DNA of 64,000 nt from assembly GCA_019044685.2 (NCBI GenBank), contig JAGTXX020000006.1, forward strand, positions 1,569,501-1,633,500. Reading direction: 5' to 3'. Position 1 is the stretch's first letter. Every line of letters starts with the position of its first letter. The DNA is from Nannochloris sp. 'desiccata' (lineage: Eukaryota > Chlorophyta > Trebouxiophyceae > Chlorellales > Chlorellaceae). Shown piece after piece: positions 1-64,000 of the stretch. The position numbers were made by a program, and so were the translations under genes. Under the pieces are notes generated by a model. It saw only the letters and a list, made by a program, of their open reading frames with translations. It had not been told where the DNA came from and searched no databases.

Positions 1-852
1 ATCTCCTGGTTGTTTCGTTGTCCTTAAGCCGTTGAAAGGCAGAAGAACTCACTTATTTTGCTTACTTCATGCGTGTAAATATTGCAATATACAACACTCT
101 ATCCGTTAGTTACACCTTCAGAAAGAGCGAAAAAAAAATTCAAGCTGTCTTCTAAATTATGCGAACACTTCTACTTTTTATGACCGAAATATTGGTTGAT
201 AGGTTTACTTTAACCAGCACCACCATTGCCACCTTTTGCTCGCTTAGCAGCAGCACCACCACCGTGACCATTATTACCGCCACCGCCTCTGACATGGTCT
301 GTGATCGTTCCTCCTCCCCACTCAGGTGCTCGTGATATTCCTACCTTGTCAGGTGCCCTATTGCTATTCCTACCTTGCTGAGCAGTATAAAATGTCGTGC
401 GGCATCCTTTCCCATCAGGTCCAGTATGTATAAACGCCGCATTGTCCTCCCAAAAAGACCCAAAGAAACCGAGCTCTCCGAGGGAAGGTGGCCTCGGAGG
501 GACCGCAGAGGCCTCGAAAACTAGCCGCTGTGAGCCCCCTCCGAGGCTCGCCGAAGCTCTACAAGATTTTCTTCCAAAGCTTCGGAAAAGGGGATGTTTT
601 TCAACTGAAGGGAAGTGGTGTCCCCTCTCTGAGGACCTCTGCCAAATAGATAATTGTAGGATCTAGACGGTCGAAAAGCAGGCAAAATACAGACCCAGCT
701 GGCAGCAAGTGTGCTGAGCTCCGAGCTCAGCACACAGTCGTTTAAATTTTCGTTTAAATTTCAAGAGCCTCTTTAAAAATATTTAACCATCGCGACCGCT
801 TATTACCATTTTGTAGTATAGACATTATTAGTTTAAAACAGTTTTTAGCCTC
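1..852. other. Gene-free 5' flank of the Mrc1-like gene, with foldback sequences
   Basis: I see no convincing gene here. The stretch has low-complexity GCC/ACC repeats around 215-290, then a G+C-richer patch (about 430-590) with two inverted repeats: gcctcggaggg at 491-501 pairs with ccctccgaggc at 537-547, and ccgaagct at 551-558 pairs with agcttcgg at 578-585. A near-perfect palindrome follows at 709-735, then a tandem 12-mer (cgtttaaatttt at 739-750 and 751-762, last base differing). The core promoter of the downstream gene probably lies in the last 100-150 bases. Confidence 0.5.
709..735. repeat. 27-bp palindrome
   Basis: Two 13-base arms, gtgtgctgagctc and gagctcagcacac, are exact reverse complements separated by one base. 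It lies about 118 bases upstream of the Mrc1-like start codon. It could be a dimeric transcription-factor site or the scar or end of a small mobile element; the sequence alone does not decide. Confidence 0.8.
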
Positions 853-3653
853 ATGATGGCTGGCTTTGAGGACCTAGAGGATGACATCGAGCTTCCTCAA
901 TTGGAGGTTGCTCAAGTACAGGAGCCACGCAAGCTCTCTCGCCTTCAGAAAAAGAAGACTATAGATGAAAATGTAAACGCTGATATGGGCATAGATACTC
1001 CGGAGAGTGAGGCTCGCGGATCTTTGTTAGCTGGAGAAGAGTTAGTCGTTGAGCCTAATGAGCCCGAATTGTCGCTTTCGGAAGAGGTAAGCTGTCCTCT
1101 AAGGTAGCAATAATATTTTTTTGATTTATACCGGCCTTTAAACACATGTTGGAGCTATTGCAGGGTGCACAGTCTGGTGACAATGATGACGCTGACGTTG
1201 TTGAAGAAGAAGTAGAGGGTGCAGCAGAGGCCGGAGAAGAGGGCAAGGTCGCAGCAGCACCTGACCAGGTGTGGGACGAAGAGGACGAGATCGAGCAGTA
1301 CTTTAAGGAGAAGTCTGAAAATGGCAGGGGCGATCAAGAGAGCGACTCTGACAGCGGAAGTGATAGCGATGAAGGCTATGCTGGTGGCACTGCTGCTATG
1401 CTGGGAGATAATCCTACCTTGGATGAACTCAATGCTGAAACCCAGCGCATCCTTAGAGGTATATTGCGCTCTTGTTTTCTCACTTTACCTTTTCAAATTC
1501 AAATTCTCAAAAAACTGACGATTCAAATTTTCTCTTTATGCGCAGAAACCGCTGCACGCGATCGCTTGGGTAAAGGTCAGAAGATTGAAATCAAGCCTCT
1601 CACTGGCATTGTTGCCAAACTCAAGGAAAGACGCGCTCTCGCCATTGCTCGTGCTCCTAAACCCCGTCAAGTTGATGCTATGCCCAATTTTGAAGATATT
1701 TTGGCAGAAGCTACAGGCAAAGACGATGGTGCTAATGATATTACTAACCAACCATCAGGTACATCCACACCAAAACGTGCTGCAAGTCCTGTTGCCGAGG
1801 CAGGTGAAAATAATGAAGGAGCCCCTGCTGATGGTGTTAAGGACACCACCGCTGCTGCTGAACCTAAGGGACTCGAAAAGTTCTTAACCACCCCCAAAGC
1901 CGTAAATGAATTTGAAGAGGATGACGAATTAGATTTGGAGGTCGTTTCTGAGGATGAAGACGATGGCGGGCAAGCATTTAAAGTTGTTGAATTGCCTAGT
2001 ACACGAAACAAAGAGCCAAAACCGTCCCCACTTATTTTTAATCCTTACAATGAAACACAAGATATCGACGAGTTTGAAGACGAGCCATTGATTGATGATG
2101 GTGTTGGCGATGAGGATAGCGATTCTGAGAGTGAAAGGAGTTGGGAGATTCGTAAAGAGGGTGAAGAGGGAGAAGATGGGGAACCGCAAGTCGAAGGAAA
2201 GAAGAAGAAGAAGGGACATGCTACTGAAGATGGTGATGGCAGCAGCAGCAGCAGCAGCGATGATGATGATGATGATGATGATGATGAGGCTGAGAGTGGT
2301 GAAGAGGAGGAAGATGTGGACGTTGGTAACGAAGATGGTGAGTCCCCTGCTCGTGATGGTACCAATAAGAACAAGGACGTCAACGAAAACGAAAACGCTC
2401 TTGCCGAGCGAGCAGCAGCTGCTCCTCTTTCTACAGCAGCCATAATGCTTGCAGCAGCAAACGCTGTTACTAACGACAAAACCAAACGTATGCAACGTAA
2501 ATTCTTAGATACTGAAGCAGAGCTCAGTGATGAAGACGGTGCGGCCGCTGCTGTTAGTGACGATGAAGAGGAAGATAATCTAGATGACAATGGCGAGTTA
2601 GCAGACTTGATTACCATTGAACAAATGAAGACAAAAGATCTTCGTACAACTGAAGAGTATCATAATCAATGGGCGAAGCAAAACGACGCGAAAGAACTGC
2701 AACAAGTGCTTCGTGGTCTTGAGAATGGTTTTCGCCGAAACCGCTTTGGGGGTGGCCTTGATGATGCAAACGACGAAATTCATGGTCGATTACGCCGCGC
2801 TCGCTTTGATGGGGACGATTTTGAAGGTATATCTGGTGCCTTTGCTTTCCCCAGTGCGTTTGGTGCTGGTAATGGGGGTCAAGATGATGAAGAAGAATGC
2901 GAAGATGAGGCCATGCTCAACCAAGCACGACGGCAGAAAATTTTAGCTGGGTCTCAAAATAACACTAATTTTCCTGGAGCTATCCCTCTTGACGATGATT
3001 CACAAGCTGTATTAGGTTTATTAGCACGTTCTGCTTCTGAATCACAAGGTGGTGCTGGTGCAGGGTGGATGGCTCCGCCTGCAGCCCCACCTTCTCGCTT
3101 AGCTCTCGAGCTTCGAGGACTCAACCCAGATCTCGGAAAATCTTTAAAACGTGGTCCTTCCTTTGTGGGTCGTCAATCTACAGTAGTCCGTACTCAAAAT
3201 GGGGGAGGTATGGGATTAGGAAGTGGTCGTTCATTTGTATTTGGACGTAGCGAGAATAGCAATTCTGCCTTGGTCCCTGACGGCGGTATGCCGGGAAGCC
3301 AGCAGCAAGGCGTCGTTGGAGTTGGCACCCAAGAAGATGCCGGTGCTGGTACTGGTGGTAGTGGAAACGGTACTGGTCCTGTAAGTTTTGCGAATTTGCG
3401 TCAAATGGCAGGCTTACCTGGTTCTTCAGCAGGAGCAGGCGGCAGTGGTGGTGTTGGTAATGGCTCTGCTGATGGTGCTGGCGGTGGTGGTGGGCCCAAA
3501 GGAAAGAAGAAACGCAAGGCAGGATCGACTTTGGTGAGTAGATTAAAGACTTCAGGTAGTATCTCTTTACATGAATCTCAAGAGAGTTTGAATGCTGTCA
3601 GTGCTGTGTGCATGAATATTGCCCAAGGCCCTGCAAACAGGAAGAGACGCTAG
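853..3653 (+). CDS. Mrc1/Claspin-like replication checkpoint mediator
   Basis: Inferred exons are 853-1086, 1164-1458 and 1546-3653, giving 878 aa. The protein is very acidic and low in complexity, with Asp, Ser and Glu runs around residues 380-420. Three blocks resemble Mrc1/Claspin: a short ETQRILRETAARDRL-like motif spanning the second splice junction (about residues 166-184), an acidic FLDTEAELSDEDG segment (about 490-505), and an Mrc1-like block (about 530-590) with a TTEEYHNQW core followed by a basic RRNRF/RLRRARF stretch. In this family the protein travels with the replication fork and relays stalling to the checkpoint kinase. The C-terminus is Gly-rich and ends in basic residues. The second intron (87 nt) is frame-neutral and has no stop. 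The family call rests on short motifs, so another nuclear acidic protein remains possible. Confidence 0.7.
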
Positions 3654-3863
3654 GGAAGATCATGATCATATGGATAGTCACAAAAAATAAAAGCTGTCGT
3701 TATACTTGCATTTTGCTTTGACGTTTACAGATATGATATAAAAATACTCCGGAAACATGTAAAACCCTAATCTCATGCAATGAAAGGAAGGTCAATCTGT
3801 TACAAATGTCTTTAATTTTAATACTACACTAAAAGCAAAGAAAGTCAACAAGAAAAATAAAAT

Positions 3864-4259
3864 CTAATAGCGGCTATAGAAACCGCCGCCTCCATCTCTT
3901 TCACTAAAGAAATCGTACGCCAACAGGGCTCCTCCCATCAGTATCACAGCGAAAATCTCCATCCACAACGCCCCCAACGCAATTTTTCCAGCATGATATA
4001 AAATAGAAGGGATTGCAATTGTTGCAGTTGCTGATAGACCAACCAAAAATTTTCCAGCATCGATCCAACCACTTGAAAGATTGCTGCCTTGAGGTCCTCC
4101 TCCAAAGAAAAGGTACGGCATGGGTACTAGAACGTATGCAAATGCTGTGAGCAGTGGCCACCAGTTTGACCAGAGATAGCAACCTAAAAATTGAAAGAGA
4201 ATGCCCAAACAAAATGTGCCGCCAATTGCTGTCAAGATTTTATTATCATCGATCGACAT
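3864..4259 (-). CDS. VPS55: VPS55/LEPROT family endosomal membrane protein
   Basis: A single-exon gene of 131 aa, the usual family size. It has four hydrophobic segments (about residues 8-30, 33-52, 70-90 and 93-117). The first pair contains the family's conserved core around CYLWSNWWPLL and the VPMPYLFFG turn. VPS55 proteins act with VPS68 in late-endosome-to-vacuole sorting; the animal orthologue LEPROT affects receptor traffic. The gene is convergent with the Mrc1-like gene (210 bases between stops) and divergent from the cytochrome b5 reductase gene. The short acidic Asp-Arg-Gly-Gly tail ending in SRY is predicted to be cytosolic. Confidence 0.9.
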   Translation of the reverse strand: MSIDDNKILTAIGGTFCLGILFQFLGCYLWSNWWPLLTAFAYVLVPMPYLFFGGGPQGSNLSSGWIDAGKFLVGLSATATIAIPSILYHAGKIALGALWMEIFAVILMGGALLAYDFFSERDGGGGFYSRY

Positions 4260-4716
4260 GTTTATTTCTTTGCCAGGATTCGCTGTAGGACTATTTCAAA
4301 GATCAATATGTATTAATACGGCCAAAGAACAACTGATGAGCTGGGTCCAGTCAAAAAAATCAACAAGATCGAATTTAAATTTTGCGTGATCAGAACCTGT
4401 GGTGACAAGATCTTGGTAGCTGCTCACAAATGTGTTTCTACTATCAAATGAATGCACCGAAATTGCCGAAACTTTTGCAATGGGGCGATCGTAAGTCGAG
4501 AGAAGCAAATGTTCGGTCCAGAAGACACATCAAAACCTCACGAATTTACAAAACCATTACTTAATCAAAATATATTTACTGGTGCTTATCAGACGTATCA
4601 AACCTGTAGTCCGCCTGTAAGCTGCCGATCAGGATTAGTTGTTTCATCTAGAATCTGGTGGTGGCTGAAATCTACATCTTGCTTATCATAACCCAATAAG
4701 GCAATCTACTCCCACA
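4260..4716. other. Divergent intergenic region VPS55 / cytochrome b5 reductase
   Basis: 457 bases between two divergent start codons. I see no gene or convincing repeat; it presumably holds both promoters. Confidence 0.5.
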
Positions 4717-5622
4717 ATGCTAACTACTATCGCTCGCAAATTTGGAAGTAGAGCTGGTCTTTTTGGTGGCGCAGCAGCATTGGCGCTTGCGTCTGCCTCA
4801 TTTGACACAGCGGCCCATCTCTCAGTCACCGCTCAGGAACCACTTGATGCAGAACACTGGCGTGGTCTGAAGCTTCTTTCCCAGGAGCAACTCACTGGTG
4901 GTGATCGTCCAACCCATCTTTTACGTTTTGAGCTTCCCGCTAGCCAACAGCCTTTGCCTGTTGCGAGCGCTTTACTAATCCGTCTTCCAGTCGGTAAAGA
5001 GAAAGAGGATGGCACCCGGGCTTGGGTTTTACGTCCCTATACCCCTGTATCTGCCTCTGATGCTAAAACCCTCGATTTGGCGTTAAAAATCTACCCAGAT
5101 GGCAAATTAACACCTCACTTGATCAAACTTAAGCCAGGCGATGTTTTAGATTTCAAGGGCCCTCTTCCCAAGATTGCTTTGAGCGAACTTGAAAAGCGTA
5201 AATCCATCGGTATGATTGCCGGCGGTACAGGTATTACACCAATGTTGCAGGTGGCATCTGAACTGCTCCGCAATAAGTACTCTGGTAAAATTAATTTGAT
5301 TTATGCGAATGTGTCCCCGTCAGATATTATGTTGAGGGACAGATTAGACGCTTTAGTGAAAGCTCATCCTAATTTCAGTGTATATTACGTTGTGGATAAG
5401 GCTGAGAAAGGGTGGACAGGCGGTGTGGGGTACGTTACGGCAGAGATGCTCAAAGAAAATATGCCTACGCCGTCAAACGACTCTATGGTGTTGGTATGTG
5501 GCCCTCCAGGAATGATGAAAATCATCTCTGGAGAAAAAGTATCACCTAAGGAGCAAGGGCCTTTGGCTGGACTGTTGAAGGATAAATTGGGATATACTGA
5601 GGCTCAAGTTTATAAATTTTAA
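4717..5622 (+). CDS. NADH-cytochrome b5 reductase
   Basis: A single exon of 301 aa. It is a flavoprotein oxidoreductase that passes electrons from NADH via FAD to cytochrome b5 (fatty-acid desaturation, sterol and nitrate-related redox). Visible motifs are the FAD-binding RPYTPVS at 106-112, the NAD(P)-binding GGTGITP at 169-175, the CGPPGM motif at 261-266 and the family's terminal Phe. An N-terminal basic stretch followed by an Ala-rich hydrophobic segment (residues 8-30) suggests a mitochondrial membrane-anchored form. The chosen ATG is the first in frame and puts this targeting segment at the N-terminus. Membership is firm; the exact compartment is inferred. Confidence 0.92.
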   Translation: MLTTIARKFGSRAGLFGGAAALALASASFDTAAHLSVTAQEPLDAEHWRGLKLLSQEQLTGGDRPTHLLRFELPASQQPLPVASALLIRLPVGKEKEDGTRAWVLRPYTPVSASDAKTLDLALKIYPDGKLTPHLIKLKPGDVLDFKGPLPKIALSELEKRKSIGMIAGGTGITPMLQVASELLRNKYSGKINLIYANVSPSDIMLRDRLDALVKAHPNFSVYYVVDKAEKGWTGGVGYVTAEMLKENMPTPSNDSMVLVCGPPGMMKIISGEKVSPKEQGPLAGLLKDKLGYTEAQVYKF

Positions 5623-5704
5623 AAGAATTGATTATACTGTCGTGTGGTTGCTAAATGAAATGTAAGAAATTAAAAGTTACCGCCACAAAAAATTCAAAAG
5701 CATT

Positions 5705-6450
5705 TTATTTTTTTCCACTACGGGATAAGATGAATAAGTTGCCTTTGTTGCCCCTGGAGATCCTGAGATCATCATCCAAGTAGGTAATTGTCAATTCACC
5801 CTTGGCGCTCTCCGGAGCGGTGATAGGAATCAATCCAAGAATATAAAAAGTCTTAAACTGAACATTGACCTTCTTCTTATTCACGGGGGTGAGCTCAGCT
5901 TCAACGGCGTTGAAGAAAGGAAGTGTTTCTTGGTTTCTAGCTTTTAAGTTTTCAGCATCGATTGTTTGAAAGATATCACCAAAGGGCCTGAAAAACGGGG
6001 GACGGCTAGTACCTGCGGTGTTTTAAAACAATGCATTTTAGATAATCAAAAAAAAAAAAAAAAAAAAAAAAAAAGCACCACGGGCGCCAGTACATTCTCC
6101 TTCTTCTTCTTACCTAAGATACCATCAGAAGTGGTGTACAACAACTTCCATTTAGCACTAAGCTCAGGGCCTAATACATTTTTCGTGGGATTAATTTTCT
6201 CCAATTCAGTGGCAAGTTTATTAATTCGTAGTTTGTCATCCTCCGAAGCGTCGGCACCTCTGCCAAGACCTTTTAAATTTTCCATGAGCTCAGCTTTCTT
6301 CAACGTCAATGTCTCCGTTTTTGGCTTGCCAAATGTGAAGATCATCTTGGTGGGAACACGGCGAGAGGCAGAAGACTGGCCAAATGAACTTGAAGTCGAT
6401 CTTGTGGTTTGAGATGCTTTCGCAAAATTACTCGTAGAAAGACTTTTCAT
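5705..6450 (-). CDS. Plastid lipid-associated protein (PAP/fibrillin family)
   Basis: Exons 6114-6450 and 5705-6012 are joined across a 101-nt intron to give 214 aa. The splice restores the family's hallmark: a YTTSDGIL segment runs straight into a GTSRPPFFRP segment, as in plant fibrillins. An RxSRGxxGNLFIL-type motif lies near the C-terminus. The first 35 residues are Ser/Thr-rich and basic without acidic residues, consistent with a plastid transit peptide. Fibrillins coat plastoglobules or thylakoids and bind lipophilic compounds. The intron holds a 27-base T run (A27 on the plus strand, 6048-6074) close behind the donor. The gene is divergent from the exportin-2 gene with 243 bases between start codons. 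Confidence 0.9.
6048..6074. repeat. 27-base homopolymer A/T run inside fibrillin intron
   Basis: An uninterrupted A27 on the plus strand, read as T27 in the sense intron of the fibrillin gene. Its length is likely polymorphic and prone to sequencing error, but being intronic it would not change the protein. Confidence 0.9.
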
Positions 6451-6693
6451 TGAATTGCGCGGCTAGGATGTCACCTTAGAATATTTTCTGAATATTGAAT
6501 GGATGGAAAATGCGAGACAATCGGTGGTCTTCAAGTTTTCTGGAGGTCTCCATTTGTTTGGACAGAACAGAAACTTTAAAGAAAGGATGCACTCAACTGC
6601 TCGCTGCAGCAAACAAAGCTACAAAAATGGCCATTTCATCTGCTTAAAACTTCGATTGAATTATTAGTGAAGTTTGCAACTGACCAGAGCACG

Positions 6694-9600
6694 ATGGCGG
6701 CAGATCTTAAGGATTTACATTCCGCTTTAGCACAGACACTAGCACCTGATCCTGTAAGTTTATTATCCATTTGAAGGCATATCTGCATATGATCAGCATA
6801 TATTTACACACTCTGAGCACTTTTATTATCTCCATTTAACCTCTTGCAGGCTTTGATCAAACAAGCAGAGGCGTTCTTAAAGGCTGCTCAAGCAAAGCCA
6901 GGCTTTGGAATTTCAATTCTCCAGGTATGTATTCATATTTAGACGATCTCAATGACGTTATGAGCAGACGCGAACAATTTTCCGCTTGTTGGAGGGTCAC
7001 AACTACCATCATCCCCAACTACCTCGCCAATTTTTTTATGATCTGCCACTGCTTATACAAACTCTCACCCTTCTTTTATTTGCTTGTAGATTGTCACCCC
7101 AGATGATACAGACATTGCTGTTCGCCAGCAAGGCGCTGTTCAATTCAAAAACTTTGTCAAATACTACTGGTCACCTCGTGATGCAGCCGTCGTCCTTGGA
7201 GGCAGCGCTCCCATCACTCTTACAGATGAAGAAAAAGAACAAATAAAAACACACATTATTGATCTCATGCTCAGTGCACCTCCTCGTGTACGTTCTCAAC
7301 TTAGTGAAGCCTTAACGATCATTAGCCAGCATGATTTCCCAAGAAAATGGGAAGGATTACTCCCACAGTTGATAGGGAAATTAACAGCCGAAGATCCTAC
7401 TGTGTTAAATGGCGTGCTGACGACTGTAGATTCTATTTATCACAGGTACCGGGGTCAGTTCCTTAATGAATCGTTAAATGAAGAGTTGCAATATAGTCAA
7501 ACCTTGGTGAAACCGTTGCTAGCAGTCGCTCAGCGTGTAACTGCAGCCTGCACGGCTGCTGCTGCTGCTGGCGGTGCCGCTGCCCTTCCAGTGTTACTTG
7601 ATGATGCTCGTTTAATTTTATCTATTTTCCATTCTCTTAATTCTCCTGGATTAACAGAAGAGTTTGAAAATACTCTCAAGGAGTGGATGGAGTGCATTCA
7701 TGCTTTACTTATTCTTGATGCACCAGCTTACACCGCCGCCACCTCGGGCGGCGACGCGGAACAAGAAGGCCCCCTGGATGCTTTGAAAGCCACCGCATGT
7801 GAGTGTCTTTCCTTGTTTATGGCGCTTAATGAAGAGGAATTTGCCCCTCATTTGGAGGTATTCGTACGGGATGTCTGGCGATTACTAATCTCTGTCGGTC
7901 CCGCCACCGGTCAAGACCATCTAGCCATGGCTGCTATAACTTTCCTCACTACAGTCGCCAAAAGCGTCCATTTTGGCTTGTTTGGAGATGCTGCGGTGCT
8001 GAAACAGGTCTGCGAGGGTATTGTTATTCCCAATTTAAAGTTGAGGGATGAAGACGTTGAAGTATTTGAGATGAATTGGGTTGAATGGGTTCGTAGAGAT
8101 ACAGAAGGAGGAGATAGCGATACCAGAAGACGCGCTGCATCTGAATTAGTGCGTGCTTTAGTCGATAAATTCCCTGCTCAGACTACTGAGCTCTTTTCAG
8201 GCTACGTCGCTGCATTGCTTGCAGAAGCTGTAGTTGCTCCAGAAGCAGCATGGCGGGCAAAAGACGCAGCGATTTATTTGGTCTCTGCTTTAGCTGTGAA
8301 GGGACGCACTGCTGCGGCAGGTGCTACCTCTACAAACTCTTTAGTAAATCTTCAAGATTTCTATGCTAGTCATGTCGCCCCCGAGCTGGCTGCTCCCGAT
8401 GTCGATGCTCGCCCCGTAGTTAAAGCAGATTGCTTGCGTTTCGCCACCACTTTCCGCTCTCAACTTTCTCGTGAAGCCGCACTGGATCTCTTCCCTAAAG
8501 CAGCATCGTTACTTGCTTCCACACATAATGTAGTTCACTCGTACGCAGCCATGCTTGTCGAGCGTCTCTTAGCTCAACGCATCAACGGCGCCTCTGCCTT
8601 TACCTCTGACCAATTAGGTCCATACCTTCAACCTCTATTAGAACGTCTCTTTGCAGCTTTGCGGCTCCCAGAATCCGGCGAGAATGAATATGTCATGAGG
8701 GCGGTAATGCGCCTAGTCACATTTGTCGGTGCCGCCATAGCACCCGTAGCAGCACCTGCATTACAACAACTGTGTGAAATTCTGCTTGCCGTAGCACGTA
8801 ATCCTACACAACCTGGATTCAATCATTACCTCTTTGAATCTATTGCAGCTTTAGTCAAATTCGGTTGCCAACCTGGACCGAGCGTTGCTGCTGCTGAAGA
8901 CGTTATTTTCCCTCCTTTCCAGGTTATTTTACAAGAAGATGTGCAAGAATTCCATCCTTATGTTTTCCAAATTTTAGCCCAGTTAATTGAACTTCGCTCT
9001 GGCGCGACTGGCTTACCAGAAACATACCTTGCCTTGGTACCGCCTTTGCTGATTCCCACTTTCTGGGAACGAGCTGGCAATATTCCTGCCTTGGGCCGGC
9101 TTGTTCGCGCCTACATTTCCACTGCTCCCTCAGAAATTGCATCTCGTGGTCTTCTCCCCGGTATGCTGGGCGTCTTTCAAAAATTGGTCGCTTCAAAAGC
9201 ACAAGACCATGAGGGTATGGCTATTTTAGATAACTTGACCCTGGCGATGGAACCTTCCCTTTTATCCCAATATATGCCAACAGTATGGAATGTACTGTTT
9301 CAAAGAATCCAAGTGGCACGAACACCCAAAATCGTTCGTTGTTTCTTACATAGTGCCTCGTTGATGAGCGCTAAGCAAGGCGGGGCTGCTGTGGCGGCAT
9401 CAATGGACACAGCGCAGCAGGGCATTCACGTCATGGTAGTACAAGGAATCTGGGCGCCTGCGTTGACTGGAGCTGGCAGTCCTTTGGAAACGAAAGTCGC
9501 AGTCGTTGGGTCAGCGAGAATGCTTTGTGAAGCTCCAGGATTGCAGGGCGCAGGAGCTGACGGCGCAGCTGCTCCAATGTTGGTCGGTCTGTTGCAAAGA

Positions 9601-9915
9601 GTGGCTACCGTCGGAGCTGGAGCTACTGCTGATGAAGGTGCAGGTCCAACTGGTAATGGTGATGATTATTGTGTTGGGGAAGAGGAAGTGTTTTCTTCTG
9701 GATACGCTGCTGCGTATGCTAAGCTTCAGAATGCTGCTGAAGTTGAGAAAGATTTTTTGGCCGAGGTGGCAGATGCATCGGTGGATGTGGCGCAAAGACT
9801 GGCAGCATGGTCTTTACAAAATCCTGGAACAGTGGGGAGATTGTTGGCAAGTAATCCTGATGCGCAAACAGCGTTAGGGACGCTGTGCCAAAGAACAGGA
9901 GTGGCCATTGCTTAA
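6694..9915 (+). CDS. CSE1: Exportin-2 (CAS/CSE1), importin-alpha re-exporter
   Basis: Inferred exons are 6694-6753, 6850-6924 and 7090-9915, giving 986 aa, close to the family norm of about 970. The N-terminal importin-beta segment is well conserved: an AVRQQGAVQFKNFVKYYW stretch, then SEALTIISQHDFPRKWEGLLP. The remainder is HEAT-repeat helical sequence, ending in a CSE1 C-terminal region. The protein binds importin-alpha and RanGTP in the nucleus and returns importin-alpha to the cytoplasm. The two introns fall early, so the main exon is intact over 2.8 kb. Several Ala-rich loops (for example about residues 145-155) look lineage-specific. Convergent with HIRA. Confidence 0.93.
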
Positions 9916-10054
9916 AAACAATTAATTAAAATTGGCTTGTTTGTTCTCTACCCCCCGTCTTGCTTTGCATCTTTCTTTTTATATATATTTTGTTGTTTTT
10001 AATCGTCAAATAAGGGTAAATAAATCAGGTTTATATAAAGTAAATAGGTATTCT

Positions 10055-12985
10055 TCACTTGCTAGCAGCAGCAGCAGTTTCTATTTCATCCAATGCTTGG
10101 CTACATCGCTGCAATAATCCACCTAGACTTCTATTGCTGGCAGTTTCTCTCAAAACCACATCCCTCAATAGCTCCCGTTTGGCCATTCCAAGAACACGAG
10201 GAACCCATGCACCAGAGTGTCCTTGTGCACCATCTTCGAGATCATTTGACCCAGGGGGAGGTCCTAATAAAGAGTCTGCCAATTCTCGTAACCTCTCTTC
10301 ATCTCCTGTCTCGGCCAGGCTACGAGCATACGTACCCAACCATGCTTTATATTCGTTGACCGACCCCAGCATCTCTGCTGCCATGAGATTGCATTCCGCA
10401 ACACCTCTCGCAAGTCGTTGCTGTGCAAGCGTCGCTGCTGCGCCACTGCCACCAACAAGACGAGCAGCAGGACGTCCCATGCCGCTCAACGCGTCAGCTT
10501 GGACGTCGGCCAGTTCACCTTGCCCGGGAACACGAGGCATGGGGGCAAATCGAGAGGTCGCGAATGAATCATCAACTACTCGAATCCAGGTACGTAATTT
10601 AGTGTGCCAAATATATGCATTGGCATCAGTCAGCGTCACTATAGGTACACAAGCACTGCTTGTGTTAGGTCTAGCATCACCATTATCACCACCGTCACTG
10701 CTGCTCCGTTGAGAGAGTTGGACATCTAAGACACCAGCTCCTCCTTCCAATAACGGTGCCAACTCCGCTTCCATAATCTCTTCTAGAGATACTGCATCGT
10801 AAAGTTTAATACGGCCAGAGGTACTTACTACGAGTAATCTGGTACCACTGCTCGTCATCAATGCGATACCTGCCCCAACTCTGAGAGGCGGTGCTGCTCT
10901 GCGTCCAGCAGGGGTGTGCAGTTGAACATGGCCGTCAGAAGTAGCGATGGCTGAGAAGAAAGGAGTGCCTGCTGCAGCGACAACAGCACCGGGAATCACA
11001 TCATGCCATTTGGGGGTGTCACCCTGGACTAGGCAAACTTCTGCATAGGCGCCTGCACGGCCATTGTCTTTATTAACAATTTGAAGTTCGTGAATGACTG
11101 GTGCAGATGCATCTTTACCACCGACACGTTTCTTATTGCCTATTGAAGGGATCAAAGGGGGCAGAGCGCCTAGGACGACTCTGTGTGAAGAGAAAGGACG
11201 GAGAGCCGCCAGTCTCAGAGCAGCCGCAACGGCGGTGGTGGGCAGGGCACCTTCGGCAGCTGCTGGGACGACTGCTGCTGCTGCTGCTGCTGCTCTAGCT
11301 TCGACTTCAAGACGAGGACGTTTCACACCCTGATTATTGACTGTAGCCAGTGCTCCTGCAGCTCCTACTGAAGAAGAAGGAGGCGACATTGTTTGTTCAA
11401 ATGCACCCCGTTTCCCCCCTGCAGCAGCAGCTTCTTGAACTGCCCCAAAGCCAGTCTGTGTGACAGCTCCAGTAGCTGCTGGGCCACCACCTAATCTCGC
11501 AGCAAGCGCTGCTAAAGGATCTGCACCTCCTCCTCCAACAGCAGCAACAGGAGCAGCTACAGCAACAGGTGGGAGGGGAGGTTTTCCTGCTGCCTGCTGC
11601 TGCTGCCTTTGCACCTGTTGTTGTTGTTGCTGCTGTTGCTGTCCTGCTACAGGAGCAAGCGCTGGTCTTGAACCATTCACCTTCTCTTCAAGCTCCAATT
11701 GCTCTGCACTCTCTGCAAATACCCTCTTTTGAGCCCTTCCCGTACTCGATCCGTAGAGCGCCTTCATAACCTCGCTCATATCCTCTGTTGTTGCTACCTC
11801 TCCAAGCTCACTTTTTTCAAACTGTAAACACGCCACAGTCCCATCTGAGGAACTCGCAAATAATGACATTCCATCTGGAGTCCATGCTAAATCTAGAACT
11901 TGACTTTTAAACATCCTTGAACCACAGAAAATTGGCCGGTTTGCAGAAGAAGCCCAGACAGTGACCCGTTTATCTTGTCCTCCAATAGCAAAGACAGCAC
12001 TGAGTTCTTCAGAAGGAGTTCCTCCGCCTAAAGGGGGCACTTTAAACAGCTTTGGATTAAAAGCAGTTGCTACAACAGCACCGCCATGGCCACTAACAAG
12101 TAAATAATCTTCTGGTTTGTCCCAGGATTCACGTGGTACTGCCACCGCAGCATGCGTAGCACCCTGGAAACTGTTCCCGGCAAGTAAAAACCGACCATCG
12201 GGGGACCAGCTTAATCTACAAGCAAAGGTAGCAGTGACCATCCGCTCAAACGGAGCGCTGATGGTGGCGACTAAAGACCAATCGTCAGTTCTCCATACTG
12301 CAACCGATCGATCCTCAGACATCGTCGCCAGATAGGTACCTACTGGATCCCATGCTACGCCTTTTACAAAGGACGTGTGTGCACGGAGGGTAGCTAGACG
12401 TGAGCCAGTAGCAGCGTCCCAAATTCCAACTGTTGAATCTAAGCTAGCAGTTGCAATGCGTGTATCGTCATGCGACCAGCCTAGATCTACTATATGGGAG
12501 CTATGGCCACGTAATATATGACGGGTACGCCAATTTTCTATGTTGGATTCCCCGCCAAGGACACCCCCACCTGCACCTGAACGCAGCTCAAAAATGCAGC
12601 CGATACCATCATCCGAGCCAGAAGCGAGATATTTGCCGGAAAAAGAGAATCTTACGACGTTGACCGGTCCATTGTGATCGGTCATTGTGGCGAGAAGTTT
12701 ATGGACCGAGGTGTTGTTCTCTTGGCGGGCGTCAAGGGCTGGGAGTAAGCTCCAGAACTTGACTTTGTGATCTGCACCGCCGGTGGCGAAGCGGGAGCCG
12801 TTCGGGTGGACATGGAGAGAGAAAATAGGATCCCCTGCGAGCAGTATCAAGAATAAGAGTCGTCAGATGAAGACTTCACAGTTGATTTGGAGTTCACAAA
12901 TGGAAAGAATAAAGAGCTCGTTAAGTGATCGATCACAATTGAACTCACCTCGGTGGGAGCACCACGGCAATTTATCAATTAACAT
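10055..12985 (-). CDS. HIRA: HIRA histone H3.3 chaperone
   Basis: A 37-nt first exon (12949-12985) and a long second exon (10055-12834), 938 aa. The short exon supplies a start segment (MLIDKLPWCSHRG) that runs directly into the DPIFSLHVHPNG core, matching the start of plant and animal HIRA. Residues 1-360 form a WD40 propeller with clear blade motifs (GGADHKVKFW, LDSTVGIWD, SEDRSVAVW). A low-complexity linker follows with a Gln tract near residue 400 and Ala tracts. The C-terminal part (about 580-760) is the HIRA domain. HIRA deposits H3.3-H4 independently of replication. The downstream reading frame is open to the stop. Its promoter side faces the KDZ transposon, whose insertion separates it from the MYND gene. 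Confidence 0.93.
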
Positions 12986-13270
12986 GATCGATGAGCTAGA
13001 AGTAAGCTTTATTATTGAATATCCATAGACGCTTGGCTTTAAAATGAAGAAATTCTCCTTTTCATTTTTTGCTGATCGCACACCGAGTTTTGATGAGCTT
13101 TACACACAAATAAAATCAGCGTAATTTCTGCTCAAGATTATGGAGTTACGTATTGTGCAGACTTTATTTGTTGTTAGCCAGCAAGGTGACCGAAAATGAT
13201 AGAGATTCTTTTGAACTTGGTGGAGCTCACTCAATACCCTACATTTCCACTCCCTCCTAGACCTTTTTTT

Positions 13271-13379
13271 CAGGTAAGTCACCCGATTAGAATAGCCGCT
13301 TCCCGGCTATCGAGAATAGCCATTTTAGAAACTCGGAAAAGCCTTTAAGCCAGGAACAGCCATTTTACGCACAGTTTTT
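13271..13379 (+). repeat. Left terminal inverted repeat of KDZ element
   Basis: 109 bases matching the reverse complement of 20098-20206 with three mismatches (left positions 13304, 13315 and 13362). It contains a potential hairpin (atagccg at 13292-13298, cggctat at 13304-13310) that could be a transposase binding site. Confidence 0.95.
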
Positions 13380-13414
13380 TGCATATAACCTTTTAAAATA
13401 CATTTCTAAACATA

Positions 13415-16400
13415 ATGGATAGCCTTGCAGCGCTGGAGATGGCGGAATTAACAGAAGAGCAAATTAGGAGGATTGAACAAGAAGTTGAGGATGAAGAAGA
13501 GCCTGATGCCGAAGAGGAAGCAAAATCGACAGGGGTTCCTCTTTCTCAGATCATATACAAGAAGGCCATCAGGTTGCGCAACCGAGCAAGGGACTTTGCT
13601 AAGAATTATAGAAACTGCAACATGGTTTTCATGGTTGGGAGTGCTTTTCGAGCTGCTCATTGGCATGTAGCCGATCTCCGTCAGATCAGCAACGATCCTG
13701 TGTGGGAAATTGCTTTGAGGGATTTTATTCAGGAATCCTTCCGTGAAAAAGATCGCAATCCAAGTGCACAGTTCATCGTTCCTGATGGCTCGAATTGCGA
13801 TCCAGAGGACCACAGCAAGGCCCTCAGCTTGGCTGTGGAAGAAGGGATATTCTCCCGCAAACAGTATGAGCTATTTTCCGGCATACTGCAGAAATTGAGG
13901 AAAAAGAGAGGTGCACCACTATTCAAACACTTCCTGCATTGATCTTGATCTCCGCTGCTCCCAGTTGTTAACTCGTCCCAGTGCCCCAATGTGCAGAGAA
14001 AAAAGCAAAGTTAAAGAACAGAAGGAAGCTTCCTGTTTCTTCTAATCAAGCCGGTCGTCCAGTCGCATCAAGAATGCAAGGAGAAGAAGACTTGTTATTT
14101 TCAGCTGATGGCGGCGAGAAAACTGGTATTGATGGAGGTATGTACCTAATTTATCATAGCTCGTGCACTACTATCACACAGTAACGTATTCGTTTATTTG
14201 TTTTGTTGTGATTTCTTGGAAACTTAATGCATAATTTTACTATTCTATGTTGCAGAGGAAGAAGGAGATTGTGCAACTTCTCCGGTAAGAGGTCCTCGCC
14301 CCCGCAGGGGCCAGGCACCACAGCTGGACCTCCAATCTGGTGAAGAAGCTGATGCTCTAGGTGAACAACAACCGGATTCAGCTGGAAACATTCCCTCGGA
14401 GCTTTTGAATGGGGGGCAAACTGGACACGAAATTGTTGCTGCAGCAGCAGTTGGAGATGTTGCCGAGAAAGACGCCAATGCCGTGGCAGCTCAGCCTACA
14501 GCAACTGGGCCAGTTGCTGAGGCCGGAGAGCATCCAGGTACAGAGAGTATGCTCCTAGCAAATCCATCTTCTGCCACTGTGATTACTACTGTGGGTATTG
14601 CTAGCGTTGCTGCGCCAGAAATGGCTGAAGCAGCTGGGTTACAAGAGCCAGCAGTCGCCGCTGCCCCTGCTGTGCCTGGTCCAAGTGCCCCTGTTGCAAC
14701 AACCAGGGCTGGACGAGAACAAAAGTAAGTTGTTCACATTAAATTTTTAATGTATTGCAGAGATTTGTTTTATTATGCCTTTCAACTTTCATTACTAATG
14801 CACTTTTCTATTTAAATTAATTTCTGCAGGCCAAACAGTAGGTACAATGATTTCGCCGCTGAAGTTGAAGAGCAACCCATTGCTAAGAAGCAAAAGTAGG
14901 AAAAGTATTGTATGCCTTTGATTTTATTGTATGTTGGCTATTGCACTAGCTGTACATGGCTGTAGCATCTCTAATTTAGTCTTCTCTAATTAATTTCTTT
15001 TTTTTGTGTAGGGTTCCTGCGCCAACCACGAGGAAAGAAAAATTGACCGATGAAGAGGTATGAATTCTTAGTATTTCCTTTTTGTTGTTGTTGTTGTGTT
15101 TCGTTACATAGGCTGTACTACCTATTTCCTGGCCTGGTGCACGTTTCCAGCTATTTTTATTGATTTTTATTTTCCACCTAATCTCTCCCATCCCCCGCTC
15201 CACCCCCCTTTGAGAGGCTCGGAAGGGTGGTGGTGTTAAAATTGAAGATCATAATTTCCCCTGAAACTTGGTGCCTAGGGGTTTTCGAGGGTGCTGAGTT
15301 TGCCTGTCTTGTTGTTTTTTCCTTTCTAGGCTGTTTTAGTCAAATAGTGGTGGTGGCGGCGGGATGCTCTTTTCTCGCTCTACCTCGGTATTTGCTTTTT
15401 GCCCGTTTTCAGCTTCGTTTTTTGTTACTACTACCTTTTACTATCTATTTCCTGGCTTGGTGCACGTTTCCAGCTATTTTTATTGATTTTTATTTTCCAC
15501 CTAATCTCTCCCATCCCCCGCTCCACCCCCCTTTGAGAGGCTCGGAAGGGTGGTGGTGTTAAAATTGAAGATCATAATTTCCCCTGAAACTTGGTGCCTA
15601 GGGGTTTTCGAGGGTGCTGAGTTTGCCTGTCTTGTTGTTTTTTCCTTTCTAGGCTGTTTTAGTCAAATAGTGGTGGTGGCGGCGGGATGCTCTTTTCTCG
15701 CTCTACCTCGGTATTTGCTTTTTGCCCGTTTTCAGCTTCGGTTTTTGTTACTACTACCTTTTACTATCTATCGCCTGGCCTGGTGCACGTTTCCAGCTAT
15801 TTTTATTGATTTTTATTTTCCACCTAATCTCTCCCATCCCGCACTCATGCTCATGATAAGTTGGTTGTTGCTTTGAAACATTTCTTTCTTTTCAACAGAG
15901 TTACTCATTCATGGTATTCCCTTCTTTTTGCCTGCAGAATGAACAATTGAAGAAATTTATTCTAGAGGCGCACGAGGAGAAGTCTAAAGCAACAAAAAAC
16001 GCCTCAGGGTACCGGCTCCTCGCCCGAACCAAGATGTTCAATGCCTACGCTACCGATCCTGAGCATCTTGCCCGTATCAAACGCGTGCTGCATACCGATC
16101 AAACAATCACCACTAAGGTGGAAAGCTTCTTTGGTAATGAAGGCACTGCTAGTGAGTACTCCAGGCAACACTTGCTGTTTCTTTTCTCTTCCCATCGCTC
16201 CTTCTTTTGCTAACTATTATTTGTACCTTCATTGTACCTTCACTTGTCTCTTGCAGGTTTCCCACACGTCAAGGAAGCTGCAGAGGCTAATAAAAAAGAA
16301 GAAGAAGAGGAAGCAGCTAAAGCTCAAGAGAAGAATGCGATTGGTTGCTTTGGCGCCCCTGGGCATGGCCAGACGGGAGTTGAATTGTTGAGTTGGATAT

Positions 16401-16603
16401 CTAAATTCAAAAATGCTTTCATGGAGAATACCAGCGAAAATGAATTCAAATTTAGACCTGGGGTGGAAGAGGCTCAAGTGCACGCTTTGGCGGATAGGGT
16501 AGACATGTGGATCGCGAACCACAAGAGTCCAAGCTATCTTCCCAGCTTTAAAAATTTCAAAGCAGACCTCCATTTAGCTTTCCAGGAAACTTTTGCCTCT
16601 TAA
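13415..16603 (+). CDS. Unknown cargo protein of the KDZ transposon (592 aa)
   Basis: I do not recognise this protein. Seven inferred exons, all phase-consistent: 13415-13910, 13997-14137, 14256-14724, 14830-14895, 15012-15057, 15938-16151 and 16257-16603. The N-terminus (1-60) is acidic (a DEEEPDAEEEA stretch). Residues 60-165 are a compact helical region with hydrophobic and Trp/Tyr positions (SAFRAAHWHVADLRQI). Residues 210-400 are Ala/Glu/Pro-rich low complexity with two short Lys-Arg patches suggestive of nuclear localisation. The C-terminal 190 residues are again compact, ending in a YLPSFKNFKADLHLAFQ segment. I see no catalytic motif, zinc finger or the HxD..H of TET/JBP oxygenases, which accompany some KDZ elements. 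The donor of intron 1 (GTGCAC) is weak, so that junction is the least sure. Its place inside the TIRs, facing the transposase, makes it an element-encoded accessory protein. Confidence 0.7.
15122..15842 (+). repeat. Tandem duplication, 323-bp period, in cargo-gene intron
   Basis: Two nearly identical 323-base units (about 15122-15444 and 15445-15767) plus a third partial copy of about 75 bases to 15842, all inside the 880-nt intron 15058-15937. The unit opens with a cctggcctggtgcacg sequence and holds a C-rich and a GTGGTGG-rich segment. It also creates duplicated open frames that lack ATG starts and are treated as noise. Confidence 0.92.
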
Positions 16604-16904
16604 CATATTGAAATTCTATTTATAACCATTAAATTAAGGTTTTCAATTTATCAAGAGGGATTTTAGCACCGTTAAAGTAGCTTTATAGCACTGTAAAGTC
16701 AAAGAATAGTGAAATATGTTTGAGAAACTCAGAAATGACTCACGTCCGCTGGTGAGTAGCTACATTTGCTTTTGTTTCGCCTTGCAAATCTGCATTTGTC
16801 ACGTAAAGTATTTAATTTCAAGTATCCAAGTGATTTATTCAAGTATTACAAGTCTAAAGACAAGTTAATAGTCATTAAAAGGAAAATCAAGCAAGAAAAA
16901 ATAG
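16604..16904. other. Spacer between convergent KDZ genes
   Basis: An AT-rich stretch between the cargo stop codon and the end of the transposase tail frame. I see no gene in it; it probably holds the polyadenylation signals of both genes. Confidence 0.4.
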
Positions 16905-19900
16905 TTACACAGGAGACAGTTTGCATTTTAACCGCTCTGTCGTCTCATTATGAATACACATTAAGCGGCTTTGCTCAATCGAATGCACAGCCAATTTCCC
17001 TTTCATAATACGGATCATTCTGTTATTTTCATATTTATCCTTGACTGGGACAGTATCCGACCTGTTGGCTTCGTTCTTTGCATCTATTTTAGATGTAAAC
17101 CACTCCAGTTTAGAGGCGACCAACTCTCGCCTCTCCTCGCACCAATTAAAAAGACGCACAACTTCCTTCTTTAACATCTCTACCTCTTCCACTGTACGCT
17201 GCAATTGATTTTGGCGGCGTGGTAGCGCAGGGCAAAGTGTCTTTGGGCAGACTCGCTGCCATTGGCCCCTGCCGGCAAGGTGCCACCATCTCCCTCCGGC
17301 CGGTTCCATGGGAAATTGCGGTTAAAAGCATCCTCTAACCGCTGAGCCGTCAAAGTGGTTCTCGGTGTGTCAGTTCCATAGGCTTCCCAAGTAAAATAAA
17401 ACTTCAACAATTCTCCAATGTTCTTTCCCATACTAGTTAAACGGACATTAGCTTTTTTGGCATTGTGACCGCTCTCAACACGAGGCATATTTTTTATCAA
17501 TACCGCTCTTTTGAATACCTGATTTTCAACGAGGAGAGCATATTCTTGCATAAAATGCTTGCTTAGCTCTTGTAAGGCAACCCTGTACTCTTGGCTATCC
17601 ACTGCCCAATCTGTCCCAAGCGGCAAGCCTAGCTGTGCCTGATATGTTGCCTTGAGACGCTTCAATCTCTGCTTTTTAGTATCGTCAGTGACAGCACCAT
17701 GCGCATGTATATCTGTGTTCCTGGGCATCAACAGTGGATACATACCTTTATCTTCATCCATATTATCCAATGAACGCAGCTTCAGCAGCACTTCAACATA
17801 TTTTGCACCGACACTCAAAGCAGCAGCAGGGGCCGTAGTGGAGGAGTCCAAGAATGGCAAAGCAGCCTCAAGGTCTTTAACCCCATGGGTTGCTGCTCAG
17901 CTTTCAAGTTAAAGATATCATTTTTAAATTCGTCTGCATGAGACAGCAAGTGTGGAGGAAGAAAGTCAGAAAAGCAAAATCAACAAAAAAATAAAATAAA
18001 AAACCTGACGGCAGCAGAAAATCTAAAAGCACATCAGAAACGGCAAAGATGCGAAATACTCACCAACTTTTGTGTCTATTCTTGCTATTCGATCTGCCAG
18101 CATGGCAGGGAAACGCTCCTGCTTGCGCAGAGAGAGCAACCAAAGAAGACAGTTGTAATTATCCCACCAATGAGCACGCGTCATGTACCTGGCAATCTTG
18201 AAAAAAGGCTTAATTTCTGACCACAGAACTTCAGTTTGTTCCCCAACCCTTCTACCAACTCCTGCTGCATAAAGTGCACTATACACTAGCTGACATGCAT
18301 GATTATGGTCAAAAGCATGCATCATAGGTAACAACATGTTAATGTCGTCAGCAGAAATTGGGAAGATGTCTTCCTTACTTAATTTATCAATCAATGCCTT
18401 GAAACGTCCACGATAGCGGCACATCAAGTCCAGGTACACATCCTTGGTATCGGGTCTGGTACGTAATAAGTATTCCAGAAGTACATCATAGTAGTGGTGG
18501 TTCTCGGGCGTTGTCATTGGAATACAACACCCCAAGCCAGGAAATATGTGAGGGCATACGATAGCTACAGTTCCCACGATGTCCATTTCACCGCGCTTCT
18601 GTTTTATGGATTCTCTGTTGCAGTGGAGCGCTGTAGTACATGGCCCCTCCTCTCCAGCAGCAGCAGCGGCAGCGGCTTTAGCACCTCTTTCAGCATTTTT
18701 AGCCAGAGCACCAGACTCGGTTTCATCCATAATCTGCTGAGCAGCCTCCCCCAAAAACAAGGACGTCGTAGGCTTAATGCCATTTTGCCTTCTCCCAGCA
18801 GCGGCGAACCTATCAGCAGCATTCATAGCATCTGTCATGACGCTCAGGCGGACAGGTGGAACAGGGGTGCCTACAAAAAGAAAAAGGGCGATCAAGGAAG
18901 AGAAGTAAACGACCAATATATATTAACTGCATGTTATTATGTTTATAGGGTTGGAAGAACACGTGGACAGCTGAATTGCAGTTCAATGTAGACTAGTTAA
19001 ATGTTTGCAGAAACACTCACCATCAGTTAATGCTTCTCTATTGCTCTTGGAACAAGTTGGGCAGTACGCAAACGGGTCTTGACCAACTAATTTCATTTCA
19101 TGGGCCTTGTGTTCTACTTTCCAAGCCTCCAAATCGGCAGTTATGAGCTGTGCTGGCTTGAGGGTGCAAGAAATGAGGGATCCGTCGTCGGCCGTGAATG
19201 TACTACCTTGAGGGTCAAATCTCCTATCGCTGTTACTCAGAGCATGAACAAACGCTGCATGGATTGAATGAAAAATGCTTAGGATAGGGTAATGTAAAGT
19301 AAAGCTCAGTCATTTTAAAATAATCAGCAAATAAAAAGTTAATCTCCAACAAGGTGGGGGCGTTGGATTACGGAAGGGTTATTTAGGGTAAGAAGCTTAC
19401 CATTAGCAGATAGGCCATTGTTCTTATGCAGATCCCGGAAAAAATGCACTACAGATCTCCTTATCCATGTTTGACAGTGCTCAGTTGCAGTAGTAGGAAC
19501 ACAGTCCACTGCGTAGGGGTGAACAGTGACTCTCATTTTGCATTGGCGGCATTGGTAAACTGGAATCTTTAAAGCGCAGTGATGGTCAAAATCCACGACA
19601 ATAACTACATTATGCCCGCCCGATAATAAACAATTTTCTCCTTCACCACAATTGGTGAGAAGGCAACAAGGGTGGTCCCTGCAAGCATTTTCGAAGGCTT
19701 GCTCAACTCTCGATTGATGATCTTCTGCGTGCGATTTATTTATGGTAACCGTGTGCTGTGCTGCCTCCGCGAACTGTATCAAGTATTCATCTATATTTGC
19801 GTCACGTCTATCATCGAAATCTTTCGCCTCCCTCGTAATTCTTTCCAAATAATCTCTGTTGCCAGCGGTCTTCTGCGTCTTGGGCTTTGTCTGGCTGCCC

Positions 19901-20013
19901 TGAGACACGCCGTAGGACCTTTTGGTGCCATTTCGAGCACCTGGAGGTGCTTGATGAGGCCTTGCAGCCCTCCTCTCTGGAGCCCTGTCCTCGCCCAATT
20001 CAAATCCCACCAC
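16905..20013 (-). CDS. KDZ (Kyakuja-Dileera-Zisupton) transposase, probably damaged
   Basis: Inferred exons 19401-20013, 19021-19254, 18064-18870 and 17180-17892 give about 788 aa in one frame. Exon 1 holds an N-terminal cysteine cluster (CRQC motif and spaced Cys/His). A CPTC knuckle is followed by the first catalytic Asp in MTDAMN (codon 18830-18832). An AIVCPHIFPG stretch precedes the second Asp in YLDLMCRYRGRF (codon 18428-18430). The DHNHACQLVY motif precedes the GEQTEVLW box, with the putative catalytic Glu near 18230-18241. These are the RNase H-fold signatures of KDZ transposases. Oddities: no in-frame ATG at the 5' end (the open frame starts at a GTG) and a frame change near 17180-17210, after which another frame carries a plausible coiled-coil tail to 16905. 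Either an unseen splice or a frameshift is responsible. No repaired product is assumed. Confidence 0.85.
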
Positions 20014-20097
20014 TCAACCAACAGCGCAAGTTGGCCAACTCTGGCAGTTTGAGGCCTTTAAATTAGATGTAACATGTCTAAATGAATGAATGATATT

Positions 20098-20206
20098 AAA
20101 AACTGTGCGTAAAACGGCTGTTCCTGGCTTAAAGGCTTTTCCGAGTTTCTAAAATGGCTATCCTCGATAGCCTGGAAGCGGCTATTCTAATCGGGTGACT
20201 TACCTG
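20098..20206 (-). repeat. Right terminal inverted repeat of KDZ element
   Basis: The inverted partner of 13271-13379, 106 of 109 positions identical. The transposase open frame begins about 85 bases inward, so this TIR probably includes its promoter. Confidence 0.95.
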
Positions 20207-20678
20207 TTTTTTTTTTTTTTTCCACTCCCGGAAGCCAAATTATGAAATACCCTACATACCCTAATACCCTACATACCTACACACCCTACACACCCTACAT
20301 ACCCTACATACAAAATATGCCCTAATACACTACAAAATATACCCTAATACCCTACATAGAAAATATGTAGCCCCGCAGGCGGGAGTGGAAAATTTGCTAC
20401 GAGGGAGTGGAAAAATATGCTGCCTCACTCAGTGACTGAGCAAGATTTAAATTGTTGACAAAATTACCGGTTGTCCAACTCCACGGTGCCTTTTACTAAT
20501 AATTGTAAACAGTGAAACCTGTAAACTAGAATCAACAAAAGTGCAGACGCAATTGTTCATCCAGTTGGGTGATTGCCGTAAGATAGATTCCTGAGCCTCA
20601 ACAATTCAAGACCGTTTGGCATTTATTTTAAGCCTTCTATACTCAACTAGCCTCTGTTATAGAGTTGGGTTTCGGAAA
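20207..20678. other. Transposon flank with ACCCTACAT repeats and inverted GGGAGTGGAAA motifs
   Basis: T15 at the transposon junction is followed by an imperfect short-period array of ACCCTACAT/ACCCTAAT words (about 20248-20360). Inverted copies of a tttccactccc motif surround it (about 20219-20229 against 20381-20391, and 13244-13256 on the other side of the transposon against gagggagtggaaa at 20401-20413). The remaining 250 bases are the upstream region of the MYND gene. Confidence 0.7.
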
Positions 20679-22304
20679 ATGCCAGCTAGAGAAGAGACAG
20701 ACACGCCGGCCCAAACTATTGGCAGCCGCAGCCGCCCCACCGCTTCGTCAAGCTCAACTCTCAGTTTCATGAAAGTACTTTGTCGCATAGCCCATTTTGC
20801 TCCTGATAAAGAGAGAAACAGTGCAAATACCTGCGTCAAAAAATTAACAGCAGTGTACGAGGAAGCTTTAGAATTAATAAACAAGAAACGTGCCTTTGAC
20901 CCTCTTGGTATTCGGCAGGAAGTGGGTCCGCTCGAGGTAATGCTAAATCTTAGAACCACCGCAGCAGTTACGAATACAATGAACATCGCGTGTCAATCAG
21001 TAGGAGTCCCTTACTATGATGAAGAATGGGTTGAAACCTATTGGATCCCCATGAGTCGGTTGATAAAATCAATTCAATCCAGTTCCATGGCAGATGACGC
21101 CATGGAAGCCGCAATGAACATGTTTTTAAAAGTAGATATGCCTCAACTATCATCCCATTGCAAGGCCGAGCTTTTGAGAGTACTTGGAGAGCTGCTGGAT
21201 ATGCCTTTCTTAACCGCCCAGAGGGCCAACGAAGTGGTGAATTTGGTAATAAAGGTCTTGTTCGATGACCGGGCTGAAATGGCTGAATCAAGGGCAACAC
21301 GGCGAGCAACTGCAAAAGTCATAATGAAATCTAATATCACCGGCCCTTTCCTGAAGTTTCTCCTCTCTAAACCTTTAGAAAATGAGAGGGGAAATGAAGA
21401 CATCGTGCGTGCAAGAAAAGACGTCCAATACGATATTTGCTACCTTTTAAGCTTAGTTCTGACCACAATTCTTGGTGAAATGGATTCGTCTGTCGCTCAA
21501 AATCATGCTTCAAGCATTAAAGCTGCTATTGATAGCGTTTCACCTCATTTATGGGACGTACTTGACCAATTTGGAGACGAGAGAATTAGGATTATGGACA
21601 TGTCTTGCCCCGAGTATGGGTCAAAAGGCTTTATGGATAATATTATTCGATTCAAAGCTATTACCACTGCTTTCCAGTGTTTAGCAGTCTTCTCTAATGG
21701 TAGTGGAGGAAGGCAACACGACAGCCGTAAGCTCGAGTTTATGGCGTATAAAATTTCAAGGTTCCATCTCCCGCATTTAGATCCTAATGCACAAGAACAT
21801 AAACGAGCTGTTGCTTTAGTAAAATCAATTTTTAAACAAAAGGTGCCGTTAAATGAAGATGGAAGGGAGTATTTTGCCCTTTCAGCGGAGCTATCAGGCC
21901 TCGCTTTGACCAGTATTTCGGAGGAAAGTACGAATAGAGTGATCATTCTTGGGGGAGATAACTGTGACTACCCAATAGACTTTTCATCGGCATTTAATGA
22001 AAGCTTACCGAGAGAAGAGGTGGTTAAGCTGATGCAAAAGGTATACAATGACCAAAAAAGCAGGGGATTGTTAAATGACGAGCACAAGTCTGCAGTGAAG
22101 GAGCCTGTTAATGGTACGGGCGAGGCGGGGTCAATTACAAAATGTGCTATGTGCGGAGAAGAGGGGGTTTCTGGCTCCAATTTGAAATTGATGCGCTGCG
22201 GAGGGTGCCAAAGGGTCTGGTATTGCACTGCTGGATGTCAAAAAGCTCACTGGACTAAACATAAAGCGTTCTGCAAGAGGAAACAGGCTGAAAATAAAAA
22301 ATAA
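20679..22304 (+). CDS. MYND-type zinc finger protein
   Basis: A single exon of 541 aa starting at the first in-frame ATG (MPAREETDTP); the open frame upstream has no ATG. Residues 30-440 are predicted mostly helical (possibly ARM/HEAT-like), with no family I can name. The C-terminal 45 residues are a canonical MYND finger: CAMCGEEG, then CGGCQRVWYC, CQKAHW and a final HKAFC. MYND fingers mediate protein-protein contacts, often with proline-rich partners. The architecture of a long helical body plus a C-terminal MYND is common and expanded in green algae. Its 5' region was separated from the HIRA promoter by the transposon insertion. Confidence 0.85.
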   Translation: MPAREETDTPAQTIGSRSRPTASSSSTLSFMKVLCRIAHFAPDKERNSANTCVKKLTAVYEEALELINKKRAFDPLGIRQEVGPLEVMLNLRTTAAVTNTMNIACQSVGVPYYDEEWVETYWIPMSRLIKSIQSSSMADDAMEAAMNMFLKVDMPQLSSHCKAELLRVLGELLDMPFLTAQRANEVVNLVIKVLFDDRAEMAESRATRRATAKVIMKSNITGPFLKFLLSKPLENERGNEDIVRARKDVQYDICYLLSLVLTTILGEMDSSVAQNHASSIKAAIDSVSPHLWDVLDQFGDERIRIMDMSCPEYGSKGFMDNIIRFKAITTAFQCLAVFSNGSGGRQHDSRKLEFMAYKISRFHLPHLDPNAQEHKRAVALVKSIFKQKVPLNEDGREYFALSAELSGLALTSISEESTNRVIILGGDNCDYPIDFSSAFNESLPREEVVKLMQKVYNDQKSRGLLNDEHKSAVKEPVNGTGEAGSITKCAMCGEEGVSGSNLKLMRCGGCQRVWYCTAGCQKAHWTKHKAFCKRKQAENKK

Positions 22305-22564
22305 ATCATCTTTCTTTCTTTTATTTTACCGTCCAGACCCAAATTGGATATTGATTATTCATTTCACTATTTGTTTCCATTGTTACAGCGTGTTGCTGTG
22401 AAGCCGCTAGCTACAAAGAAAAAGGTTCATCTCGTTTTTTTTAAGTTGTAATATAATCATAGAAAATATAAAATCTTTGATGAGAAGTATCTGAATAAGA
22501 AAATTTTTAAGAAGAAGAAACTTTGCTAATTGCCGACGACCACCAATTTTGAAGGGAAAAAAAA

Positions 22565-23948
22565 TCAAACTCCAGCAGCTATTCCAGCATATTTCGCCTT
22601 CTTTGACAACTCAAACATATAGGCAACATTCTCCTCGGGAGTACCTACAAGCACACCATGCCCTAAATTCAAAATATGCCCTGTATTGCCAGCTTTTGTG
22701 ATACAATCCATCACCGCTTCCTCAATCGCCGCCTCTGTTCCAAACAACACAACCGGATCTACATTCCCCTGAACAGCCACATTCGGGCCCAACCTTCTTC
22801 GAGCATCTGCCATATCACTTGTCCAATCCAATCCAATGACGTCAGCTCCCGTAGCGCCCATTCTTTCCAGTAACCCGCCACTTCCATTAGCATATAAAGT
22901 GACGGGCACATTAGGATGAGTGGCTTTTACTATCTTAACAATACGTTCAATGTAGGGTCTAGACCATTTGTCCCAATCTTTAGGAGGGAGCTGCCCCCCC
23001 CATGAATCAAACATCATAATACAGTCAGCGCCGGAAGCTGCCTGGTAGCAAGCATACTCTGCAATTTGATCGGCCAAATGAGAGAGCAAGGCGTGGAGCA
23101 ACTCAGGTGCTCCCACCATCATTCCTTTGATAGTTTTATATAAGGAAGAAGATGAACCTTCAACAACGTATGTTGCTAAAGTCCAAGGGCAGCCTACGAA
23201 CCCAAGAACGGCGGCATTGCCAGCTACTTCTTGTTTTAATATCGAGAGTGATTCCCCGACAAACTCAAGTTGAGTTAGATCAATGGGGTGTAACGCTTTG
23301 AGTCCATCCATAGTACGGATAGGGTTATCTAACAGGGGTCCTTTGTTATCATCGATTTCGAAAGGGATGCCGAATGCAGGAAGAGGTGTGAGGATATCTG
23401 AAAAAATAATGACTCCATCAGGATGGAAGGAATTCCATGGTTGAAGAGAAATTTCAACAATTAAGTCGGTTTTTTCAGAACGTTCGCGGAAGGAAGGGTG
23501 TTTCAAAGCGAGATCGCGGTAGGCTTTTTGATAACGGCCTGCTTGTCTCATCATCCTGTTTGATACAAATGAAAAATGTTAGTCAGCTGGGGATGTCGGG
23601 GCCAAAAACTAGAAGAAAAAACTGAGGCAGAATTAGGTGTGATCAAGTGCGTACCAGCAAGGAGGGCGATCAATGGATTCACCACGAGCGGCTCTAACCA
23701 TTAAAGGATCTGTAGAAGAGGAATTATTCGAACAAAGGTAAGCAATTTTAATTGATGAAGTGATGAACATGGCCAAGTCATGGTCGATAAGAAATCCATT
23801 TACGCGATGATGGCCTACCTTCTGCTGCTGAAATAACTCTAACAGCTCTAACATGGACTGATCTGCTGCGTTTGTGAGGAGAAACCTTCAGCAGATTGCC
23901 CCGAATGGAGCTCTGCTGGAGGTCCCCAACTGCTAGTCTACTTTGCAT
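22565..23948 (-). CDS. UROD: Uroporphyrinogen III decarboxylase (plastid-targeted)
   Basis: Exons 23819-23948, 23655-23709 and 22565-23555, giving 391 aa. Splicing yields the conserved entry [24 protein letters not shown], which confirms both introns. The enzyme decarboxylates the four acetate side chains of uroporphyrinogen III to coproporphyrinogen III in heme and chlorophyll synthesis. Conserved MRQAGRY, FSDIL (catalytic Asp region), FDSWGG and NLGHGV segments are all intact. The first 40 residues are basic and Ser/Arg-rich without acidic clusters, consistent with a plastid transit peptide. The ATG at 23946-23948 was chosen because the open frame upstream lacks ATG. Divergent from the choline-transporter-like gene, with 191 bases between starts. 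Confidence 0.95.
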
Positions 23949-24139
23949 TCTAGCCGTTGCCCCCAAAATAGACTTAATAGGGATGCAACTCAAGGAATTA
24001 ATCAGTCGTTGAGAGTCGATTTTGCTCTATAAAGTTTATCTACTTGTTATCCACGGTTTGGCAGCAGCATAGCACGGGGCTCCAAAAATGCTGCACCCAA
24101 CAACCTTGGAGACTAATTTTTAAATAAGCCGAGTTAAAA

Positions 24140-25837
24140 ATGGGAAGAGGAGACGAACCAAGCTATGACCCCCTCCTGTGGGGCAACTCCCCTTTTGTAG
24201 CAGAAGGACGCAGGGTTCAAAATAAATTAGCAACGATTGTGTTTTCCGTTTTATACGGTGGTGTGTTCCTTGGCTCATTCTGCGCGTATCACAATGCGTA
24301 AGTTTATGAAAAATCATGGAAGGGCCTGAGCCGCCAACCCTACATTTTATAACCAACTAGATTATTCCTTAGAATCTTCAAAAACGTGTTCTTAATTTTT
24401 TTGTATCCCTGCAGGAACCCCAAGTTTTTCGAACTTGATGACAAATTTTTGAATGACCCTGCCAACTGCCCCATCGACACCAGCCATCGCAGGTTGCTTG
24501 AAGCTCATGACCAACCTCGATTTGACGCCTCTGATTTTGCATCCCATGCTGTAGCCTGGTTGATCATTTCTATATTAGCCTCCACAGCCATTGCAGCTGC
24601 ATTCTTGCATTTGGTCCGACATCACGCGCATTCACTCGCTCGGCTTACGATCGGGTTCCAAATGGCAGTGCCAGCAACAGCAGCCACAATGTTTTTATTA
24701 AGCGGTTCTTTTGGCCCCGCTCTGTTATCTGGTGCATTTGCTGCACTCACCTTTGCTGTGTTCTACATGTGGAGACGTGAAATTGGCGTTGCAAGCACTC
24801 TTTTATCCGTTGCAGGCCATGGTCTTGCCGCCAACGCTAATTTGATTGGCATGACTATCGCTCTCAATATTGGAAGCGTATTTTTTGTTTTGCCTCCTCT
24901 CGTTGGAGCAATCCTTGGGTTCTCTGTGGGAGACGTCGTGCCCAATCCTATGCGTGAGAATAGAGAAGCCTGCGTCGATGAGTTCGGGGTCGGTGTGACC
25001 TGCTGTGCTTGGCAACCGAGAACTGGAGCAATGGTGTACATCGGACTTGCGGGACTAGTTGCTGGGTGGACGATGCTTGCATTAAATCAAATATGGGTCT
25101 ATACCGTCAGCGGTACCGTTGCGCAATGGTACTTTTCCCCTCCAGGAACCTCTGTCACCGGTAACGCTGCTCGTTCTTTCAAGCATGCTATTACAACCTC
25201 CCTCGGCACCAATATTTTTGCTGGCTTAATTTTGACGATCACTAATTTGATAAAACAGCAACAACAGCAAGATCAACAGAATGGCAATTTCTCATTCTTT
25301 GGATTCATTGCATCATGCTTGGCCTCTTTATACGAGTATCTTACCAAATTTGCCACTGTGTTTGCTGCAATTAGCGGTGATGACTTGCTGACAGCAGGTC
25401 GTCGGGTAACAGACTTGCTAATGCGATCGATGCTTGAAGCCTTTGCTACGACAGTGTGGTTCCCTTCTGCAGTCATGTCATTGGCTAGTGTGACCTTATC
25501 TGCTCTTTGGGGAGGTGCTGTATGGGCCAGCTATCGTTATCTTCATCATCCAGGTGGGGTCGAAGAGAAATACCCCCAGAGTAATGCCATCGTTCTCGGT
25601 GTGCTTGTCGGTGTGGTGACGTTCTTTGTTCTCAGCTTTTTGATGAATGTGTTGCTTAGTGTGTTAGATTCTGTGTTTGTATGCTTTGCTATTGATAAAG
25701 ATAGGCAGACGGTTGCCAATGCTGAAATGTACGAAGCGTTGCTTGGCGCCATGGAAAAGCGGGAAAGCGATAGTGGTCGTGGCGTTGGTGTGGTATTTGA
25801 AGGGCCTGATGGTGGTTTGGGGTATGGCCGTGCCTAA
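24140..25837 (+). CDS. Choline-transporter-like protein (CTL/SLC44 family)
   Basis: Exons 24140-24297 and 24415-25837, 526 aa. A polytopic membrane protein with a short cytosolic N-terminus, a first membrane span at about 34-52 and then about nine further hydrophobic segments. The family signature is in the C-terminal half: a VSGTVAQWYF block followed by SFKHAITTSLGT, and later the FAAISGDDLLTAGRR segment. SLC44/CTL proteins move choline or ethanolamine across plasma or organelle membranes; fungal relatives (PNS1) have an uncertain substrate, so the cargo is not certain here. A Gln-rich insertion (QQQQQDQQNG) occupies a loop near residue 335. Confidence 0.85.
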
Positions 25838-26294
25838 TATAATGTGTAAATAATCAAATGTATGGTGATAAGATATCTTTACTCTATTCTCTGTTTCTTA
25901 CCTGTCCTTTTTGTTTTTCCTTTTGGTTTCATTTTACCGCCGTATTTTCCCCGGCTTTTTTAGTATTTCTCCCCCTCCATTAGATTGCTCCCTCTTCTTT
26001 TGATAGTACGACTTTTACGTTGTCATGATTACAAAATATGCACCCTATACTATGAATATTTTGATCTTTATTGACAATCCTCATCATATATACCTGGTAA
26101 CCATGATTTCTCTTTCCCAAACACCATCTGGCCAATGGCGTTCTGCCTTTTCTCTTTCTATTTTGCTTTTAGCTTTTATGCGAATTTAAAGGTAATGACA
26201 TGAGTACACAGATATGTTACAAGACAACAACAGAGGATATTTTACAGGCTTCTTTTCTGTTTAATTCTCTATCTATGATTGTGCTTTTCAAAAA
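25838..26294. other. Convergent intergenic region CTL / WBP2-like
   Basis: 457 AT-rich and pyrimidine-rich bases between two stop codons. I see no gene or repeat in it. Confidence 0.5.
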
Positions 26295-27049
26295 CTAAAC
26301 AATTGGATACTTCTCCGGAAGTGCCTGCGCTGGATCGACTGGGGAAGTTAAATATACTTTTGTGGGATCATTAGGATCCAATAGAGCTGTTTGAATAAAC
26401 GAAGGAGGCTCTGGTTTTGGTGTGTCTGGCTTGGTTGGCTGTTGCTGCTCAAACTCAGGAGGGGGTGGAGGTTCTTGGTGGTGGCGGCGGAGTGAGGAAA
26501 CACGGAGATATTCTAAAGTAGCATAGAATAAAGGCACCAAAGTGCCCATACCGCCGTTGGTGAAGGATAATCTCCATTTAATACGCTCGCTAGAGTTTGG
26601 AGGGGCGTCGACTGGAGTTACAAGGCCAGAGAGGTTATTTGCGCCAAAAATAGGTTGGCTCATTTTCTCGTTGCTAACAAAGATGAGCGGGATTTCAATC
26701 GCTGTTATTGTGGGAGTCGGTTTGCTTGGTACAAAGATCATCCTGAAGTTTGTGAGGAAGATAGTTCCAGCAAAACTGCCTCTGGAGAAAAGTAAAGGAA
26801 ATTGAAGAATATAAAAATATAGAGGAGGTTCGTGCTAAGATCACTAGATGAATGATTCCAGATCACAATACAAATGTAAGTGGCTGAAACAATTTTAAAT
26901 GCTTACTTGTACTCTCTTGGCCCATCAATTTTGAAATGTGATTGTTCCCGAGAGCAGAAGATCATTTCTCCTTGGAACACTTGTGGAAATAATTGTGATT
27001 TGCCATTGTAAGCCTGAGCTACAGTAATGAGTTGTGGGTTCAATGCCAT
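26295..27049 (-). CDS. WBP2-like GRAM-domain protein
   Basis: Exons 26907-27049 and 26295-26781, 209 aa. It begins MALNPQL like human WBP2 (MALN). The spliced product gives a PH-like GRAM core: a YKGSFAGTIFLTNFRMIFV segment, then QPIFGANNLSG and a KWRLSFTNGGMGTLVP stretch, the order and spacing of the WBP2/WBP2NL family. The C-terminus is Pro/Gln-rich (PPPPPEFEQQQP) but has no PPxY, the WW-binding motif of animal WBP2. In animals WBP2 is a transcriptional co-activator and membrane adaptor; the algal role is unknown. Divergent from ALKBH8, 201 bases between starts. Confidence 0.8.
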
Positions 27050-27250
27050 TGTATATGCGACTTTATTCCAAAACCAAGAAATTATTTGCAACCATTAACA
27101 TTGCTTGAAAGCAACGCGGTGACAGCATTTTTGAGTGTTTAAAAAAAATCCTAGGTGACATTAAACAACCAAAAGTTTCATCCAATTCAGCACACTTTTA
27201 AAGCATTGCATATATATATATATATAAATTTTAGATTCCATATAGCACCG

Positions 27251-29249
27251 ATGGAGGACGAGAGGAGCACCTTTAGATATATAAGACCGACCTCCGATGC
27301 GCAGACATGTCATCTTCTATTAGGAGGACAAGAAGAGGAGCTATTACGCGTCAAAGACACGCTAATCAAGCTTGGAGCAGTCAACGTAACCTCTCCTGCA
27401 CCCCCTCTCTTCACGCATTGCTTTTGTAGTTTTCAAACACCTGCCGACGCCTCAAACGCTGCCGCGATCATCTCAGACCCTGCTACTTACGGCAAAATAA
27501 TAGCTAAGTTTGCCGATGCAACCATGGAAAAGCCTAGGCCACACCAGCAGCCACAACCTCATGTACTTGCTGTAGAATCAGCAGAAGAGTGTAATATTCC
27601 AGGACTTTCTTTATTACTAGATTTTGTGACGGTTGAGGAAGAAAGTGCTTTGCTTGCTGAGGTGGACACTCGACCCTGGAATTCTCTAGCGCGGAGGAAA
27701 GTGCAGCATTATGGCCGTCCATTTAATTACCTGGTAAGTTATTGGAAGATCATCGCTACTCTTGCTGTATCTTTGGAAATTTAAAGAAAAGAAGAACGTA
27801 ACCGACTTTGTTCCCCGTTATTATTATATTATTTTTTAAACCAAACAGGCGCGTACAGTAGATAGATCAAGCCCTACTGATCCTTTCCCACCAAAGTGCA
27901 ACGCATTTCTCTCCCGAATAAGCGCCCTTCCTCATGTACAGGGCCCTTTAGATCAACTCACCATTAACGACTACCCGCTTGGCATCGGCATCTCGCCTCA
28001 TATAGAAACTCACTCAGCCTTTAATGATACAATAGCTGCGCTCTCTTTAGGAAGCTCTGCAGTCATGATATTCCGCCGTACCATTACTAATAGTAGGAAA
28101 AGTGAAGATAAGGGTGAGGGGGAGGGGGAGTGTTGCAGGGAGAGTGGGAATATTCCTAGAGAGCAAAAAGCGTTGGTGCTGCCTCCCAGGTCGTTGTTAA
28201 TCATGACCGGGGAAGCTCGCCTCGCATGGGCTCATTATATCCCGCACAGAAGAACAGATTACTCAGTTGGTGGAAGAGATCTGCCACGTGGGCCACGTAG
28301 GGTGTCGTTTACGTATAGAAAAGTACGGGAAAAGCCGTGCACGTGTGCTTATCCTGCGTTATGTGATAATCAAGAGGGGAGTATCCCTCCCACCAGAATG
28401 GCAGAGAAGAAAATCGCTGCTATGCCTGAAACGACGTCAGGAGAAGAGAAAGAGTTACAAGAACGTTGTTACAGTTCAACTGCTCAGAGTTTGGAAGATT
28501 CCAACGTGAATAATGTATACAATGCAATAGCTCCTCATTTTAGCGCCACCCGCTTTGCTATCTGGCCCGCTGTCCGACACTTTATTGAAAATATAACCCC
28601 TGGAGGCATTGTAGCAGACGTAGGTTGTGGAAATGGCAAATATTTTGCAGTTAGGAAAGATCTTTTCACTGCAGGGAGCGATAGAAGCGAAGGGTTGGCC
28701 AAAGTAGCTGCACGAAGACTGTTTCCCGCAGGCTTGCCGGTTTCCGAACATCCTAGAGCAGATGTTGTAGTGGCAGATGGATTAAAGCTTCCGTATCGTG
28801 AATCTAGCTGCGATGCTGTGTTGTGTATTGCTGTAGTGCATCATATGGCAAGCGTAAAGCGGAGAATTTCTTTCTTAGAAGGGCTTTTAAAAATCCTAGT
28901 GCTAGGTGGCAAGGCTATTGTGACGGTGTGGGCGACGGAGCAAGAAAATATGAAGAAAGTGGCAAAATGGGAGCCATTATTGCAAACAGAAGATGGTGAA
29001 GAAGGTAGAAATGATTATTTAGTACCATGGCATTTACCTATGCATCGAGTAGAGGCTATGGGAGCTGCACAGTCAGCTGCAGAGGCGGCGGTGGACACGG
29101 GGAAGAATGCGCTTGTATTTAGGAGATATTATCATTTGTTTGAGCCTGGAGAGTTGGAAGGGTTGGTGGAACAAGTGCCGGGAGCTGCAGTGGTGAAAGG
29201 GTTCTATGATAAAGATAATTGGTGTGTGGTTTTCCAGAGGGAATTTTAA
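27251..29249 (+). CDS. ALKBH8: ALKBH8: RRM + AlkB dioxygenase + tRNA wobble-uridine methyltransferase fusion
   Basis: Exons 27251-27733 and 27849-29249, 627 aa. An RRM-like N-terminus (about 15-95) leads to an AlkB Fe(II)/2-oxoglutarate domain (about 115-310) with a GISPHIETHSAF motif, an RRTD after the distal His (His290), and an arginine-rich VSFTYRKVRE end. A CTCAYPALCDNQ cysteine motif links to a Trm9-type SAM methyltransferase (about 370-627) with the motif VADVGCGNGKYF. The family methylates cm5U to mcm5U at tRNA position 34 and hydroxylates it. The expected Asp of the HxD iron motif is Glu214 (codon 28005-28007). The fused layout is that of animals; Arabidopsis has separate genes. The start ATG is just before the RRM; an upstream extension has no ATG. 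Confidence 0.93.
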
Positions 29250-29443
29250 GCTACCTGAATAATTTTCAAAATTATTGTCACAATAATTGTGGGGGTCAAT
29301 CAAAATCAATGGATGGTTAACGATAATAAAAAGCTGCACGCTTGAAAGATCTACTCATTATTTCTATCATAGTCATATTTCTACTTTAAGAGATCAAAAT
29401 AGAGCTCAACTTAGGGTGCAAACAATAAAATCCTCTTTTCAAA

Positions 29444-30707
29444 ATGAATTTAAACTCTGGATTGAATTCTGCCGCTATTCAGCGCAGGTGCATGGTCGCC
29501 ATGCCAAGCCAGAAAATGTTTATGATGGGACGTGTCGCTGGAATTTCACAGCGTGCTGCTCTTCCTAGGTGAGTTTTTATGTTAATTTGTTTGTAATGGT
29601 GAATAGGGATACTCTGATTTTCTTGTCATCTTTGGGTCATAATCGCTTAGATGGAATCTTTTGATTAAAGGGAAAGATTATAGATTGGAGATCGCGCTCT
29701 GTCGATCTGCAGAAAGTGTCAATAGTAGCTTGCTGGAAGATCTTGTTTTCTCCGTCGAGCAACAAAAAATCTTTTTTTATCCCTTGACTTCAATGACTTA
29801 TTCTCCTCATTTACTTTGCAGCCGACGCACTGAACTTCGCGCTGTTGCAGGCGGCGGCAGCGGTGGTAGCATCGGCGGCAGCGGTGCTGGTGGCAGCGAC
29901 GGCGGTGACGCTTGGGGTGGTGGTGGTGGTGACGACTCCTCCAAGGACAACGACGAGTTCTTCCTCGTCAAGGGATGGAAAGACCGTATGGCAGCAGACC
30001 CTCAATTCGGATACAAGGTATTCATTGAACAAGTTATTGGAGTAGGTGCCTCTGTTGCTGGAGATATGGCTTCCCGTCCCAACTGGGGTCTTAACGAACT
30101 TGACTTTGTTTTTGCAACCCTCGTTGTGGGTTCCATCGTTAACTTCGCTCTTATGTATTTGCTTGCCCCTACTGCTGCTGCATCTTCCGCTTCCGCCGGT
30201 ATTGTCACCAAAATTTTTGGGGATCAAATTCTTAAATCAGTGGGGGCCCCTGGAGGTCATATGTTCCAACCTGGCTTCCCCGTGACCAAGCGTTTGGTTA
30301 ACTTTGCCTACAAGGGAGGTATTTTTGCATTCATTGGTCTCAACGCTGGACTTGTGGGCACTGCCATGTCCAACGGCCTTTTGGAATTAAGAAAGAAACT
30401 TGATCCTAACTTTGTTGTCGTGAATACCCCGCCCAATGTGTTGGCGAATGCCTCCTGCTGGGCGGCGCACATGGGTCTCTCTTCCAACTTCCGTTATCAG
30501 GTACTTAACGGTGTCGATATGGTCTTACAACCTATGATGCCTAGCGGGGCGTTCAGGGTGTTCACCTCGATCATTCGTGGAGCGAATAATGCTGTAGGAG
30601 GAATCTCTTTTGTATTGTTGGCAAAGTTGTTGGGTGTTCAAAAGGCAGCTGAGCCTGAGCCTGAGCCTGTCAAGGGTAAGGGGAAAGGAAAGGGAAAGAA
30701 GAAGTAA
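29444..30707 (+). CDS. RETICULATA-related chloroplast membrane protein (DUF3411)
   Basis: Exons 29444-29568 and 29822-30707, 336 aa. The first exon is a basic, Met-rich, Ser-containing segment without acidic residues, a good plastid transit peptide. A Gly/Ser-rich linker precedes the DUF3411 domain (about residues 105-305), which includes FFLVKGWKDRMAADPQFGYK, FPVTKRLVNFAYKGGIFA and a hydrophobic SFVLLAKLLG segment. In plants this family sits in the plastid envelope and influences leaf development and plastid metabolism; its biochemical activity is unsettled. The tail is Lys/Gly-rich (KGKGKGKGKKK). Confidence 0.87.
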
Positions 30708-31255
30708 ATTATTATAAATAATTTAAACTTAATCTTGCTTTTCGTTTTTCTAGTATTAAATAGCTAATATTAAATAGCTTGAGAGAAAAAAGACGACGCG
30801 AGTTTCTTCTTCTTCTTTCTTGACTTTCAAACTTTAAACCAAGTGCCACCCTTTCTCTTTTCTTGTGTATTTTTATAATCAAACTGAATTCTCTACGTGT
30901 CTGTGCTGTTATGTCTCTACTTTCTTGCATTCTCAGCTTATTGTTTCGTCCCCTTTGATTGATTTTTACTTTTTATTTTTACTCTGTTTAAGACGCTCGC
31001 CTGACGGGATCGCTCTTCCTTGGAATAAAAGAAACTGTAAAAACGTACGATAGAAAGAGAGAAGCTCTCTATAGGGTTCTCCAGCTTTGTGTATGTAAAG
31101 AAATGCGCTTAAAAAATGCTACAATAATTTCTTGTGACATTTGGGAGGGTGCCGACACCATGAAAATAAAGGCTTTAAACCTAGAGCTCAGCACCAAACC
31201 TTAATATTATCTCCTAATTGTCTTGGTTTTCAACATTTCTGATAGACTCAATAGT
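30708..31255. other. Intergenic region DUF3411 / YAE1
   Basis: 548 AT-rich bases between two genes on the same strand. It includes T/C-rich tracts (about 30830-31000). I see no gene or clear repeat. Confidence 0.45.
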
Positions 31256-31892
31256 ATGGCTGGACAAATAAGAGGGGACGATATTTGGGACGATGACGAC
31301 GTTGTAGATCACGAAATTTTACATTCAAATGCAGAGGAATTAGATAGAGAATGGCGCGCTCGCCGTGAAGAATACTGGAATTCAGGATACAGAGAAGGTC
31401 TAGAAGCTGGGAAACACGATACCGTTCAGGAAGGATTCGATGAAGGTGAGATTTGTTTATATATATTTTCCCACTGCCGCTTCTTGTCGCTGCCACAGTT
31501 TGAAGGGCCATTTCCCTTCTTTTTGGAAATTTATTTAGTTTGTATTTCTGACCAAACACTTTGCAGGGTATGCGTTAGGATCCTCGTCAGGATATAAATG
31601 GGGAGTCCTAAGAGGAGCGGCTTTAACAATGCAATCTGCTGCAACCAAGGGCCTTGTGCCAGCGTCTGCCGGCGCCTCTGCTGCTCAGCCACTAGCTGCT
31701 CTAGTCCCTGGCCAAGTAATGAATGCAGTGGGAAGAAAATTAATGAAGCAAGAAAATAATGAGAATAGTGATGAAGCTGCAGCAGCAACTAGAGTGGAAG
31801 AAAGGAAAGTTGAAGAGGCGGAACGTCAAGTACACGAGGCGATCACACAATCAGGGTATGATTTAACGATAACGCAGCCCAGAAAAACATGA
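31256..31892 (+). CDS. YAE1: YAE1 domain protein (Fe-S assembly adaptor)
   Basis: Exons 31256-31445 and 31567-31892, 171 aa. An acidic N-terminus with a DDIWDDDD-like stretch is followed by the Gly-periodic YAE1 signature: GYREGLEAGKHDTVQEGFDEGY, then GSSSGYKWGVLRG, spanning the splice junction. Family members with a LTO1 partner recruit the cytosolic Fe-S machinery to the ABC protein ABCE1/Rli1 needed for ribosome recycling. The C-terminal half is Ala/Glu-rich and helical. The first in-frame ATG (31256) matches the family N-terminus; an upstream extension starts with a non-ATG codon. Confidence 0.85.
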
Positions 31893-32170
31893 AAACACGT
31901 GTAAAACAACAGAACGAGAGTTTTAAGCGTCTACTTGGGTAACCTGGCTGAGATATTCTCCGTCTTGTAGCCCAGCGGCAGCCCAGCACAGGCACAAGCA
32001 TGCCTCCTTCCCCATTATTTTCCTTCCAGAAAAAGGAAAAAGCTTTTAATTCCATTCGTCTGAGCGTATTTACATCAACGGTCAACCCCTCAATATCTCC
32101 CTCTCCGTCATTACGCCGTGAAGTAAAGCGAGCTTGTAACTAACAAAGTGATCCAATTTGCCTGATCACG

Positions 32171-33265
32171 ATGGCCGAACCATCACCCTCTGATACCTTC
32201 ACTTTCAACATCAAATGGAATGGCAAGGATGTAGCGGCCGCCGTCGAGCCTACCGAGACTGTCGCTGGCCTGAAACGAGTCCTTGAAATCCAGACCAACG
32301 TCCTCGCTAAAAAACAAAAGTTGCTGGGCTTGAAAACTCTAGCTGGCAAGCCTGCTACAGATGATACTCCAATCACAGAGCTCTCTATTAAACCCAACCA
32401 AAAGGTTATGCTTATGGGCACTGCAGAGACCAAACTTGAAGCGCTTGCCGCTCAGGAGCTTATCGAGCCACATATCCAAGTCCACGACGACTTTGCTGAA
32501 GAAACAGAAGACGCAGAACCATTAGAATTAGCTAGCAGACCTGAAATACAAGAGAAGTTACAACGCAGAATCAAAGCAGCACTTATTAAAGAAATGAACC
32601 CGTCCGGCCCGGGTAAAAAAGCTGCGGTCTTCGATATTGACTACACAATCTTTGCCCTTGATAGCAAATCTGAAAACCCGCTCGATCTTGCAAGACCTTT
32701 TCTACACGAGTTTTTCACTGCGATTTACCCTCACTATGATATCATCATATGGAGCGCCACGTCCATGAAGTGGATTGAAATGAAATTGAAGGAACTGCGT
32801 GTATCAAATCACCCCGACTTTAAGATTACTCTGTGTATGGATTACACATCAATGGTCACGGTGGCTGGAGCAGCGGCAGGCCATGGAAGAACAGTGTTTG
32901 ATTGTAAGCCCTTGCAGGTTTTGTGGGAGCGGTATCCGCAGTACACTAGCTCAAACACCGTCATGTTTGATGATCTGAAACGTAATTATGTGTTGAATAA
33001 ACAGAATGGATTGGTTATTAAACCTTTCAGAAGAGCTTTGACTTCTGGTAAGGCAGATCGAGAATTACTCAAGTTGAAAGCGTATTTACTAAAGATAGCA
33101 GAGCTGGAAACTTTGGAAGAATTGGACCATTCACGATGGGAAAAGTTTGCGAGAAAAGAGATTGCTGTAGTAGAGGCGGCACAAGCTATTAAAGAGCAGA
33201 ATAGTAGCCATATTGGTGGTACCGGTACCGGTGGTGGTACCGACAGAAGCCCTGCTACTGAATAA
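32171..33265 (+). CDS. UBLCP1: Ubiquitin-like domain CTD phosphatase (UBLCP1)
   Basis: A single exon of 364 aa. Residues 10-83 are a ubiquitin-like domain; the rest is an FCP/SCP-type HAD phosphatase. The catalytic DIDYT motif sits at residues 155-159, with a WSATSMKWIEMKLKEL stretch and a late MFDDLKRNY acidic loop as in animal UBLCP1. Known members are nuclear phosphatases of the 26S proteasome and act on CTD-like phosphoserine substrates. Length and domain order match the family (about 318 aa in human), with a longer Gly/Thr-rich tail. The RPB1 gene lies 3 kb downstream, presumably by chance. Confidence 0.94.
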   Translation: MAEPSPSDTFTFNIKWNGKDVAAAVEPTETVAGLKRVLEIQTNVLAKKQKLLGLKTLAGKPATDDTPITELSIKPNQKVMLMGTAETKLEALAAQELIEPHIQVHDDFAEETEDAEPLELASRPEIQEKLQRRIKAALIKEMNPSGPGKKAAVFDIDYTIFALDSKSENPLDLARPFLHEFFTAIYPHYDIIIWSATSMKWIEMKLKELRVSNHPDFKITLCMDYTSMVTVAGAAAGHGRTVFDCKPLQVLWERYPQYTSSNTVMFDDLKRNYVLNKQNGLVIKPFRRALTSGKADRELLKLKAYLLKIAELETLEELDHSRWEKFARKEIAVVEAAQAIKEQNSSHIGGTGTGGGTDRSPATE

Positions 33266-33401
33266 AACTTTTAATTTTCATTTCTGAGGAATTAAATCAA
33301 GTTCTGTGCATCTAATCAATATGATTTTATATGTATCCAATGCAATGATAATCCAGTTAATAAGTAAGAATTAAAACAAACAAAGCGATACTACTAATTC
33401 T

Positions 33402-34721
33402 TTAAGGTGAAGGCTTTGTCATCCACCGATTCCAAGCAGCAGCAACACCAGCAGCAACACCCCTTTCTGCTGCTTCCTTTCTCTCCTCTTCTTCCACCAC
33501 CCTTCTCATCACCTCTGCGCACACTGCAGCTGACGGTCTCACCATGGGGTCTGCGTCTAAAATTGAAACTAACAACTCTGCAAGCCCTGGTGGGCAATTC
33601 GCCGGAACCACAGGGCGCATCCCGCCATCACACACCGCCAGCGCGACTTGAATCGGGGTCAAATGACGCTCACTATACGGTTGCATTCCCGTTAATAACT
33701 CAGAAACAAGGCACCCCCATGACCAGACATCAGCTTGTGTGGCGTAGAGTTCGTGTCTAACTACCTCTGGGGCCATGTACCGATAAGAGCCAGTCTCGGG
33801 AGTGAGCTCCATTAGAGCCTCCGGTGTAAGTACTCGACTAAGCCCCATGTCCGAGACTTTCGCTCTACCCGAGGCGTCAATCATGATATTTGCGGGCTTT
33901 AAATCTCGATGTAGTATGGGTGGGTCATGTTGTTCGAGCGCTTCAAGGCCGCAGGCCACGTCAAGTGCCATGAGGAGTCGGTCAAGTAAACTACGAGTTG
34001 GGCGACGGCCTCCAGGTTTGCCATGAAGCCATTCACTAAGGGTGCCTCCAGGGAGCCATTCACAAATTAGCCAGCATTTCTCAGGAGGGTGAATAACAGC
34101 ACCGTAGAGATTTACAATGTTGCGATGTCGGACCAGAGCCAGAGTGCTAAGCTCTCTCGCAAAGGCTTCAGCGCTGCTACCCTCTGGTTTTACTACTTTA
34201 ACGGCACACTCTGCACCTCGCCAAATTCCTTTATGCGTTGCTCCAAAGGCACCTTCTCCTGCTATTGCACCTAAATTAACTTGTGTAGGATCGATGAGCC
34301 ACCCTTGATTTCTGCCGTGAGCTGTAAGTTTTGCCCAATCTTTTGTGCTCACTATTGAAAGTGGTGTGTTGGTGTCGGCTTCATTTTCCAAGTCTTTCAA
34401 GCTAAATTTCTCAAACTCGCTGTGAATTCCACTAGAACTCTCAGGTTTTAAGCGTTTTAAGAGCCTGTGAATGTGCTGCGTCAAACCGTCATTGTCGAGG
34501 CTTAACCGTTCAACCTCTGTTGCTAGATATCGATTAACTTCTGTGGCTGCTCTCAATGCTTCTTCAAGTTCATCAACCCGGTCTCTGCAGGTTATAAAAG
34601 ACGTTAGAAACGTTGCGCCAGTTAGGTCAAAAACAATCAAGTGATCAAGATCAACTAAATCTCAAAAATTGGTAGTAGCATTATTCACCTAAGCTGCTCC
34701 ACATCGTTATCATCCGACATT
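33402..34721 (-). CDS. TKL-type Ser/Thr protein kinase with N-terminal coiled coil
   Basis: Exons 34690-34721 and 33402-34584, 404 aa. The 11-residue first exon runs into an RDRVDELEEAL coiled coil that continues to about residue 55. The kinase domain (about 110-375) has a glycine loop GEGAFG (120-125), the ATP lysine in AVKVVK (Lys140), HRDLKPAN (236-243), APE (282-284) and DVWSWGCLVSELLTG. The magnesium DFG is DMG (256-258); Asp is kept, so activity is still likely. Sequence style (GIWRGAECAVKVVKP, ELSTLALVRHRNIVNLYG) resembles the plant/algal TKL/RAF-like group. No substrate can be inferred. Divergent from the SDR gene, with 244 bases between starts. Confidence 0.85.
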
Positions 34722-34965
34722 GTAGAAGTTTTTATGGGTGTGACGAAGAGTTTTTATTCACCTCTTCAACTGCCAAAGTCTCCTCGCAGAGCGCCAAACT
34801 TGCCAATTTTTTAATTTTAAATCTTTAACTTTTAACTGCAATGCTCAATTCTGACTTTTGATAGGTTAATCCGCTAATTAAAAATACCTACGCAGAGATT
34901 CTCTGCAGGTCTTCTCGAAATTAGTAGGAAAGTCACCTTGCCGCCGCAGATTCTCAGGATTCAAG

Positions 34966-35781
34966 ATGGCAACTCCCCTTGCACCAAATGAGGCGCTTAT
35001 GCAAGCTGCACTTCGATATACACCCACAGGAAAACGTATTGTAGTTACAGGTGGAACCAAGGGCATCGGACGTGCCTTGATCGAAGAGATGGGTACTCTT
35101 GGAGCTAAAATCTTCACCTGTAGCCGCTCTCAAAACGATCTTGACGAGCTCTTAGCATACTGCAAAGAGAAAGGCTGGGACGTCCAAGGTGTCTCTGCTG
35201 ATGTTAGTGAAGCGGAGGGTAGGACAACGCTTGTTGATGCTGTCAAGGCTACTTGGGGCGGGGAACTTGACGTTTTAGTGAACAACGTCGGCACCAATAT
35301 TCGCAAGCCTTCCACAGAGTTCACTGACGCTGATTTTGACACCATACAACGTACAAACCTGCTCTCTGCTTTCTGTTTATCTAGGGATTTCCACCCCCTC
35401 TTAAAAGCGGCAGGCTCAAGTTGTGTATTATTCAATAGTTCTGTTGCTGGAGGGCCAACTGCCATGAAGTCTGGCTCCCCCTATGCATGCAGTAAAGCGT
35501 CATTGAATCAACTTGCTAAAAACTTAGCCTGCGAATGGGCTAGCGATGGGATTAGAGTCATTAGTGTGGCACCATGGTATACGGCAACACCGCTTGCAAT
35601 GCAGGTATTAGCTGATAAAGAGTTTGAGGCAGAAGTTTTGGCAAGGACACCGATGCGTCGGGTAGCACAGCCTGTAGAAGTTGCGAGAGTGATGGCTTTT
35701 TTAGCGAGTGATGCTGCGAGTTACATTACGGGCGCTACTATCCCCGTCGACGGCGGATATTCTGTGCATGGGCTTTATTAA
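34966..35781 (+). CDS. Tropinone-reductase-like short-chain dehydrogenase
   Basis: A single exon of 271 aa, the family's usual size. Classical SDR landmarks: the cofactor loop TGGTKGIG (28-35), NNVG (106-109), the catalytic Ser region (158-159), YxxxK (Tyr173, Lys177) and a late [10 protein letters not shown] end. The spacing and the ATPLAMQVL segment are typical of plant tropinone-reductase-like SDRs. An Arg in the cofactor region (SRSQNDL) suggests NADPH use. The actual substrate is unknown; algae do not make tropane alkaloids, so a general ketone reductase is more likely. Confidence 0.85.
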
Positions 35782-36295
35782 TTGTTCTTATTTATTGTTT
35801 GTATGTTCAATCTCTGTTACTTCATATATGCTATTGAGCATTAAGAATGGGGTTAAGGGCGGGGAAAGAATGGTAATGGGTTTCAAATTGCCAAGGCCTA
35901 TTCCTTAGCCCAGCGTGGTCGCCACACAGCCCTCCCTGTCAAAAGGGGGTCCAAACCAGCTATTTCCTTCGCAAGTTGAACTTACTTGGCGTAGGACAAC
36001 GTGCCACTGTATAATAAAATTTATAGTTCTGCTTTTTCTTTGTTACCTCGCTGCAAAAGCTGTAATCAGGGGAAAATTACTTACTGATTGGATTTTGTAG
36101 AGTGTTGAGCTGCTCTAAGCTCATATAGCTGCCCTCAGTTAACCACCAATTACATATAAAAATATGTTCCAAGCGTTTACCTAAGGGGCTTTGGTGCTTG
36201 CTTAAATTCACATTTTTATTTGTTTGGCATCTTCGTTTTGTTGCTCAGCTTTGAAGGACTACAACTCGCACTTCTGATTTTTGAAGCAGTATAAC
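35782..36295. other. Upstream region of RPB1
   Basis: 514 bases between the SDR stop codon and the RPB1 start. I see no gene or repeat. Confidence 0.45.
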
Positions 36296-39200
36296 ATGGG
36301 AGATAGATTCAGCTTCTCAAGCGCGCCTGTCCGGAAAGTGAAGGCTGTGCAATTTGGCATCTTGGACCCTGATTTTATTGTAAGTGCTTTGCAGAGCTTT
36401 TATAAGGCGGCACCCTGAGTGGATTATATGGATGCTTTTCTGAGTTGTATTGCTGCCTGCTTTTTCTTGCACAAAGGCATTTCCAGGGCCATTTATATTT
36501 ACAAAAATTCAACTTCTGATCACTATACAATTTTTCATTATTTCTGCAGCGCAATTACTCTGTGGCAAAGATAGAAACCTCACAAACATATGAAAAGGGA
36601 CGTCCCAAGATGGGTGGTCTCTCTGACCCCCGTTTAGGCACTATGGACAGGGCTGTCAAGTGCATCACTGACGGTTCTGGCGTTTTGGATTGCCCTGGTT
36701 ACTTTGGCCATATTGAGCTTTCAAAACCCATGTTTCACATCAGTTTCATCAAGACTGTAGTCAAGGTATTGCGTTGCGTGAGCTTCCACAACTCTAAACT
36801 CCTTATTTCTCCCGATGACCCCAAATACAAATCAGCGAGAAGAGTGCGTAATCCTGAACACAGACTGCGCGCTTTTACTCAGATTTGCCAGGTGAAAAGA
36901 GAGGATGAAGAGACAGGAGCACCACAGCCTAGTTATCGCCTTGAGCACGGCACCATGAAAATTATGGCCGAGTTCCCATTACCCAAGGCGTCTGCTGATG
37001 AGGAGGGCATGCTGGATGCGATGGAAAGAAAGCAAGAAATCACTGCTGAGCGGGCTTTAGATATCCTCAAACGTATTTCTGACGAAGATTGCCAAGCTCT
37101 AGGCTTTGATCCTAAGTTTTCGAGGCCTGACTGGATGATTTTAACAGCTTTACCTGTGCCACCGCCTCCCGTCCGTCCTTCAGTTCAAATGGACTCTTCT
37201 GCTCGCTCTGAGGATGATTTAACTCATCAGCTTGGTGAAATCATAAAAGCTAATAACCGTCTTCGTAAGCAAGAAGAGAGTGGTGCCCCTCAGCATATTA
37301 TTGGCGAGTTTGCCTTGCTATTACAGATGCACATTACTGGCTACATTGATAACACCTGCCCTGGCTTACCTCAAGCAAAACAACGCTCTGGTAGACCCAT
37401 CAAGTCTATTTCGCAGCGCCTGAAAGGTAAAGAAGGTCGTGTTCGCGGTAATTTGATGGGTAAGCGTGTTGATTTCTCTGCACGTACTGTGATTACAGGC
37501 GACCCCAATCTGGCCCTCGATGAGCTTGGTGTTCCCTGGGCTATCGCTCTCAATTTAACCTTTCCTGAAGTAGTCACCCCTCATAATATGGATCGTTTAC
37601 GTAAACTCGTCGAAAATGGCCCTCATCCTCCTCCTGGAGAGAGTGGTGCTCGGTTCATTGTCCGTGACGATGGCTCTCGCTTAGATTTACGGTATCTGCG
37701 CTCAGATAGAGATCGTCATTTACAGCCTGGATACACTGTAGAACGCCACATGGTGAATGGTGATGTTGTTATCTTTAATAGACAACCTTCTCTACACAAG
37801 ATGTCTATGATGGGCCATCGTGTCCGCATCTTACCATATTCCACCTTCCGTCTCAATTTATCAGTCACTTCCCCTTACAATGCTGATTTTGATGGTGATG
37901 AAATGAATATGCATCTTGTCCAGGGTCAAGAACCTCGTGCTGAAATTAAAGAAATCATGTCGGTGCCGAGAAATATCGTCTCCCCTCAAGCAAACAAGCC
38001 TGTCATGGGTATTGTCCAAGATTCTCTGTTAGGATGCCGCTTATTTACTAAAAGGGATACTTTCATCGAGTATGATTTGCTTTGCAATATCTTGATGTGG
38101 CTAGAGGATTGGGATGGCCAAGTGCCTCCCCCGACCATCTTAAAACCTCGGCCATTGTGGACTGGCAAACAAGTTTTCTCAATGTTTTTACCTCCAGTCA
38201 ACATTGAACGTCGTGCAGCATGGTACCGTGATGGCGAACCTGATGCTATGTCCCCTGTCGATGCGCAAGTCATCATTCAAGGCGGTGTTGTCGTAGCGGG
38301 GACCCTGTGCAAAAAAACCTTGGGTGCTTCTGCCGGTGGTTTAGTACACGTCATTTGGATGGAGTTTGGTCCTGAAGCAGCACGTGCCTTCTTATCTCAA
38401 ACACAATTTGTCATCAATCATTGGCTGCTTCAGCATGGATTCTCTATTGGTATTGGAGATCTCATTGCAGATCCTCGTACGATGGCTATTATCAATGATA
38501 TACTCACTAGAGCAAAGGCAGATGTGAAATCTTTGATTGAAAAAGTGCAAGGTGGAGATCTGGAGCAACAGCCAGGTCGATCGATCATGGAATCTTTTGA
38601 AAATCAGGTTAATCAAGTGCTGAACAAAGCTCGTGATGATGCTGGTAACATGGCGCAGCAATCTTTACGGGATACGAATAATGTCGTACGAATGGTGACT
38701 GCTGGATCTAAAGGATCGTTTATCAATATCTCTCAAATGATTGCTTGCGTAGGGCAGCAAAATGTTGAAGGAAAACGAATTCCCTTTGGATTTTCTCAGC
38801 GCACGCTTCCACATTTCACGAAAGATGACTTCGGCCCAGAAAGTCGTGGTTTCGTAGAAAACTCATATTTACGGGGTCTTACCCCACAAGAGTTCTTTTT
38901 CCATGCTATGGGAGGTCGTGAAGGTCTCATTGATACTGCTGTAAAGACTGCTTCTACCGGTTATATTCAACGTCGTCTGGTAAAAGCAATGGAGGATTTG
39001 ATGGTCCGGTACGACGGTACTGTACGTAATGCTCTGGGAGAAGTCGTTCAGTTCTTGTATGGAGAAGATGGCATGGAAGGTACATCTATTGAAAGTCAAA
39101 GAATGGAATTTTTACGATGGGGTCCTCGTAGATTTGCCGATGCTTATAAATGGGAATTTGATCGACCCGGGTGGGGCCCAGATTGGGTTCATCCTGAGAT

Positions 39201-41682
39201 ATTAGAAGATCTCCGTAATGAGCTTGATTCGAGAATGTTGCTGGATGAAGAATACAGGCAATTAGAAGAAGATCAGCGTGTGTTGCAGCAAGAAGTACTG
39301 AAAAGTGGTGATCCTGGGTGCAATTTACCTGTGCATTTACGTCGGTTACTAGAGAACGTGCAGCGTAAATTTGCTTGCAAGCCTCACAAGCGTGGATTTA
39401 CTGATTTGCATCCTATTGATGTTGTCAGAAAAGTAAAAGAGCTGTGTGATAAGCTGAAAATCGTTACTGGTAGTGATCAACTTTCCGTTGAAGCTCAGGT
39501 AAATGCTACTTTACTGTTCATGTGCTTACTACGCTCTACTCTCGCTTCTAAGCGCGTCTTAGCCGAGTATCGTCTCAATGAAGCTGCCTTTAGTGATGTC
39601 CTCACCAAAGTAGAGTCTCGTTTCATGGCTGCAATGGCTGCTCCTGGTGAGGTCGTTGGTACCGTCGCAGCTCAATCTATCGGTGAACCAACCACACAGA
39701 TGACGTTGAATACCTTCCATTTTGCTGGTGTCTCTGCCAAGAACGTCACGCTCGGTGTTCCGCGTCTTACCGAGATCATCAACATTGCTAAAACTATCAA
39801 AACACCGTCTCTAACTGTGTTTTTAGTCGGCAATGCTGCTCATGAAAAAGAAGCGGCCAAAGCGGTGCAGTGCTCGTTAGAATATACTACTTTACGACGA
39901 GTTACCCAAGCAACTGAGATTTACTACGATCCTGATCCTCGTACGACTGTTATTGAAGAAGATCGCGAGTGGGTTGAGGGCTACTTTGATCTTAATGAAG
40001 GGGAAGTCGACGTTGGTCGCATGTCGCCTTGGTTGCTCCGTATTGAAATGGCTAGGGATATGATGGTCGATAAAAAATTGCTTTTAAGTGAAGTAGCCGA
40101 GCGAATAAATGCTGATTTTGAAGATGATCTTCATTGTTTATTCAATGATGATAACGCAGATAAGCTCATCCTCAGAATTCGTATTTTACTCGATGAAGGT
40201 GTTGGGAAGGGCGGTGGCGGTGGTGGAGGGGACGGTGGTGATGGTACTGCTGAAGGTACTGCCGAGGACGATGTTTTCTTAAAACGCATTGAAGGCAGCA
40301 TGCTCAGCCAGGTCAAACTTCAAGGTATTGAAGGTATTGTTAAGGTTTTCTTGCGTGAAGCAAAACGGACTCAACTCGATCCTACGGCTGGTGGTTTTGT
40401 GACCGACACCGAATGGGTGCTTGATACCGAAGGAGTAAATCTACTTGAGGTGATGTGCCACCCTGATGTGGACCATTCACGTACCGTCAGTAACGATATT
40501 ATCGAAATGCTGAGCGTACTAGGTATTGAAGCTGCTCGCCATGCTTTGCTTAAAGAGCTGAGAGGTGTGATTGAGTTTGATGGCTCGTATGTGAATTACC
40601 GTCACTTGGCTGCCTTGGTGGATTCAATGACCAGTAGAGGGTATTTTATGGCGATTACTCGTCATGGAATTAACCGTGCAGAAACTGGCCCCATCCACCA
40701 AGCGTCATTTGAAGAGACTGTCGATATTTTCTTCAGAGCCGCCACGTTTGCTGAAAAGGACGCTATGGCGGGAGTATCAGAAAACATCATGCTTGGTAGC
40801 TTGTGTCCTATTGGAACTGGTGCATTTGATCTGTTGATTGATCAAGAAGCGGTTAAAACGACCGAAGAGCTGGTTGAGCTGGATCATGTGGCTATGTACG
40901 GAGGTGCTTTAGCCCCGGGTATGACCCCTTCCCGATCCCCTAGTCATATGACCCCTAGTAGATTACTCAGTCCTTCAGCAATGGCCAGTCCTACGTCAGG
41001 AGTGACGACAAGTCCATTTAATGATAATGTGCAGTTTTCGCCGTCAAACGTGCAGTTCTCGCCAATGGGCGCTGGGTACTCTCCAACAAGTCCCGCGTAT
41101 TCACCTACGAGCCCGGCATATTCGCCGACAAGTCCTGGGTATTCACCTACGAGCCCGGCGTATAGTCCCACCAGTCCTGCGTATAGTCCCACAAGTCCTG
41201 CATACAGTCCAACAAGCCCGGCTTATTCACCTACAAGCCCTGCATACTCGCCGACAAGCCCTGCTTATTCACCGACAAGCCCTGCATACTCGCCGACGAG
41301 TCCTGCATACTCGCCCACTTCCCCCGCCTACTCGCCCACTTCCCCTGCTTACAGCCCCACGAGTCCAGCATATAGTCCCACGAGTCCTGCGTATTCACCC
41401 ACCAGCCCTGCATACAGTCCTACGAGTCCTGCCTACTCACCTACCTCACCTCAATACTCACCTACCTCACCTCAATACTCGCCGACCTCACCTCAGTACT
41501 CACCGACCTCACCTCAATATTCGCCTGCATCTCCTCAGTACTCGCCATCAAGCCCTGCCTACTCTCCTACAAACATGGAAACTAGTCCCGTGGTGCTTTC
41601 TTCTGCCAACCCTTCTCCCAGTGCTCCTGAATATAGTCCATCAGAACCTGGGATGTCGCCAGATTTATCACCCAAGCAGTAG
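36296..41682 (+). CDS. RPB1: RNA polymerase II largest subunit RPB1
   Basis: Exons 36296-36379 and 36550-41682, 1738 aa. Exon 1 gives the family N-terminus (APVRKVKAVQFGILDPDFI). The catalytic magnesium site NADFDGDEMN starts at residue 472. The bridge-helix and trigger-loop regions (GFVENSYLRGLTPQEFFFHAMGGREGL; QMTLNTFHFAG) are intact. Surprisingly, zinc ligands of the N-terminal clamp are missing: against yeast Rpb1, C70 is Asp69, H80 is Tyr79, C107 is Ser106 and C110 is Asn109, and no equivalents of C148 and C167 are seen, although C66 and C76 remain. The C-terminal domain has 23 heptads (41077-41559), mostly YSPTSPA. The catalytic core is intact, so this is probably the working gene. Confidence 0.97.
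41077..41559 (+). repeat. RPB1 CTD heptad array, 23 repeats
   Basis: 23 in-frame 21-base units with little synonymous homogeneity: 16 YSPTSPA and one YSPTSPG in units 1-17, four YSPTSPQ (units 18-21), one YSPASPQ (22) and one YSPSSPA (23), then a partial YSPTNM. Position 7 is Ala, Gln or Gly and never Ser. The mixed codon use argues against very recent expansion of most units; units 18 and 19 are identical. Confidence 0.97.
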
Positions 41683-42108
41683 AGTAATAGTGACAGCATC
41701 GTACCCGGAAATATTGAGTTGTTTGTTTGATTTCCTTTTCCTTTCTTTCTTTTCTTGTTTGATCTTCAATATTAAGCTCTGAATCTTGAAATAAACCCAT
41801 AAAAAAAAATAAGAACCATATCGTATAATGACTTTGTGTAACAAGTTAAAGATAAAAGTTTAAAGAAGAGCAGCAATATGATTCCATTGTGCATTACTTG
41901 TTTATGTCAACATTAAGTCGAGTTACAAGATACCTTCGTTTCAAATTTATTAATTGTCAATGGCAGAAGAGATAGAAAGATTAAAAACATGGTCGGTCGT
42001 AAAAAGAAAATGTCGTGAAGTCAAAAGTCAGAGGACCTTCTCTATGTCATAATCATTTATTCATGCATTCTTTAGTTATTGGTGGTATTGTAATATACAC
42101 TACCTATT
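41683..42108. other. Convergent region RPB1 / small SH3-like gene
   Basis: 426 AT-rich bases between two stop codons. I see no gene in it; a short A run at about 41802-41810 may relate to 3' processing. Confidence 0.4.
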
Positions 42109-42685
42109 CTAGCCTAACTTGCCAGCCATGCGTCTTATATCCAAACGAATGCTCTTTAGACCTCCTACAGGAATCAAGGGAAGCAGAGTTTCGATCTCTT
42201 CTATCACGGCCGCTTTTTCTTCAGGGTTTGCAGAAGGAGGTCTGCGGGGAGATATATGTGCAGCTGCACTAGCAAGTGCATCCATGATAGTTCTAGGAGT
42301 TTGTTTTACTTTCCTAGAAGGGCTCGCAGGGGTGGTGTTGGAAGGGCCAGGGCCACCGGGAGACTTGGCGGAGGTGGCACCAAATTCAGTTTTAGTCCAT
42401 TTTTCTACGTCAGCTTTCTTAAAGAAGTACTTGGTTGGATCCCCTGCATATGTAAATTGTTGTGGTGCGATTAAAAGCTGTCTTTTTTCTTCAAATGTAA
42501 AACTAAAGTTGGTGCTCACCTTTAAAACTGACAACCCAATTCTTGTGATCAGCTGGGTCGTCACGAACGATCTGACCTTCCCAGCCCTTTTTGCCCTTGG
42601 GAGGTTTTTCGTTAGGCCAGATCCTGGCTGGAACAAAGACGGTATCGCCCTTGGTGAGCGTTAAATGGCTATCGTCCTTGGGCAT
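42109..42685 (-). CDS. Hypothetical small protein with SH3/Tudor-like N-terminus
   Basis: Exons 42520-42685 and 42109-42443, 166 aa. I do not recognise the family. Residues 8-70 look like a small beta-barrel (KGDTVFVPARIWPNE, then GWEGQIVRDD, NWVVSFKG and YFFKKADVEKW), the pattern of Tudor, PWWP or chromo-like modules, with the splice joining SFKG to DPTKYFF inside it. A Pro/Ser/Thr linker (90-110) leads to a helical C-terminus (about 115-166) with conserved-looking EEIETLLPLIPVGGLKSIRLDIRRMAG. A chromatin role is only a guess from the fold-like pattern. Divergent from CTF8. Confidence 0.7.
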
Positions 42686-43022
42686 TGATCGACTTTTGAA
42701 ATTATGTTCGAACTTATTAGTTTACTTCTGGCGCCAGCACAGCAAATCAACTTGCTTATTTTAATAGTTGAAATTTTTAAAGGAAGAAATGCCATTGTTT
42801 TCTCGCTGTTAAACGGTCACCAAGGCAGCTGTTTCGATCTTGAATTATGAGACTTCAGGAAATTTCGTTTAAATTTGCAGCCGAGTTTTAGCGACGCACA
42901 CATCTTAATCCCAATCTAATTGCACATGGTTTACTTTTAAGAAGTTTACTTTTAAGAAAATAGGGCAGAAAGGTCATCCTTGGAATTTGATCACATCGTT
43001 TGATCTTAACAAAACTTCCCAA
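42686..43022. other. Divergent intergenic region SH3-like / CTF8
   Basis: 337 bases between divergent start codons. A cgtttaaattt word at 42866-42876 matches the tandem 12-mers upstream of the Mrc1-like gene (739-762). I see no gene in it. Confidence 0.4.
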
Positions 43023-43579
43023 ATGTTGATACCTATACACCCAGCTGATGGAGCCTCTCCCGCAGTTTGGGCTATGATTGAACTCCAGGGAGAATTAGAA
43101 CGCAACGGGGAGAACAAGGATACCGTGGGATTTGATGTCGGCACCTTGACTACTTCATCTACAGTAAGCAATCAATAACTGCCACTTTTTTTTGATTTGT
43201 CCCCTTTTTATCACAATTATGCCCCTTTTCTTTTCCGTCTTCCAGGGCACATTGCATCTAACTATAGGATACCACCAATGCGAAGGCAAGATACAAACGC
43301 TAAAGAAACCTTTAGCAGTTCTTAGTAAGACTGACGGCGCTGATCCTGCCACTGGAGAGCCAACACAAGAATATAAAGTAAGTTGGTTTTAAAATTTCTA
43401 TAACATGGCAGGATAGATTCAAAATGTCATAATACTCTAAGGAATGCATTGAATGGAGATATCTAACTACGATGTGGTTTTTTTTTTGCCTTATTACGAC
43501 TATGCAGGTGGTTGGTGTTGTTAGAGAAAAATACTTGTTTAAAGCGCGGCCAAGAGCCTTGATATCGAAACCTAAATAA
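43023..43579 (+). CDS. CTF8: CTF8, sister-chromatid cohesion clamp-loader subunit
   Basis: Exons 43023-43163, 43246-43377 and 43508-43579, 114 aa, close to the family size of about 120. The product contains the CTF8 signature order: a WAMIELQGELE segment, GTLHLTIGYHQCEGKIQTLKKPLAVL across the first junction, and a terminal VVGVVREKYLFKARPRALI. CTF8 pairs with DCC1 and CTF18 in an alternative RFC that loads PCNA and supports cohesion. All introns are phase 0, and the product is continuous with the family only when all three exons are joined. Confidence 0.9.
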
Positions 43580-43639
43580 ATGCAATGTATAGAACATATT
43601 TTAAAGTGAAAAAGATTCGCCAATTGAAGTTAGAAAAAC

Positions 43640-44498
43640 TCAGGATGCTGCCGCTGGGCGAGGAGACGCTAATTGGCGTTGGGGCTGGCAGCGGCGGCGG
43701 TGGCCTCCTTTCGGCCTGAGGCTAACGTCTCGTGCTGTCATACCACGCAGAAACTCTTTTAAAGTTAATTCCTGTAGTATATCTTGCTTTCCAAATGTAG
43801 CTGCAAGCTCAATATCCATACCATCCTGTAAGAAAGAATACTAAACTTCAGTTATTTTATTATAGATATTTATTGGACGGTACTATTTTTTATGTTTTTA
43901 TTATGGTTATTGATTCAGTTAAATATCCTACTTCTTACCCTGCCAAATTGAAGATACATGAGCCTTTTAGCGTCTTCTCCAGACATTTTCACTACCTTTT
44001 CCTTGCCTCCATTACGGTCAACACTCTTCCCCTCCTCTACCACGCCCCCCGCAACCGAGGTAATATGCAACAAAAAGAGCACCACGTTATATAATTGACG
44101 TGGCTCTGTGCCATAAATATCATTCGAACATCTTTCGTAGGCACGTTGAAACTCTTCCCACCCCACTTTTCCATCGTGATCTTCATCTACTTCCCATATC
44201 ATATTTTCAATAATATCTCGGTGAGGACAGTAGCCTAGTTTTTTAAGAAAGAAAGAAAGTTCATGAGAATCAATTTTAGAGTCTAGAGAAGTGTCAATCG
44301 AATCAAAAATTTGACGGAGACGAGTGCTGATACCACGACGGGCAAATCTTTCCTGTACAAAGAAAAAAAAAATAGAGAGGAAGGAAGAGGCGCGCCGTCT
44401 TTCAATAATTTTTTTAAATATAAAATGTTGCTCACTCAAAGCACATGACAATTTGTCAACCATACCCTAGATTCTTGACTAATTGGTTGGATAGACAT
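43640..44498 (-). CDS. EF-hand calcium-binding protein
   Basis: Exons 44466-44498, 43939-44352 and 43640-43825, 210 aa. Two EF-hands are visible: one degenerate or moderate (loop DTSLDSKIDSHE) and one canonical (DEDHDGKVGWEE), spaced like a calmodulin-type pair. The C-terminal third has a KRLMYLQFG segment, then DIELAATFGKQDILQELTLKEFLRG, which may be a target- or self-binding helix, and ends in an Arg/Pro/Gln-rich tail. I cannot name the subfamily; a centrin- or calmodulin-like sensor is the general class. The exon structure rests on phase-0 joins that keep the reading frame open. Confidence 0.75.
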
Positions 44499-44813
44499 TG
44501 TTTTTTTCTTAATTTTTCTACTCTTTTCCAGCTATTTCTGAGGATTTCCCTTGGTGCCAAAGCGCAGCCCGCCGTTTTAATATTCTCTCTCGAGAATTCC
44601 AAAGAAGTTACAAGGCAAAGATAAAGATAAAACAAGTTGGTAATAACAAAATGGTAAATTATTTAAACGCGGGTAACTAATATCCATTCAAAGAAAGCAG
44701 TAGAATTACGGTCGTAAATTATCGTCAAATCAAACCAGACTGCTTTCAGAAAAAGTCAACCAGAATTAAGAAAGTCAAATACCTTATTTTCAAAAGGTGG
44801 TTTCAATTTTTTT
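44499..44813. other. Intergenic region EF-hand / DGAT2-like
   Basis: 315 bases, AT-rich, between two minus-strand genes. I see no gene in it. Confidence 0.4.
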
Positions 44814-47304
44814 TCATTCAAGTACGAGTGGCATGGATTGATACCCAGGGAAATCCTTCTTATTACTTTCCCAGAGGTCTTGAACTTGGCTGTAGAACTC
44901 GGTATGCATCGCCTGCACCAGCGCCTCTTCTTCCAAACACCTGCCATCCTCTCTGCCACCTGCATCGCTACTAGCGCCTTTAACGCTACCTTCTTGAGAA
45001 GAACAAGATGCTAACAAGCTTTCAAGAACCTGGGATGGTTCAATAGGTCTCCCAATAACAAAGCGGAGACCTGTTTTTGACGGCAGCGGTAAGATGCCTC
45101 CTTTCCCCGCCATCAAAAAAGGGATGGGAAAGCCTAAAAGTTTATACGTCGCTCGCTGCAACCGTGGCATAACAATTGCATTACGCAACGACGTGACTTC
45201 TCCAAAGACGATGACAGGAACCAGAGCTGCGTTTTCCTGAATAGCAAGGCGAATGAAGCCCTTGTGTCGAGAGCAGACGACAAGAGCAGGGTTTTTCTTT
45301 TTTGCTGCTTTGTAGGCCTCGACGAGCTCAGCTTGACCTCCAGGAACGAGCATCACAGAGCCGCGTTCACGTAAACTCTTAACAAACGTAGATTTATTGA
45401 CCACTCTGGCACCAACCCAGAGCAATAAGTCCCGTAAAAATGGAAGCTGAAAGACAACGCTAGCTGTGAGCGTGCAGGGATCGACGGCATTGTTCACAAT
45501 CTTTTTAAATGCAGGGGTGCAGGGAAGGTACGCAGCACCAATAGGAAACAATCCATGAGGTGCATACCCAAAAACATAGCGTTTCTTTCGGTCAAATTTG
45601 GCCCCAGGAGCGGCTACAACTTGAAAACTACCAAGCAACATCGGCAGCATCCTCTCCGCTTGAGTGCCCACCCAGTTTCGAAACCGTGCCCATTCTCTTT
45701 TACCAGTATGCTCAGCACCAAAACCAGTAGCTGCGTAGTAGACAGACAACCCGCCTACCCACATTGTCGCAGCTTGTAGAGGAGGAAGCGTCAAAAAACT
45801 CAAAACAAATATTGCAACGACAGCGTGGACTTGAAAATATAAAAGTATAACTATAGCAGCGTAGGAAGCAATTGATTTGATGGCCGCAGCTTTAGGGACG
45901 TGAAGTACTGTTTCAGGTGAGTTGTAGGCGAGTAAAGAGACCGCAATGGCGATTTGTGCTGCGACGCCAGTCGCACCAATGGTAACGGCGTAGGCTTGAA
46001 CGCCCAGCATGAAACCTAAAGTACTCGCTCCAATCCCCCATAAGACAAGAGCTAAAGCGACAGAGTAGAGTAGCCACCCTGCAGCTTGAGTAGCTACGAA
46101 AACCGTGCCGCCACGGAAAGGCTGAAAAAATTTCCAAGTCGCACCATGCTGTTCTTGTTGATTGTCGAGAGAGCTTGTGGTTGCCAAATTTCCACCATTT
46201 CCACCATTGCTGCCATCAATCGAAGAAAGATTTGGTTCTGACCAACTTTCCGTAATTTTAAAAGGAATTTTGCTGAGATGAAAAGGCGAAGAAGAACAAC
46301 CATCGTCTTCCGGTGTCTCTGTACTGACAAAACTAATTGTTCTCCGACGGTGGTGCCTCGGAGAATCTGGCAAAGGACTACTGCTGCCGCTGCCGCTGCC
46401 ATCCCGGCTACTGCTCCTTGCAATAAAATCAATACTGCCACTCCCATTACGTGAACGCTCCCTTCTGTGGATCCCTCTGTACCGTAGAGGTCCTCCTAAT
46501 CCATGAGTGGTGAATGCGGCAACTGTAAAACAGGCAGCTCCAAAAGCGCTGTATGCAATTTTTAAAGCTGTATTGGTGTGCTGCTGTGCTACGGAGATTA
46601 GTGCAGCACCAAGGACCGACCAAAGGAGGCCTAAACCGAGAACTATATAGAATACAGAGAACTTTGAAGGAAGGCAGCTAACATCCCATTGTACTGCGTC
46701 CTTACTGCGGGCTATTCGGTGCCATAAAGAGCCCTGGTGGAGGGCTTCATTATCGTTCGGGTCGAACAGTAAAATTGATTTTAACATGAAAAGAAGACTG
46801 ACTCCAGCAGAGAAGGTAGCTAAGGCCATGCATAGGTCTAAAGGGTAAGAGAAGTTGGGGATGTACCATGGAGGAAGGGCAAGTAAAAGGCTTACTGCAA
46901 ATAGCGTCTGCAAAGGAGGAGAGGGAGTTGAGGTAAAGAGCGGGTTCAGGAGAAGCATCTCTTCCTACTCGTTGCTCATATCGATATCGATGTATGTTTT
47001 GGAGGCCTGTGGCGTTCAGCTACCGTGAGGGACTGAAGAGGCACAAAGAAAAAAACTCTTGCCACCTAGTGAAAAATCTAGCAGTAATCTACCATGAAAA
47101 GAGTATACTTACCCAACTTAGAGTCTGGAACACGAAAGTTCGGCGCCCTCCGGCAGCAGGCCAGGTGACGGCATGCTGAATCTTCTTCTCATTAAGAGAT
47201 CTTGGCCAAGTGCAAAAGACAGCCAATGCGTGGAGAATCGGCGTCAGAAGCTGAAAACACTGAGCTGCATGTAAAAGTTGAGCTGCCGAGCTGACATACG
47301 CCAT
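44814..47304 (-). CDS. DGAT2-type acyltransferase with long N-terminal membrane extension
   Basis: Exons 47113-47304 and 44814-46964, 780 aa, roughly twice a typical DGAT2 (about 330-390). The C-terminal 330 residues carry the acyltransferase: YVFGYAPHGLFPIG (catalytic His in APHG, 532-535, where many relatives have HPHG or EPHS), MLVPGGQAEL (about 605), SRHKGFIRLAIQ and VPVIVFGE. This class transfers acyl-CoA to diacylglycerol in the ER for oil storage. The N-terminal 440 residues contain about nine hydrophobic segments interrupted by a 120-residue Ser/Arg-rich loop (about 230-350), which I cannot assign. The first exon joins in phase 0 and provides the first ATG. Wax ester synthesis is an alternative activity. 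Confidence 0.85.
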
Positions 47305-47680
47305 AGCTACACTTTAAATCCTGAGTTTTACCAACTGGCCATGTTTGAATATTTCTCGAGATCAGTCAGCTTTATCACTTTATTCGCGGGTCTAGTAGCC
47401 TTGGAAGTAGCTCAAGAAATAGAAAAAAAAGAGAATGACTGCAGCAATGCGATTTATTTTCATAATGGCAAAGTTGTACTCACCAGCCAATAAATTCACC
47501 TTTCAAAGTTTGACGATTTAGCGATTTAGGTGGTCTCTCCTCCCTTATAATTGATGACACTGCCAGCAGCGTTTGATAAACGTCAAATATTGCTAGCTAC
47601 GTGTCTGTAGAAATTAAAGCTAATGTTAATTCAAGGGTCGGGAGCCTAGTTTTACGTGTTTTGCGGAAGTAAATCAAATC
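47305..47680. other. Divergent intergenic region DGAT2-like / SWI3
   Basis: 376 bases between divergent starts. A 50-codon open frame at 47341-47493 is present but not convincing. Otherwise nothing is seen. Confidence 0.45.
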
Positions 47681-50556
47681 ATGGCACAAATAAATACCCA
47701 AGACCGCGTGGGAAAGCGGTCTGGTGCCGTGCAATTTGAGCACTACCAGGTAGGTGCAATAAAGAAAACATGGCTTCTAGTTTATCAGACTGTGGTTGCT
47801 TAGATACTGTGATCAGTAATTATTTGTATTTTGCTTTATTCGATATACTTGCAGAAAGAAGATTATCAAAGGCGCCTAGATGGAGTCATTGAACGTATCA
47901 ATGGCTCAATGGACAAGTTTAGATACGATAGGAAGAGCTTGTCTACCACTATTGCTGGACTCCAGCAATTCATGGAAGACGCCTTTGGCGTCAATGTAAG
48001 TTTTCTCCAGTTTTTTGTTTTTTAAGTCTTACTGCACATTAATTCCTCACTTAACTCGATACTATCCTAAAGATTCAATCACTCGTATACCTGACACCAT
48101 TCTAACAATCTATAATAATCACTATAACACAGGCACCCAATAAACCATTTCTTAAGGTACCGTCAAAACTCTTCAGAGACATCACCCCAGACGGGCCTTT
48201 AGCCACTATAGGCCGTTTATGCGCTGAACTGATGCGTGCAAAGAACTTTAGACGTATTGACTGGGGGAATCCTGCGAATCGTAAAGATTTAACAGATCTT
48301 GTTCTACGTATTAGACAAGAGTTACTTCGATCGGGGCATTTACTTCGCCCTCGCATATTTGTCCGGCCAGATTGCCCCAACGCCTCGCTTCTTCGCCATA
48401 CTGTCACAAAATTAGGCGCAGAATTAGCACATGCTGAAGATGCACCAGGTGTTACCCACGTTATTTGTCCCTACGGCCCAAAAGGTGATCCAGATGACGG
48501 TCAAGAATACCTGCGGACTCTCGAAGTTGCCGGAGGTGCGGCAAAAGTGCATTGGTGGTACTTACCCGACTCATACGATGAATGGCTTCCTGCAGCAGCA
48601 GCTCCTGCGGATGTAGAACCAGAATTAAAACCTCCAGGTGGCAGGCCCTGGAAAGTATACGTCCGGTTTATTACAGATTCCGAGAAATTTAACGAGTGGA
48701 TGAACGAAGCTGATTACGAAACTGAAGAAGCCGCTGCAGAGAATAAACGCGCTCGTGAAGCTGGGGAAGCTGATGGAGAAGACGCTCGTGACAAGAAACG
48801 AGCGAAAAAGAATCCACATGCTGCCGAAGTTGCTCCAGGAATGTTGGAGCATGTTGGCCCTGGGGCAGCAACAAGAAGATTACTGAACCCTCATGCGTTG
48901 GGATTAAATCCATCTCGAGTGGAAAGTATCTCACATGGTCAACGTCAGGAATGGGCAGGTGCTCCAAATGGTCCTATACCACAAGCAGCCGTGAACGCTG
49001 CCACTGGTGGTGGTCAGGTAGCTTTGCACCGTATCCCTGCAAAGGCTTCTTGGTTTACATATACAGGTATTCACGATATAGAACAAGACGAATTCCCTGA
49101 ATTCCTTCAAAACGCTCCAGAAAACCCGAATGATGGGACTAATGGTACTGGAAATAACGGTAGAAATACTTCTCAGTATTTGGCTATGCGGAACCATATC
49201 ATTACAAAATTCCGTGAAAATCCTGGACAGGATCTCTCATTTCTGGACGCTATCTTGAATCTGGACACAGATGCAAACGATGCACGTAAAATCTACGAGT
49301 TTCTGTGCCGCTGGGGTATCATCAACTGGAGGGAACATGGTGGCAAGGTTCTCTCTGGAGGTGGCGGTACCACGGCCACTGCCGATACAGTCGATGGAGA
49401 ACCTGGCTACACTGGCTGCGAAGCTCTTCTCAAATTTAATTCCATTCCTACGGCAACTGACGCAGCAGAAGCGCTTGCTTCCGGTGGAAACGGCGTCGTT
49501 GTTCGATCAGGAACTTTCAAGACACCAGCCCCTCAACGCCCGGCCATTGCTACAGGTATTCGTTATTTTTGTAATGTCCACCCCTACGAAGATTGTACGG
49601 ATTTACGGTACCATTGTACGAAATTTCCAGATATAGATATCTGTCCTGCTGCCTTTATTGAAGGAAGATTCCCTCCTGGATGTTCTTCTAAAGACTTCAT
49701 CCGTGTGGCAGCTACCGATCCGGTTCCTGACAACTCTGGTTGGACAGAACAAGAAACCATGCTACTGCTAGAAGGACTGGAATTGTACGGCGACAATTGG
49801 GGGGAAGTGTCTGAACATGTAGGCGGACGTAGCGAGCTGCAGTGTATTCAAAGATTGCTTCAACTGCCATTGGAGGATGCGTTGCTTCCTCAAGCGGGAA
49901 CTGGCGGTATCGAATTAAGCCGTGTATTGCAAACGGCTGAACATGGTAGTGGTGGTGGTAGTGGAGAAGAAGCGGGAGTAGATGGAACAGTGGTGATTGA
50001 TGGACCTATTCCGTTTAACGATGCTGGAAATCCTGTGATGGCGCAAGTGGCCTTCTTATCCTCTATGGTTGGGCCAAGAGTTGCAGCTGCTGCAGCACAG
50101 CGTGCCCTGGAGGTACTTGCAGAGGAGGATAACGCAGGGCTTGAAGGTGCTGCATTACCTAGTACGCGTGTTCGAGCTGCTTCAGCTGCAGGATTGGCTG
50201 CAGCAGCTGTGAAGGCAAGACTGATGGCTGACGCAGAGGAGCGAGAAATGCAGCGGCTAATTATTGTAGCTTGCGAAAACCAATTGCAACGCGTTCAAGC
50301 CAAGCTTGCACACCTTGAAAAAGTGGATGACTTGGTGAAGGCTGAATTTAAACCTGCTGCGGACAAAGCTATGAAGTTTGAAGCGGAATTAAAGGCGATG
50401 AAGGATGCCGAGAAGGCTGCAGCTGCTGTACAACCTCCAGGAGCTGCAGCTGCTGTACAACCTCCAACAGCAGCGCCTGCAGCTCCTGCAGGCGCTGTGG
50501 CTGCCCCTTCTCAAGCTATGCCTGCTGAAGCCACTGCCCCAGCTGATCAGGCATAA
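47681..50556 (+). CDS. SWI3: SWI3/SMARCC subunit of SWI/SNF chromatin remodeller
   Basis: Exons 47681-47749, 47855-47995 and 48133-50556, 877 aa. Domain order matches SMARCC: an N-terminal module (about 30-180) ending in HWWYLPDSYDEWLP, a SWIRM domain (about 383-470; FRENPGQDLSF..KIYEFLCRWGIINW), a ZZ-like zinc finger (about 545-587; CNVHPYEDCTDLRYHC), a SANT/Myb domain (about 603-650; DNSGWTEQETMLLLEGLELYGDNWGEVSEHV) and a C-terminal coiled coil (about 700-810), then an Ala/Pro tail. The protein dimerises and scaffolds the remodeller. The N-terminal module shows the longer SMARCC-type layout of animals rather than a minimal yeast form. Confidence 0.92.
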
Positions 50557-50841
50557 TTAATGTATTGAAGTATATATACATGTTTCATGTAGTTCACTTG
50601 GAAGAATAAAAATGAATAAAGGTAGCGTTTTTTGAATGTGTAAACACGGAAATAAACAGGGAAGAGGGGTGATAGGAACAAAACAGTAGCTCATTGGGAG
50701 CATAAACCCCTCTCTCCGTTGCCGCACATAATCTCGTTGTGGGTGTTTGAGGGTAAGTTAATAAAGAGGGGTGGGTACTTATGAACAGATACTATATCAG
50801 ATTTATCGATATATCGATAGAGAAAAAAAAGTTTCTATTTG

Positions 50842-51772
50842 TCAAGGGTGTGCTTGTACATTTTCTACACAAAGACCCTGTGCTATTGAATAATCCACAG
50901 CAAATCCAGTTGGAACAGGGCCATCGTCTATATTCGAACTCATACCACCACCATGCCCACCGATGTTGCAGCCATCGATGGTGCTCGACGCCATTTGCGT
51001 CATCCTAAATTTGCCATTATTACTTCCCTGGGGCCCTAATGCCCAGCACCGCAGTGCCACCGGGAGCCATCGTTGATAAAGGTGGAACGATCGAGGTGTA
51101 TCGGAAGACGATGAGAGTGAAGCAGTGGTGACAAAGAGAGTCGGCCGCCCTTGACTTTGAGATACATGCTCGAGTGAGTTGCACAAGACAGCAAGGACTC
51201 TACACAGCATAACATCTCGAGATCGAAATTTACCATCGGACTCTCCAGTCTTTGGAGCACCTCCAACGCTTTCAGGGAGCCTATCTATATCGTCTATGAG
51301 TAGGACTGTAGGCGCAGGCCGGGCTAAATGAAGTAACGATGCAAATTGGAGAAGAGACGTCTCGTCCTCTATATATTTAATTTGAATATTTAGCCAGACT
51401 GGGTCATTGGGGCTTAAACCCTGTGCTAATGCAGGAGGATTATACTCTAGTCGCTCTCTATAAAACCAGAATAGAAATGGATAAAGAAAATTAAATGAAT
51501 ATAACTCAAGTTGGTGGTATGCAGCATGAAAAATTGCCTCGGGAGAAAGTCCTATGTACTCACCTTGAGGTTATTATAAGGACTGAAGCTCCTTTTGAGG
51601 CTAGAGAATAAGCTAAATGGAAGAGTAAACTTGTCTTCCCACTTTGTTCAGGACCATAGAGAAAAAGATGGCGTGGCTGGGAGGAAAGAGGAGAGGCTTG
51701 GGCAAGGAGCGGGGCTATTGGCGGTGGTGCCGCTCCTGCAGGAAAAAAATCAAGAAGAGAGATGCCAACCAT
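50842..51772 (-). CDS. SWSAP1-like P-loop ATPase (RAD51-paralogue partner)
   Basis: Exons 51564-51772 and 50842-51457, 274 aa. A RecA-like fold with Walker A GPEQSGKTSLL near residue 40, a Walker-B-like TVLLIDDID near 115, and a strand-turn segment FVTTASLSSSS. The order of motifs, the short length and the pattern around the first splice (IITSRERLEYNPP) resemble human SWSAP1, the ATPase that pairs with the SWIM-finger protein ZSWIM7 and stabilises RAD51 in homologous recombination. Other small RecA-like ATPases are possible, so the family call is tentative; the splice is well supported by frame continuity. Confidence 0.62.
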
Positions 51773-52219
51773 TGGGATATTTGAAGCTGTTTATCGCCGC
51801 TTAATTTACTAGTTTCTCAAGAAGAAGTATGGATGCTAGACTTGGCTTGAATTGGTTTTTGTTCAACACCATGATCTGATTGACAAAAAGTGATCTACGT
51901 GCAAGAAGTTTTGTCACATGGGCCCCGTGAACCTATAGCTATAATCATGAAATCAAAGGCCTTTGTGTAGAAATGTCTTAATTGAGGCCTGGGCTTGCTT
52001 GATTGCTGTCTCACTGACCCTGGAGGTATTCAACCTTTTCGACGAAGCTCGCATCAGAGACCAAATGCCGCACTCCGAAACCTCCAAGACAGTATAATCT
52101 CTTAATAACAACACGCCTAAAGTGCCCAAGGGGAACCCGCTCAGAGGTTTAGTCCGGAGCAGGCAGAGGACATTTTCAAACCTTCAATTTCTCTCGTTGC
52201 CCACCCCTACAGCTAGCCC
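51773..52219. other. Divergent intergenic region SWSAP1-like / Yippee
   Basis: 447 bases between divergent start codons. I see no gene or clear repeat. Confidence 0.45.
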
Positions 52220-52795
52220 ATGGGAGTGCTCTTCAAGCAGTACTTGTGTGGCGATAGGATTTATGCCTGTAGCAAGTGCCGAACGCACGCTGCGGACCAC
52301 CAGGAGTTGGTGTCCAAGGTAAGAGCTGAATTTGCAATTTCTTCAGATTCAACTATGCTACTCAATGTATCCACACGTATTTTCCTCACACTCAATACCC
52401 ATATACGCATTCCTCGCAGGCATTTCAAGGCAGGCACGGACGTGCATACCTGTTTAGCAACGTGTGAGTATCTCCGAGGTTTGACAAACTAGCCAGCTTC
52501 CGCTGCCACCCACCCACCACGTCTGTTTGTTTTTCTTCTCCACCTACTTCCTCACCTCCTCCTTTTTGCTTTCTCCTCAACCTCTTTCCTTCTGTTTAGA
52601 GTCAATGTCACACTAGGGCCTCGTGAAGATCGTGTTTTAATGACTGGATTACACACTGTGTGCGATATTTCATGCTCCCAGTGTTCTACCGTCATCGGCT
52701 GGAAATATGAAGTGGCCTTTGAAGAATCTCAAAAATATAAAGAGGGCAAGTTTATAATTGAAAAAGTTAGGATAATTAAAGAAGGCTCTTGGTGA
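52220..52795 (+). CDS. Yippee-like zinc-binding protein
   Basis: Exons 52220-52318, 52420-52463 and 52600-52795, 112 aa, matching the family length. The joined product shows both Cys pairs that bind zinc (CSKC near 18 and CSQC near 70), the [12 protein letters not shown] core, the [22 protein letters not shown] block and the [11 protein letters not shown] end. Yippee proteins are small conserved metal-binding folds; a subset act in the CTLH/GID E3 ligase or at the mitotic apparatus, but the algal function is not known. The short second exon (44 nt) is required for a continuous fold. Confidence 0.93.
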
Positions 52796-53165
52796 CCCCT
52801 ACTCCCCTCCGGCGCCTGATGCGGATTCCGCTGAGTTACCGTTGGCTTGCACTGCTGCTGCGCAAGGGCCTTATCACAAGGTAAATGTATACATACCCAC
52901 TATTTGTTACTATAATAAATCAAACCAATCTTCTTATGCATATTTTGTTATCCCATATAAAAAATTAAAACAAATATCGCGGCTGTAAATCCCCCCCCGC
53001 TTTCTTCTCTGTGTTATGATCAAACCAAATGTAGCTCTTCTTTTTCTTTTTCTTCTTCTTTTTTATTCATGTTGTTTACTATCTCATCTTTAATGTAACA
53101 TCGCATACGTACTATAAGCCTTACAGAAAGTAAAATGTTCTAAACTAGGCGCTTCAACCATTCCA
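52796..53165. other. Convergent region Yippee / small membrane protein
   Basis: 370 bases between stops. The first about 85 bases stay open in another frame and end in a donor-like site (aag|gtaaat), but I read this as 3'UTR. A C run at about 52991-52998 and a T/C-rich stretch at 53035-53070 are also present. Confidence 0.4.
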
Positions 53166-53942
53166 CTAAGGCGGTTTCGGTGGTGGCGTTGCTTGTGGCT
53201 GCACTGACGTAGCTTTTTCACCCAAATTGCCATTCGGAGGAGGAGATTTCTTTTCTAGTGTTGTAATTATGGTTCTAAGCGTCGTTTCAACTGCAGAGAG
53301 ACGCTCTTCTAATTCCTTTTTGCTTTTTTCTTGCTCGGCATCAATCGCCGCTGCCGCTGACCCCTGCTTCTGCTGTTTAGGGATAGGGTTGTGTTCCATA
53401 TCGTACCGTGCATACTGAGCTAAGCCATATATCACTGCAGAGGACGAAAACCCAAATTTTAGTACAAATAGAAACACCAATTAAAGAAGGAAAGTGGCAG
53501 GCGACAAAAAATTTCAATGATCACTCACTTCCAGCAGGCATTAGAGCCAAAAGGAACTGCCACGCATGCCAATCCCACCTACAAGTAAATCGTAGATTTT
53601 ATCAGCCTACAGTAGTGGCGGGTACATATTGCTATTAATTCACAGGGTTCTAATACGGTCTTAACTACACCTACCTCCCAACTAAGTTTGGCCGCTCTTT
53701 GGCGTCCGCAAATATTATATCTGCACTCTTCCAGTCTCCATACAACTTATCTGCGAAAAGATTGATAGCAATAACAATGCGAATTTAATAAATTTAATTA
53801 GAGCATTTATTCCGCAGAAAAGCGTGCAATGCGTACCATCGTGAGCTTTTACGGCGTCATGTTTAGATCGTAATTGCTGCGGTAGTGTTGCATTATATGG
53901 CATGTGACGTAGCCTTTTTATTAAATATTCGACTCGTCTCAT
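53166..53942 (-). CDS. Unrecognised small single-span membrane protein
   Basis: Exons 53837-53942, 53675-53750, 53529-53578 and 53166-53434, 166 aa. I do not recognise the family. It starts with a basic, hydroxylated segment (MRRVEYLIKRLRHMPYN), has a charged amphipathic middle (KLYGDWKSADIIFADAKERPN), one hydrophobic span at about 65-84 (WHAWQFLLALMPAGMIYGLA), and a C-terminal coiled coil (QEKSKKELEERLSAVETTLRTIITTLE) with a Pro-rich tail. The four well-formed introns and their consistent phases support a real gene. A mitochondrial or ER membrane location is a guess from the basic N-terminus plus single span. Confidence 0.7.
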
Positions 53943-54238
53943 TTAAAGTATCTTTATAAGGTGTAAACATAGCATTTTTCCTGCTTGATATGCGTTTTTT
54001 TTTTTATTGGGCGCCCGCTGCGAAGCTCTCTGAGAGTCACCCAACCCAGCATGGGGACTGCCTGGCGTATTAGCCCTACAAACTACGTATTCCTCTCTTG
54101 TTACATTCAGTACCAACACAAACTGCTGCACTCATAAAATAGTCAAATTTATTAAAGCTTCAAGGACCTAACTTGCTTCTTCAAATCAAAACTAGTCGAC
54201 GAATCACTGTTCAACGTATCATCTAGATTTTTAATTTT

Positions 54239-55224
54239 TTAAAAAGGAGGTCCAGACCCTGTCTCTGGTGCTGACGGCATGCCTTCCCTGATCTCAGGTG
54301 TTCCAGCAAACACCTCATCGAATCCTAAAATCCTAGGAATAGCAAACTGCAAAATACAAAACAAAAAGAAATACCGTCTCAATTTTAAACAAAGCTTTCT
54401 ATCAAACTTTTTTTTTTTCATTTAAAGAAAACAGAACCCCCCCCTCCCCCCCCTCTTCCCCCAAAAAATCTCTAAAACATCCATTCGTTCTCTAACTTAC
54501 GTTCATGATCGTTCTAATCACTCTCAATTCTCCAGGTGACACCACTGTATCATACTTCACCTGATTTCCGGCAATTTTATTATTCACCGATAAACTGAAG
54601 AAAAATCCAGTATCCCTCGCAGGAGAGATACGCAAATTTTTTGTAATCGTACCTTCACCACTGCCAAATTTGTTAGGATCGTGGAAAAATTGTTTTTCTC
54701 CACCAGACTCTGCCAGCTCTAAAATTTCCGCACATTCGACGGCAGATAAAGCAAATGTTTCTTTATTTTCCCAGTCATATTCTCGCTCTCCTCTGGAGTT
54801 TGCGAATTCTAGGAGGAGAGTACCATCACGAGCAATTTTAAGGCCGCTGCCGGTAGGGGTACGCTCCCAAGTGGGTTTGATCACCTTGACTGTCATGGCA
54901 CCACGGCCCTTGTAGACAGTGTAATCTGCATTTAGATTGAGATAGAAATGAGTATAATTTAATGATAAACTACTAATTTGACCCAAGATTGCGTGTAAAT
55001 GTTGCAGTGTATTTTATATAGCAAGTATGTTGTATTTTACCTGTATAGATATTGACTCTGCGACCATCTCCTTCAAATCCCGCCGAAGACGTTGCCATGG
55101 GTCTGACAACCTGGACAAGTGGCCTCTTCCTAACAGACGCTGCACGCATAGTTGATGCGAAAGATCTATTTAAGGTTGAAAGAGACATCTGTCGTGCCAA
55201 CAAGGCTCCTAGACTGGAACTCAT
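54239..55224 (-). CDS. WHY: Whirly single-stranded DNA-binding protein
   Basis: Exons 55041-55224, 54501-54925 and 54239-54346, 238 aa. The N-terminal about 45 residues are Ser/Arg/Ala-rich and lack acidic residues, an organelle transit peptide. The Whirly domain follows: DYTVYKGRGAMTVKV (the family's K-G-K-A-A-like strand), a WERTPTGSGLKIARDG turn, REYDWENKETFALS, EKQFFHDPNKFGSGEG and, after the last splice, FAIPRILGFDEV. Whirly proteins are a plant/green-algal family that bind ssDNA in plastids and mitochondria and protect organelle genomes from microhomology-mediated recombination. This is one of the strongest pointers to the green lineage. Confidence 0.93.
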
Positions 55225-55377
55225 TCTCAATAGGAAGTTATTTTAAATTAGAGATCAAAGGGCTTTAGCAACCTTGACAACCAGGAAACGAACTTGATTA
55301 GTACACTAAGATTGCTGCTAAATTAATTTTACAAATTAAACCTTCGGTTAATGCTCCTATATCTAAATTAAAAAAAA

Positions 55378-58300
55378 TCAAGTGTCATCTTGAAACCAGC
55401 GCTTCTCTCCCCGCTGCTGCTGCTGTTGTTGCTTGCCCTTTGGGCCACCCTCTTCTCCATATGTACGTGCAACATACGCTTCCGCCAGTCGCTCTACTCT
55501 ATCAGTATCTCTGCGGCGCTTCTTCACCACTCGCCCCTCAGCTACCCCAGCAGACGCCGCCAGCCTGTCCACGAGACCGTCATCTTTTTTCTTCCTTTCT
55601 AAAACTTTATTCACCACCTTGGCATTCGCTCCAGTACCTTTAGTGGGAGCAGGCTTTGCAGGGAGTACTACAGCTCCATCAGTCGATCCACCAGCTTTAT
55701 TTTTCTTGCGTTGCTCGCGTCTTCTTTGAGACTTCATGGTAGAAGCAGCAGCAGCAGCAGCAGGCGATGCACCGCCCCCTTCAGATTTTTCAGCATTACC
55801 CCCCAAAGCAGCAGCTTGTTTGCCTTGCTTTGCACGCTGTCGTTCTTTCAGCATCCTCCTCCTTTCTGCCCTTAATTTCCTCTTTGATTTAAAATCTCCA
55901 CCTTCTAATTCTTTCTCCTCTTTCGCAGCAGCTTTGCGTTGTCTCGTTCCCTCTTTTTTGATCTCGGCTTTTTCCTCTCTTGCTGCCGCCCGCTCTGCCG
56001 CTTCAGCTGGAGTTCTAACAACCCTCGCTTCCCTTTTTTTTAAAGCACGTACATCATCTATAGCGAACTCTATAATGGGACGGGTATCTTTACCCCATGG
56101 CTTGGGATTATTATTCAATTGGCGAAGCGCGCACAGCGCGTGCTCATGATCATCAAACTCTACAAAACCGATTCCTTTACTTCTGCCTTCCCCTTTCGCC
56201 CCATCAGGACCATCTTCTTTTAAAATTTTCACTTGAACCACCTTGGGATTGGCTTTTGTAGCGCGTTCTTTTACTGCAGCGATAAACATGGCTTTCACTT
56301 TTTTCTCGTCCCAGCTACGGGGCACATTTCTCACATTAAGGCGAGTTCTTGAGACGCAAAAGTTGGGACTACGAAGTTTTGTTCGAGCTTCTTCAACACC
56401 ACGTTTTCTTTTGGCTTTATCTGAAGCGGAGAGATCTTCCCAGGCAGCAGAATCTTCCGGGATCAAACCTTCTTTAGAAAGATAGATATTTCTGCGATCT
56501 CCAAACACGCCCCCTGGACCCAGCCCAGCAGCTCCTTTCTCAGCAGCTAATTTTCTAGCACCGTCGCTATCTAACGCTAAATCGACGTCAACTTTTTTGC
56601 CACCAATGACAACACCAGGACCTGCGTTCTCGCGCCCTTTTGTGCATGCAGCAACGACTTTTTGAGCGCTATCTTCATAACGATAGTCAACAAAAGCAGT
56701 ACCCTTTGACTTTCCGGTTGTCTTATCCACTACCAAACGAGTAGAAACGACATACCCATAAGCTTTCATAGCAAGGAATACATCATCTTTGGTAACATCT
56801 AACGCTAAGCCACGAACAAAGACTGAAGCGCCCGGTGGTGGCGGTGCTTTCTTAGCCGCTCCGTCTTCTAATGCTGCTGTGAATTGCTCAGCACGACGTT
56901 CAAGACGTTCTACAGCTGCGTTGGGAGCGGATTTACTATTTTCAATAGCTTTACGGCTAAACATATCCCCTTTGGGAGCATGCTCATCTTCCTCTTCGTC
57001 TTCTTCAGACTCCTCCTTCTCCTCGACTTCTTCGTCATTCAAGGTCTCAACACCTTCTTCTTCTTCCTCCTCCTCTTCAGAATCCCCCTCCTCTGCATCT
57101 TCCATATCTTCATCTTCATCAGAATCTGCTCCTTCTCCGAGAATATTCCCAATAACACTATGCAGCATTCCTCGTTCTTCCTCTGGAGCCAGCACAGGCA
57201 CAATATCGCTATCAAGTTCTTGACCTATAAGCCCTCTTTTTTTCTTCTTTCCCCCTTCTTCATCACTCTCGTCGTCACTATCATCTAGATCACTACTTCC
57301 ATAGCCATCTTCACTTCTTTCGCTCATCTCTTGCTCATCTTCAGCAAGCGGTGGTGCTTCTGCCGAGGTATTTCCTTGCTCATAATCCCTTTTTGCCACT
57401 GCCCAATCGACAGCAATAGGTCTACCAGCGATTTTAGTTCCATTAACTGCTTTGATTCCGCGTTCTGCATGTGCTCTGCAGGTGAATCCGACGAATCCAA
57501 ACCCACGTGGCTTCCCGTCAGCTCCTCGCGGTACCGTCACCTCCCAGACAAACCCAGCCGGCGCAAAGGCAGATCTTAAATCCTGTTCAGTAGCGTTGAA
57601 AGATAAATTACGGATGACTACACGCCACCGTCTCAGATGCAAGCCTTCTCCAGAGACCTGACGAGCCCATAAGGACACACCAGCAGTTCCTGCTTTCTTT
57701 TTACCACCGTCAATGGGTTGACCGTGGAGTGTTGCCACAGCTGCCATGGCGTCCTTTGCAGTGTTGTAACGGACAAAAATGACATCTCCGGTGCATCCAT
57801 CTTGAGATAATTTGTGTCTGCGGACGACCTCTGCAGGGGCTGGGTTGATTACTCCCTCTATTGCTTCACCGCCTTTTGCTTTTATCTCGGTGATAGCAGC
57901 GTTGATACATTCAGAATTTAAGCCTCCATAAGCGACAGTACGAACTAGAGAATGTTTTTCGAAGTTTTTAGCAACTTTTTCGGGATCTTTCGCAGGCCGT
58001 TTGCTCTTAAGAGCCGCTGGAGGGCTAGCTGCAGCTGCTTGGCGGGGCTTTTTCATAGCAGGCTCTCTGGCGGCAACAGGCTTGGACTTGGCCCCTTTCT
58101 CAGCGTCTTCAGAGTGTTCTTCGGCGGCAGCTTCTCCACCGTCATCTTCTGTTGTTTGTCTGCGTTTGTTTTTTGTTTTACGTTCTTCTAACGGAGCTCG
58201 TTTCTTGGCACCCTCCACTTTGATCTTGCGGCCGCCAAGCTCCGTGCCGTGAAGTTCCTGGACAGCACGCTCTGCATCCTCCTGCAAGGCATATGTGACG

Positions 58301-58464
58301 AATCCATATCCTTTATGCCTTCCTCCCTTGCCATCTTTGATAATAAAGGCGTGTCGCACAGGGCCTACTGCACTGAATGCATCGTTTAGCTCTGCATCTC
58401 CAACTTCGTAACTAAGGCCGCGAACGAAGAGTGATCGGGGGTCTAACTCTCTATTAGAATCCAT
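55378..58464 (-). CDS. NOP4: NOP4/RBM28-type multi-RRM ribosome biogenesis factor
   Basis: A single exon of 1028 aa. The ATG at 58462-58464 (MDSNRELDPRSLFVRG) was chosen because the open frame upstream has no ATG. RRMs are seen at about 14-88, 285-365, 545-640 and 700-795 (SLFVRGLSYEVG; VVIRNLSFNA; SVFVRGLALDV; RLNVRNVPRSW), with a more divergent one near 180-260. Acidic spacers (EEEEEE and DDSDDES) and a very Lys/Arg-rich C-terminus (about 800-1028) are typical of nucleolar proteins. NOP4/RBM28 acts in 60S pre-ribosome assembly. The C-terminal Gln repeat near the end is probably variable. Confidence 0.9.
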   Translation of the reverse strand: MDSNRELDPRSLFVRGLSYEVGDAELNDAFSAVGPVRHAFIIKDGKGGRHKGYGFVTYALQEDAERAVQELHGTELGGRKIKVEGAKKRAPLEERKTKNKRRQTTEDDGGEAAAEEHSEDAEKGAKSKPVAAREPAMKKPRQAAAASPPAALKSKRPAKDPEKVAKNFEKHSLVRTVAYGGLNSECINAAITEIKAKGGEAIEGVINPAPAEVVRRHKLSQDGCTGDVIFVRYNTAKDAMAAVATLHGQPIDGGKKKAGTAGVSLWARQVSGEGLHLRRWRVVIRNLSFNATEQDLRSAFAPAGFVWEVTVPRGADGKPRGFGFVGFTCRAHAERGIKAVNGTKIAGRPIAVDWAVAKRDYEQGNTSAEAPPLAEDEQEMSERSEDGYGSSDLDDSDDESDEEGGKKKKRGLIGQELDSDIVPVLAPEEERGMLHSVIGNILGEGADSDEDEDMEDAEEGDSEEEEEEEEGVETLNDEEVEEKEESEEDEEEDEHAPKGDMFSRKAIENSKSAPNAAVERLERRAEQFTAALEDGAAKKAPPPPGASVFVRGLALDVTKDDVFLAMKAYGYVVSTRLVVDKTTGKSKGTAFVDYRYEDSAQKVVAACTKGRENAGPGVVIGGKKVDVDLALDSDGARKLAAEKGAAGLGPGGVFGDRRNIYLSKEGLIPEDSAAWEDLSASDKAKRKRGVEEARTKLRSPNFCVSRTRLNVRNVPRSWDEKKVKAMFIAAVKERATKANPKVVQVKILKEDGPDGAKGEGRSKGIGFVEFDDHEHALCALRQLNNNPKPWGKDTRPIIEFAIDDVRALKKREARVVRTPAEAAERAAAREEKAEIKKEGTRQRKAAAKEEKELEGGDFKSKRKLRAERRRMLKERQRAKQGKQAAALGGNAEKSEGGGASPAAAAAASTMKSQRRREQRKKNKAGGSTDGAVVLPAKPAPTKGTGANAKVVNKVLERKKKDDGLVDRLAASAGVAEGRVVKKRRRDTDRVERLAEAYVARTYGEEGGPKGKQQQQQQRGEKRWFQDDT

Positions 58465-58811
58465 TCTAAATCGCAACAGAGGTAAACGGCGATATGTCCT
58501 TTAATGAGCAAAAACTTTGTTTGCGTTTGAAAACCAATTTAAGCGGAATCAATATACATGCAGAGGAAAATCAGGTAGGAGATATCTGCTATGAGAAGTG
58601 ATTGTTGCATGTAATATAAAAGTGCCAACATGCATTACAAGAATGAACTTATACTGCATTCACACCCAACTTTACAAAGCATTTTTTCTCACAGCTTCCT
58701 TGAATTACACCTTGCCATCCAAATCAGTCAAATTTTAATCGCAATACATTTAAAAAGATACATACTATAAAACCCATTCGATTATTTGAGCGATTAATGA
58801 CGAATATTTGA
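58465..58811. other. Divergent intergenic region NOP4 / U32 protein
   Basis: 347 AT-rich bases between divergent starts. I see no gene in it. Confidence 0.45.
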
Positions 58812-61800
58812 ATGTGTTTTCAGATTCAATTTAAATCCATGTCTGCACAAGTGCTCTTTAACCATTGCTCTTTGAGCGCAAGGCTATCAGAGCCCCGAAG
58901 AGCATCATGTACATTTCGTGCAAGCTCAGTCCCTTCTGAATCTACCTCTCCACACCGCAAAAACCCTGGCCTCTATTCACCGTCGACGACAACAGAGCCA
59001 CACGCCCCTACCTCCACTACTACTATAGATAAACCAAACCCTCACCTTAACTTCACCCCTCTACATGTGAAACATAGACCAGAGGTTCTTGCCCCAGCAG
59101 GGGGCTGGCCGCAACTCACAGCTGCTGTAGAAAATGGAGCTGACGCCGTGTACTTTGGTGTCGGCAATCTCAATGCCAGAGCTCGTGCTTCTAATTTTAC
59201 ACCAGAAGAGCTGCCCCAAGTCATGGAATACCTCCATACACGCGGTTTAAAAGGCTATTTGGTCTTGAATGTCTTGATTTTCGACGATGAACTCGAAATA
59301 TTAGCTGAAAAAGCACAACACGCTGCACGCTCCGGCGTCGATGCTGTTATCGTCCAAGACATTGGCGCAGTTGAGATTATTCAAAAGGCAGCACCAGGGT
59401 TAGCTATTCATGGATCAACTCAAATGACAATTACATCTGCAGAAGGTGCTGCCTTTGCTGGTTCGAGAGGGATTGAAAGAATTGTCGTCGGGAGGGAACT
59501 TTCCATTCGGGATATTGCTTCTGTAGCTACCCCAGGGTCGAACCCTGACTCAAATCTTTCTAGAACCACTGCTCCTACTCCAGAAGTTGAGGCATTTGTC
59601 CATGGTGCCCTATGTGTCTCTTATTCTGGGCAGTGCTTCTCTTCGGAAGCTTGGGGCGGCCGGTCGGCAAATAGGGGACAGTGCGCCCAAGCATGCAGAT
59701 TAGACTATGGTCTGTTAGTCGACGGAGAATTAAAATATCTAGGTGACGTTCAATATCTATTAAGTCCGCAAGATCTGTCTGCAGTGGAGCTTGTTCCACA
59801 GCTTATGCTTGCAGGCGTGACGAGTTTTAAGATAGAGGGTAGGCTCAAAGGCCCTGACTACGTCGCAATGACTACTAGAGTCTATAGAGAGGCAGTTGAT
59901 GCTGCTTGGAAAGACTACATTAATAGTAGTAATATTAGTAATACTAAAATAGGAAATTTTAAGTTAGATCCTGTTTCTACATCAGAGCTCCATCAAGTCT
60001 TTGCACGAGGTCAAGATGTTGGAAATCTTGGACTCACCTCAGGTTTCTTAGAAGGGCCTCAGCATCAGAAAGTGGTGCGAGGACGCGCTCCGAGACATCG
60101 AGGGTTGCTTTTAGGCAATGTAGAGCGTGTTATTAGTGGTACCGGTAGTAATAATGGAGCAATGAGTGGAAGGCGAGGAAGTGGTGTTTGGAGTGTAGTT
60201 GTGAAGTTAGCAGCTCCTGCGAGGAGAGGAGATGGTATTGTGTTTGATCAAGGAAATCCTCAAGCTGAAGAATTCGGAGGTGCTATTTATGAAATTAAAG
60301 TCCTTGAAAGTTCACAGCAAGAAAGAAGGAATAAAAAGAACAGGGATGATGATATTGCTCAGCAGGGTAATAACGTTACCAGCCAAAGTCAAAGCAGTGG
60401 TAGACGCAAAATCAACACTGCAGGGAGCGGCAGTGGTCGTTCAGTGCTGGAGGCTGAAGAAGGCTCCCTTGTAGAAATAGTCCTTGGTTCTGGACCTAGA
60501 ATTCTTTCTCATTCTAATGCCACCGCCGGGATCAAACCAGGAGATCTTATCTGGAAAAATAAAGATCCGATTTTAGAATCAAAATTGAAGATGTCTTATG
60601 AAAACGTCAGTGCAGCAGATAGAAGACGTATTTCAGTTACTGTACAGGTCATTGCATTGCTTGGAAACCCGTTAAAAATTACTCTAGTAGATGAAAAGGG
60701 GAGAAGATCTGAAGCAGAGACGAGTTCTTCTGTTGAAAATGCAACTGGCCGGCCGCTCACTGCTGGCGACGTTGAGAAAGCTGTTGGAGTGAACTTGGGA
60801 GATGAAGGCTCTCTTTTTGCTAAGAAATTCGAATTCTTAAACATGGGCGAATTCGAAAAAGGATTGTTTATTCCGCCTGGTGCTATTAAAGATGCGAGAA
60901 GAAGAGCTGTGGCGGGGTTGTTGGAGCAGCAACGAGTCGCGCCTGCGATGGCTGCCGCAGCAGAAACAGCAGAAACGAATCCGGTTGTTTTAAAGCAAGT
61001 TGATGATGTTTTGGTAGAAATGCGGCAATGTATAGCGACGGAAAGCAGGCAGCGCAAAGAACACGACAGCAACAACACCAGGGACGCTGTCTCCATGCTT
61101 CGCGTGCTGTGCAGAACCAAAGCGCAAGTTGACGCTGCAATACAAGTGCCCTGGCTAACCGAAATTGTTCTCGATTTTCTGGAAGTCCATGGCTTGAAGG
61201 AAGCGTGTGAAGCAGTCCGGCAAGCTGGCAAGCGCGTGGTAGTAGCTTCTCCACGTATTCTAAAACCAGATGAACGCAGATTGTGGATATTCTACCTTCG
61301 TTTGGGTGCTGATGCTTTGCTAGTCCGTTCTGCGGGCCTGTTACATCAACTGATGCAAGCAGGAGGGCCTGGAGCTGTTGTTCCTGGGGCAGAAGGGCAT
61401 CCTATTCCTATTCTAGAAGGTGATTTCTCATTAAACGCAGCGAATATAATTTCTGCAGATGTTTTGCTTCAGTCAGGGTTAGCAAGGCTTGCACCAACGC
61501 ACGATTGCAATGCTGACCAACTCGCTGCGTTAGCACGAGGTTTAGGCTCCCGTGGTCGCTGTTTAGAAGCGATTTTACATCAAAATCTGCCCATTTTCCA
61601 CACTGAACACTGTGTTTTTGCTCGTTTTTTATCAGAGGGAAACTCCTATCTCGACTGCGGGCACCCGTGCGAGCATCACACTGTGCATTTACGCGGTTCC
61701 GAGGGTACTGATCATCTCGTTTTAGCGGATATGGGGTGCAGAAATACAGTTTTTGATGGTTCAGCGCAATCTGGGTTGCCTTTTATTGATAATTTAGTGA

Positions 61801-62168
61801 AGGCTGGGTTTGGTTGTTTTAGAATTGAGCTCGTAGACCAGTCACCTAAAATGGTGGCACCGTTGCTGGAAGGGTATAAAACAGCTTTAGAGGATGCTTT
61901 GGTCAAAATAAGTTTAAATAGGAGTTCCAGTAGTGTATCTGAGCAGCAGCAACAACAACAGCAGCAAAGAATCGAGTCTTCTCGTAGAGCTCTGTGGAAA
62001 TGGATGGACGAGAAGTTGACTGATGCCAATGGAAGAACGCAGGGTGTTGGAACGGGGTCGTTGCAGCCGAGAATTGAACGAGGGGTAGCGACAATGAAAC
62101 AAACAGCGGCAGCAAAGAGAGCGGCAGCGAGTGGAAGTAGTAAGAAAGCGGCGGCAGGTCGCAGGTAA
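58812..62168 (+). CDS. U32 family protein, RlhA/YdcP-like, plastid-targeted
   Basis: A single exon of 1118 aa; a second in-frame ATG at 58839 (MSAQVLFNHC) is an alternative start. The first about 70 residues (Ser/Pro/Thr/Arg-rich) look like a plastid transit peptide. The U32 signature spans about 258-302: EAFVHGALCVSYSGQCF, then GGRSANRGQCAQACR with the conserved Cys. An N-terminal TIM-barrel-like half (about 90-380), a middle DUF3656-like insert with low complexity (about 480-640), and a C-terminal Cys-rich half (HTEHCVFARFLSEG, LDCGHPCEHHT) follow the RlhA-like layout. Bacterial RlhA hydroxylates a 23S rRNA cytidine, so a plastid rRNA-modification role is a reasonable guess rather than proteolysis. 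Confidence 0.83.
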   Translation: MCFQIQFKSMSAQVLFNHCSLSARLSEPRRASCTFRASSVPSESTSPHRKNPGLYSPSTTTEPHAPTSTTTIDKPNPHLNFTPLHVKHRPEVLAPAGGWPQLTAAVENGADAVYFGVGNLNARARASNFTPEELPQVMEYLHTRGLKGYLVLNVLIFDDELEILAEKAQHAARSGVDAVIVQDIGAVEIIQKAAPGLAIHGSTQMTITSAEGAAFAGSRGIERIVVGRELSIRDIASVATPGSNPDSNLSRTTAPTPEVEAFVHGALCVSYSGQCFSSEAWGGRSANRGQCAQACRLDYGLLVDGELKYLGDVQYLLSPQDLSAVELVPQLMLAGVTSFKIEGRLKGPDYVAMTTRVYREAVDAAWKDYINSSNISNTKIGNFKLDPVSTSELHQVFARGQDVGNLGLTSGFLEGPQHQKVVRGRAPRHRGLLLGNVERVISGTGSNNGAMSGRRGSGVWSVVVKLAAPARRGDGIVFDQGNPQAEEFGGAIYEIKVLESSQQERRNKKNRDDDIAQQGNNVTSQSQSSGRRKINTAGSGSGRSVLEAEEGSLVEIVLGSGPRILSHSNATAGIKPGDLIWKNKDPILESKLKMSYENVSAADRRRISVTVQVIALLGNPLKITLVDEKGRRSEAETSSSVENATGRPLTAGDVEKAVGVNLGDEGSLFAKKFEFLNMGEFEKGLFIPPGAIKDARRRAVAGLLEQQRVAPAMAAAAETAETNPVVLKQVDDVLVEMRQCIATESRQRKEHDSNNTRDAVSMLRVLCRTKAQVDAAIQVPWLTEIVLDFLEVHGLKEACEAVRQAGKRVVVASPRILKPDERRLWIFYLRLGADALLVRSAGLLHQLMQAGGPGAVVPGAEGHPIPILEGDFSLNAANIISADVLLQSGLARLAPTHDCNADQLAALARGLGSRGRCLEAILHQNLPIFHTEHCVFARFLSEGNSYLDCGHPCEHHTVHLRGSEGTDHLVLADMGCRNTVFDGSAQSGLPFIDNLVKAGFGCFRIELVDQSPKMVAPLLEGYKTALEDALVKISLNRSSSSVSEQQQQQQQQRIESSRRALWKWMDEKLTDANGRTQGVGTGSLQPRIERGVATMKQTAAAKRAAASGSSKKAAAGRR

Positions 62169-62473
62169 AGTCTGAGATTTTCTTTTTATATATAAAAGAA
62201 TGCGTCTTATGTGTAGGTTGTAATATGATTATTCTATTGATACTACGATACTACTATTTGTAATCTGGTAAATAATATTGGAGCTGCCTTGAAAGCTAAA
62301 CAGGTGGTTCGAATTATTGGTGCTGATTTGGCACCTTGCTCCGCACGGGGAAGAAAGTGGCTGGAAGTCAGGAGATATTGAGTCAGCGAAACCACTATAA
62401 AGCTTCAGACCCACTCTATTTCATATTGGATTCAATACAATATTATTTACAAGTACTCTATATCTGCCTAGCC
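62169..62473. other. Intergenic region U32 / alpha-beta hydrolase
   Basis: 305 bases between the U32 stop codon and the hydrolase start. I see no gene. A GGTTCGAAT word at 62307 resembles a tRNA B box but has no A box or cloverleaf. Confidence 0.4.
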
Positions 62474-63208
62474 ATGTTTTCTTTCGCTGGGCAGCGCACT
62501 AGAAGCAGCAGCACTGCCACAGGTCGGCTCTCAACTTGGCCCCCTGTTCCAGGCTCAATTGCCTTTTCAGCAACGCCCTTCGGTCTGCAAGAGCTTAAAA
62601 TTGGCGCGCTTAGAAACCCTTTAGTTTACGTTCCTTGCTCTTATGATCCTCAGAAACCAACTCCTACTATAGTTACTCTACACGGAGCGGGAGGAGACGC
62701 TAAGAACGGACTAGCTCACTTACTAAATATCGCTGATGGATACAACACTTTACTAGTCAGTCCTCCTTCACGCAGCAGCACTTGGGATGCAATTCGCTCT
62801 ATGGGCGGCTCTATGGGACCAGATCTTGCTTATATTGATGCCACTTTGATAAAGGTCTTTAGTAAATATAACGTTGACTCCACCAAGCTAGCGCTCTCTG
62901 GATTTTCAGATGGCGCCTCGTATGCTTTAACTTTGGGGCTTCCTAATGGTGATTTATTCTCTCATATAATTGCATTTTCACCAGGGTTTATGCGCCCACC
63001 GTCGTACATAGGGAAGCCAAAGATTTATGTTAGTCACGGTGTGCATGACCAGGTGCTGCCTGTGAGGTGTAGCCGAGGTATAGTGCCTCGACTACAGCAG
63101 TTGGGACACGAGGTTGTTTATGATGAGTTTAACGGACCTCATGAAGTGCCAGTGGATATTGCAAAAGAAGGGGTCGAGTTTCTTCTTCAGCAGGATAGAG
63201 AGCCGTAA
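62474..63208 (+). CDS. Alpha/beta hydrolase, phospholipase/carboxylesterase-like
   Basis: A single exon; the ATG at 62474 (MFSFAGQRTR) gives 244 aa, and the open frame upstream lacks ATG within it. An oxyanion strand LHGAGGDAKNG precedes the nucleophile elbow GFSDGAS; the Asp is in GVHDQVLP and the His in NGPHEVP, completing a Ser-Asp-His triad in the right order. The size and spacing resemble bacterial/plant phospholipase/carboxylesterase-type esterases. The N-terminal 20 residues are basic and Ser-rich, possibly targeting, though short. The substrate is unknown; a short-chain or lysophospholipid esterase is plausible. Confidence 0.82.
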   Translation: MFSFAGQRTRSSSTATGRLSTWPPVPGSIAFSATPFGLQELKIGALRNPLVYVPCSYDPQKPTPTIVTLHGAGGDAKNGLAHLLNIADGYNTLLVSPPSRSSTWDAIRSMGGSMGPDLAYIDATLIKVFSKYNVDSTKLALSGFSDGASYALTLGLPNGDLFSHIIAFSPGFMRPPSYIGKPKIYVSHGVHDQVLPVRCSRGIVPRLQQLGHEVVYDEFNGPHEVPVDIAKEGVEFLLQQDREP

Positions 63209-63589
63209 TTGTTTTTGTTTCTATTTCTAATTCTGGCGGTGCCACCAGGTGACAAAATAAATTTATTTCTGGGACTAAAGTAAGGTATTACAGGGAAGTA
63301 TACTAGGTTGAATCAAATCAAAAACAAATATATAGACAAGTAATTGAAACGCATGCGATATCAGCTTCAAAGTTTATTTTAATATAAAATCAACAATTGC
63401 TACTGCTGCGGAAAGTGATGATGGCGTCTCATGTCGCGGCTGCGGGCCCGAGTGTGTGCGTGGCCACTACAAAAGAAAACCAAAATCTACCCAGGACCCA
63501 ATTTACACAACTAAGGCTTGCTTTCTACCACAACTTCACTTGGGCAAACCAACAAGCAGACGTGTAAATAAAATACCTATCTAACTACC
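63209..63589. other. Convergent region hydrolase / amine oxidase
   Basis: 381 bases between two stop codons, with nothing gene-like seen. Confidence 0.4.
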
Positions 63590-64000
63590 TTAAGCGTGCC
63601 CATTTGCCACTGCCCCATTGCCGACGTGAGCAGCAGCAGTATTTTTACAACAAGGAGCTTGCCCCTCTAATTTCGAGGCTGCATTCACACTATGCGGTAC
63701 ATCCACCCCAGGATTCCCATCAAAGAAACAAAACGGCTTCATGTGAAACTCAACAACCTCACACGGCATCACAGGAAAGTCTTCAACACGTGGCACATGT
63801 GAAGCACCCAAGGTCAACCAAATAACAGGATCAGATCCAGGACCACAAGGACGATCTGCAGCAGTAAAACTAGCAAGACCTTGACCACCTTCAGATTGAA
63901 TGGTATAGTCGCCAGCAGGCCATCGCTCCTTATCTGAATACGGCGTTACCCACAATGATTTTGTCGCAAACGCACCACGAGCAGTTAATAAGCTTTCAGG
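63590..64000 (-). CDS. Copper amine oxidase, C-terminal part (runs off the window)
   Basis: 136 residues to the end of the window. The segment matches the end of the copper/topaquinone amine-oxidase catalytic domain: a SLWVTPYSDKERWPAGDY stretch, then DPVIWLTLGASHVPRVEDFPVM and PFCFFDGNPGVDVPHSV. The active-site His/TPQ region lies outside the window. The family oxidises primary amines with release of aldehyde, H2O2 and ammonia. A Cys-Cys and Ala/Asn tail follows. Since only the end is visible, start, introns and targeting are unknown. Confidence 0.85.
   Translation of the reverse strand, partial: PESLLTARGAFATKSLWVTPYSDKERWPAGDYTIQSEGGQGLASFTAADRPCGPGSDPVIWLTLGASHVPRVEDFPVMPCEVVEFHMKPFCFFDGNPGVDVPHSVNAASKLEGQAPCCKNTAAAHVGNGAVANGHA

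Follow-up and report, generated by a model that had tools for sequence, protein, structure and literature searches.

A KDZ transposon of the green alga Nannochloris sp. 'desiccata' inserted into the terminal inverted repeats of its own copies

The terminal inverted repeats (TIRs) of a KDZ transposon in the trebouxiophyte green alga Nannochloris sp. 'desiccata' (genome of 21.55 Mb) have received insertions of the same transposon. Two of the five insertions of the full-length family sit within the TIR of another copy (bases 27-33 and 41-47), between short repeats and with a 7-bp target site duplication (TSD). This self-insertion is the main novelty, and it lies beyond the element at 13271..20206 of the window, i.e. 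the whole 64,000-nucleotide stretch of DNA analysed. KDZ is among the less worked-out transposase superfamilies. The explanation as a whole, a KDZ transposon that inserts into its own TIRs where transposase is bound to repeats, with the resulting dimers decaying to foldback elements, is a probable one.

The element in the window is 6,936 bp long and carries a transposase gene and a second gene (gene 2) that face each other. Its ends are the following:

13264..13270, no strand: left TSD, TTTTTTT, the seven T adjoining the left TIR
13271..13379, + strand: left TIR (gene-2 side), beginning CAGGTAAGTCACCCG, inverted repeat with 106/109 identity to the right TIR
20098..20206, - strand: right TIR (transposase side), inverted repeat of 109 nt
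20207..20213, no strand: right TSD, TTTTTTT, the beginning of a 15-T run

The TIR pair is 97% complementary over 109 nt, the three mismatches being at TIR positions 34, 45 and 92. Due to the T run, the TSD size is ambiguous in the window, and it is four other elements that fix it at 7 bp. The element belongs to the cut-and-paste DNA transposons and, within these, to the KDZ superfamily, with 109-bp TIRs, a 7-bp TSD in the window and at those four elements, and a match to the KDZ domain (PF18758, E=1.2e-23). An earlier note on this DNA had described a complete-looking KDZ transposon of intact length in a green alga, with matched TIRs of 109 nt (106 identical), a length of 6,936 bp and two inward-facing genes. 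Superfamily, host, TIRs, length and gene arrangement (open frames on the + and - strands between the TIRs) are all borne out; "complete" or "intact" stands for the length and the ends, but not for autonomy: measured against the related C2 element, the gene for the transposase is missing its ATG and has two frame breaks. The note had also proposed searching for other copies with the CAGGTAAGTCACCCG terminus and reading the TSD from copies beyond T tracts: the TIR query has 19 matches in the genome, two of them being the window's own and all others belonging to further elements, and the TSD is indeed 7 bp. That the TIRs are a chance inverted repeat, or host DNA that was duplicated locally in inverted orientation, the element being immobile, is already refuted and has practically no probability left, since the same termini occur at several unrelated places with 7-bp TSDs in different flanks; no point was found in its favour.

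Besides the window element, the genome holds four near-identical bodies (two of them partial) with 0-2 substitutions each. As compared to the window element, C15-A has no substitution over 6,910 bp and C15-B one over 6,936 bp, while the two arms of locus C10 have two over 5,134 bp and one over 6,544 bp. The element has moved very recently. Two further, diverged KDZ families are present as single copies, C2 and C15b (C15:2033101). All three families start with CAGGTA, a terminus that resembles a 5' splice site, and all have 7-bp TSDs (TTTTTTT in the window; ATGATCA, TCAGCTC, AGGAAGT and TTTTATC elsewhere). Public protein searches with the KDZ exon returned 17 relatives, of which 15 are on contigs shorter than 9 kb; gene-2 exon 1 has four relatives, and the last gene-2 stretch a single match, marked as the window's own protein. 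Scanning with the KDZ alignment confirmed none of 32 pattern matches in viral contigs; among prokaryote genomes 1 of 27 was confirmed, a 26-residue Methylosinus match regarded as chance.

The transposase gene comprises:

16905..20013, - strand: KDZ transposase gene of several exons, from alignment to the C2 element
18064..18870, - strand: KDZ catalytic-domain exon (limits by eye), PF18758 E=1.2e-23
19401..20013, - strand: first transposase exon with a CxC3-like cysteine cluster (PF18804; limit by eye), its junction agreeing with public gene model P0001

The PF18758 match extends over 18023-18916 (- strand) and scores 84.4 bits, above its cut-off of 26.6, and none of 14 control genomes matched this domain. 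The PF18804 match at 19339-20013 (- strand) is weak (E=1.5e-4), its 22 bits falling short of a cut-off that is likewise 26.6. Among 16 sequences, D163, H200 and D203 are invariant and D29, E226 and E229 nearly so; the window element possesses all six. The conserved acidic residues presumably have a catalytic role. The AlphaFold model of the KDZ exon (mean pLDDT 49.8) was too poor for a structure search.

Several features of this gene bear on whether the family moves itself. The start region without the C2 ATG is the same in all three copies that keep it. Two one-base frame breaks relative to C2, between 17898/17897 and between 17214/17213, are identical in the five copies carrying that part, and the genome contains no unbroken transposase frame for this family. 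After the second break the frame ends at 17180, ahead of a conserved C2 tail (dN/dS 0.30, 94 codons); the last transposase exon of C2 runs uninterrupted for 335 amino acids. P0001, from another strain label, follows the shifted frame after the first break and stops shortly thereafter. The family might still be autonomous, its transposase being made despite the breaks (through alternative splicing, a non-ATG start or an upstream exon) or the shortened protein being enough: the catalytic and cysteine-cluster exons are open, the copies are nearly identical and, by eye, a later AG near 17889 could serve as a splice acceptor skirting the first break. The loss of the C2-conserved tail and the early end of P0001 speak against this, and we consider it unlikely. 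As judged from these frames, autonomy is not supported, and mobilisation in trans is likely.

Gene 2 occupies the opposite half of the element:

13415..16603, + strand: gene 2, a multi-exon accessory gene (boundaries by eye), with open frames and related sequences in both other KDZ families
13415-13910, + strand: first exon, the frame being open to 13942
13997-14137, + strand: second exon (boundaries by eye)
within 15938-16603, + strand: last two exons (boundaries by eye)
15116..15846, + strand: tandem repeat of 323-bp period (repeat families D1/D2), apparently in a gene-2 intron

Its first splice junction matches public gene model P0020. A scan of three gene-2 pieces outside the middle exons found no Pfam family, TET/JBP included, at E<=0.1, and the AlphaFold model of exon 1, helical at low confidence (mean pLDDT 47.7), was too poor to search. 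All three KDZ families in the genome hold at least part of gene 2, which may be a conserved helper.

The clearest self-insertion is a pair of elements at C15:1701627-1715505. The locus is 13,879 bp long, exactly the length of two elements and 7 bp more, and displays nested 7-bp duplications. It was modelled as one element nested into the TIR of the other at base 33, followed by a flip of the 26-bp centre: the model has the observed length of 13,879 bp, and 23 bases differ as modelled, a single one after the flip. What is present today is an exact inverted dimer in which the central 26 bp have been flipped. The maize "double Ds" is also an inverted nested dimer. The second locus, C10:299213-310941, has a tail of 47 bp that matches the transposase-side TIR at every base, followed by a pair of inverted arms separated by 4 bp; it is a self-inserted dimer whose centre has been deleted. 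Its arms share one substitution that is absent from the window and C15 copies, which would follow from the insertion of one copy into its sister. This substitution falls in the 323-bp tandem repeat and is the same base as in the neighbouring repeat copy, and may therefore be the result of gene conversion.

Three shorter loci are foldback elements, most of their length being long inverted arms. C12 (98796-100580; 1,785 bp) joins two transposase-side arms (742/744 bp, 99.7% alike) asymmetrically, with TIR tails on both sides, of which the two right ones are identical; its outer right end has no clean target duplication. Any additional insertions at C12 are read from these tails, and slippage could multiply tails. 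C15:1095103 (1,648 bp) has two gene-2-side arms (579/594 bp), and C15:163269 is its duplicate, one event copied together with its flanks; this pair has no target duplication. The three loci represent two independent kinds and resemble the final stage of such dimers.

Tails and inverted dimers might also stem from recombination, replication slippage, template switching or misassembly instead of transposition. The flip of the C15 centre and the C10 deletion are themselves inverted-repeat rearrangements, and the two identical right tails of C12 could stem from unequal exchange. Such an origin is nevertheless very improbable in view of the C15 locus, with its length of two elements plus 7 bp, its nested duplications and, after the flip, one base in 13,879 off the model, and of the fact that C10 and C15 differ both in their outer duplications and in their inner sites.

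Within the TIR, the targets lie in the gaps of a cluster of short repeats:

13292..13321, + strand: ATAGCC/GGCTAT/ATAGCC cluster of the left TIR (bases 22-51), at the same positions in both TIRs
20156..20185, - strand: ATAGCC/GGCTAT/ATAGCC cluster of the right TIR (bases 22-51), whose gaps hold the self-insertions in other copies

The repeats lie at TIR positions 22-27, 35-40 and 46-51, and either TIR of the C2 element has its repeats at the same positions; between the two families all three have changed in concert. The third family's TIR lacks the cluster, and the two single-copy families (two TIR matches each) show no self-insertion. We propose that the repeats are transposase-binding sites. 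If targets were uniform and independent, the chance of at least two in five insertions falling in family TIRs would be 2.6e-8, as a post hoc count. The insertion sites share no visible target motif. A preference for palindrome-centred targets, assessed at seven sites against 20,000 random window positions, was not supported: the C15 outer site ranks in the top 0.4%, the C10 outer and inner sites at 7%, the C15 inner site at 24%, C15b at 84%, and the window and C2 sites at 99.7%.

A mechanism can be proposed. Transposase from an intact copy elsewhere or from a related family would bind the ATAGCC/GGCTAT repeats, and a TIR so occupied would draw the incoming transposition complex; the element would thereby hit its own copies, perhaps those on the sister chromatid. 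The long inverted dimers would be unstable and lose their centre, leaving foldback elements with both ends from the same side. This homing, by which enzyme bound to the resident TIR captures the complex, is put forward tentatively, with slightly less than even confidence, as it draws on few events, two of them clear nested insertions. Local hopping is a possible alternative, if a somewhat doubtful one: transposition during replication into nearby DNA or the sister chromatid would produce self-hits by proximity, without any TIR preference. It would account for the substitution common to the C10 arms, and self-insertion is reported for P-element constructs and, by citation, for maize elements (PMC4744444). 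Proximity fits less well with the fact that both clear self-insertions and the C12 tails fall in TIR bases 27-47, the TIRs amounting to just 218 of 6,936 bp.

This compact genome offers three related KDZ families with exact ends, 7-bp TSDs and a recurring second gene. In one of them a lone element coexists with an exact dimer formed by self-insertion, a dimer that has lost its centre, and foldbacks, a series that makes both the origin of foldbacks and TIR-directed self-insertion directly testable. If true, TIR self-targeting would be a general route from full-length KDZ elements to short hairpin elements.

Among the papers listed by our literature search, none described KDZ or Zisupton self-insertion, a weak absence with most subscription journals outside its reach. 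According to the earlier note, few full-length, TIR-bounded KDZ copies with a second gene have been worked out; the rarity of TIR-bounded KDZ elements was overstated there, in view of what is described for Cryptococcus, other fungi and Ectocarpus. Extra genes are carried by fungal KDZ elements (PMC12730594, PMC12477816), among them two Kyakuja families of Laccaria reported to be without TIRs and to carry a TET/JBP gene (PMC12730594). Compared by description and not by tree, Kyakuja shares with the Nannochloris element the superfamily, 7-bp TSDs and CA..TG ends, whereas the latter has 109-bp TIRs and a second gene that is different as far as scanned (PMC12730594). Zisupton/Dileera lineages and Cryptococcus KDZ1-3 also possess a KDZ transposase (PMC12730594, PMC12810828), with, in KDZ1-3, a CxC-type cysteine cluster and long TIRs of 139-241 bp (PMC12810828); their TSDs are of 8 bp (4-8 for KDZ2/3), in contrast to 7 bp in the five resolved Nannochloris cases (PMC12730594, PMC12810828).

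Among algae, the Chlamydomonas Zisupton/Kyakuja elements belong to the same superfamily (PMC8226300), and an active 31.7-kb KDZ of C. reinhardtii is cited in PMC12477816. For Ectocarpus, 148 intact KDZ copies have been listed in eight families, and its giant KDZ elements also contain nested insertions; these are described as unrelated transposable elements, whereas in Nannochloris they are of the same family and in the TIRs (PMC12477816). Drosophila P constructs and nested maize elements do show a transposon inside its own copy, but they belong to other superfamilies; the Nannochloris hits cluster in TIR repeats, with a dimer-to-foldback series in one genome (PMC4744444). Finally, the Tetris element of Drosophila is of the foldback type as well (PMC4079207), while in each Nannochloris foldback the two arms correspond to the same half, transposase-side or gene-2-side, of a KDZ element that this genome also contains.

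The genome of Nannochloris sp. 'desiccata' (21.55 Mb, 18 contigs), a green alga of the Trebouxiophyceae, was searched for relatives of the KDZ transposon in the window. An earlier note had described a KDZ element with matched 109-bp terminal inverted repeats (TIRs) and facing genes, and this description holds: the TIRs are mismatched at three positions, the transposase gene combines its KDZ domain with a weak CxC3 cysteine cluster match (Pfam scan), and both neighbours are ordinary host genes. The relevant features are as follows (C2 to C15 are contigs; gene 2 is the second, non-transposase gene; "duplication" denotes target site duplication).

Window 13271-20206: KDZ element, 6,936 bp, bounded by TIRs
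Same element, minus strand: transposase gene, multi-exon, KDZ domain PF18758 (E=1.2e-23)
Window 13415-16603, plus strand: gene 2, multi-exon, facing the transposase gene
Window, frame starting near 12850, minus strand: HIRA-like WD40 host gene
Window, from 20616, plus strand: MYND-finger host gene
TIR 22-27, 35-40 and 46-51: words ATAGCC, GGCTAT and ATAGCC of the window element's family
C15:1701627-1715505: C15 pair (C15-A, C15-B), duplication ATGATCA
C10:299213-310941: C10 pair, duplication TCAGCTC
C12:98796-100580: C12 element, 1,785 bp
C15:1095103 and C15:163269: two 1.6-kb elements
C2:365012-371557: C2 family, duplication AGGAAGT
C15:2033101-2039969: third family, duplication TTTTATC

Degenerate ATACCCTA-type short repeats lie shortly to the right of the window element (20239-20367). 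A tandem repeat of 323-bp period, with two full copies and one partial (window 15116-15846), is apparently intronic in gene 2.

The shared terminus, named in the earlier note as a route to further copies, does lead to them: the TIR query gives 19 genome matches, the window's own among them, and a 13-base end pattern with at most one mismatch gives 30 (17 exact), against 15 for a reversed control pattern. The loci examined are the window element, the C15 and C10 pairs, the C12 element, C15:1095103 and C15:163269. A KDZ family search reports eight places, five belonging to the window element's family; the matches outside it are C2:366363, C15:2037866 and a weak C8 match below the cut-off. The TIRs of the C2 and third families have two matches each, solely at their own element. 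An exact CAGGTAAGTCACC at C15:2037026 (L069 4026) is internal to the third-family element, not at its end, and represents chance or an old end fragment. The C2 element also contains a 67-bp direct repeat (6356-6422 and 6681-6747 of L068, the stretch that holds it). All three families start with CAGGTA (window 13271-13279; ends at position 2012 of L068 and 101 of L069), a sequence similar to the core of a 5' splice site. Because the window element sits in a T run, its CAG is also preceded by a pyrimidine tract, and an effect on splicing is possible.

Copies away from T tracts, as the earlier note had anticipated, reveal the duplication, which is 7 bp in both pairs and in the two other families; that of the window element is TTTTTTT, within a T run. 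Inspection of the C12 outer right end gave no clean duplication, and none is present at the C15:1095103 pair, where one was sought. The window element's KDZ family is true and recently moved and, by sequence, a new member. C15-A exhibits no substitution relative to the window element over its retained 6,910 bp and C15-B one over 6,936 bp. In the C10 arms, two substitutions occur in 5,134 bp and one in 6,544 bp.

The C15 pair comprises 33 bp of TIR end, a full element, and a second element facing the first. It was modelled as an element placed in the transposase-side TIR of another, in opposite orientation, with the 7-bp duplication CGCTTCC (TIR 27-33). The model is 13,879 bp long, equal to the observed length, and differs from the observed sequence at 23 bases, all but one inside a 26-bp centre; with this centre inverted, a single difference is left, at the C15-B substitution. 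Such an inversion can be obtained by recombination between the arms. The C10 pair opens with a 47-bp stretch that matches the transposase-side TIR exactly (duplication CGAGGAT, TIR 41-47); this pair is a dimer with its centre deleted, the arms ending at element positions 5,134 and 6,544, 4 bp apart. One substitution common to both arms and absent from the window and C15 copies suggests that donor and target were sisters. Gene conversion is also possible, because this substitution sits in the 323-bp tandem repeat and matches the base of the neighbouring repeat copy.

These self-insertions fall in both gaps of the TIR cluster, overlapping its repeats by one and two bases. With uniform targets, the chance of at least two of five full-length-family insertions landing in family TIRs is 2.6e-8, a post hoc figure assuming five elements and independent events. 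The C2 family carries ATAGCT, AGCTAT and ATAGCT at the same three places: the words changed together with strand sense kept, as a putative protein-binding repeat would. The shorter TIR of the third family is devoid of the ATAGCC/GGCTAT cluster words.

In the C12 element, two transposase-side halves, covering 931 and 720 bp of the element, meet head to head. It has a single left-hand TIR tail, which contains a small insertion, and two right-hand tails; each of the three stops at the equivalent of TIR 41-47. C15:1095103 consists of two gene-2-side halves. Self-insertion would yield an inverted dimer, and asymmetric loss of its centre a foldback element; this series is the simplest history, its order being inferred. 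C12 (about 97.5% identical to the window element) and C15:1095103 (90-94%) are diverged and thus stem from older events. C15:160501-167500 and C15:1092501-1099500 are inverted duplicates, 99.4% identical over 6,994 bp; since this identity extends through the flanks, the two 1.6-kb elements are one insertion copied by segmental duplication. The duplicated segment, of about 7 kb or more, carries this KDZ-derived foldback element.

The analysis does not support a complete, working element in the window, owing to its transposase gene. In alignment to the C2 element, this gene is missing the start codon (ATG) of C2, and one-base breaks interrupt its frame twice, between 17898/17897 and between 17214/17213; in the C2 family the last exon stays open over 335 residues until its stop. 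The break sites are identical in all five copies carrying that part, as is the start region in the three copies keeping it, and P0001, a public gene model under another strain label, terminates soon after the first break, in a shifted frame. The window and C2 transposases give dN/dS of 0.15-0.45 in the stretches compared, so the gene evolved under constraint during most of its past. Copies sharing the breaks have moved recently, which suggests that transposase is supplied in trans; this falls short of proof, since splicing to a later acceptor could skip the first break.

Gene 2 is kept in the C2 family, its first exon being 37% identical (dN/dS 0.47) and its last exons 39% (0.34). In the third family, a relative of the last exons (28-29% identical) faces the KDZ gene; no relative of the first exon was found there. 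Since relatives occur in other KDZ families, gene 2 is a recurring KDZ partner in this genome. Another relative of the last exons, at C8:232172-232510, where no KDZ match is reported, is either what is left of an element or, possibly, a gene that the host has adopted. A Pfam scan of three gene-2 pieces returned no family at E<=0.1.

Among known systems, PMC12730594 and PMC12810828 describe fungal KDZ elements with TIRs; duplications are of 7 bp, with CA..TG ends, in Kyakuja, and of 8 bp in Zisupton and the examined Dileera family. KDZ families are present in Chlamydomonas and Ectocarpus, according to PMC8226300 and PMC12477816, and PMC9297572 gives TIRs with no duplication detected for Pristionchus Zisupton elements. 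A literature search pairing KDZ with self-insertion yielded no description of it among the matches listed; for P constructs, self-insertion is reported in PMC4744444. What sets the window element's KDZ family apart in behaviour is that it has inserted into its own TIRs more than once.
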